Shown here: one piece after another, positions 1-36,642 of the stretch
Layout: every line of letters begins with the position of its first letter
Position numbering within the stretch: position 1 is the stretch's first letter
NCBI RefSeq assembly: GCF_937891065.1
Contig: NZ_CALAEQ010000004.1
Coordinates: forward strand, 1 to 36,642
From: an uncultured Lutibacter sp.
GTDB lineage: Bacteria > Bacteroidota > Bacteroidia > Flavobacteriales > Flavobacteriaceae
DNA: 36,642 nt
Direction of reading: 5' to 3'
Notes under the pieces: generated by a model
Told to the model about the DNA's origin: nothing
Databases searched by the model: none
The model's input: only the letters and a program-made list of their open reading frames with translations
Program-made: the position numbers and the translations under genes

Positions 1-604
1 TAGTTAAGTTACTTGCCGAAATAGTTCCAATAATATCGTGAAAAAATATTGAGCCAGATGTAGCGTACAATAATGATATTCCAAATAGAGAAACACCTGA
101 AGCTAAACCTGCTGATAATATTAATTTAATACCAGATTCGCTTGAAATTCTTTTAGAAGTTTCATAAGCGGCCAATGCTGCAACTGGTAATGTTGATAAT
201 TCTAACCCAATGTAAAACATTAAAAAGTCACCTGAAGAAATCATAAAATACATTCCTAACAATGAGGAAAATAATAAGATGAAAAACTCAGTTCCTTTAT
301 CTTGTGCAACAATTTTTTCTTGAATCCAATCTGCAGATTGAAGTAGTAAAATAAATACACCAATATTTAACACATTTTTAAAGAAGTGAATTAAATTATT
401 TGTTTGAAATGATCCACCAAAAATACTGCATTCATTTATTGCAAAAAATCCTACGGCGGTATGAATACCAAATAAAAATATAGCGAAATGTACTATGCTA
501 CTTTTTTTGTTTTTAGGTATAAATATTTCAGCTATTACCAGCAACATTATAATTGCTAATAATATAATTTCTTGTCTCATTAATAAAAAACTACTAAAAT
601 CCAT
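1..604 (-). CDS. nuoN: NADH-quinone oxidoreductase subunit N, N-terminal part (cut by window edge)
   Basis: Membrane subunit of complex I, one of the three antiporter-like proton-pumping subunits. My translation from the ATG at 604 runs 201 codons without a stop to base 1, so only about the first 40% of a usual 450-500 residue protein is present. Hydrophobic helices alternate with short loops. The stretch GMYFMISSGDFLMFYIGLE followed by LSTLPVAALAAYE matches the family's TM5 region with its essential Glu. It starts 19 bp after the nuoM stop and is the last nuo gene visible. The pumping lysines lie beyond the edge. The family call is firm from both sequence and position. Confidence 0.93.
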   Translation of the reverse strand, partial: MDFSSFLLMRQEIILLAIIMLLVIAEIFIPKNKKSSIVHFAIFLFGIHTAVGFFAINECSIFGGSFQTNNLIHFFKNVLNIGVFILLLQSADWIQEKIVAQDKGTEFFILLFSSLLGMYFMISSGDFLMFYIGLELSTLPVAALAAYETSKRISSESGIKLILSAGLASGVSLFGISLLYATSGSIFFHDIIGTISASNLT

Positions 605-623
605 TTAGCTATCTGTTTTAATT

Positions 624-2111
624 TTATAATACTCCTTTAATAAAAGGTTCTAAACTCGCCATTATCATATCGCTTAACCAAAGTGGTGCAACACCCATTG
701 CAACAATAGGGATTAACAATAGTAAAATACCTGTTTTTTCAAACCACGTTGCTTTTGGTAAATCTTTAAATTCTTCATTTGCTAGTGGCCCCATCATAAT
801 TTTACCAACCAATCTAAGTATATAAACAGCTGTTACAACTATTGATGACACTGCTAAAATTGTTAATACTCTATGAAACATATCAGGGTTTTGAAAAGCA
901 CCTACAAAAATATTCATTTCAGCAACAAAACCACTAAAACCAGGTAAACCTAAATAAGCCAAACCCGTAATTACATAAATGGCGCCTATAAAAGGTAAAA
1001 CTTTCATTAACCCACCAAGTTTGTTAATATCTCTAGTATGCGTTCTTCCGTAAATCATTCCAATTAAGGCGAAAAACATTGCTGTTAATAATCCGTGTGA
1101 TAAAGATTGAATGATTGCTCCATTCCAAGCTATTTTATTTAGTGTTAATAATGCGAACAATACTAAACCTAAGTGACTAACAGATGCATATGCATTTATA
1201 TATTTTAAATCCGTTTGTCTAATTGCTCCAAAAGCTCCATAAACTACACCAATTGCAGCTAAAATGATAAAGAACCAAGACCAATGAACTGCTCCTGCAG
1301 GTAATAAGAACATTGCAATTCTAAATACACCATATCCACCTAATTTCATTAAAACACCAGCGTGTAACATTGATACTGCTGTTGGCGCCGAAGCGTGACC
1401 ATCAGGTGACCAAGTGTGAAAAGGAAATAAAGCTCCAAGTACTGCAAAACCAATAAAAGTTAAAGGAAAAAACAATTTTTGTGCTTCAATAGGTATATTT
1501 ACTTGTGCAATTTCTAAAATATTAAAAGTTAAAGCTCCACCATCAGCATTTGAATTGAAGTAAATTCCTAAAACTCCAACCAATAAAACTGCTGAAGCCC
1601 CCATTAACATTAACGTTAATTTCATTGCAGAATATTCTTTTGGACCACTTCCCCAAATACCAATTAATAAGTACATTGGAATTACCGCTATTTCATAAAA
1701 CACAAACATGGTAAATAGATCAATTGAAATAAAGAACCCATAAACTCCTGTTGCTAATATTAAAAGTGATATAAAAAATTCTTTAGGTAAATCAGGCATT
1801 TTCCAAGAAATGAAAACACCAGCTAAAACCACTATTGCAGTTAGTGTTAATAGTGCAACAGAAATACCATCTACACCGATAGCATAATGAATGTTAAATT
1901 GTTCAAACCAAACAACATCTTTAGTAAAAACCATTATACCATCATTAATTGCTCTTTCTTTAAAATAAGCAAATACTAAGTTGATAGCCATTCCAAGTTG
2001 AACCATACTTCCAACCATTGAAACTAGTCTTGCCTGTTTTAAACCTTTTGTAAAAACTAAGGCTATGATTGTGAGAACAGGTACAACGACAAAGAGTGAT
2101 AAAATATCCAT
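624..2111 (-). CDS. nuoM: NADH-quinone oxidoreductase subunit M
   Basis: Antiporter-like proton-pumping subunit of the complex I membrane arm, 495 residues with about 14 hydrophobic helices, the normal size. The TM5 glutamate is present (E140 in FVFYEIAVIPMYLLIGIWG), as is the TM8 lysine (K256 in HAGVLMKLGGYG) and the late glutamate in FVAEMNIFVGAF. The TM7 lysine that is essential in E. coli NuoM (K234, in FAVKMP) aligns by eye with L225 in FAVLGALFPFHTWSPDGH, so one channel residue appears replaced. I believe other Bacteroidota share this, but could not check. ATG start, 9 bp after the nuoL stop. Confidence 0.97.
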   Translation of the reverse strand: MDILSLFVVVPVLTIIALVFTKGLKQARLVSMVGSMVQLGMAINLVFAYFKERAINDGIMVFTKDVVWFEQFNIHYAIGVDGISVALLTLTAIVVLAGVFISWKMPDLPKEFFISLLILATGVYGFFISIDLFTMFVFYEIAVIPMYLLIGIWGSGPKEYSAMKLTLMLMGASAVLLVGVLGIYFNSNADGGALTFNILEIAQVNIPIEAQKLFFPLTFIGFAVLGALFPFHTWSPDGHASAPTAVSMLHAGVLMKLGGYGVFRIAMFLLPAGAVHWSWFFIILAAIGVVYGAFGAIRQTDLKYINAYASVSHLGLVLFALLTLNKIAWNGAIIQSLSHGLLTAMFFALIGMIYGRTHTRDINKLGGLMKVLPFIGAIYVITGLAYLGLPGFSGFVAEMNIFVGAFQNPDMFHRVLTILAVSSIVVTAVYILRLVGKIMMGPLANEEFKDLPKATWFEKTGILLLLIPIVAMGVAPLWLSDMIMASLEPFIKGVL

Positions 2112-2120
2112 ATTAATTTG

Positions 2121-4049
2121 TTAGTTTGTCCATAAATAAATAAACACCATTGCTAAAATTACCACTCCGGCTATAAAGCTAAATGCGTAATCTTGAATTT
2201 TACCAGACTGCATTCCTTTTATTTTATTAGAAATTACAACTGTTTTATTCCCAATGCCTTCCATAGTTCCATCAACATATTTTTTGTCAAACCATGCAAT
2301 TGGTGCTGCTATTAGATTAAATATTATTTTTTTTGTAACAAATAAATAAACCTCATCAATATAAAATTTATCATAAGTCCATTTGTAAAATACTCCAAAT
2401 GCATTTGAAAATTTTTCAGCCAAATTGTTTTCTTTTTTATAGAAAACCCAAGCTAAAGCAATTCCAATTAACCCTACGCTAACAGCAACTGCAGCTAGAG
2501 GATAATTTAAGTGCGCATCAAAACCAGCTCTATCAGCAGAAACATATTTACTGAATGGTATAAAACCTCCAAATAAACTAATTAAGGCTAATATCATTAA
2601 TGGTAAAGTCATTGATATTGGAGATTCGTGTGGTGCATGTTTGTATTTAGTATCTTTCCCCCAGAAAATCCCGAAGTACAATCTAAACATATAAAAAGCA
2701 GTTAAACCAGCTACTAAAACTCCACTAAAGTAAATTAATTTATTACTTTCAAAAGCAGCTACTAAAATTTCATCTTTACTAAAAAAACCTGAAGTTAAAG
2801 GGAAACCTGCAATTGCCAATGCAGCTATTAAAAATGTAATATTGGTAATAGGCATATACTTACGTAGGCCACCCATATCTTTTAAATAGTTGCTATGAAC
2901 TGCATGTATAACTGAACCTGCTCCTAAGAATAATAACGCTTTAAACATCGCGTGAGTAAATAAATGGAACATAGAAGCCATATAACCTAAACCATCGTGT
3001 CCTTCGTATTTTGAAACACCTAAAGCTAACATCATATATCCAATTTGTGACATTGTTGAAAATGCCAACACACGTTTTATATCAGTTTGTGTTAATGCAA
3101 TTATAGCTGCAAATAATGATGAAAATGCACCTACATATGCCACAACATTTAACGCGTAACCATCTTCAACAAAATAAAACATTGGAAAGAGTCGTGCTAC
3201 TAAATATACACCTGCAACAACCATTGTTGCTGCGTGAATTAAAGCAGAAACAGGTGTTGGACCTTCCATTGCGTCAGGCAACCAAATATGTAATGGGAAC
3301 ATAGCAGATTTACCTGCACCACCCATAAACATAAGTATTAATGCCCAAGTAATTACAGATAATCCCATAAATGAAGTAGAAGCCCAATTTAAAACTAATT
3401 CTCCAGTTTCATGATTTACAGCATTTAATGTTTCAAAATCAAATGTTCCTGTATAAAATCCGATGATTAAAATTCCTATTAAGAAACCTAAATCAGCAAA
3501 ACGAGTTACAATAAATGCTTTTTTTGCCGCAGATACTGCTGAAGGTTTTGTATAGTAATATCCAATTAATAAAAAAGATGATACACCTACTAATTCCCAA
3601 AAAATATAAATTTGGAAAAGGTTTGTTGCTAAAACTAACCCAAACATTGAGAATGAGAATAACGATAAGAACGCAAAAAAGCGTGTAAAGCCGTCATCGC
3701 CTTTCATATAGCCTCTACTATAAATATGTACCATTAATGATACTACTGAAACAACAATAAGCATCATTATAGATATTGGGTCAATTAATACACCCATATC
3801 TATTTTTAAAGTGTCGGTAAAGTTCATCCAAGTTGTTTTTTGAACAATTGCTTGGTAAACACCATCTACCTTACCGTGTACAAAAAAGTATTGGTAAGCA
3901 GTATAAAATGATAGTAAAGCAGAGGTTGATAAACCTGCAACACCAATGACTCCAGAAACAGCTGGTTTAATTTTTTGACTAAAAATTCCTAAGAGTAAAA
4001 ATACTGCTAGAGGAATTAACGGAATTAATATTGTGTAAGTTATATCCAT
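2121..4049 (-). CDS. nuoL: NADH-quinone oxidoreductase subunit L
   Basis: Distal antiporter-like subunit of complex I with the long lateral helix. It has 642 residues, close to the usual 610-650. Channel residues are present: E152 in FWELVGVSSFLLIGYYY, D186 in VTRFADLGFLIG, and K247 in GGAGKSAMFPLHIWLPDA, followed by the near-invariant MEGPTPVSALIHAATMV. The C-terminal 100 residues (KKENNLAEKF onward) fit the amphipathic lateral helix and the final transmembrane anchor. It lies 11 bp after nuoK and 9 bp before nuoM, clearly in the same transcript. Unlike NuoM, it keeps the TM7 lysine, so proton pumping by this subunit should be intact. Confidence 0.98.
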   Translation of the reverse strand: MDITYTILIPLIPLAVFLLLGIFSQKIKPAVSGVIGVAGLSTSALLSFYTAYQYFFVHGKVDGVYQAIVQKTTWMNFTDTLKIDMGVLIDPISIMMLIVVSVVSLMVHIYSRGYMKGDDGFTRFFAFLSLFSFSMFGLVLATNLFQIYIFWELVGVSSFLLIGYYYTKPSAVSAAKKAFIVTRFADLGFLIGILIIGFYTGTFDFETLNAVNHETGELVLNWASTSFMGLSVITWALILMFMGGAGKSAMFPLHIWLPDAMEGPTPVSALIHAATMVVAGVYLVARLFPMFYFVEDGYALNVVAYVGAFSSLFAAIIALTQTDIKRVLAFSTMSQIGYMMLALGVSKYEGHDGLGYMASMFHLFTHAMFKALLFLGAGSVIHAVHSNYLKDMGGLRKYMPITNITFLIAALAIAGFPLTSGFFSKDEILVAAFESNKLIYFSGVLVAGLTAFYMFRLYFGIFWGKDTKYKHAPHESPISMTLPLMILALISLFGGFIPFSKYVSADRAGFDAHLNYPLAAVAVSVGLIGIALAWVFYKKENNLAEKFSNAFGVFYKWTYDKFYIDEVYLFVTKKIIFNLIAAPIAWFDKKYVDGTMEGIGNKTVVISNKIKGMQSGKIQDYAFSFIAGVVILAMVFIYLWTN

Positions 4050-4060
4050 ATTTTCTACTA

Positions 4061-4378
4061 TTAATACTTCATAATTTCAGTGTCCTTAACCTCAACAGAA
4101 GCAATTTGTCTATAAAGGTTAATTATTATAGAAATAGCCAGTGCAGTTTCAGCAGCAGCTACAGCAATAATAAAAATTGAAAAGAAAACGCCTTGCAACA
4201 TATCAGGGTATAAATACTTGTTGATAACAACAAAATTTATAACGGAGGCATTTAAGATTAATTCAACCGACATTAAAATTGAAATCAGGTTTTTTCTTGT
4301 TATAAATCCGTAAACCCCAATAAAAAATAGGATAGTGGTTACGGTTAATATTTCGTATATACTAATTCCAGCGATCAT
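4061..4378 (-). CDS. nuoK: NADH-quinone oxidoreductase subunit K
   Basis: Small membrane subunit of complex I (MrpC-like), 105 residues with three transmembrane helices, as usual. Both buried glutamates needed for proton transfer are present: E39 in ILMSVELILNAS and E77 in AAAETALAISI. Its ATG overlaps the nuoJ stop (ATGA, 4375-4378), which implies translational coupling. It lies between nuoJ and nuoL as in nearly all nuo operons. Confidence 0.97.
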   Translation of the reverse strand: MIAGISIYEILTVTTILFFIGVYGFITRKNLISILMSVELILNASVINFVVINKYLYPDMLQGVFFSIFIIAVAAAETALAISIIINLYRQIASVEVKDTEIMKY

Positions 4379-4899
4379 ACTGTATCATTTTTTTTGTTGG
4401 TTAATTTTGTTCCTTTTGCTATTACAATTGCACCAATCATTGAAGCCAATAATAATATACTTATTACTTCAAAAGGTAAAATAAATCCGCCAGCTTCATA
4501 ACTTAAAAGTCCAAATCCAATATCTTCTGTAGTAGTGGTTGTATAATTTTCAACAACAATAAATTCATGAGAATAAATAGTTGTTAAAAACACACCTAGT
4601 CCAATTAAACTAGCTAAACCTACCAAAATTCTTTTAGAAACTTTCGCAAGTTCTAATTCCATTTCTATATGATGTACTAGCATTACTGAAAATATAAGTA
4701 ATACAATTACACCACCCGCATATACTGTAAGCTGAATAGCTGCAAGAAAGTTATAATCTATTAAAAAATAAATACCAGATATTCCAATAAGTACAAATAA
4801 TAAATAAATTACTGATCGAAGCATTTTTTTGCTTGAAACAGAAGCAATTGCAAAAACAATTATAACAAGTGCTAAAATGTAAAATATAATTTTTTCCAT
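4375..4899 (-). CDS. nuoJ: NADH-quinone oxidoreductase subunit J
   Basis: Membrane subunit of complex I near the quinone cavity, 174 residues and five predicted transmembrane helices. The TM3 signature AAIQLTVYAGGVIVLLIFSV is present, with the glycine pair where the family has its pi-bulge. A hydrophilic segment (about residues 118-132, threonine-rich) separates TM4 and TM5. ATG start, 4 bp after nuoI; its stop overlaps the nuoK start. Sequence conservation is low, as is normal for NuoJ, but position and signature settle the call. Confidence 0.96.
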   Translation of the reverse strand: MEKIIFYILALVIIVFAIASVSSKKMLRSVIYLLFVLIGISGIYFLIDYNFLAAIQLTVYAGGVIVLLIFSVMLVHHIEMELELAKVSKRILVGLASLIGLGVFLTTIYSHEFIVVENYTTTTTEDIGFGLLSYEAGGFILPFEVISILLLASMIGAIVIAKGTKLTNKKNDTV

Positions 4900-4903
4900 A
4901 TCT

Positions 4904-5380
4904 CTAGTCTTCTATTCCTGCTTTAACTTTTGATTCAGGTTTGTTTAAAACTTTTGTTAAGTAACTTCTATCGTACACAGAATTTTCAAAATTCTGAGCC
5001 CAAACAATTGCGTCAGTAGGGCAAGCTTCAATACATAAACCACACATAGTACACATTCCTAAATGGTAAATATGTTGGTCTATCATTTTTTTCTTTTTCC
5101 CTGTTTCAGCATCTATTTGTCTGTCCCAAATAATTTCAATACTTCCGTTTGGACAAGCCAACTCACATTTTTGACAACCTGTACAACGGTGTTCGTTACT
5201 TTCATCGTGAGGCATTACTACTTCACCACGAAAACGTTCAAACATTTTTAAAGTCTCTCTATTGTCAGGGTATTGTTGTGTAATAGCTCCTTTTCTTGAG
5301 GTTAAAAAGTACTTTCCAGTAACACTCATACCAGTAAGTAACGTTTTTATCCCTTTTGCTATATCTCCAAAATAACTCAT
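4904..5380 (-). CDS. nuoI: NADH-quinone oxidoreductase subunit I (2[4Fe-4S])
   Basis: Peripheral-arm iron-sulfur subunit that passes electrons through clusters N6a and N6b towards NuoB. It has 158 residues. The two cluster motifs are C66-TG-C69-QK-C72-ELA-C76-P and C110-TM-C113-GL-C116-IEA-C120-P. The segment RYRG-like FERFRGEV before the first motif is typical. In this operon NuoI and NuoB should be the only nuo-encoded Fe-S subunits, since nuoE, F and G are missing. NuoI is therefore the likely electron entry face for an outside donor such as ferredoxin, as in chloroplast/cyanobacterial NDH-1; that last step is inference. It lies 5 bp after nuoH. Confidence 0.97.
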   Translation of the reverse strand: MSYFGDIAKGIKTLLTGMSVTGKYFLTSRKGAITQQYPDNRETLKMFERFRGEVVMPHDESNEHRCTGCQKCELACPNGSIEIIWDRQIDAETGKKKKMIDQHIYHLGMCTMCGLCIEACPTDAIVWAQNFENSVYDRSYLTKVLNKPESKVKAGIED

Positions 5381-5385
5381 AATTT

Positions 5386-6450
5386 CTAAAATTGAATTGT
5401 TAAGTTAAGCCATACTATTAGTGCCATTAAAACAAGGTTTAATAAGTTTAAAGGCAGTAAATATTTCCATTCTAACGTCAATAATTGGTCAATTCTTAAT
5501 CTAGGGAAAGTCCATCTAAACCACATCATTAAAAATACGATTATCAACGTTTTTCCTAAAAACCAAACAACACCAAGCAACGGAATAGATTCTGTGATGC
5601 CAAATGGAGATAACCAAGCTCCAAAAAATACAGTAGTTGCTATTGCTGCTATAATAAACATGTTTATAAATTCAGCTAAAAAGAAGTAGGCAAATTTCAT
5701 TCCTGAGTATTCAGTATGAAAACCAGCTCCTAATTCTGATTCAGCTTCCACTAAATCAAAAGGTGCTCTATTCGTTTCTGCAGTTCCAGCAATCATATAA
5801 ATCATAAATGCAATTACCGCAGGAATATGACCTTGAACAATTAGCCACCCATTTTTTTGAACTTCAACAATTTCTGAAAGTTGTAAAGAACCTGTAATTA
5901 ATATCATTGTTAATAATGATAAACCTACTGAAAGTTCGTAACTAATAGTTTGAACACCACTACGCATTGCTCCAATTAAAGCAAATTTATTGTTGCTACT
6001 CCAACCTCCTAATAAAATTCCAATAACTCCAATGGATGATATTGCTATTAAAAACAAAATTCCAATATTTATATCAAATGCTTGAAATTCTTGTGTGAAA
6101 GGAAAAACAGCCAAAGCCATTAATGCAGAAACAATAACAAAGTAAGGTGCTAAATTGTATAAAAATTTATCAGCTTTTACGGTTCCCGTTAATTCTTTTG
6201 AAACTAATTTTAAGGCATCTGCCATTGTTTGTAACAATCCCCACCATCCAACTCTGTTTGGTCCAATACGTAATTGAAACCAAGCTGCTACTTTTCTTTC
6301 TAATAGAACTAGGTACAAACCAGCTACGGCAAAAATCGCTAAATATACTACAGCAATTAATACCATTTCTGTTATACTAGCTACACCTTCTGGCATAATG
6401 CTAAAAAGCCAATTGTGAATGTTTTTTGTAATACTTAATGTTATATTCAT
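5386..6450 (-). CDS. nuoH: NADH-quinone oxidoreductase subunit H
   Basis: Membrane subunit that forms most of the quinone tunnel at the junction with the peripheral arm. From the ATG at 6450 it has 354 residues with eight or nine helices. Visible signatures: RIGPNRVGWWGLLQTMADAL (from about residue 61) and the acidic loop ETNRAPFDLVEAESELGAG (about 225-243). An in-frame TTG at 6471 would overlap the end of nuoD. I prefer the ATG at 6450, which leaves a 10-bp gap after the nuoD stop. The direct nuoD-nuoH junction is the place where nuoE, nuoF and nuoG normally sit; there is no room here even for a remnant. Confidence 0.96.
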   Translation of the reverse strand: MNITLSITKNIHNWLFSIMPEGVASITEMVLIAVVYLAIFAVAGLYLVLLERKVAAWFQLRIGPNRVGWWGLLQTMADALKLVSKELTGTVKADKFLYNLAPYFVIVSALMALAVFPFTQEFQAFDINIGILFLIAISSIGVIGILLGGWSSNNKFALIGAMRSGVQTISYELSVGLSLLTMILITGSLQLSEIVEVQKNGWLIVQGHIPAVIAFMIYMIAGTAETNRAPFDLVEAESELGAGFHTEYSGMKFAYFFLAEFINMFIIAAIATTVFFGAWLSPFGITESIPLLGVVWFLGKTLIIVFLMMWFRWTFPRLRIDQLLTLEWKYLLPLNLLNLVLMALIVWLNLTIQF

Positions 6451-6460
6451 TGTATTATTT

Positions 6461-7582
6461 TTATCTGTCAATATCTGGTACTACAATATCTAAAGTTGCC
6501 ATAGACGCAACCAAATCTCCAATTTTACCACCAACTGCTATATGATTTAGCAAGGATAAATTTGAAAAACCTGGAGAACGGAATTTTAATCTGTACGGAT
6601 TTTTTGTACCAGTACTTATAACATACACTCCTAATTCACCACGTGCGGTTTCTACTTTTTGATAAAACTCTCCTTTTGGTAATTTAATAACTGCATTTGT
6701 AGCTACTTGAACGTCTCCTTCAGGAATGTTATCAATCAATTGTTCAATAATAGACATTGATTCCCACATTTCTTGAATTCGAACCTCGTAACGCGCTAAA
6801 CTATCTCCTTCAGTTCTTAAAACTTCTTTAAATGTTACTTTATCTAAAGCACTATACGGATGATGTTTTCTAACATCACAAGAGTAACCTGATCCACGAC
6901 CAACTGGGCCAGAGGCACCAAATGAAATTGCATCTTCTTTTGTTAAAATACCAACACCTTTCATTCTTTTTTGAAAAATCACATTCCCCGTTAAAAGTCT
7001 GTCGTATTCTGGTAATTTTGTTTTGAAATGAGCAATAAACTCTTTTGTTCTTTTCACAAAATTAGGATGAATATCAAACATTAAACCACCTGGAATGTTA
7101 TAGTTCATTGTTAAACGAGCACCACAAGTTTCTTCAAAAATATCGTTGATTAATTCACGATCTCTAAATCCGTAGAAGTAAGTTGTTAATGCACCAACAT
7201 CCATTCCCATAACTCCCCACCAAAGTGTATGTGAAGCAATTCTGGTTAACTCACCAATAATGGTTCTAATTACTTTAACTCTTTCAGGAATTTCTAATTG
7301 AAGTGCATTTTCTACAGTTAAACAAACAGCTTCATTATTTATGTGCGAGGATAAATAATCCATTCTATCAGTTAAATGAACTATTTGCTGATAACTGTCT
7401 CGTTCACACATTTTTTCGATAGAACGATGAATATATCCTAAATCTGGTTCAACTTTTTTAATTATCTCACCGTCAATTGTTAATAGCAAACGTAAAACAC
7501 CATGCGTTGCAGGGTGTTGAGGTCCCATATTAATGAAATAATCTTCAGATTTTAAATTACTTGTTGCAATATTTGTATCCAT
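6461..7582 (-). CDS. nuoD: NADH-quinone oxidoreductase subunit D (49-kDa type)
   Basis: Peripheral-arm subunit related to [NiFe]-hydrogenase large subunits; it forms the quinone-reduction site with NuoB and NuoH. It has 373 residues, the short form not fused to NuoC. Signatures: NMGPQHPATHGVLRL (from residue 18), DLGYIHRSIEKM, the DRMDYLSSHINN quinone-site region, and a C-terminus ending in DIVVPDIDR. ATG start, 6 bp after nuoC. As expected for complex I, it lacks the nickel-binding cysteines of hydrogenases. Confidence 0.98.
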   Translation of the reverse strand: MDTNIATSNLKSEDYFINMGPQHPATHGVLRLLLTIDGEIIKKVEPDLGYIHRSIEKMCERDSYQQIVHLTDRMDYLSSHINNEAVCLTVENALQLEIPERVKVIRTIIGELTRIASHTLWWGVMGMDVGALTTYFYGFRDRELINDIFEETCGARLTMNYNIPGGLMFDIHPNFVKRTKEFIAHFKTKLPEYDRLLTGNVIFQKRMKGVGILTKEDAISFGASGPVGRGSGYSCDVRKHHPYSALDKVTFKEVLRTEGDSLARYEVRIQEMWESMSIIEQLIDNIPEGDVQVATNAVIKLPKGEFYQKVETARGELGVYVISTGTKNPYRLKFRSPGFSNLSLLNHIAVGGKIGDLVASMATLDIVVPDIDR

Positions 7583-7588
7583 AATTAC

Positions 7589-8050
7589 TTATTTGATAAC
7601 CATATTAATTTCATCTACATAATCTTTTCTTAATGGAAATCCATCCCAATCTTCAGTTAAAAAGAGTCTTTTTAAATTTGGATGATTGTTGAATATTATT
7701 CCGAAGAAATCAAACACTTCACATTCATGAAAATCTGCTGTTAACCAAAGGTTTGAAACGGTATCAAGAGTTGGGTTTTCCCTATCTTCAGTTTGTACTT
7801 TTACAACAACAATATGCCTATGAGTAGTAGATTCTAAATGGTATACAACACCTAATTCTTTACCCCAATCTACACCACTTAAGCAAAACAAGTAATCAAA
7901 ACTAGTTTCACTATTGGTTTTTAATTGAGACATTAATTGGTGTAATTGTTCAGGTTGAACAGTTATATTTAAGAACTGAGAGCCTTCTTCCGTAAATTCT
8001 AATTCGGGAATCCAACTGCTTATTAAATTTTGTAATGCTTCGTTAGTCAT
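7589..8050 (-). CDS. nuoC: NADH-quinone oxidoreductase subunit C (30-kDa type)
   Basis: Peripheral-arm structural subunit that packs against NuoD and NuoI. It has 153 residues and is a separate gene rather than the NuoCD fusion of enterobacteria. The family signature is in the C-terminal half: DFHECEVFDFFGIIFNNHP then LKRLFLTEDWDGFPLRKDY. ATG start at 8050, 11 bp after the nuoB stop. Its first 60 residues are variable, as is usual for this family. Confidence 0.97.
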   Translation of the reverse strand: MTNEALQNLISSWIPELEFTEEGSQFLNITVQPEQLHQLMSQLKTNSETSFDYLFCLSGVDWGKELGVVYHLESTTHRHIVVVKVQTEDRENPTLDTVSNLWLTADFHECEVFDFFGIIFNNHPNLKRLFLTEDWDGFPLRKDYVDEINMVIK

Positions 8051-8061
8051 AACTTTCAGTT

Positions 8062-8658
8062 TTATAGTCCTTCATCAAATCCATCAATTGGATTTTCTTT
8101 ATGCTTCATATTTTCTGTACGAATTTTATCTTGAAGCATTAGCATACCTTCTAATAAAGCTTCAGGGCGAGGCGGACAACCTGGAACGTAAACGTCAACA
8201 GGAATTACGTGATCTGCACCTTTTACTACTGAATATGAATTGTAGAAGAACGGACCTCCAGATATTGCACAAGCACCCATTGCTATTACATATTTTGGTT
8301 CTGCCATTTGGTCGTATAAACGACGTAAAACTGGCGCCATTTTATTGACAATTGTTCCGGCAATAATAATTAAATCTGCCTGTCTAGGGGAAGGTCTTGC
8401 AACCTCAAATCCAAATCTTGAATAATCGTGTCGAGCAGCTCCTGTTTGCATCATTTCAATTGCGCAGCAACTAGTACCAAAATAAAGAGACCAAAGTGAA
8501 TTTGATCTCCCCCAGTTAATCACTTTATCTAATGATGTAACAATAACATTTGCTCCATTTCCTGCAGGAATTACTTTCCCGGGGAAATCTGCTGGTACCT
8601 CAGGAATTGATTCCGTTGGTTCCATTTGACTTGTATAACGTTTTTTATCTAATCCCAT
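8062..8658 (-). CDS. nuoB: NADH-quinone oxidoreductase subunit B (cluster N2)
   Basis: Carries cluster N2, the last Fe-S centre before quinone. Ligands are visible: adjacent cysteines C64/C65 in [17 protein letters not shown]129 in [12 protein letters not shown] and C160 in [17 protein letters not shown] place the start at the ATG at 8658 (198 residues). It has an AAGGAG-like ribosome site about 9 nt upstream, notable because strong Shine-Dalgarno sites are rare in Bacteroidota. It overlaps the end of nuoA by 10 bp. An in-frame TTG at 8679 would add seven residues and is less likely. Confidence 0.97.
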
Positions 8659-8999
8659 TTTAATGCTCCTTTTTTCCAAGCGTATGCTAAGCCTACACCC
8701 AATATTGAAAGAAATATGATAACTTCAACAAAAGCAACTGTTCCTACTTCTTTAAAAACTACTGCCCAAGGAATTAGAAATGCTACTTCAATATCAAAAA
8801 TTAAGAATAATATTGCAAACAAATAATATCCAACTTTAAATTGAACCCAAGTTGGGCCAATAGTTGTCATACCACTTTCATACGGCTCTCGCTTTTGTGG
8901 ATTGTCTGATTTATGTGAAATTAAATTTGATAAAAAGTTTGCACCTGCAACTAAAATAACTCCGGCAAGTAGAAATACAATAATGGCTTCTGATCCCAT
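8649..8999 (-). CDS. nuoA: NADH-quinone oxidoreductase subunit A
   Basis: Small membrane subunit with three helices that lines the quinone cavity entrance, 116 residues. The loop signature [20 protein letters not shown] is followed by the TM2 motif [17 protein letters not shown] with the conserved acidic pair. ATG start at 8999. First gene of the nuo run, 90 bp downstream of korB on the same strand. That gap holds a hairpin but no convincing TAnnTTTG promoter, so read-through from korAB is possible. Its end overlaps nuoB. Confidence 0.97.
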
Positions 9000-9053
9000 T
9001 CTTAATACACTTTTTTTTATTAGATGGTAAAATTAAATGAATTCTATTAACTG

Positions 9054-9075
9054 TTAGCTGATATAAGTCAGCTAA
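9054..9075 (-). terminator. Hairpin between korB and nuoA
   Basis: TTAGCTG and CAGCTAA form a perfect 7-bp stem with an 8-nt loop. On the minus strand it lies 15 nt beyond the korB stop and 55 nt before nuoA. No U-tract follows it, so it does not look like a strong terminator. An RNA-processing or partial attenuation site between korAB and nuo is equally possible. Confidence 0.35.
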
Positions 9076-9089
9076 AAATGTCACATTTA

Positions 9090-10103
9090 TTACTTAACTT
9101 CATATGTTTCTCCTGCGAAAAATAAATCGTCAGTTTTTTTGAATTTTGAATTTGCTTTTACTTGTTTGGTTAAAGCGTCTTCACGTTCTTCAAGAGTAAC
9201 ATCATCAAAACTTCTAATAATTCCTGTTGCTACTGGATACTCTAATCTAACCAACATTTGGTGCATAGTTGGGTCTTTTTCTTTAGCATCGTGCACTAAA
9301 AGATCTTCTTGTGTAATGCCATTTTCTCCAATAGTTACAACTTCTAATTTTAAACCGTTAAGTACTAAACCTTTATCACGTTCTTTACCAAAAATCATTG
9401 GTTTCCCATGTTCTAAGAAAATTTGTTTATCTTCTTTTACATCTTTATTGGTGATGCTACTAAAACATCCATCATTAAAAATTACACAGTTTTGTAAAAC
9501 CTCAACCAATGATGTTCCTTTAAATTTATGAGCATCAATTAAAATTTGTGTAATATCCTTTGGTACATTCCCTCCTATTCTACCAAAAAAACGTGCTCCA
9601 GCTCCTAATGCTAATTCTCCAGGAGTAAAAGGAGGCTGTGTGTTTCCATAAGGTGAAGATTTTGTTTTTTGCCCCACTAATGAAGTTGGAGAAAACTGAC
9701 CTTTTGTTAAGCCATAAATTTCATTGTTAAATAAAATAATATTTAAATCTATATTTCTACGTAACACATGAATAAAGTGATTACCACCAATAGCCATTGC
9801 ATCTCCATCACCAGTAGCAATCCAAACACTTAAGTTAGGGTTGGCTAACTTAACTCCAGATGCAATTCCTGGTGCTCTACCATGAATAGTATGCATTCCA
9901 TAAGTATTCATATAATAAGGAAAACGAGATGAACACCCAATTCCTGAAACAAATACAACGTCTTCTCTTTTAACACCCATTTCTGGAAGTGCTTTTTGCA
10001 TGGAACGTAAGATAACATAGTCATCACAACCAGGACACCATCTTACTTCTTGATCGCTTGTAAAATCTTTAAATGTATATTTTTGCTCTGTAATTGCTTC
10101 CAT
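9090..10103 (-). CDS. korB: 2-oxoacid (2-oxoglutarate type):ferredoxin oxidoreductase, beta subunit
   Basis: Thiamine-diphosphate and [4Fe-4S] subunit of a two-subunit 2-oxoacid:ferredoxin oxidoreductase, which converts 2-oxoglutarate plus CoA to succinyl-CoA, CO2 and reduced ferredoxin. It has 337 residues. The ThDP motif is GDGD at 98-101 with NN at 126-127. Cluster cysteines are C23 and C26 (WCPGCDDY), C57 (GIGCSSR) and C206 (LQNCVIFND). The phrase GCSSRFPYYMNTYGMHTIHG with HGRAPGIASGVK is typical of KorB-type enzymes. It starts 2 bp after korA. Substrate (2-oxoglutarate versus pyruvate) is inferred from resemblance to KorB; biochemistry would decide. Confidence 0.93.
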   Translation of the reverse strand: MEAITEQKYTFKDFTSDQEVRWCPGCDDYVILRSMQKALPEMGVKREDVVFVSGIGCSSRFPYYMNTYGMHTIHGRAPGIASGVKLANPNLSVWIATGDGDAMAIGGNHFIHVLRRNIDLNIILFNNEIYGLTKGQFSPTSLVGQKTKSSPYGNTQPPFTPGELALGAGARFFGRIGGNVPKDITQILIDAHKFKGTSLVEVLQNCVIFNDGCFSSITNKDVKEDKQIFLEHGKPMIFGKERDKGLVLNGLKLEVVTIGENGITQEDLLVHDAKEKDPTMHQMLVRLEYPVATGIIRSFDDVTLEEREDALTKQVKANSKFKKTDDLFFAGETYEVK

Positions 10104-10105
10104 AA

Positions 10106-11962
10106 TTAGTCTACTAATTTTTTAAATTCTGCTATTAGTTCATTGTTTCCGAAAGGTAATCCTTGGATTTTATTTTTTTGATAAAACTTAAATCCTTCAA
10201 AATTAATTCTCAAAATTTTAGCAAATTGACCATCATTCAATTCACAAACAATAATTTTTTTGAATCTTTTTAATAATTCTTCCGTGTTTTTCGGAAGGGG
10301 ATTGATATAATTGAAATGTGCAAAACCAATTTTCGTATAACCTTCTCCATTTATTTGCTTAACCGCTGAATGCAAAGAACCATAAGTTCCTCCCCAACCA
10401 ATTACTAATAAATCTCCTGAGTCAGCAAATTCTGTTTTAATCTCTGGAATATAATTTTTTACTCTTTCAATTTTTTCTGCTCTTGTCCTAGTCATTATTT
10501 CATGATTTTCAGGAGCTTGTGAAACATTACCGGTAAGGCTATCTTTTTCTAATCCCCCTACTCTATGTTCTAAACCAGCTGTTCCAGGAATTGCCCAATC
10601 GCGAGCTAATGTTTTTTCATCTCTATTATAAGGATGCCAGTTTTCAATAACTTCTTTCGTTTTTCTATGTTTAATTTCAGGTAAATCATCAACACTTTGT
10701 ATTTTCCAAGGAGCCGATCCATTTGCAATATAACCATCCGTTAATAAAATTACAGGAGTCATATGCTCTAATGCCAATTTAGAAGCTTCAAACGCAAATC
10801 TAAAACAGTCTGCAGGTGTACTTGCTGCAATTACAATTACAGGGCTTTCACCATTTCTACCATACATTGCTTGTAACAAATCTGATTGTTCAGTTTTTGT
10901 TGGTAAACCTGTTGAAGGGCCTCCACGTTGAACATTTACAACAACCAAAGGTAATTCCATAATCATTGCTAAACCTAAAGCTTCACCTTTTAAAGCTAAC
11001 CCTGGGCCTGAAGTTGTAGTAATAGCTAAATCACCTGCAAATGAAGCGCCTATAGCAGAAGCAATTCCTGCAATTTCATCTTCAGCTTGAAAAGCTTTTA
11101 CTCCAAAATGTTTGTGTTTTACTAATTCATGTAAAATATCAGTTGCTGGAGTTATTGGGTATGAACCTAAAAATAATTCCAATCCTGATTTTTCAGCTGC
11201 TGCTAAAAATCCCCAAGCCGTAGCTGTGTTACCCATAATAACTCTATAGATCCCTGGGTTCATTTTTGCGGGAGAAATGGTATATGCATTAGGTATTAAC
11301 TCTAATGTTTCTGCGAAATAATAACCAGCATTTAAAACTTTCGTATTCGCTTCAATTAAATTTGGTTTCGATTTGAATTTTTTATTAAAAAAATCTATAG
11401 TATATTGTCTATCTCTTCCATACATCCAATAAACCATCCCAAGGGCAAACATATTTTTACTTCGAGTGATAGATTTATTATCTAAACCTTCAACTTCTTT
11501 TAACGCTTCTTTTGTTAAGGAAGTCATATCAACTTGAATCACTCTATAATTTTCAAGACTATTATCTTCAAGTGGGTTTGTGGTGTATTGGGCTTTTTCT
11601 AAATTCTTTTTAGAGAAAGCATCGGTGTCAACAATAATTGTATGACCAGGTTTTAAGGCATATAAATTTGTTTTTAAACCAGCAGGATTCATTGCTACTA
11701 ACAAGTCTAAATTATCACCAGGAGTGCTAATTTCAACACTACCAATATGAACTTGAAATCCTGAAACCCCATATAAACTACCTTGAGGAGCTCTAATTTC
11801 AGAAGGGTAGTTAGGAAATGTAGCTATATCATTACCAAACATTGCAGAAGTATCTGTAAATTGCGTGCCTGTTAATTGCATCCCATCACCTGAATCTCCT
11901 ACAAATCTTATAACAACGGCTTCAATTACTTCTGGTTGGAGTGTTTCTTTAGTTGTAATCAT
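10106..11962 (-). CDS. korA: 2-oxoacid (2-oxoglutarate type):ferredoxin oxidoreductase, fused gamma-alpha subunit
   Basis: 618 residues: an N-terminal gamma domain (RFVGDSGDGMQLTGTQF at about 19-35, then FPNYPSEIRAPQGSLYGVSG) fused to an alpha domain (about 235-618) with GSYPITPATDILHEL, QAEDEIAGIASAIGASFAGD and TTTSGPGLALKGEALGLA. These are the hallmarks of KorA-type subunits that bind the 2-oxoacid and CoA and pair with KorB. The fused gamma-alpha form with no delta (ferredoxin) domain means the enzyme needs a separate ferredoxin; one is encoded divergently 176 bp away. It is the first gene of the minus-strand block, with an ATG at 11962. Confidence 0.94.
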   Translation of the reverse strand: MITTKETLQPEVIEAVVIRFVGDSGDGMQLTGTQFTDTSAMFGNDIATFPNYPSEIRAPQGSLYGVSGFQVHIGSVEISTPGDNLDLLVAMNPAGLKTNLYALKPGHTIIVDTDAFSKKNLEKAQYTTNPLEDNSLENYRVIQVDMTSLTKEALKEVEGLDNKSITRSKNMFALGMVYWMYGRDRQYTIDFFNKKFKSKPNLIEANTKVLNAGYYFAETLELIPNAYTISPAKMNPGIYRVIMGNTATAWGFLAAAEKSGLELFLGSYPITPATDILHELVKHKHFGVKAFQAEDEIAGIASAIGASFAGDLAITTTSGPGLALKGEALGLAMIMELPLVVVNVQRGGPSTGLPTKTEQSDLLQAMYGRNGESPVIVIAASTPADCFRFAFEASKLALEHMTPVILLTDGYIANGSAPWKIQSVDDLPEIKHRKTKEVIENWHPYNRDEKTLARDWAIPGTAGLEHRVGGLEKDSLTGNVSQAPENHEIMTRTRAEKIERVKNYIPEIKTEFADSGDLLVIGWGGTYGSLHSAVKQINGEGYTKIGFAHFNYINPLPKNTEELLKRFKKIIVCELNDGQFAKILRINFEGFKFYQKNKIQGLPFGNNELIAEFKKLVD

Positions 11963-12013
11963 AATATATGATAATTAAAAAAATTTATTTAAATTTATAC
12001 AAATAATTCTACA

Positions 12014-12021
12014 CAAAATTA
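12014..12021 (-). promoter_or_regulatory. Candidate -7 promoter element for korA
   Basis: The minus strand reads TAATTTTG, an exact match to the Bacteroidota TAnnTTTG element, 51 nt upstream of the korA ATG. No clear TTG is seen at -33. It shares the 176-bp divergent region with the ferredoxin promoter. Confidence 0.5.
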
Positions 12022-12060
12022 TTTAGCGTCAAATTTATATTTACTTTTTAGAATACTAAA

Positions 12061-12072
12061 TGACTTTTGTCA
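12061..12072. promoter_or_regulatory. Fnr/Crp-like operator in the korA-ferredoxin divergent region
   Basis: TGAC-TTTT-GTCA is a perfect inverted repeat with a 4-nt spacer, the geometry of Fnr-family sites (TTGAT-N4-ATCAA). It is centred 28.5 bp upstream of the ferredoxin -7 element, near the -41.5 activator position. A close copy (ATGACWTTTRTCACA in the common orientation) precedes the fasciclin gene at 35615-35626. The regulator itself is not in the window. Confidence 0.55.
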
Positions 12073-12094
12073 CATAAAATTGTTTAAATTTATT

Positions 12095-12102
12095 TAATTT
12101 TG
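12095..12102 (+). promoter_or_regulatory. -7 promoter element for the ferredoxin gene
   Basis: TAATTTTG matches TAnnTTTG exactly and ends 36 nt before the ferredoxin ATG. No TTG lies at the usual 17-23 nt upstream, which fits a promoter that depends on an activator bound at 12061-12072. Confidence 0.6.
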
Positions 12103-12138
12103 TTCAATATTTAAAATCATTTATTAAAATTAATAATT

Positions 12139-12486
12139 ATGGCTATTATAATAACAGACGAATGCATTAATTGTGATGCATGTATTTCAGAATGTCCAAA
12201 CAATGCTATATACGAACCAGATTCAGAATGGGCGTACGCAGATGGAACTTCATTAAGCGGTACTGTAACTACACCTAGTGGTGAAGAAGTTGATGCTGAT
12301 GAAATGCACGAAGCAAAATCTGATGAATTTTATTTCATTGTAACTGATAAATGTACAGAGTGTAAAGGTTTCCACGATGAGCCTCAATGTGCTTCTGTGT
12401 GTCCAGTTGATTGTTGTATTCTTGATGAAGACAATAAAGAAACTGAAGATCAATTAACAGCTAAAAAAGCTTGGTTACACGTTTAG
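12139..12486 (+). CDS. 2[4Fe-4S] ferredoxin, YfhL/Allochromatium type
   Basis: Small cytoplasmic electron carrier, 115 residues. The first cluster motif is C9-IN-C12-DA-C15-ISE-C19-P. The second has the long spacing C72-TE-C75-x8-C84-ASV-C88-P, followed by VDCC. That eight-residue insertion between the second and third ligands marks the Allochromatium vinosum/YfhL class, known for very low redox potentials. An acidic, serine/threonine-rich linker of about 50 residues separates the motifs, longer than in YfhL. It is divergent from korA, so it is a natural electron acceptor for KorAB and a possible donor to the nuo complex. A strong terminator follows, so it is monocistronic. Confidence 0.93.
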   Translation: MAIIITDECINCDACISECPNNAIYEPDSEWAYADGTSLSGTVTTPSGEEVDADEMHEAKSDEFYFIVTDKCTECKGFHDEPQCASVCPVDCCILDEDNKETEDQLTAKKAWLHV

Positions 12487-12497
12487 TAATTTTCTGA

Positions 12498-12551
12498 TAA
12501 TTCAACATAAAAAAAGCATCTCAATTGAGATGCTTTTTTTATGTTGAATTA
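12498..12551 (+). terminator. Perfect 54-bp palindrome, rho-independent terminator of the ferredoxin gene
   Basis: The whole segment equals its own reverse complement. The core GCATCTCAATTGAGATGC is flanked by seven A and seven T and then by matching arms ending in ATTCAACAT/ATGTTGAAT. The T-tract follows the stem on either strand, so it should terminate in both directions. It begins 12 bp past the ferredoxin stop and resembles the terminator at 24715-24746. Confidence 0.9.
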
Positions 12552-12607
12552 AAAAAAACGAAAAAAGCAGAAAATTGATTTTAAAAATTATTCAATCCTT
12601 TTTCCCG

Positions 12608-12615
12608 TATCTTTG
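12608..12615 (+). promoter_or_regulatory. -7 promoter element for the DEAD-box helicase gene
   Basis: TATCTTTG fits TAnnTTTG and ends 26 nt before the helicase ATG. No good TTG at the usual -33 distance was seen. Confidence 0.55.
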
Positions 12616-12641
12616 CCAAAATCTTGTTTTAATCAACATCC

Positions 12642-13877
12642 ATGCAATTTAAAGACTTACAATTAAATAAACCTATTTTAAGAGCAATCTCAGAAAAGAA
12701 CTATGAGATAGCCACACCTGTTCAAGAACAAACTATTCCTTTCGTTTTAGCTAAAAAAGATGTGATTGCTTCTGCTCAAACTGGAACTGGAAAAACCGCT
12801 GCTTTTGCATTACCTATTTTACAATTATTGTTTGATAAACAAGATGCTGGTAAAAAAGCAAAAAAAATAAGAGCTTTGGTAGTAAGTCCAACTCGTGAAT
12901 TAGCAATTCAAATTGAAGAAAGTTTTAAAGCATATGGAAAATACACTAAATTAAAAACTACTGTTTTATTTGGAGGTGCTTCCATAGAACCACAAAAAGA
13001 TGTCTTAAAAAAAGGAGTGGATATTTTAATTGCAACACCTGGTAGATTGTTAGATTTACACAAACAAGAATGTGTGAATTTGAGCTTTATTGAAACATTG
13101 GTTTTAGATGAAGCCGATTTAATGTTGGATATGGGATTTATTGATGACATTAAGAAAATAGAGCGGTTATGCCCAAAAACCAAGCAAACATTATTATTTT
13201 CAGCAACAATGCCTGCAAAAGTAGTAGCATTAGCAAATACACTATTAAATAATCCTGAAACTATTGATGTAACTCCAGAATCTTCTACTGCTGAAACTGT
13301 AAATCAAGCTTTGTATTATGTTCCAAAAACTAAAAAAATGGAATTGTGCTTACACTTGTTAAGAAATACAATTAAGGGAGATATTCTTATTTTTAGACGT
13401 ACTAAATTTGGCGTTGATAAGTTGGAAAAAATGCTTCGTAAAAATGGATATAAAGTAGATAGTATTCATGGCGATAAATTACAAAAAGACAGAGAAGAAG
13501 CCCTCAATAAATTTAAAGATAAACAAATTAATATTTTAATTGCTACTGATGTAGCTTCACGAGGAATTGACATTAGCAATTTAGATGCTGTTATTAATTT
13601 TGACATTCCTAATATTCCTGAAACTTATATTCACCGAATTGGCAGAACTGGTAGAGCTGGTTTAACTGGGAACTCCTATTCTTTTTGTGCTGCAGATGAA
13701 AAAATATATATTGATTCCATCCAAAAATTAATAGATACAAAGATTCCTGTTGAAAAAGAGCATCCTTATCCATTAGATCCAAATGCCAAACCGGAAGTGT
13801 ATTTTAATAAGGAAGCTGGCCCTAAGAAAAATAGAAAATCTGCAGGTTCTAAAAAAAATAAAAAACGTTGGTATTAA
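12642..13877 (+). CDS. DEAD-box RNA helicase, RhlE-like
   Basis: ATP-dependent RNA helicase of the RhlE/CsdA class, cytoplasmic, probably in RNA turnover or ribosome assembly. It has 411 residues. Motifs in order: Q motif near TPVQEQTIP (25-33), Walker A AQTGTGKT (45-52), PTRELAIQ, ATPGRLLDL, DEADLMLDMGF, SAT in LLFSATMP, ATDVASRGIDI and HRIGRTGRAG. The tail is short and lysine-rich (PKKNRKSAGSKKNKKRWY), fit for RNA contact. There is no DbpA-type RNA-binding domain. Its final bases form one arm of a hairpin that also serves the convergent operon. ATG start after its own promoter. Confidence 0.96.
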   Translation: MQFKDLQLNKPILRAISEKNYEIATPVQEQTIPFVLAKKDVIASAQTGTGKTAAFALPILQLLFDKQDAGKKAKKIRALVVSPTRELAIQIEESFKAYGKYTKLKTTVLFGGASIEPQKDVLKKGVDILIATPGRLLDLHKQECVNLSFIETLVLDEADLMLDMGFIDDIKKIERLCPKTKQTLLFSATMPAKVVALANTLLNNPETIDVTPESSTAETVNQALYYVPKTKKMELCLHLLRNTIKGDILIFRRTKFGVDKLEKMLRKNGYKVDSIHGDKLQKDREEALNKFKDKQINILIATDVASRGIDISNLDAVINFDIPNIPETYIHRIGRTGRAGLTGNSYSFCAADEKIYIDSIQKLIDTKIPVEKEHPYPLDPNAKPEVYFNKEAGPKKNRKSAGSKKNKKRWY

Positions 13878-13896
13878 GATTTTACTTAATACCAAC
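13867..13896 (-). terminator. Terminator between converging helicase and lipoprotein genes, overlapping the helicase stop
   Basis: GTTGGTATTAAG and CTTAATACCAAC make a perfect 12-bp stem with a 6-nt loop. On the minus strand it is followed by G, six T, A and eight T, a strong U-tract for the receptor/lipoprotein operon. That tract is the complement of the helicase's C-terminal lysine codons. On the plus strand the downstream sequence is less T-rich, so termination there would be weaker. Confidence 0.8.
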
Positions 13897-13919
13897 AACT
13901 TTAGTTATAATTTTAATAT

Positions 13920-15986
13920 TTATCGTATTCTCGGATTAAAATCATTTGGAGCATTTTGTGGTGAATTCGGATTTGTAATTAAGCTATTTGAAGCATCTGA
14001 ATAAATTGTCCATTCGTTAACGGTAAATATTGTATTTGGTTCTAAAACAGTTAAATTTCTAACTGCTCTTCCATCTAAATATTCCCAATTGGTACCATTT
14101 CCATCTTCACCAATAACACCAAAAATATCTATAACTGCTCCCGTGTTGTCAACCAATTCATAAACATCATCTCCATTTCCTGAAATGTATGTTGATTCTA
14201 TCGTTGGAGTATCATTAAAAATAGCAGCATATCCAGTATTTGCAATAATTACAAAACCTCCTATTGGAATTATAATTCCATTTAATTCTATTGGTGAACT
14301 TGAAACTGTGGTAGCTCCATTTACATATTTATTCAATTTCCAACCTGTTAAATTTATTTCTGTGTCACCTGCATTATACAATTCTACAAAACGTGCAGAT
14401 ACTTCATTTTTTGGATCAGCCACTTCAGTTATCATAAGTTTAGGAATAATTATTGGGCAGACTTCAAAGGGCTCTATAAATTGAACATCCTCAAGAGTTC
14501 TAATCTCTAAATAATCACTTAAAACTCCCGTTATTTTACCGTGCCCTTCTGGAAATAATTCGTTCACAAAAGTTGCATCACCACTAGTAAATACTGACAC
14601 TTTTGTAGATTCTCCACAAGTTTCAAGTGTTCTTGTTCCATCATCATCACCCGTAAAAAAAGCAAATGCCTTTCCTAATTCGTTTTTAACTAATTGCACA
14701 TTTAAAACACTTACCAATGTGTTTTCATAATTTGAATTTAGAACTTCTGAAATTAAAACCGCTGTTGGAATAATTTCAAAATTTTCACCACTATTATAAA
14801 TAAAACGTCCTATTTCTGAAGCATCAATTTTTGTGGTTTTATTGCCATTTGGAAACCCAACAGTTAAAATTCCATCATTTTCTGTCATATATAGTTGATC
14901 CAGTTTTACAAAAACTTTATCTCCTACATTATAATCTTCAAAAATTGCATCATTTTCAATCAAAATCTGGATTCCTGCAGTTGGGTTTTCAATGGCATCT
15001 TGAATGACTAATTTTTCTTTAAAATTCCCATCTTCATCACTTGAAACAACATATCCTTCTACAATGTAATTATTGCCAACTCCAAATTCAACCATAGTTC
15101 CTTCATACAAATTTCTAACATCTGAAAGTGTAATAGTTGGTGTTAATGCACTGGAATAACCACAACGTCCTTCAGTGAATTTTACATCATCTGTATCTCG
15201 CAAATACAACTGAAAATCATCATAAAAATTTCCAAAAACAGCTACAACACTTCCTTTTCCTTCTGGCAGTAATTGATTTTTAAATTTTGAAAACCCGCTA
15301 TTTCTAATAATAACTTCATCAACCAAATTACAACTGTTATTAAAGTTTTCTAACACTCGATTTACCGTTGTTGTATTATCAATATTTGCATATGACAAGC
15401 CTAAATCAGTTGTTTTAAATTGTACATTTTCAATTTCAATTAACATTTCTAACATCGTTTCATTCAACTCTGAAATGGTTACTTTTTTAGGAATAATTTC
15501 AGCAACTTCACACGAACGAAACAGATGGTTTTTAACTTCAAAAGCTGAAATACGAGCCAATTCTCCACCAACAGCTTGCCCAATTTGTACACTTCCAAAA
15601 CTATAACCAACCGCCAAACCTTTCAGCTTTATATAAATTTTCCGCCCAACATCATATTTTGTGTACATATTGGTTTCATCAATAGAAATTTTAATTGCTG
15701 AAGTTGGGTTTTCAGGTTTATCTTGTATGGAAAGTGTTTTATAAATATTACCCGATTTATCGCTTGAAACCACATAACCTTCAATAATTACATCGGTATC
15801 AATAACTGTTGCGCCACCAAAAGTGTACATATCTTTTACTTGTTGAATGGTGCTGGTTGCAGTAATTTCCGGTTCAACACAATCAACTGTTGGAGTTGAA
15901 AAATCTTGGTCTTTTACACAGCCCAAAAAGGTGTTAACCAATAGAAATAATCCTATTGTTTTTTTAATAATTTTATTGTTTTTCAT
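13920..15986 (-). CDS. Lipoprotein with two DUF5689 domains and a C-terminal lamin-tail domain
   Basis: Predicted surface or outer-membrane lipoprotein of 688 residues. The start at 15986 gives a lipoprotein signal with a lipobox ending in LGC (Cys23); an upstream alternative start at 16049 would bury it. Two DUF5689-type (OB-fold-like) halves repeat: EGYVVSSD at 69-76 and again at 310-317, each followed by a (S/V)IQD..ENPT.. strand and a closing LPEG-H/KG strand. A lamin-tail domain follows (about 515-640: LMITEVADP, VELYNAGDTEINLTGWKL, GDDVYELVDNTGAVIDIFG). It lies 11 bp after the TonB receptor gene, so it is probably its partner. Lamin-tail plus OB domains are known next to EEP nucleases in ExeM-like extracellular nucleases; a nuclease gene lies just beyond the receptor. 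Confidence 0.88.
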   Translation of the reverse strand: MKNNKIIKKTIGLFLLVNTFLGCVKDQDFSTPTVDCVEPEITATSTIQQVKDMYTFGGATVIDTDVIIEGYVVSSDKSGNIYKTLSIQDKPENPTSAIKISIDETNMYTKYDVGRKIYIKLKGLAVGYSFGSVQIGQAVGGELARISAFEVKNHLFRSCEVAEIIPKKVTISELNETMLEMLIEIENVQFKTTDLGLSYANIDNTTTVNRVLENFNNSCNLVDEVIIRNSGFSKFKNQLLPEGKGSVVAVFGNFYDDFQLYLRDTDDVKFTEGRCGYSSALTPTITLSDVRNLYEGTMVEFGVGNNYIVEGYVVSSDEDGNFKEKLVIQDAIENPTAGIQILIENDAIFEDYNVGDKVFVKLDQLYMTENDGILTVGFPNGNKTTKIDASEIGRFIYNSGENFEIIPTAVLISEVLNSNYENTLVSVLNVQLVKNELGKAFAFFTGDDDGTRTLETCGESTKVSVFTSGDATFVNELFPEGHGKITGVLSDYLEIRTLEDVQFIEPFEVCPIIIPKLMITEVADPKNEVSARFVELYNAGDTEINLTGWKLNKYVNGATTVSSSPIELNGIIIPIGGFVIIANTGYAAIFNDTPTIESTYISGNGDDVYELVDNTGAVIDIFGVIGEDGNGTNWEYLDGRAVRNLTVLEPNTIFTVNEWTIYSDASNSLITNPNSPQNAPNDFNPRIR

Positions 15987-15997
15987 AGCGTTTTTTT

Positions 15998-18751
15998 TTA
16001 AAATCTTACATATAAATTTAAATAGAATGAAGTATTGTTTCCGTACCAATATTTTGGTCCGAAAATGGGTTTATTTAATTGTTTGTCTTGCTTTAATTCA
16101 GGATAATTTGCATTTCTGGATTGTTCAAAACCACCTGTTTTAAAAAGTTCTCCCAACACATTATTAATCCCCAGAAAAAAACCAGCATAATTATGATTTA
16201 TTAACCACGATTTTCCACCTACAAGATTGACTAGAAAAGCATCATCAAATTTTTCTTGTGCTAACAATGAATTTACTTGCTCTTGAGTGACTTCAACTCC
16301 GGTTTCATCATCTACAAATGGCACACCATCCGAATCTGTATAAAAATTATCAGTTCGTAATAATGGGGAAATGTCTAAATAATTATTTGATAAAAAATTA
16401 GTGCTTGCCTGAAACCACCAAAAATTTGGATCGCGATATTCAAAACCTAAAGAATAAGCTCTTTGTGGAGTTCCTGAAATGCGATAATCTTTTAAATAGG
16501 CAGTTCCGAAATTGCTATCTTCATCTGTAAAACTTTCAGATTGTAGATACAATTGCGGATTATTATCATACGTAAATTGCCCAAAACCTCCTGCTCCTAA
16601 TAATTTAATAGATGAAGTAACTTGGTATTCAAAACTTAGTTCTGCGCCAATATTCTTTTTATCAACGCCCGTTATAATTTCATTTACAAAATCGGCTTGA
16701 TCACCTAATAATCCTTCCGCAAAAAAGAACGAAGTTTCAATAGCATCGTTAAATTTGGTGTAATAAGCAGTAATTCTTGATTGAAATTTTGAAGACCTAA
16801 AAATATAACTTATATCACCCGTCATTATTTTTTCGCTTGTTAAATCTGGTGTTATATTATTGTTTACTCTTGAATTTGAAAAAGCAGTTCTAATTGTTGG
16901 AGCATTTGAAATAAAAGCACCATTCATAGTTACTAAATGTCTACCCGTAAACTTATAGGTGAAACCACTTTTTACACTAAAATCTGAAAATGATAATTTT
17001 TCACTTTTCCCAAAAGAATTAGTTGAATAGGTGCCGTTTTGATACAAACCATCTCGTTGATAATTGGTAGCTTTAAAATTTAATCCAACAAAGTAATCCA
17101 ACTTTCTTTTGGTGAATTGCAATTGAGCAAAAGCGCTTGCAACAGAAGATTTGATGTTATAATTATATTGAAATTTATCATTTATCCCTACCACTCTATT
17201 TGGATTATTTAAATCATTTTGTTGTTCATTTCCTTCAGCATATTGATCTAAATCTACAAAGCCATTTCCACCTAATAAATCTAACATATTCCCATAATTT
17301 TCTGAAGTTAAATTTCGAAAAGAAACACCAGCATTTAAATTTATATTTTTGCTTAGAGTTGAGTTATAAATTGAATTGAAAGTAATTTGGGTATCGTCGA
17401 CTCTGTCTTCATATAAATAATATAAGGAATTCCCATTATTGGCATTCACCTCATACAATTCACTCCAATTTAATTGTCCATTTTCTAAAAACTCCTGTTC
17501 CGCTAAATATGCATTAGCATAATCCAAATTATCATCAAAACGTAGATAACTACTTGGTAAATATTTCCAATAGGTTGGATCTGGATTTGGAGCATTAAAA
17601 TACCCTAAACGACTATTCCCAATATGTCCAAACTGATAAGCTACTGTTGTTTTTAATGAAGTATTTTCTTTTGTGTAAAAATGACTCAACATTACAACTG
17701 GCTCTAGAATTTCTTTCATTCTCGAATTTCGTTTCTCACCTTCTTGTTCTCCCCAATAAGAGTTGTATTTATATCCTTTTAAATCGTACACTTCTTGTGT
17801 ATTTGGAGATGATTTTCCTCTTCTATTTGGTGCAACAAATGCCGTTAAATTTAAACTATGATTGTTATTTAATTTCTTTTCCACTGCTAAAAAACCTGCC
17901 CAAGCATTGTAAGAAGTTCCTTCTAAGTAACCTTCATTAGCTATTCTTCGTGAACCTGAAATAACAAAAGCCCAATTATTTTTATTCAATCCCGTGGCAT
18001 AGGTTGCCATTACCCTCCCTGTATAACTTTTATTGGTTGCAGACAATGACACTTTTGAAACTTTCTGATAATCTGAAGCTCTTGTGCTAAAATTAGTTGT
18101 CCCTAAAATTCCACCAAAAGTAATTTCTGAAGGTGCTAAACCGTTTGTAAAATCCTGATTCCTAAATGCGTCGTTCAAACCTCCCCAATCACTCCACTGT
18201 GGCCGTCCATCATACAATTTATTCATTTCAATCCCATTTATTGAAATGGTTCCGTAACTTGAATCATACCCACGAACTTTAAACCAAGCCTGACCAAAAT
18301 TAAAAGCTGCAGCCTTTAAATATGTATCTTTTGAAGATTGGAACAACCCTGCAATATAATCAGAACTTCTGTCTCCATCATCTAGCAAATCATCATCAGA
18401 TAAGGATATAATACTTGTTTCTTGCAGTTCAGATATGGAAGGATACAAAAAAACAGTACCTAAATCATAGGTTTTATTTTCAATGCACGTTATTGGAATT
18501 TTTTGTGAACTAAATCCTTCAAAAGTGATTTGAACAATTTGACTACCAATGGGGATTTTTTCAATATTAAATTCCCCATTAAGATTCGTTTCTCCAAAAA
18601 TGGAAGTGTTTTTAATTTTAATTATAGCCCCTTTTAAATTCTTTTCTGAAGTAGCGTCAACTACTTTTCCTTTAAGTGAAGTTACTGTTTGTGAAGAAGC
18701 ATTTATTGCACAGCATAGCCATACAACTGCTGTTAAAACAATTATTTTCAT
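15998..18751 (-). CDS. TonB-dependent outer-membrane receptor with N-terminal carboxypeptidase-like domain
   Basis: 917 residues. An N-terminal signal peptide (about 1-20, ending SSQ) precedes a carboxypeptidase-regulatory-like beta-sandwich (LKGKVVDATSEKNLKGAII to about 90). Then come a plug domain (about 110-225, with FKVRGYDSSYGTISINGIEM) and a long barrel rich in aromatic strands, ending with a C-terminal Phe (YLNLYVRF), the usual barrel-assembly signal. No SusD-like gene is near, so this is not a polysaccharide SusCD pair. The ligand cannot be read from the sequence. The linked lamin-tail lipoprotein and divergent nuclease/phosphatase suggest uptake of nucleic-acid products or phosphate compounds; that is inference. 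Confidence 0.93.
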   Translation of the reverse strand: MKIIVLTAVVWLCCAINASSQTVTSLKGKVVDATSEKNLKGAIIKIKNTSIFGETNLNGEFNIEKIPIGSQIVQITFEGFSSQKIPITCIENKTYDLGTVFLYPSISELQETSIISLSDDDLLDDGDRSSDYIAGLFQSSKDTYLKAAAFNFGQAWFKVRGYDSSYGTISINGIEMNKLYDGRPQWSDWGGLNDAFRNQDFTNGLAPSEITFGGILGTTNFSTRASDYQKVSKVSLSATNKSYTGRVMATYATGLNKNNWAFVISGSRRIANEGYLEGTSYNAWAGFLAVEKKLNNNHSLNLTAFVAPNRRGKSSPNTQEVYDLKGYKYNSYWGEQEGEKRNSRMKEILEPVVMLSHFYTKENTSLKTTVAYQFGHIGNSRLGYFNAPNPDPTYWKYLPSSYLRFDDNLDYANAYLAEQEFLENGQLNWSELYEVNANNGNSLYYLYEDRVDDTQITFNSIYNSTLSKNINLNAGVSFRNLTSENYGNMLDLLGGNGFVDLDQYAEGNEQQNDLNNPNRVVGINDKFQYNYNIKSSVASAFAQLQFTKRKLDYFVGLNFKATNYQRDGLYQNGTYSTNSFGKSEKLSFSDFSVKSGFTYKFTGRHLVTMNGAFISNAPTIRTAFSNSRVNNNITPDLTSEKIMTGDISYIFRSSKFQSRITAYYTKFNDAIETSFFFAEGLLGDQADFVNEIITGVDKKNIGAELSFEYQVTSSIKLLGAGGFGQFTYDNNPQLYLQSESFTDEDSNFGTAYLKDYRISGTPQRAYSLGFEYRDPNFWWFQASTNFLSNNYLDISPLLRTDNFYTDSDGVPFVDDETGVEVTQEQVNSLLAQEKFDDAFLVNLVGGKSWLINHNYAGFFLGINNVLGELFKTGGFEQSRNANYPELKQDKQLNKPIFGPKYWYGNNTSFYLNLYVRF

Positions 18752-18872
18752 AGATTTTTTTTTAAAAGTACTGTTTTTTATAATAATTGTAGTAATCTAG
18801 AAACGATTTTGTTATTTAATATATATAATGGCTCAAATATTGTTAGTAAATTAGCAACTCTTAAAACTTATT

Positions 18873-19916
18873 ATGAAACGTTATACTCTATTTTTTTTAT
18901 TCCTATTTATAGCTTCAAATCTACTTTTTAGTCAAAAAAACTATCAAATTAAAACCATCGCATTTTACAATCTTGAAAACTTGTATGATACTATAAATGA
19001 TCCCACAAAAAACGATGAAGCAAGCCCAATGATGGAAATTAAAGAAAATAGGACTGCCATTTATAAAGAAAAATTAAACAATATGGCAAAAGTGCTTTCA
19101 GAAATTGGCACTAAAGAAGCTAAAAACAGTCCCATAATTATAGGAGTTGCTGAAATTGAAAATAGAAAAGTTTTAGAAGACTTACTACAAACTAACTATT
19201 TAAAAGATAAACAATATGGTATTATTCATTATGATTCTCCAGATTTAAGAGGAATTGATGTTGCTTTATTATACCAAGAAAATCATTTTAAGCCAACTCA
19301 TCACGAAGTTTTTGAGTTAAAGTTATGGGGTGAAAATGGCATGAGAATTTATACCCGAGATCAATTATTAGTTTCGGGATATATAGATGATGAATTGATT
19401 CATGTGATTGTAAATCACTGGCCTTCAAGAAGAGGTGGTGAAGAAAAAAGCAGGTCATTTAGAGAAAAAGCAGCGTATTTAAACACTCAAATTATTGAAC
19501 AAATAAAATTGACCGATCCAAACCCAAAAATTATTATTATGGGTGATTTAAATGATGATCCAACAAATTCTAGTTTAAAAACTGTTTTAAAAACAAAAGC
19601 TATAAAAGCGAACGTAAAAGAAGGCGATATTTACAATCCAATGGAAGATATGTTTAGACGCGGGCAAAACACATTGGTATATAGAGATAATATAAATTTG
19701 TTTGATCAAATTATGTTTACTTCTCCATTGTTAACTACAACAAAAGATTATTCTACCTATAAAATGTACAAGACAAATGTTTTTAATCCTCAGTATTTAA
19801 CCACACAAACTGGAAAATATAAAGGGTATCCATATAGAAGTTTTTCTGGAAGTAATTTTATTGGTGGTTACAGTGATCATTATCCTGTGTATATGTATTT
19901 GATAAAAGAAAATTAG
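18873..19916 (+). CDS. Secreted endonuclease/exonuclease/phosphatase-family protein
   Basis: Metal-dependent phosphodiesterase fold (EEP superfamily), 347 residues with an N-terminal signal peptide (about 1-20, ending FSQ), so exported. Catalytic motifs are all present: FYNLENLYD at 31-39, Glu94 in GVAEIENR, the DLRGIDVALLY strand, His182 in NHWPSRRGG, GDLNDDP at 224-230, FDQI at 277-280 and SDHYPVY at 334-340. An intact active site predicts cleavage of DNA, RNA or another phosphodiester. Its ATG lies 121 bp from the divergent TonB receptor start, so the two may share control. A DNase, RNase or sphingomyelinase-like role cannot be told apart by sequence. Confidence 0.9.
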   Translation: MKRYTLFFLFLFIASNLLFSQKNYQIKTIAFYNLENLYDTINDPTKNDEASPMMEIKENRTAIYKEKLNNMAKVLSEIGTKEAKNSPIIIGVAEIENRKVLEDLLQTNYLKDKQYGIIHYDSPDLRGIDVALLYQENHFKPTHHEVFELKLWGENGMRIYTRDQLLVSGYIDDELIHVIVNHWPSRRGGEEKSRSFREKAAYLNTQIIEQIKLTDPNPKIIIMGDLNDDPTNSSLKTVLKTKAIKANVKEGDIYNPMEDMFRRGQNTLVYRDNINLFDQIMFTSPLLTTTKDYSTYKMYKTNVFNPQYLTTQTGKYKGYPYRSFSGSNFIGGYSDHYPVYMYLIKEN

Positions 19917-19942
19917 ATTATAATTAGCCTTACAAAATCTAC

Positions 19943-19967
19943 ACTTCGACAAGTTCAGTGTGACATT
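19943..19967. repeat. Short interspersed flavobacterial-type repeat (degenerate single copy)
   Basis: ACTTCGACAAGTTCAGTGTG followed by ACATT, in the 54-bp gap between two convergent genes. I recall near-identical intergenic words (ACTTCGACAAGCTCAGTGTG) repeated in many flavobacterial genomes; this is from memory, not a search. It contains a small ACTT-CGAC-AAGT hairpin. Only one copy is seen in this window. Confidence 0.45.
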
Positions 19968-19970
19968 CCT

Positions 19971-21668
19971 TTATTCTTCTTCTATATCTTTTAATAAAAG
20001 TTGTAAAGAAGTGTATCCATTCCAATGGTTTTCATCAATATTAAAAACAGCTTTAAATGAATTTCCGTTTGCTGTAATTTGATGTTTTTCTCCCATACTA
20101 AAGCCTATAGCATTGTATGTTTTTTGGTCTGAACCTTGAAAAATATTTAATTTTAAATGTGTTTCGTCAGCTCCCACTTTTTTACCATAACCATTATCGC
20201 GTAAGCCACCAGACATAAATATTGGTTTCATATTTTGAGGTCCAAAAGGTTCTAATTGTTTTAATATTCTGAAAAATTTTGGTGTTACTTCATCTAAATT
20301 GATTTCTGAATCTATTGAAATTTCTGGAGTTCTGAGTTCTTCAGGCAATGTATTTTTTACAACTTCTTCAAACTTTGCTTTAAAGTTTTCATAATTTGAA
20401 GGTTCTAGCGTTAAACCAGCAGCATATTTATGTCCACCAAATTGCTCAATAAACTCTGAACATTGTTCTAATGCATTATACACATCAAACCCTTTTACTG
20501 AACGTGCCGAAGCGGCTAACTTATCACCGCTTTTTGTAAAAACTAATGTTGGACGATAGTAGGTTTCTATCAGCCTAGAAGCCACAATACCAATAACACC
20601 TTTATGCCAATTTTCAGCATAAACAACCGTTGAAAAAGTTTGCTCTTCACTATTGTCTGTAATTTGTTGTAAAGCTTCATTTGTAATTGTTTTATCTAAT
20701 TCTTTTCTGTCTGTATTATTCTTTTCAATTTCTGACGCAAATTTTACAGCGGTATCAAAATCCATTTCAGTTAATAGTTCAACAGCATAATTTCCATGTT
20801 TAATTCTTCCTGCAGCATTAATTCTTGGAGCAATTATAAAAACAACATCTGTAATAGTAAATTCCTCTTTTTTAACTTGCTGAATCATGGCTTTAATACC
20901 TGTTCTTGGATTTTGATTGATTACTTGCAATCCGAAATACGCTAAAATCCTGTTTTCACCAGTTATTGGAACAATATCAGCGGCAATTGCAGTGGCTACC
21001 AAATCTAAATATTCAACTAAATCATCAATAGTTTTACCTTGGTTACTTGCCAATGCTTGCACTAATTTAAACCCTACTCCACAACCACATAATTCTTTAT
21101 ATGGATATTCACAATCTTCTTGTTTTGGGTCTAAAACAGCAACAGCATTTGGAATTTTATCTCCAGGTCGGTGATGATCACAAATAATAAAATCGATGCC
21201 TTTTTCTTTGGCGTAATTTACTTGGTCAATGGCTTTAATTCCACAGTCTAAAGCAATAATTAGTGTAATTCCATTGTCTTCAGCATAATCTATCCCTTGA
21301 AAAGAAATACCGTAACCTTCAGCATATCTATCAGGAATATAAGTGGCAACATTTGGGTGAATTGTTTTTAAGTAAGATGAAACTAATGAAACCGAAGTAG
21401 TTCCGTCAACATCATAATCACCATAAATTAATATATTTTCACCTTCTGAAATTGCTTTTTCAATTCTGGAAACAGCACAATCCATATCTTTCATTAGATA
21501 TGGATTGTGTAAATTATTTAAGTTTGGGCGAAAAAAATCTTTGGCTTGTTCAAAAGTTTCAATTCCACGATTCACTAACAATTTAGCAATGGTGTTTTCA
21601 ACTCCTAATTCTTGTGCCAATTTTGAAGTTATTTGAGGATTTATTTCGGATTTTAATGTCCAGCGCAT
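19971..21668 (-). CDS. recJ: Single-stranded-DNA-specific exonuclease RecJ
   Basis: 5'-3' ssDNA exonuclease of recombination and mismatch repair. It has 565 residues, the usual length. DHH-family motifs: DYDVDGT (84-90), IALDCGIKA (Asp141), DHHRPG (164-169), CGCGVGFKL, and later the DHHA1 signature GGHKYAAGLTL. A C-terminal OB-like region follows (LEPFGPQNMKPIF onward). All metal-binding aspartates and histidines that I can place are present. It is 35 bp downstream of the OsmC gene on the same strand and may share its transcript. Confidence 0.97.
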   Translation of the reverse strand: MRWTLKSEINPQITSKLAQELGVENTIAKLLVNRGIETFEQAKDFFRPNLNNLHNPYLMKDMDCAVSRIEKAISEGENILIYGDYDVDGTTSVSLVSSYLKTIHPNVATYIPDRYAEGYGISFQGIDYAEDNGITLIIALDCGIKAIDQVNYAKEKGIDFIICDHHRPGDKIPNAVAVLDPKQEDCEYPYKELCGCGVGFKLVQALASNQGKTIDDLVEYLDLVATAIAADIVPITGENRILAYFGLQVINQNPRTGIKAMIQQVKKEEFTITDVVFIIAPRINAAGRIKHGNYAVELLTEMDFDTAVKFASEIEKNNTDRKELDKTITNEALQQITDNSEEQTFSTVVYAENWHKGVIGIVASRLIETYYRPTLVFTKSGDKLAASARSVKGFDVYNALEQCSEFIEQFGGHKYAAGLTLEPSNYENFKAKFEEVVKNTLPEELRTPEISIDSEINLDEVTPKFFRILKQLEPFGPQNMKPIFMSGGLRDNGYGKKVGADETHLKLNIFQGSDQKTYNAIGFSMGEKHQITANGNSFKAVFNIDENHWNGYTSLQLLLKDIEEE

Positions 21669-21703
21669 AGCATTGCTTTTTCCTCAAAAATAGGTAAAAT
21701 ATT

Positions 21704-22123
21704 TTATTGTTCTATGTAAACTATTTCATGTGAAATGTCAGAAAATTTACGAAACATTTCAAAAACACCACAGTATCTATCTACAGATAAATTTACGGCT
21801 TTTTCAATTTTATCTTTTTGGAAATCGGTTCCATAAAAATTATAAATAACTTTAACTTTATCGTAAAGTTTTGGGTGTTCATCGGTTAAATCCCCTTCAA
21901 CTTCAACCTTCAATTCGGCTACTTCAGCACGCATTTTTTTAAGTAATGAAATTACATCCATAGAAGTACAACCTGCCAAAGCTGATAACATCATTGCTTT
22001 TGGACGCAACCCTTTTCCTTGTCCACCAACTTCAGGCGCTGCATCAATCATTATATTCCCTTCTGGAGCAACAGATTCAAATAACATTTGCCCTTTCCAG
22101 TTAACTTCAATTTTATTTGTCAT
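21704..22123 (-). CDS. OsmC-family peroxide-resistance-type protein
   Basis: Small thiol protein of the OsmC/Ohr superfamily, 139 residues. The two redox cysteines are present: Cys52 in LSALAGCTSMDVISLLKKMR and Cys118 in DRYCGVFEMF. This pattern fits the YhfA-like OsmC branch rather than Ohr. Members reduce organic hydroperoxides or related substrates with a thiol donor. ATG start at 22123; it is divergent from the NfeD gene. The exact substrate is unknown. Confidence 0.92.
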   Translation of the reverse strand: MTNKIEVNWKGQMLFESVAPEGNIMIDAAPEVGGQGKGLRPKAMMLSALAGCTSMDVISLLKKMRAEVAELKVEVEGDLTDEHPKLYDKVKVIYNFYGTDFQKDKIEKAVNLSVDRYCGVFEMFRKFSDISHEIVYIEQ

Positions 22124-22281
22124 AATTTTATTTTTATTTCAACTACAAATTTAAAATAATTTAAATCGATAGAACGTAACATTATTCACAAAAAAACAAC
22201 TTATAGTTAAAAGGTCGTTTTTTCTTAAAAAGTATCAGGATAATTAACAATTAAATAGTCTTAATTCTTTTTTAGATTTAG

Positions 22282-22289
22282 TATATTCG
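22282..22289 (+). promoter_or_regulatory. Weak candidate -7 element for the NfeD-flotillin operon
   Basis: TATATTCG matches TAnnTTTG in all fixed positions but one and ends 24 nt before the NfeD ATG. It is in the 190-bp divergent region, where I found nothing better on the plus strand. Confidence 0.3.
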
Positions 22290-22313
22290 ATAACTAATTA
22301 AAATTGTAAAACT

Positions 22314-22892
22314 ATGAAAGAATTATTTGCCGAAATGTCATCCTTTGAACAAGCCTATTGGATTATAGCTTTAGTTGGCTCTGCTATATTTCTTGTTATT
22401 TTTCTATTAACTTTTATTGGCGGTGGAGATGCAGATATGGATGCTGATGCTTCGGATTTTGAAGTTGATGATGGAGGTGTAGGATTTCAATTTTTTACTT
22501 TTAAGGGAATTATTGCTTTTTTTACCATTTTTGGTTGGTCAGGAATTACCTGCTTAAATAATGGTTTAACAACAACTTCTACCTTAATTATATCTACAAT
22601 TTCTGGGATAGTAATGATGATACTGACATCCTCATTATTTTATTGGATGCATAAATTAGCTGAATCAGGTACGTTAAAAATGAAAAATGCCATTGGTGTT
22701 ATTTGTGAAGTTTATTTACCAATTGGAGCAAAACGCTCTAAAATGGGGAAAGTACAAATAAAAGTTCAAGGTAGTTTACGCGAACTTGAAGCAATTACTG
22801 ATGAACTAGAAGATTTAAAAACGGGCATGATGGTTAAAGTAACCAAAATTGTAAGTGCCGAAATATTACTTGTTGAAAAATTATCTAAATAA
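22314..22892 (+). CDS. NfeD/YqiJ-like membrane protein with C-terminal OB fold
   Basis: 192 residues: a membrane helix at about 15-37, a glycine/aspartate-rich loop (GGGDADMDADASDFEVDDGG), two more helices at about 60-105, then a soluble domain (about 120-192: AIGVICEVYLPIGA, MGKVQIKVQG, LKTGMMVKVTKI) resembling the OB fold of NfeD-type proteins. These are partners of flotillins and help their assembly in membrane microdomains. It is 8 bp upstream of the flotillin gene, the classic NfeD-flotillin pair. The ATG start matches the operon start. Closest kin are likely YqiJ/YuaF types without a protease domain. Confidence 0.85.
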   Translation: MKELFAEMSSFEQAYWIIALVGSAIFLVIFLLTFIGGGDADMDADASDFEVDDGGVGFQFFTFKGIIAFFTIFGWSGITCLNNGLTTTSTLIISTISGIVMMILTSSLFYWMHKLAESGTLKMKNAIGVICEVYLPIGAKRSKMGKVQIKVQGSLRELEAITDELEDLKTGMMVKVTKIVSAEILLVEKLSK

Positions 22893-22900
22893 AAATAACT

Positions 22901-24331
22901 ATGAATTTAACATCACTTTTTTTACCTCTGCAATCTGGAGTAACAGCTGTTTATTTAATTGGAGCAGTTGCTTTTATATTTGTTGTATTTTTCTTTTCAA
23001 TGATAAGAAGGTACAAGCGTTGTCCGTCTGACAGAATATTAGTCGTTTATGGAAAAACTGGAGGAGGTCTATCCGCTAAATGTATTCACGGTGGTGCCTC
23101 ATTTATTTGGCCAATAATTCAAGATTATGAATTTTTGGATTTAACACCAATGTCTATTGAAGTAAACTTAACAAATGCTTTAAGTAAACAAAATATTCGT
23201 GTAAACGTACCTTCACGTTTTACAATTGGTATTTCAACTGAACCAAGTGTTATGCAAAACGCCGCTGAACGTTTATTAGGTTTACAATTAGATGCTGTTC
23301 AAGATTTAGCTCAAGAAATTATTTTCGGACAGTTGCGTTTAGTTGTAGCATCGATGGATATTGAAGAAATTAATTCTGATAGAGATCAATTTTTATCTCA
23401 TATTACACATAGTGTTGAAGCCGAATTAAAAAAAGTAGGTTTAAAATTAATCAACGTAAATATTACAGATATTCATGATGAATCTGGCTATATTGAAGCA
23501 TTAGGGAAAGAAGCTGCTGCAAAAGCTATTAATGAAGCGAAGGTTTCAGTAGCGCAAAAAGTTAGAGATGGATCTATTGGTGAAGCGAACGCAATGCAAG
23601 ATCAACGTATTCAGGTGGCTGCAGCAAATGCAAAAGCTGTGCACGGTGAAAATACAGCGAAAGTACAAGTTGCAAATTCTAACGCAGACAGGAGATCACG
23701 TGAAGCTGAAGCTGAAAAAATAGCAAATGCTTCAGAAAAAGTACAAGCAGCAAAAGCATTAGAAGAAGCGTATGCAGCTGAACAAATTGCGGAAGATGCA
23801 AGAGCAAAACGTAAAGAAGCCGAGCAAGGTGCTGATATTATAGTTCCTGCTCAAATAGATAAAAGAAAAATTGAAATTGATGCAGAAGCTCAAGCTGAAC
23901 AAATTAGAAGAATTGCAAAAGGTGAAGCCGATGCTATTTTCATGAAAAAAGAAGCAGAAGCAAAAGGTATGTATGAAATACTAACCAAACAAGCCTTAGG
24001 TTTAGAACAAATTGTAAAAGCTGCTGGAGACAATGCTAAAGATGCTGTGTTATTATTAGTTGCAGATAAATTACCTGAATTAGTAAAAACACAAGCTGAA
24101 GCTATTAAAAACATTAAAATTGATAAAATTACTGTTTGGGAAAATGGTGGTGGTAAAGATGGGAAAACATCAACATCTAACTTTATATCTGGAATGTATA
24201 AAGCCGTTCCTCCTTTACAAGAAATGTTTAATATGGCTGGTATGCAATTACCAAACTATTTAAAAGGAGAAGCTGTTGAAGATTCAAAAAAAGAAGACGT
24301 TTCTGATATTTCAGAAGATAACAACGCTTAA
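22901..24331 (+). CDS. Flotillin-like SPFH-domain protein (YqiK/FloT type)
   Basis: Membrane-microdomain scaffold of 476 residues. An N-terminal membrane helix (about 15-36) precedes an SPFH domain (about 40-210: PSDRILVVYGKTGGG, IRVNVPSRFTIGIS, VASMDIEEINSDRDQF). A long alanine/glutamate-rich coiled coil follows (about 210-370), then a C-terminal tail ending in an acidic KKEDVSDISEDNNA. The length and the EA-repeat region match flotillins rather than short SPFH proteins such as HflK/C. It is downstream of its NfeD partner and followed by a hairpin and a small membrane-protein gene. Confidence 0.95.
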   Translation: MNLTSLFLPLQSGVTAVYLIGAVAFIFVVFFFSMIRRYKRCPSDRILVVYGKTGGGLSAKCIHGGASFIWPIIQDYEFLDLTPMSIEVNLTNALSKQNIRVNVPSRFTIGISTEPSVMQNAAERLLGLQLDAVQDLAQEIIFGQLRLVVASMDIEEINSDRDQFLSHITHSVEAELKKVGLKLINVNITDIHDESGYIEALGKEAAAKAINEAKVSVAQKVRDGSIGEANAMQDQRIQVAAANAKAVHGENTAKVQVANSNADRRSREAEAEKIANASEKVQAAKALEEAYAAEQIAEDARAKRKEAEQGADIIVPAQIDKRKIEIDAEAQAEQIRRIAKGEADAIFMKKEAEAKGMYEILTKQALGLEQIVKAAGDNAKDAVLLLVADKLPELVKTQAEAIKNIKIDKITVWENGGGKDGKTSTSNFISGMYKAVPPLQEMFNMAGMQLPNYLKGEAVEDSKKEDVSDISEDNNA

Positions 24332-24357
24332 AAATTTCTAAAATATTCTTAATTATA

Positions 24358-24385
24358 CTCTAGCCCTAATGAATTAGGGTTAGAG
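24358..24385 (+). other. Hairpin between flotillin and the small membrane-protein gene
   Basis: CTCTAGCCCTAAT and ATTAGGGTTAGAG form a 13-bp stem with one G-U pair and a very short loop. No U-tract follows, so processing, 3'-end stabilisation or partial attenuation is more likely than full termination. Confidence 0.5.
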
Positions 24386-24407
24386 ATTCTAAAACTACGT
24401 TTAATAA

Positions 24408-24695
24408 ATGAGTTCAGGAGCTGGTCACATTATGGACATGATGAATCGGATAAGGCAAAACGCTGCTTTAAAAGTTTCACGTAGAAATAAGTTTAAAGGC
24501 GGAAATAAATATTCAAACACAGTTGTTAAAACTGAATATAATTTTCCTGAAGTGTCAAATTCTGAATTAGAAATTATAAAAACCAAAATTAGAGAAGAAG
24601 CTTCAAAAGAGAACAAAAAACAACGAATCTATCTAATTTTATTTGCTGTTGTAGTTTTAGTTGTCTTTTTAATTTTTAATTACTTTAAAAGTTGA
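24408..24695 (+). CDS. Small conserved flavobacterial membrane protein of unknown function
   Basis: 95 residues. The N-terminus (SSGAGHIMDMMNRIRQNAAL) is followed by a basic stretch (KVSRRNKFKGGNKY), a charged helix (about 50-72) and one C-terminal membrane helix (IYLILFAVVVLVVFLIFNYF), so it looks tail-anchored with the rest in the cytoplasm. I recall that relatives in flavobacteria are sometimes labelled riboflavin synthase subunit beta; nothing in the sequence supports that. It follows flotillin by 76 bp on the same strand and is closed by a bidirectional terminator. Function unknown. Confidence 0.8.
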   Translation: MSSGAGHIMDMMNRIRQNAALKVSRRNKFKGGNKYSNTVVKTEYNFPEVSNSELEIIKTKIREEASKENKKQRIYLILFAVVVLVVFLIFNYFKS

Positions 24696-24714
24696 TTTAC
24701 AATTTATATCGCAT

Positions 24715-24746
24715 AAAAAAAGCAACTCAATTGAGTTGCTTTTTTT
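24715..24746. terminator. Bidirectional rho-independent terminator (perfect 32-bp palindrome)
   Basis: Seven A, then GCAACTCAATTGAGTTGC, then seven T: a perfect palindrome between the converging small-protein gene and lepA. T-tracts follow the stem on both strands, so it should end both transcripts. The core is related to that at 12498-12551. Confidence 0.9.
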
Positions 24747-24762
24747 CTATATAGTTAAATTT

Positions 24763-26559
24763 TTAATCATTCAATTTTAAAACAGCCATAAACGCTTCTT
24801 GTGGAATTTCTACGTTTCCAACTTGACGCATACGTTTTTTACCTTTCTTTTGTTTTTCTAATAACTTACGTTTACGAGAAATATCACCTCCATAACATTT
24901 TGCTGTTACATCTTTTCTAAGTGCTTTAATAGTTTCACGCGAAATAATTTTAGCGCCAATTGCTGCTTGAATTGGAATATCAAATTGTTGACGTGGTATT
25001 AATTGACGTAGTTTTTCACACATTTTTTTTCCAATGTTATAAGCATTGTCTGCATGAATTAAGGAAGAAAGAGCATCAACAGATGTACCGTTTAATAAAA
25101 TATCAACTCTTACTAATTTTGATTCTTTCAATCCAATTGGATGATAATCAAATGAAGCATACCCTTTTGAAACTGTTTTTAAGCGATCGTAAAAATCGAA
25201 AACAATTTCAGCTAAAGGCATATCGAAAGTTAATTCAACACGTTCAGGTGTTAAGTAATTTTGATTTGTTATTTGCCCTCGTTTTTCAATACATAAACTC
25301 ATTACAGGACCAACAAAGTCAGATTTTGTAATGATACTTGCTTTTATAAATGGCTCTTCAACACGATTTAATTTTGAAGGTTCTGGTAAATCAGAAGGGT
25401 TATTTACTAAAAGAGGAACTTCTGGATTTTTATTTGTAAATGCGTGATACGATACGTTTGGCACTGTGGTAATTACAGTCATATCAAACTCTCGTTCTAA
25501 GCGTTCTTGAATAATTTCTAAATGTAACATTCCTAAGAAACCACATCTGAACCCAAATCCTAACGCAGCCGAACTTTCAGGGATAAATACTAACGAAGCA
25601 TCATTTAATTGTAATTTTTCCATGGAACTTCGAAGTTCTTCATACTCCTCAGTATCAACCGGATAAATACCAGCAAATACCATTGGTTTTACATCTTCAA
25701 AACCATCAATTCTTTCATGTGTTGGGTTTTCAACACCTGTAATAGTGTCACCCACTTTTATTTCACTCGCGGTTTTTACACCTGTAATTAAGTAACCAAC
25801 ATCACCCGCTTTTATACTTTGCTTAGCGACTTGTGTTAATTTTAATGTGCCAACCTCATCTGCATTATACATATTCCCCGTGGCCATAAACTTAACCCGT
25901 TGCCCTTTTTTAATTTCTCCGTTAAAAACTCTAAAATAAGTTTCTACACCTCTATATGAATTGTAAACAGAGTCAAAAATCAACGCTTGTAAAGGCGCGT
26001 TAACATCTCCTTTTGGAGCAGGTACTCTATCAATTATAGCTTTTAATATATTATCAACACCTAAGCCTGTTTTTCCACTCGCATGAATAATTTCCTCAGG
26101 CTTACAACCTAATAAAGCTACAATATCATCGGTAACTTCTTCTGGGTTAGCACTTGGTAAATCAACCTTATTTAAAATAGGTATAATTTCTAAATCGTGT
26201 TCTAATGCTAAATATAAATTTGAAATAGTTTGTGCTTGAATACTCTGAGCTGCATCAACAATTAATAAGGCACCTTCGCAAGCTGCAATAGATCTAGAAA
26301 CTTCATAAGAAAAATCTACGTGACCAGGAGTATCAATTAAATTAAGAACATACTTTTCTCCTTCAAAAGTATAATCCATTTGTATAGCGTGACTTTTTAT
26401 GGTGATTCCACGTTCACGTTCCAAGTCCATAGTATCCAATAACTGAGCTTGTTCTTCTCGTGCAGTTGTGGTTCCTGTAAAACTTAATAAACGATCGGCA
26501 AGTGTACTTTTCCCGTGATCAATGTGTGCAATAATGCAAAAATTTCTAATGTTTTTCAT
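24763..26559 (-). CDS. lepA: Elongation factor 4 (LepA)
   Basis: Ribosome-bound translational GTPase, 598 residues, the standard length. G motifs: AHIDHGKS (11-18), the ERERGITIK switch [15 protein letters not shown] and a G5-type SGKTG. Then come EF-G-like domains II, III and V, and the unique LepA C-terminal domain with [13 protein letters not shown] and the basic [23 protein letters not shown] start at 26559. It has its own promoter-like element upstream although the preceding gene is on the same strand. Confidence 0.98.
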
Positions 26560-26588
26560 ACTTCGTGTTCCTGTCTACAATATTTGCG

Positions 26589-26596
26589 CAAATATA
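26589..26596 (-). promoter_or_regulatory. -7 promoter element for lepA, overlapping a palindrome
   Basis: The minus strand reads TATATTTG, an exact TAnnTTTG match ending 29 nt before the lepA ATG. It overlaps TATTTGCGCAAATA (26581-26594), a perfect 14-bp palindrome that could be an operator or chance. Confidence 0.5.
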
Positions 26597-26637
26597 ACGA
26601 ATTAAGCGCTTGATAATACACTCCATTTAAATGTTTG

Positions 26638-27741
26638 TTAGTCAACCCAATCAGCAACAAATAAATTGGTATCGTGTGTTCCGTTATTATTTCTGTTTGA
26701 AGAAAAAACTAATTTTTTACCATCATATGAAAACATTGGAAAAGCATCAAAAACACTATCATAAGTAATTTGTTCTAAACCAGTTCCATCCAAATTAATC
26801 ATAAATAAATTGAAACTATGTTTTGATTTATGGTTTGAAGAAAATATTACTTTTTTTCCTGAAGGGTGAAAAAATGGCGCCCAGTTTGCATTTCCTAAAT
26901 TGGTAATTTTGGTTAAATCACTTCCATCAACATTACAAACATACAATTCCATATTTGTTGGCTGAACCAATCCTTCAGCTAATAAATCTTTATATTCTTT
27001 TATTTCAGCTTCCGTTTTTGGACGTGATGAACGGAAAATTAATTTAGTTCCATCAGGCGAAAAGAAAGCTCCACCATCGTAACCCAATTCAAAAGTTACT
27101 TGTTTTACATCAGTGCCATCAATATTCATGGTGAACAATTCTAAATCTCCAGTTCTTGTTGAAGTAAACACAATTTTATCACCTTTTGGTGAAACTGTTG
27201 GTTCAGCATCATATCCATCTTCAAACGTTAATTGCTTTAACTGATTTCCTTTTGTATCAGCAACAAAAATATCATATCCTTCAAAAACAGGCCAAATATA
27301 TTTATTGCCGTAATCTTCTTTTTTTGGCACTGGTGGGCACTCTATATTTGCTAAATGTGTTGATGAATAAATAATGGTTTCATTTCCGGGTAAAAAATAG
27401 CTACAAGTTGTACGGCCAGTTCCTGTACTCACCAATTGAGGTTTTTGTCCTTTACTTAAATCGTCTGTTATATTCATAGTAAAGATTTGGTCACAATTTA
27501 AACCCCAAACATTATTAGCTTGAAATACTAATTTCGTGTTATCAAAACTCCAATATGCTTCAGCATTGTCACCTCCAAAAGTTAATTGTATAATGTTTTT
27601 TAAATGCTTTTCTTGAGGGTAATGCAGTGTGTTTACAATTTTTGTAGCACCTGATTTACCATCGTAATTTGCACTTTTTTTAGAAGATTTACATCCAAAA
27701 AAAAGTACTGCAATACATATAATTGATAATTTTAGTTTCAT
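26638..27741 (-). CDS. PD40/TolB-like beta-propeller lipoprotein
   Basis: Predicted periplasmic or surface lipoprotein of 367 residues, lipobox ending FFGC (Cys17). At least five WD40-like PD40 blades are visible, each with a G-K-(K/L)-(V/I)-x-F-(T/S)-S-x-R/H core: SPKGDKIVFTSTRTG, SPDGTKLIFRSSRP, HPSGKKVIFSSNH, SYDGKKLVFSSNRN, joined by DGTxxxQ(V/I)T turns. No catalytic domain is fused to it, unlike DPP4/tricorn enzymes, so it probably binds a protein or ligand. ATG start with its own promoter-like element; lepA follows by 78 bp. Confidence 0.88.
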   Translation of the reverse strand: MKLKLSIICIAVLFFGCKSSKKSANYDGKSGATKIVNTLHYPQEKHLKNIIQLTFGGDNAEAYWSFDNTKLVFQANNVWGLNCDQIFTMNITDDLSKGQKPQLVSTGTGRTTCSYFLPGNETIIYSSTHLANIECPPVPKKEDYGNKYIWPVFEGYDIFVADTKGNQLKQLTFEDGYDAEPTVSPKGDKIVFTSTRTGDLELFTMNIDGTDVKQVTFELGYDGGAFFSPDGTKLIFRSSRPKTEAEIKEYKDLLAEGLVQPTNMELYVCNVDGSDLTKITNLGNANWAPFFHPSGKKVIFSSNHKSKHSFNLFMINLDGTGLEQITYDSVFDAFPMFSYDGKKLVFSSNRNNNGTHDTNLFVADWVD

Positions 27742-27760
27742 AATATTTCAAGTTAGAATT

Positions 27761-27768
27761 CAAAAATA
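27761..27768 (-). promoter_or_regulatory. Candidate -7 element for the PD40 lipoprotein gene
   Basis: The minus strand reads TATTTTTG, a TAnnTTTG match ending 19 nt before the ATG. It lies in the 93-bp divergent region shared with dusB. Confidence 0.45.
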
Positions 27769-27807
27769 CAATTTTTATAATTCAATTTAGAAATAATTTA
27801 AATTACG

Positions 27808-27815
27808 TAAATTTG
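27808..27815 (+). promoter_or_regulatory. -7 promoter element for the dihydrouridine synthase gene
   Basis: TAAATTTG matches TAnnTTTG and ends 19 nt before the TTG start of the gene. Confidence 0.5.
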
Positions 27816-27834
27816 CACACTAAAATTTAATAAA

Positions 27835-28815
27835 TTGGTAAAAATAGGAGATATAGAATTGTGTGATTTTCCGTTGTTGTTAGCACCTATGGAAGATGTG
27901 AGTGATCCGCCGTTTAGAGCATTGTGCAAAGAACAAGGTGCAGACGTAGTTTATACTGAATTTATTTCTTCTGAAGGATTGATCCGTGATGCTGCAAAAA
28001 GTAGAAAAAAACTAGATATTTACGAAAAAGAACGTCCAGTTGGGATTCAAATTTTTGGTGCAAATTTAGAATCCATGTTAAGAACGGTTGAGATTGTTGA
28101 ACAATCTAACCCTGATATTATTGATATTAATTTTGGTTGCCCTGTAAAAAAAGTGGTAAGTAAAGGTGCTGGTGCTGGTATTTTAAAAGACATCGATTTA
28201 ATGGTGAAATTAACCGAAGCTATGGTTAAACACACCAACTTACCTATAACTGTTAAAACTCGGTTAGGTTGGGATGAAAGTTCTATTAAAATAGTTGAAG
28301 TTGCTGAACGATTACAAGATGTTGGCTGTAAAGCAATTTCAATTCATGGTCGTACACGTGCTCAAATGTATAAAGGTTCTGCTAATTGGGGCCCAATTGC
28401 TGATGTGAAAAATAATTCAAGAATGCATATTCCTGTTTTTGGAAACGGTGATGTAAATTCCCCAGAAAGAGCATTAGAAATGCGCGATATTTATGGATTA
28501 GATGGCGCTATGATTGGAAGATCAAGTATTGGAAATCCTTGGTTTTTTAAACAGGTAAAACACTTTTTTGAAACAGGTGAACATTTACCTGAAATTACAA
28601 TTGCTGAACGTGTTGAAATGGCAAAACGCCATTTACAAATGGAAATTGATTGGAAAGAAGTAGAAATTGTTGGTGTAATGGAAATGCGTAGACATTATAC
28701 TAATTATTTTAAAGGGATTCCAGATTTTAAACCTTATAGAATGAAAATGGTTACTTCAGATTCAGCCCAAGATGTCTATAATGTTTTTGATGAGGTTTTA
28801 CAGAAATTTTCATAA
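27835..28815 (+). CDS. dusB: tRNA-dihydrouridine synthase, DusB type
   Basis: FMN enzyme that reduces uridine to dihydrouridine in tRNA. It has 326 residues in a TIM barrel. Signatures: APMEDVSDPPFR (17-28), VGIQIFGANLESM, NFGCPVKKV with the catalytic Cys102, TVKTRLGWD, SIHGRTRAQMYKGSANW, VFGNGDVNSPE and GRSSIGNPWFF. The start is a TTG (27835): the frame is closed by a stop at 27808 upstream, there is no ATG between, and the resulting VKIGDIEL matches the usual N-terminus. The next gene starts 11 bp later on the same strand. Confidence 0.94.
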   Translation: MVKIGDIELCDFPLLLAPMEDVSDPPFRALCKEQGADVVYTEFISSEGLIRDAAKSRKKLDIYEKERPVGIQIFGANLESMLRTVEIVEQSNPDIIDINFGCPVKKVVSKGAGAGILKDIDLMVKLTEAMVKHTNLPITVKTRLGWDESSIKIVEVAERLQDVGCKAISIHGRTRAQMYKGSANWGPIADVKNNSRMHIPVFGNGDVNSPERALEMRDIYGLDGAMIGRSSIGNPWFFKQVKHFFETGEHLPEITIAERVEMAKRHLQMEIDWKEVEIVGVMEMRRHYTNYFKGIPDFKPYRMKMVTSDSAQDVYNVFDEVLQKFS

Positions 28816-28826
28816 TTTCAAAAAAA

Positions 28827-29552
28827 ATGAAAACGATTTTAATTCTTGTTTTTGCTGCTTTAGGGATGTATTCCTGTACTTCAAGAATAAATTCACAAAA
28901 TACTTTAAAACCAATTAAAGTTATTAATTTAAATATTTCTGAGCCTTCAGGAATTACTTCATTTAATAATCATTTATATATTGTTAGTGATCAAAATGGA
29001 ACTATTTACAAAACTTCTTTAGAAGGTGAAGTTCTTCAAAAAATAAAAACCAAATTTTCTGATTTAGAAGGTATAACTATTGAAACATCTACTCAGAATT
29101 TTTGGATTGTTGATGAATCAAAAAGAACATTAATCTCCTTAGATTCAACCGGAAATTTTCTTCAAAAAATGAAGATAAAAGGAAAGCAGCAACATAAAAA
29201 TAGTGGATTAGAAGGTATTTGTTTTGTTGAAAGTGAAAACTCCTTTATTGTGCTCAATGAAAAACAACCCAAACAATTGTTAGAAGTAAATTTAAACGGT
29301 GAAATTACTAATAAAATAGCGTTCGGTTTTAGTAATGATGTTTCGGGAATTTGTTTTGACACTAAATCAACCACATTTTGGGTTGTAAGTGATGAATCTC
29401 AATCAATTTACAATACCACAATAAAAGGGAAATTAATAAAAAGCTACAAAATACCTGTTGATAAAGCTGAAGGAATTGTAATTCATAATGATACTATATT
29501 TGTTGTAAGTGATCGAAAAAACAAATTATATATTTTTAAAAAACCAGCGTAA
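28827..29552 (+). CDS. SdiA-regulated-type beta-propeller lipoprotein
   Basis: Predicted lipoprotein of 241 residues with lipobox GMYSC (Cys17). The repeated phrase types LYIVSDQNGTIYKTSLEG, FWIVDESKRTLISLD, FWVVSDESQSIYN and IFVVSDRKNKLYIF are strands of a propeller of the SdiA-regulated family, seen in many bacteria without a known enzymatic role. It follows dusB by 11 bp and is likely co-transcribed. Its stop is 1 bp from the stop of the convergent permease gene, with no terminator between, so the 3' ends of the transcripts must overlap. Confidence 0.82.
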   Translation: MKTILILVFAALGMYSCTSRINSQNTLKPIKVINLNISEPSGITSFNNHLYIVSDQNGTIYKTSLEGEVLQKIKTKFSDLEGITIETSTQNFWIVDESKRTLISLDSTGNFLQKMKIKGKQQHKNSGLEGICFVESENSFIVLNEKQPKQLLEVNLNGEITNKIAFGFSNDVSGICFDTKSTTFWVVSDESQSIYNTTIKGKLIKSYKIPVDKAEGIVIHNDTIFVVSDRKNKLYIFKKPA

Positions 29553-29553
29553 G

Positions 29554-30756
29554 CTATTCAACCAATTTTTTTGAAATTCTACTACTTGCAATTTTTGAAG
29601 CTAAAAACCCTAATACAAGTATTGTAATAATTACAGTTATAATATTTAAAAAAGTTAATTCAACTGGGTAGGCTAAATGTTGAGTTATCATAAATAAATG
29701 ATATTTTTTTTGAAGCAACACCAAACTAATCCCTATTGAAAGTCCAACAAATAAACCGAAAACAGAAAGCATAAAACCTTGCAAAATAAATACTTGCTTT
29801 ATTTCTTTCATAGTTGCCCCAATACTATATAATGTTTTAAGATTGTCTCTTTTATCTAAAATCATCATAATTATGGCGCCAATAACATTAAATAAAGCAA
29901 TAATTAATATCAATGTAAATATTAAGTAGGAAGCTAAATTTTCAGTATTTAACATTTTGTAAAAAACCGCATTCAATTGTTCTCTGGTTTCAATTTTAAA
30001 TTGACTACCAAATTTATTTTTTAATTGATTAATTATTTCAGTTCGCTCTTTAAAGTTGGTAACTTTTATTTCAATTGCCGAAATTTGTTCAGGCGTATAA
30101 CTCAATAACTCTTGGGCTAATTCTAATGAAATAAATGTAAATTTAGAATCGAGTTCGCCTACTAAAGCAAAAATACCTATTGGCTGTGTGTTTATTTTCT
30201 TAAATGCATTGTTAGGATTGGTAATATATCCTTTTCCTGCTTTGGGTACATAAATTTTTAAAGGTTCTAAAAAATCGAAAATACCTAAAGATAATTTGTT
30301 TGAAATTCCATTACCAATTACAACTCCTGAAGGTATTTTAGCATCTAGCCAAGTCCCTACATATACAGTTGTATCTATACTATTTACATTTGTGTAATGT
30401 GCATCAATACCTTTTATATAAGCAATATGTGTTTTTTCGTTGTATTCAAAAAAAGCGCGTTCTTCAATAACTTTAGAGTAAGAAGCTACACCGTTTTGGT
30501 TCTCTACTATTGTTTTAATATCCGTATTAAAATCAAACGATTTTCCTTTTTCAGAAGAAATTTTAATATCGGGATCAGCAGTATTTAAAAACCCAACACT
30601 AAAACTTCGTAAACCAGAAAATCCGGAGAGTACAATAAACAATGCTAAAGTTCCAATAATAACACCCAAAGTTGCAATACCTGTAATAATATTTATGGTG
30701 TTATTGCTACTTTTAGAAAATAAATAGCGTTTAGCTATGTATAAGGGAAAATTCAA
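29554..30756 (-). CDS. LolC/LolE-type ABC transporter permease
   Basis: 400 residues. An N-terminal membrane helix (about 22-46, INIITGIATLGVIIGTLAL with VLSGFSGLR) precedes a periplasmic MacB-like domain (about 50-265). Three C-terminal helices follow (about 275-300, 318-345, 365-390), with the FtsX-fold signature FNVIGAIIMMILDKRDNLKT and LYSIGATMKEIKQVFILQG. This is the layout of lipoprotein-releasing permeases. No ATPase or LolA gene is nearby. The start is a TTG at 30756, 1 nt after the rbfA stop, giving the expected NFPLYIAKRYLFSK N-terminus; it should be translationally coupled to rbfA. Confidence 0.9.
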   Translation of the reverse strand: MNFPLYIAKRYLFSKSSNNTINIITGIATLGVIIGTLALFIVLSGFSGLRSFSVGFLNTADPDIKISSEKGKSFDFNTDIKTIVENQNGVASYSKVIEERAFFEYNEKTHIAYIKGIDAHYTNVNSIDTTVYVGTWLDAKIPSGVVIGNGISNKLSLGIFDFLEPLKIYVPKAGKGYITNPNNAFKKINTQPIGIFALVGELDSKFTFISLELAQELLSYTPEQISAIEIKVTNFKERTEIINQLKNKFGSQFKIETREQLNAVFYKMLNTENLASYLIFTLILIIALFNVIGAIIMMILDKRDNLKTLYSIGATMKEIKQVFILQGFMLSVFGLFVGLSIGISLVLLQKKYHLFMITQHLAYPVELTFLNIITVIITILVLGFLASKIASSRISKKLVE

Positions 30757-30757
30757 A

Positions 30758-31150
30758 TTAATTATCTGAAGGTTTATTTAAAATTTCAGGATTTTTAATT
30801 GGATTTCCTTTTTTACCTTTTAAAGCATTGTCAATATCTTCAATATAGTCTAAACTATCATCAATATAAAAAGAAAGTTCAGGCATACGTCTCAGCTGGT
30901 TTCTAGTACGTTTTGCCATTTCATATCTTATAGTTGAAGTATTTTGCTGAACACCTTTCAAAATTAATTGTCTATTTAACTGAGGAAAAACGCTTAAATA
31001 TACTTTTGCCTGTGATAAATCTGAAGTAACTTGAACTTTGGTAACAGAAATAATAACCCCTTTCATTCCGTCTTGCGCAGCGTGTTGTAAAACATCAGCT
31101 AAGTCTTTTTGTAAAACACCTGCAATTTTCTTTTGTCTGTTTGTTTCCAT
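30758..31150 (-). CDS. rbfA: 30S ribosome-binding factor A
   Basis: Late 16S rRNA maturation factor with a KH-like fold, 130 residues. Signatures: RQKKIAGVLQKDLADVLQ, VTSDLSQAKVYLSVFP, and RYEMAKRTRNQLRRMPELSF with YIDDSLDY. The tail (GNPIKNPEILNKPSDN) is polar. ATG start at 31150. Its promoter-like element ends only 4 nt before the ATG, which suggests a leaderless or nearly leaderless mRNA. Followed directly by the permease gene. Confidence 0.95.
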   Translation of the reverse strand: METNRQKKIAGVLQKDLADVLQHAAQDGMKGVIISVTKVQVTSDLSQAKVYLSVFPQLNRQLILKGVQQNTSTIRYEMAKRTRNQLRRMPELSFYIDDSLDYIEDIDNALKGKKGNPIKNPEILNKPSDN

Positions 31151-31154
31151 AGTG

Positions 31155-31162
31155 CAAAGATA
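31155..31162 (-). promoter_or_regulatory. -7 promoter element abutting rbfA
   Basis: The minus strand reads TATCTTTG, then CACT, then the rbfA ATG. The match to TAnnTTTG is exact. Transcription would start at or next to the initiation codon. Confidence 0.55.
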
Positions 31163-31230
31163 ATAGTTTAAATGTACATAAATTTTGTTTTATTTTTCTT
31201 TGTTCTAAAATTATTTTGAAGCCATTTTAA

Positions 31231-31464
31231 ATTCAGCAAACTTGTTTTTGTAATAATTTCAAAGATGAAAAAATAGAACCTATTTCTATTGCTCTAAAAG
31301 ATTTAGAAAAATCGAATAAATTGATTTTAGTCTTTTTTTGAAAATCACATTATTAAGTTGAATAAATTAAAAGTGAAGGTGTAGAAACTTCATTTTTTGA
31401 AGTTAAAGAAGATAAAATTGAAACAAATTTATCACTATTTATAGAAATATTATTTTTTATTTAA
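31231..31464 (+). pseudogene. Possible decayed coding remnant
   Basis: One frame reads DEKIEPISIALKDLEKSN-KLILVFF, then three stops within about 40 bases, then SEGVETSFFEVKEDKIETNL in the same frame to a stop at 31462-31464. The protein-like composition on both sides of the stops, within the longest non-coding gap of the window (31151-31688), suggests a dead gene fragment. The family is not recognisable and chance is not excluded. Confidence 0.3.
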
Positions 31465-31493
31465 AACTCCACATATAGAAATTCAATAATTTT

Positions 31494-31595
31494 ACGTTAG
31501 GGAATGAACGCTTTGTTTGAGCTCTTTTTATAGATACCTTAAACTATAAAAAAGCGAGTAGTGAAAGCCCGAGTCATAGGGAAACGCCCTAATGT
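31494..31595. repeat. Structured inverted-repeat element before ftsX
   Basis: The outer arms ACGTTAGGG (31494-31502) and CCCTAATGT (31587-31595) pair with one G-U. An inner stem TTTTTATAG/CTATAAAAA (31525-31533/31544-31552) has a 10-nt loop. The right outer arm can instead form a local hairpin TAGGG-AAACG-CCCTA (31577-31591). It is richer in G+C than its surroundings. It looks like a short interspersed palindromic element or a structured RNA; no coding capacity was seen. I faintly recall similar elements in other flavobacteria. Confidence 0.5.
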
Positions 31596-31688
31596 TAATT
31601 AATTTACAACACCACAAATTAAACAATGAAACAAATAAACCATTCAACAACTATTTGTATATTGCAACCACTTTAATAAAAATTACTT

Positions 31689-32567
31689 TTGGATACACAG
31701 TTTGAGAAATATCAGAAAAGAAGACTACGATCATCGTACTTGTCAGTAGTTATTAGCATTGGTTTGGTGCTGTTTTTAGTTGGTATTTTAGGCTTAATAG
31801 TTCTAAAAACTAATAGTATTACTGAACATTTTAAAGAAAAAGTTACCATCACTATATTTCTAAAAGACAATGCTAAAAATATTGATGTAGAAATTTTACA
31901 AGCTGAATTAAAAAGAGCTGAATACACAAAATCCGTAACTTATATTTCTAAGAAAGACGCCGCTAAAAAATACACGGAAGAAATTGGAGAAGATTTTGTA
32001 GAATTTTTAGGAGACAATCCATTAAAAAACGCAGTAGATATTTCTTTAAAATCAGAATTTGTAACGCCTGAAAAAATTGCCGAAATAGAACAAAATTTAT
32101 TGATAAGAAGTATTGTTGCTGAGGTTACTTATGACAAACCTTTAATTGAATTATTAATAAAAAACATTAACCGTTTAAGCTTCTGGATGCTTTTATTCAG
32201 TTCGTTATTTACGCTTATTGCTATTGTTTTAATAAATAGTTCTATACGTCTTTCAATATATTCAAAAAGGTTTACCATTAAAACTATGCAAATGGTTGGT
32301 GCCACAAAAGGATTTATTAGAATGCCTTTTATTTGGAATAGTATTAAATTAGGAATAATTGGTTCTTTAGTGTCTATTGCAGGTTTAATTGCTTTTATAA
32401 TGTATGTAGACAACACCATTCCTGAATTAGCAATGCTAGAAAATTATAAAATTCTTGGAGTTTTATTTGCTGCTATTATTGGTTTAGGTATACTAATTAC
32501 ATGGATTAGTACGTTTTTTGCAACACAACGTTTTTTAAATTTAAGAACAGACGAACTTTATTATTAA
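31689..32567 (+). CDS. ftsX: Cell division protein FtsX
   Basis: Membrane partner of the ATPase FtsE; transmits its action to peptidoglycan hydrolases at the septum. It has 292 residues: helix at about 20-42, extracytoplasmic domain (about 45-160, with EKVTITIFLKDNAKNIDVE), then three helices (about 165-187, 215-238, 257-282) around SIYSKRFTIKTMQMVGATKGFIR. The frame opens with a TTG (31689); a stop lies 4 codons upstream, with no ATG between, and DTQFEKYQKRRL is the expected flavobacterial N-terminus. ftsE is not adjacent, which is common in this group. First gene of a four-gene plus-strand run. Confidence 0.93.
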   Translation: MDTQFEKYQKRRLRSSYLSVVISIGLVLFLVGILGLIVLKTNSITEHFKEKVTITIFLKDNAKNIDVEILQAELKRAEYTKSVTYISKKDAAKKYTEEIGEDFVEFLGDNPLKNAVDISLKSEFVTPEKIAEIEQNLLIRSIVAEVTYDKPLIELLIKNINRLSFWMLLFSSLFTLIAIVLINSSIRLSIYSKRFTIKTMQMVGATKGFIRMPFIWNSIKLGIIGSLVSIAGLIAFIMYVDNTIPELAMLENYKILGVLFAAIIGLGILITWISTFFATQRFLNLRTDELYY

Positions 32568-32571
32568 TAAA

Positions 32572-32817
32572 ATGAAAGAAAAAAACACAGAAAACAAACA
32601 CCAATTTCTTTTTGGTAAAAAGAACTATACTATTATGTTAATTGGTTTAGTTTTTATTATTGTAGGATTTGTTTTAATGGCTGGAGGCGGAAGCGATAAT
32701 CCTGAAATATTTAACGAAGAAATTTATAATTTTAGAAGAATACGTTTAGCACCCACATTAGTTCTTATTGGTTTAGGTATTGAGATTTATGCAATTATGG
32801 CAAAATCTAAAAAATAA
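32572..32817 (+). CDS. DUF3098 small membrane protein
   Basis: 81 residues: a short polar N-terminus, a phrase FLFGKKNYTIMLIGLVFIIV leading into helix 1 (about 18-38), a loop with GGGSDNPEIFNEEIYNFRR, and helix 2 (about 56-75). This matches DUF3098, a Bacteroidota-specific family found between ftsX and uppP. The conserved position suggests a link to envelope growth, but the function is unknown. ATG start, 4 bp after ftsX; uppP follows by 2 bp. Confidence 0.9.
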   Translation: MKEKNTENKHQFLFGKKNYTIMLIGLVFIIVGFVLMAGGGSDNPEIFNEEIYNFRRIRLAPTLVLIGLGIEIYAIMAKSKK

Positions 32818-32819
32818 GA

Positions 32820-33617
32820 ATGAATTATCTTGAAGCAATTATTTTAGGAATTATTCAGGGATTGACTGAATTTTTACCTGTTTCTTCAAGTGGACATTTA
32901 GAACTTGCCAAAGTATTATTAGGAGATAATTCTATTCCTAAAGAAAGTTTAACTTTTACCGTAGTTGTACATTTTGCTACGGCTTTAAGCACAATAGTTA
33001 TTTTTAAAGATGATATTTTTCAAATTATAAAAGGATTATTTCAATTTAAATGGAATGATGAATTTAAATTTTCTTTAAAAATTATTGCTTCAATGATTCC
33101 TGCGGTTGCGGTTGGTTTAATTTTTGAAAAACAATTTGAACAATTTTTTACTGGTGAAATATTATTGGTAGGTTTTATGCTGATTATTACATCATTACTT
33201 TTATTATTTGCTGATCGAGCAAAAAACACCACTCAAAAAGTTACTTTTTTTAGTGCATTTGTTATTGGTGTTTCTCAAGCTTTAGCAATTTTACCCGGTA
33301 TTTCAAGATCTGGAGCTACAATTTCAACTTCGGTATTATTAGGTGTTGATAGAGTACAAGCTGCACGTTTTTCATTTTTAATGGTTGTTCCATTAATTTT
33401 TGGAAAAATTGGCAAAGATGTATTATCCGGCTCAATTAATTTTCAAAGTGCTCAAATTGGAGTTTTAGGAGTAGGCTTTTTAGCTTCACTTATTGCAGGC
33501 CTTTTTGCTTGTAAATGGATGATCGCTATTGTTAAAAAAAGTAAACTTTCCTATTTTGCTTTGTATTGCTTTATAGTTGGAGTTATAACAATTGCAGTTA
33601 CAATAACTAATAAATAA
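32820..33617 (+). CDS. uppP: Undecaprenyl-diphosphatase
   Basis: Integral-membrane phosphatase (BacA family) that recycles the lipid carrier for peptidoglycan and other polymers; confers bacitracin tolerance when abundant. It has 265 residues and about eight helices. Active-site motifs: GLTEFLPVSSSGHLEL (from residue 14, Glu17) and PGISRSGATISTSVLLG, with Glu, Ser and Arg residues in place. The stop overlaps the truB start by one base (TAATG), indicating coupling. Confidence 0.97.
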   Translation: MNYLEAIILGIIQGLTEFLPVSSSGHLELAKVLLGDNSIPKESLTFTVVVHFATALSTIVIFKDDIFQIIKGLFQFKWNDEFKFSLKIIASMIPAVAVGLIFEKQFEQFFTGEILLVGFMLIITSLLLLFADRAKNTTQKVTFFSAFVIGVSQALAILPGISRSGATISTSVLLGVDRVQAARFSFLMVVPLIFGKIGKDVLSGSINFQSAQIGVLGVGFLASLIAGLFACKWMIAIVKKSKLSYFALYCFIVGVITIAVTITNK

Positions 33618-34306
33618 TGACAGAAGAAGATTTTAAAAACGGACAAGTTTTATTGATTGATAAACCATTAGAATGGACTTCCTTTCAAGTAGTGAATAAA
33701 TTACGTTGGCATATTCGTCAAAAATTTGGAATTAAGAAAATTAAAGTCGGTCATGCTGGAACTTTAGATCCTTTAGCTACAGGTTTACTAATTATTTGCA
33801 CAGGTAAATTTACCAAACAAATTAATGAATATCAAGGTCAGATAAAGGAATATACTGGTGAGTTTACCTTGGGTGCAACTACACCAAGTTACGATTTAGA
33901 AACAGAAGTGAATGCCTCTTTTCCAATTACACATATTACTTCAGCATTAATTCACAATACTACAAAACAATTTATTGGAGAAATAGATCAAATACCTCCT
34001 ATTTTTTCAGCATTAAAAAAAGATGGAAAAAGATTGTATGAATTAGCTAGAGCTGGTGAAACTACTGAAATAAATTCGAGAAAAATTAATATTGCTGAAT
34101 TTGAAATCACTAAAATAGATGTACCCAAAGTAAAATTCAGAGTAGTTTGTAGCAAAGGAACCTATATTCGTTCTTTAGCTTATGATTTTGGAATTGCCTT
34201 AAATTCAGGAGCTCATCTGTCTGAATTACGACGTACAAAAATTGGAAAATTTAGTGTTGATAACGCACTAGAACCTATAGCTTATATTGAAAAATATTTA
34301 AGCTAA
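33617..34306 (+). CDS. truB: tRNA pseudouridine-55 synthase
   Basis: Makes the universal pseudouridine 55 of the tRNA T-loop. It has 229 residues, a short version without the C-terminal PUA domain, as usual in Bacteroidota. Motifs: DKPLEWTSFQVVNKLR, VGHAGTLDPLATGLL with the catalytic Asp51, YTGEFTLGATTPSYDLE, PPIFSALKKDGKRLYELAR and CSKGTYIRSLAYDFG. It overlaps uppP by one base. The convergent neighbour ends 9 bp after its stop, and I see no hairpin between them. Confidence 0.97.
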   Translation: MTEEDFKNGQVLLIDKPLEWTSFQVVNKLRWHIRQKFGIKKIKVGHAGTLDPLATGLLIICTGKFTKQINEYQGQIKEYTGEFTLGATTPSYDLETEVNASFPITHITSALIHNTTKQFIGEIDQIPPIFSALKKDGKRLYELARAGETTEINSRKINIAEFEITKIDVPKVKFRVVCSKGTYIRSLAYDFGIALNSGAHLSELRRTKIGKFSVDNALEPIAYIEKYLS

Positions 34307-34315
34307 GTTTCTTTT

Positions 34316-34801
34316 TTACTTCATAAATCTACCTAACCAACTGTCCATAATATTAATTTCCCAATTATACTTAAAATCAACTTTATTGGTAATCATATTA
34401 TTAAAAACAATGGTCTTTTGAGAAACACCTTTAGCTTTCATCATTTTTTTGAATTCAATTAAATCTTTGTATTGTACAAATTCACCTTGTTTGTAACAAA
34501 CATTCATTTTATCCATTAAAACGACTTCTAATGTTTTTTCTAGCTCTTGAATAAATGTAATTAATATGTTATGCGCCTCTAAACTTAAACTGTTTAAACT
34601 ATCATCAACTGCTATAACAATAAAACGATCATATTCTAATTGGTAAGAACTTCTAATCAAAATCCCTTGATCGTCCCATTCTAGTAAAAACTCCTCAATC
34701 TTTTCTTTTATACCAGCTATTTCTTGAGGATAAAATTTTCTGCTTGATGGAAAAACCCATAATTTAGCTTCGTCTGGAAGTTGTTTAAAATCTATAATCA
34801 T
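34316..34801 (-). CDS. Conserved flavobacterial protein of unknown function
   Basis: 161 residues, soluble, no signal peptide or membrane helix. Conserved-looking segments: LPDEAKLWVFPSSRKF, YDRFIVIAVDDSLNSLS, VVLMDKMNVCYKQGEFVQYK and VSQKTIVFNNMITNKVDFKY. I recall relatives in flavobacteria named ABC transporter ATPase; no Walker A, signature or Walker B motif is present, so that label is unsupported. It may be co-transcribed with the thioredoxin-like gene 47 bp upstream on the same strand. Confidence 0.85.
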   Translation of the reverse strand: MIIDFKQLPDEAKLWVFPSSRKFYPQEIAGIKEKIEEFLLEWDDQGILIRSSYQLEYDRFIVIAVDDSLNSLSLEAHNILITFIQELEKTLEVVLMDKMNVCYKQGEFVQYKDLIEFKKMMKAKGVSQKTIVFNNMITNKVDFKYNWEINIMDSWLGRFMK

Positions 34802-34848
34802 TACATTAATTTAGGGCGCAAAGGTATTTAATTTAATTGGACTATATA

Positions 34849-35448
34849 TTAAGATACTTTTAGTAATTTCAAAAGGTCTTCTTGTGTGTTAGCTCCTTTA
34901 TCTTTATTATACCAAATTTGTAATTTAGTTTTAAAATCTGCATCTAAACTACCATTCTGTTCTTTATAATCTAACACCATTTTTGTAGCTATTGATGGCC
35001 TTGGTCCCCAAGAATTTATTACTTTATTTTCGTTATCTAAAATAATAATTTTAGGAATTGATTTACTGCCATTCGTTAAATACTGATCCATTAATTCAGG
35101 ATTCTCATCTCTAAGCACAATTTTTAAATCAATTTTAGCAGAAGCTTCACCAATTTTATTTAAAATTGGTACAATTTGAGCGGCATCTCCACACCAACCT
35201 TCAGCAATAACTAAAAAAGTGAAATCTTTTTTTAGACTATTAATAGAATTTTGCGTTTCTTCAGAAATTTTTAAGGTTTTATCAAGTCTATCCATTCTTT
35301 TATCATTCAAAATGCTATAATTAAATAGATCTTCTGTTTGTTCAAACCCTGTAGATTTTTCTTGAATTAATAGCTCTTTTATTAATTTTCTATAAGCTGA
35401 ATATGCAATTGATTTTTCTAAACTTTTATTTATTAGGGTATTATCCAT
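34849..35448 (-). CDS. Thioredoxin-like protein with a single-cysteine WCGDAA motif
   Basis: 199 residues, no signal peptide, so probably cytoplasmic. An alpha-helical N-terminal third (1-70) precedes a thioredoxin fold: FLVIAEGWCGDAAQIVPIL (active site at 85-90, Cys86), VLRDENPELMDQYLTNGSKS and the cis-Pro region SIPKIIILDNENKVI. The usual second cysteine is an alanine, so it cannot do a normal dithiol exchange alone. It may act in monothiol reactions or bind a partner. This variant family is common in Bacteroidota. ATG start. Confidence 0.9.
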   Translation of the reverse strand: MDNTLINKSLEKSIAYSAYRKLIKELLIQEKSTGFEQTEDLFNYSILNDKRMDRLDKTLKISEETQNSINSLKKDFTFLVIAEGWCGDAAQIVPILNKIGEASAKIDLKIVLRDENPELMDQYLTNGSKSIPKIIILDNENKVINSWGPRPSIATKMVLDYKEQNGSLDADFKTKLQIWYNKDKGANTQEDLLKLLKVS

Positions 35449-35486
35449 TTTTTTTTATTTACTTTTATGTTGAAATTTTTGACATA

Positions 35487-35507
35487 TTGTAAGCAATATT
35501 CTTACAA
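35487..35507. promoter_or_regulatory. Inverted repeat in the divergent thioredoxin-like/fasciclin region
   Basis: TTGTAAG-N7-CTTACAA is a perfect 7-bp inverted repeat, 39 bp upstream of the thioredoxin-like gene start on the other strand. It could be a transcription-factor site for that gene. The 242-bp region 35449-35690 also holds the Fnr-like box and fasciclin promoter. Confidence 0.35.
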
Positions 35508-35614
35508 CATTAATTTTTTAAAATTTTTAGGACAAATTTAAAATTAGTTTTTGAATTACAAATGTAATGTTAGTTGCAAAAAAAAGATATATTTGTCTTT
35601 TAATCTCGAAAGTG

Positions 35615-35626
35615 TGATAAATGTCA
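35615..35626. promoter_or_regulatory. Fnr/Crp-like operator upstream of the fasciclin gene
   Basis: TGAT-AAAT-GTCA, within GTGATAAATGTCATTT. It matches the box at 12061-12072 (reverse strand GTGACAAAAGTCATTT) at 14 of 16 positions. It is centred 29.5 bp upstream of the -7 element, near the -41.5 position of class II activation. Confidence 0.55.
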
Positions 35627-35649
35627 TTTTATAGGTTATTGTATAAAGT

Positions 35650-35657
35650 TACATTTG
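35650..35657 (+). promoter_or_regulatory. -7 promoter element for the fasciclin-cytochrome c operon
   Basis: TACATTTG matches TAnnTTTG and ends 33 nt before the fasciclin ATG. No TTG lies at -33, which fits dependence on an activator at 35615-35626. Confidence 0.6.
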
Positions 35658-35690
35658 TTGCAATTATTTATTAACGTTAACAGTAAAACC

Positions 35691-36269
35691 ATGAAAAAAA
35701 CCAATTTAATTCTATCAATTTTAGTAGTTTTTGCATTTATTATTTTGTCTTGTAATGGCGCAAAAAAACAAGAAACTCAAGAAGTTAATAGTGAAGCTGT
35801 GACAGAAGATAGTGGGCAAGCATCAATTAAAGCAGTTGAAGGTGCTGACCCTAATGCATTACAAGTAGCAAAATCTTTAGATGATTTTACAACTTTAGTT
35901 GCGGCAATAGAAGCAGCTGGCGTTCAAAATTCATTGGTGAATGTAGGTCCTTTAACCGTATTTGCGCCAGTAAATGCAGCATTTGATAAGTTACCTGAAG
36001 GAACAGTTGAAACTTTATTAAAACCAGAAAATAAAAGTCAACTAGCTTTTATTTTAACAAACCATGTTGCTCCAGCAAACTATCCTGATACTCAGTTAGC
36101 AAAAGAAGCAAAAAAAGGACGCAAATTATATATGGCTTCTGGAAAATATTTAGTTGTTGAAAATAAAGAAGATGGAATTTATGTAGGAGGTACAAAAATA
36201 TTAAAAACAGTAAAAGTTAGTAATGGTTGGATACACGTAATAGATAATGTGTTAGTACCTGCTGAATAA
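35691..36269 (+). CDS. Fasciclin-domain lipoprotein
   Basis: 192 residues from the ATG at 35691; an in-frame TTG at 35655 lies within the promoter element and would spoil the signal. Lipobox FIILSC (Cys21), a polar linker (about 22-55), then one FAS1 domain (about 58-190) with DDFTTLVAAIEAAGV, GPLTVFAPVNAAFDKLPEGT, the conserved LTNHV-type His in FILTNHVAP, and NGWIHVIDNVLVP at the end. FAS1 domains mediate adhesion or protein binding. The following gene is a cytochrome c lipoprotein, so a periplasmic electron-transfer role is plausible; that is inference. Confidence 0.93.
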   Translation: MKKTNLILSILVVFAFIILSCNGAKKQETQEVNSEAVTEDSGQASIKAVEGADPNALQVAKSLDDFTTLVAAIEAAGVQNSLVNVGPLTVFAPVNAAFDKLPEGTVETLLKPENKSQLAFILTNHVAPANYPDTQLAKEAKKGRKLYMASGKYLVVENKEDGIYVGGTKILKTVKVSNGWIHVIDNVLVPAE

Positions 36270-36323
36270 TTTTAATAAAAAAACTACTTAAAAAGTTAGC
36301 TAAATATATTAAACAATAAACAA

Positions 36324-36642
36324 ATGAAAGTAAAATTAGTTTTAATTGCATTAATTACCCTAATAGTTTCAAGCTGTGGAAGTGATGCGAAAAAATCAGA
36401 AAAAACGGCTGCACCAGCTGAAGTTAAAGAAGAAGTAGTTGAAGTTGATCCACTTCAAGACAAAGGTATTGGCAAAATAAAAAACATAGAATTAGGTGAC
36501 ATTGACGAAGCAATGGTTGCAGAAGGAGAAATAGTTTTTAAAGCAAAATGTTCTGCATGTCATAAAATAACAAAACGTTTTGTAGGACCTGGATTAGCTG
36601 GAGTTACTGAAAGACGTACACCAGAGTGGATTATGAATATGA
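36324..36642 (+). CDS. Cytochrome c lipoprotein, N-terminal part (cut by window edge)
   Basis: My translation from the ATG at 36324 gives 106 codons, open to the window end. Lipobox IVSSC (Cys18), an acidic/lysine-rich linker (about 20-45), then a class I cytochrome c domain with heme site CSACH (76-80) and the PGLAGVTERRTPEWIMNM helix region. It starts 54 bp after the fasciclin stop and shares its strand. The sequence resembles the small cytochrome that I recall at the head of nosZ (N2O reductase) clusters in flavobacteria, but the rest of the cluster is outside the window. Confidence 0.9.
   Translation, partial: MKVKLVLIALITLIVSSCGSDAKKSEKTAAPAEVKEEVVEVDPLQDKGIGKIKNIELGDIDEAMVAEGEIVFKAKCSACHKITKRFVGPGLAGVTERRTPEWIMNM

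Follow-up and report, generated by a model that had tools for sequence, protein, structure and literature searches.

We analyzed a 36,642-nucleotide stretch of DNA (the window; contig NZ_CALAEQ010000004.1, here C4, of the uncultured Lutibacter sp. assembly GCF_937891065.1). Toward its end, a gene for a fasciclin-domain lipoprotein (start codon at 35691) lies downstream of a TGA-N6-TCA dyad and a -7 promoter box, and a second operator lies at 12 kb, between korA and a ferredoxin gene (Table 1). The operator-promoter arrangement that a sequence-only reading had described at 35615-35657 is real: the span runs exactly from the dyad through TAnnTTTG, with TACATTTG 23 bp on. The 16-bp words at the two sites (GTGATAAATGTCATTT at 35614-35629 on the plus strand; GTGACAAAAGTCATTT at 12058-12073 on the minus strand) proved on rescan to be identical at 14 of 16 bases, as that reading had counted. 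The distance from the dyad center (35620.5) to TACATTTG at 35650 is 29.5 bp, and transcription of the fasciclin operon would start near 35662.

Table 1. Coordinates of features around the two operators in the window
Feature	Position	Strand	Basis
Putative operator TGATAAATGTCA, TGA-N6-TCA dyad, center 35620.5	35615..35626	+	Sequence scan; kept in relatives
Putative -7 promoter element TACATTTG (TAnnTTTG)	35650..35657	+	23 bp past dyad; 23-bp gap kept in relatives
Fasciclin-domain lipoprotein gene, predicted first gene of nos operon	35691..36269	+	Pfam Fasciclin 1.1e-27; same place in G119, G025, and G047 nos operons
Cytochrome c gene, cut by contig end	36324..36642	+	Pfam Cytochrom_C 5.7e-5; nosZ next in relatives (L093-L095)
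Second putative operator TGACTTTTGTCA, center 12066.5, between divergent promoters	12061..12072		Sequence scan
Putative -7 element TAAATTTG of korA promoter	12030..12037	-	23 bp from dyad; 23-bp gap in 15/24 loci
Putative -7 element TAATTTTG of ferredoxin promoter	12095..12102	+	22 bp from dyad; in 3/24 loci
korA, 2-oxoacid:acceptor oxidoreductase alpha subunit	10106..11962	-	NCBIfam TIGR03710, 646.6 bits (cut-off, 482.75)
korB, 2-oxoacid:acceptor oxidoreductase beta subunit	9090..10103	-	Pfam TPP_enzyme_C 1.2e-29
4Fe-4S ferredoxin gene	12139..12486	+	Pfam Fer4 8.8e-7

The genes behind the first operator had been named a fasciclin/cytochrome c operon. Both gene identities were confirmed with Pfam; judged from gene order in relatives, the operon is more precisely the start of a nos (nitrous oxide reductase) operon. 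Three relatives (G119, G025, and G047) carry, downstream of the fasciclin/cytochrome c pair, genes read as nosZ, nosL, nosD, nosF, and nosY; in most of the 30 family relatives, the cytochrome c gene precedes the fasciclin gene. Because contig C4 ends within the cytochrome c gene, the NosZ of the window's operon is deduced from these relatives and from contig C68, which carries the last part of a third NosZ, has matching genes downstream of it, and is probably the continuation of C4. The NosZ of the C207 operon scored 935.5 bits against TIGR04246 (clade II, Sec-dependent; cut-off, 625). The full-length NosZ genes of C207 and C112 were 94% identical, and the C68 NosZ was 74% identical over its C-terminal part (L098, L099, and L283). 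These three NosZ reflect either several nos operons or a strain mixture in the assembly (contamination, 2.25%).

The 16-bp word by itself was rejected as the motif: it occurred at chance level in the window (3 matches with up to 3 mismatches, against 4.67 expected) and was not enriched in the genome (33 matches at no more than 2 mismatches; reversed control, 46). What carries the signal is the dyad together with a rigid 23-bp gap to the -7 box. In the window, TGA-N6-TCA-N23-TAnnTTTG occurred twice against 0.04 expected, a count reached by 0 of 100 shuffles. Occurrence at the chance rate, which the sequence-only reading had named as evidence against itself, was thus nearly what we found for the word, and the composite lay far above it. 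A genome-wide motif scan, proposed by the same reading as a check, was run with several forms of the composite. In the Lutibacter genome, TGAYANNNRTCA-N23-TANNTTTG matched 19 times and its reversed controls 0 times, TGANANNNGTCA-N23-TANNTTTG matched 8 times against 0 for its reversed control, and TGA-N6-TCA-N22-TANNTTTG matched 12 times (2 of them within genes) against 3 for the control. Across 149 Flavobacteriaceae genomes, TGAYANNNRTCA-N23-TANNTTTG was present in 125, with 674 matches against 7 reversed. In a sample of the phylum, it was found in 55 of 198 genomes (19/19 in the family and 36/179 outside it); outside the family, 26 of the 36 motif-bearing genomes had a single match, and the reversed control matched 4 of 179.

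Phylogenetic footprinting, also proposed beforehand, was run on two sets of nos loci. The family set held the 30 best loci of the fasciclin protein, window included (83 of 149 genomes had a match). The element preceded the fasciclin/cytochrome c pair in 27 of these (14 with the stricter dyad), always at a gap of 23 bp although 20 to 25 bp had been permitted (the reversed control gave 0 and block shuffling a mean of 0.08); the misses were G042, G031, and G105. The named-locus set held the best 80 of 144 loci, of which the 77 with at least 250 bases upstream were scored; many are from Lutibacter, and the rest are mostly from other Flavobacteriaceae or unplaced Bacteroidota. Here, 63 of 77 loci had the element and 14 lacked the exact form; with gaps of 15 to 30 bp allowed, 64 of 67 matches fell at 23 bp, 2 at 22 bp, and 1 at 18 bp (control, 0). 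At least G047/L202 and G119/L255 are common to both sets, which are therefore not independent. That the two sites are unrelated look-alike words produced by chance agrees with the chance-level occurrence of the 16-bp word by itself; set against the excess of the composite over its controls in the family, the retention of element and spacing at the named nos loci, and footprints that beat reversed controls of 0 in both sets, the probability of this explanation is negligible.

None of the 19 copies in the Lutibacter genome (8 and 11 checked in two scans) lay within an ATG-started open reading frame of at least 100 amino acids. First genes behind the 23-bp or 22-bp form were nos (C4, C207, and C112), norC-like, napD-napA, and cbb3 oxidase (C112 and C159) genes, a copper-type ATPase gene, hemN, hemA, hemG, sdhC, nqrA, korA, a methylmalonyl-CoA epimerase gene, and others. 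NosZ (C207), HemN, NapA, methylmalonyl-CoA epimerase, SdhC, HemA, HemG, NqrA, CcoN (C112), and KorA scored above their NCBIfam cut-offs. Best matches for malic enzyme, pyruvate phosphate dikinase, and the copper-type ATPase read as CcoI (C159) were below cut-off, and most of the below-cut-off genes are incomplete at the edge of the stretch scanned. Others were named by reading alone, among them norC and a cytochrome c maturation protein (neither matched an NCBIfam model), ccoS/ccoN of C159, and a FadL-like porin. Three copies (C10:2791, C67:200, and C234:11931, the last close to a contig end) had no gene start of at least 60 amino acids within about 400 bp. Near the start of contig C67 (L047), the element occurs twice in tandem, once with a looser dyad, and the next gene start, 426 bp on, reads like 3-aminobutyryl-CoA ammonia-lyase; if true, this reading would suggest lysine fermentation under low-oxygen control. 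The copy at C262:7733 (L281), just upstream of another Crp-type gene, forms a perfect hairpin (-18.9 kcal/mol) with a T run behind it and probably serves as a terminator, so some motif matches are not operators.

At the 12-kb site, the distances of 29.5 versus 28.5 bp given by the sequence-only reading are correct, with 28.5 bp belonging to the ferredoxin side (center 12066.5 to TAATTTTG at 12095, plus strand). On the korA side, TAAATTTG at 12037-12030 (minus strand), a box absent from that reading, again lies at 29.5 bp. KorB scored 244 bits against TIGR02177, under the cut-off of 261.9. Footprinting covered 24 ferredoxin loci of at least 72% identity, out of the 30 best, with 260 bases searched; 22 of the 24 had the dyad, and 3 had no KorA match. 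The korA side kept the 23-bp gap in 15 of 24 loci (in one of these, L150, with the dyad at a different place), against 3 of 24 keeping the 22-bp gap on the ferredoxin side. The better conserved promoter here is thus korA's, on the opposite strand, and ferredoxin was set aside in favor of korA as the chief target. The 6 more distant ferredoxin loci (66 to 69% identity, without a KorA match) all lacked the dyad. A further TGATATAAGTCA dyad was seen at 9059-9070, in the gap that separates the korB stop (9090) from the next minus-strand open reading frame, which starts at 8999; it had no -7 box at 23 bp on either strand. The two sites had been taken to mark a shared regulon linking ferredoxin metabolism and anaerobic electron transport. 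Genome enrichment, phylogenetic footprinting, and coherent, respiratory target genes strongly support a predicted shared regulon of Crp/Fnr type; the link to ferredoxin gave way to the better conserved korA promoter.

Class II FNR/CRP promoters have the dyad centered at -41.5 and the TA of the promoter box at -12/-11. By analogy, the 29.5-bp distance from center to TA is the geometry of class II Crp/Fnr promoters. A TTG 17 to 21 bp before the -7 box occurred at 3 of 63 nos sites, where shuffled spacers predict 7.6, a scarcity to be expected if an activator replaces that contact. The element shows three marks of a class II promoter: the dyad (35615-35626), the rigid distance (64/67), and a weak or missing -33/-35 element. 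The sequences show a conserved dyad at a rigid spacing, accompanied by respiration genes; binding, activation, signal, and binding protein we infer as follows. A dimeric Crp/Fnr-family regulator would bind TGAyAnnTrTCA centered at about -41.5 and would contact RNA polymerase as at class II FNR/CRP promoters, compensating for the missing -33 element; the polymerase would then use the Bacteroidota -7 box TAnnTTTG. When oxygen is scarce, the regulator would switch on the nos operon and, via the other operator, korAB. The likeliest binders would be FNR-like proteins with four invariant cysteines (encoded on C159 and C112), which have the same dyad upstream of their own genes, and receiver-Crp response regulators, whose recognition helix is nearly the same, may bind as well. 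We consider it very likely that the element is an activator-dependent class II-type Crp/Fnr promoter for low-oxygen expression of nos and korAB, with the terminator-like copy on C262 and the Rrf2 findings given below weighing slightly against it. Judged by its sequence, the element is genuine and conserved, and as a Crp/Fnr-type class II promoter it is of an ordinary kind.

The Lutibacter genome had 11 HTH_Crp_2 matches, 10 of them above cut-off. Both FNR-like proteins (L032 and L034) matched PF00027 and PF13545 above cut-off; the best NCBIfam model for L032 was Fnr (PRK11161), where it scored 95.4 bits, under the cut-off of 228. Best solved relatives were a Crp/Fnr protein (2gau) and FNR-type regulators (9qlt, 5cvr/5e44, and others). 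The cluster cysteines of E. coli FNR are 20, 23, 29, and 122. In the FNR-like set (the 30 best loci plus L034), Cys 4, 7, 53, and 106 were invariant in 31 of 31 sequences; in L032 and L034, Cys 4, 7, and 106 line up with cysteines of FNR, whose third cysteine has no counterpart, and Cys53 stands in place of the alanine in LYAIRSG. Noninvariant cysteines were also common in L104-L133, at L032 positions 29 (20/31) and 59 (29/31). The dyad starts 45 to 73 bp before the ATG in 29 of 30 FNR-like orthologs and in 13 of 30 ends 9 to 11 bp before the gene's own -7 box, a position that suggests self-repression. On C159 and C112 (L024 and L003), each FNR-like gene stands back to back with what reads as the copper ATPase gene of a cbb3 cluster, and the intergenic region between the two contains a dyad; on the ATPase side of C112, CACATTTG stands at 23 bp instead of TAnnTTTG (by eye).

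Two further proteins (L033 and L035) are receiver-Crp fusions, with a receiver domain, a cNMP-like domain, and a Crp helix-turn-helix. The L033 gene follows a PAS histidine kinase gene, and in 27 of the 30 best orthologous loci an open reading frame of more than 150 amino acids ends within 60 bp upstream of the receiver-Crp start. Their recognition helix, IATE[ST]xIR (first T in 21/30; E, I, and R in 30/30), compares with TATESAIR in the FNR-like proteins; the receiver Asp52 was present in 30 of 30. Uncontrolled counts put a dyad no more than 400 bp downstream of the receiver-Crp gene at 20 of 30 loci and close to the start of the gene upstream of it at 14 of 30.

Co-occurrence of motif and regulators was scored in the 149 family genomes (FNR-like at E ≤ 1e-55; receiver-Crp at E ≤ 1e-60). 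The motif was present in 36 of 36 genomes with both classes (mean, 7.8 copies), in 51 of 53 with FNR-like only (4.3 copies), in 30 of 30 with receiver-Crp only (4.8 copies), and in 8 of 30 with neither (0.67 copies). Receiver-Crp may be undercounted throughout this tally because at most 14 candidates per genome were scored. With either class, 117 of 119 genomes had it, against 8 of 30 with neither (P = 1e-17, such P values being too strong because the genomes are related). The association held within each genome-size class (at least 2.5 Mb, 109/111 with a regulator versus 5/11 without; below 2.5 Mb, 8/8 versus 3/19), so genome size is not the explanation. In the nos footprint of 30 loci, all 19 genomes with an FNR-like ortholog kept the element, as did 8 of the 11 without. 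The motif thus accompanies either class, with a slightly tighter association at nos for the FNR-like one. The FNR-like protein as sole binder in the family was rejected on the strength of the 30 genomes in which receiver-Crp but no FNR-like ortholog at E ≤ 1e-55 was found, all of which have the motif.

These counts permit a reading that we hold tentatively, as possible rather than probable: a single low-oxygen regulon of Flavobacteriaceae that includes N2O reduction, in which one operator serves two interchangeable sensor classes, the relocated-cysteine FNR-like proteins and the PAS-driven receiver-Crp proteins, with lineages keeping one, the other, or both. The FNR-like class would carry a predicted iron-sulfur site, CX2C-X45-C-X52-C, with the third cysteine relocated; receiver-Crp would be a one-piece "FixJ-FixK," and operators would stay while regulators vary. 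Rather unlikely, in our estimate, is that receiver-Crp, phosphorylated by the PAS histidine kinase, is the real nos activator and that the FNR-like protein controls the other copies. The receiver-Crp-only genomes, which all have the motif and of which 8 of the 11 in the nos footprint keep the nos element (G007, G069, G074, G027, G090, G054, G063, and G118), would be explained by it, and the similar recognition helix, the conserved Asp52, and the position of the gene behind a PAS histidine kinase agree; the motif is, however, also in 51 of 53 FNR-like genomes without a receiver-Crp match (a class possibly undercounted), and all three nos loci of the family set without the element (G042, G031, and G105) belong to receiver-Crp-only genomes, which lessens the weight of both this explanation and the two-class reading.

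Target genes bear on whether the binder is instead an NO-sensing member of the family (DNR, NnrR, or HcpR type), with nos answering to nitrogen oxides and not to oxygen. The norC-like and nap genes behind motif copies would suit such a sensor, as would the FNR-like box that DNR binds before nosZ in Proteobacteria according to PMC1274295, but cbb3 oxidase, heme synthesis, korA, nqrA, and sdhC fit oxygen control, a co-occurring regulator carries four invariant cysteines, and the Bacteroides HcpR2 motif given in that source differs (GTAACnnnnGTTAC); we regard an NO sensor as improbable. Lower still, as very improbable, we place nos being chiefly under an Rrf2/NsrR-type regulator with the dyad secondary. 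A gene read by eye as Rrf2/NsrR-like is divergent from nos in L093 and L094, with the dyad in between, and sediment-metagenome scaffolds with clade II nos, many of them from Flavobacteriia, were enriched in Rrf2 regulators, just one having an NnrR-like gene (PMC6264515). Yet dyad and spacing are still kept where the divergent gene is thioredoxin-like (34849-35448, in the window) and where the gene order has no Rrf2-like gene beside nos (G047); a regulator gene need not adjoin its target.

The preferred reading, an activator-dependent class II-type promoter, shares with the class II FNR/CRP promoters of E. coli the TGA-N6-TCA dyad, the 29.5 bp to the TA of the -10/-7 box (-41.5), and little need of a -35/-33 element; it differs in its Bacteroidota -7 box TAnnTTTG and in its half-site, TGAyA here against TTGAT there. 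In FixLJ-FixK, a PAS kinase, a receiver domain, and a Crp-type output are linked to cbb3 oxidase; the same parts are tied here to a gene set that includes cbb3 oxidase, but receiver and Crp output are in one protein. The DNR regulon of denitrifying Proteobacteria, with CTTGATnnnnATCAAG before nirS, nirK, norB, and nosZ (PMC1274295), likewise has an FNR-like box before nosZ and nor; that regulon is from another phylum, whereas the set here adds oxidases, heme synthesis, and central metabolism and has a regulator with an invariant cysteine set and a nos operon with a fasciclin gene. HcpR2 of Bacteroides is also a Crp/Fnr-family protein of Bacteroidota tied to nitrogen oxides, with a different motif and a predicted regulon of only hcp in most Bacteroides (same source). 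Among the papers listed by a literature search over titles and the starts of abstracts (subscription papers being outside its scope), none described the operator in Flavobacteriaceae, its constant spacing from the Bacteroidota -7 box upstream of nos, the relocated cysteine, or two regulator classes on one operator; this is a weak argument for novelty.

Many clade II N2O reducers belong to the Bacteroidota, and the group is considered a sink for N2O. Knowledge of how denitrification is regulated in N2O reducers of environmental relevance remains limited, particularly outside Proteobacteria (PMC6264515). A conserved operator at a fixed place makes nos control directly testable, and the motif offers a criterion by which candidate low-oxygen genes can be picked out in Flavobacteriaceae. 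The element also shows how class II activation would fit a TAnnTTTG promoter.
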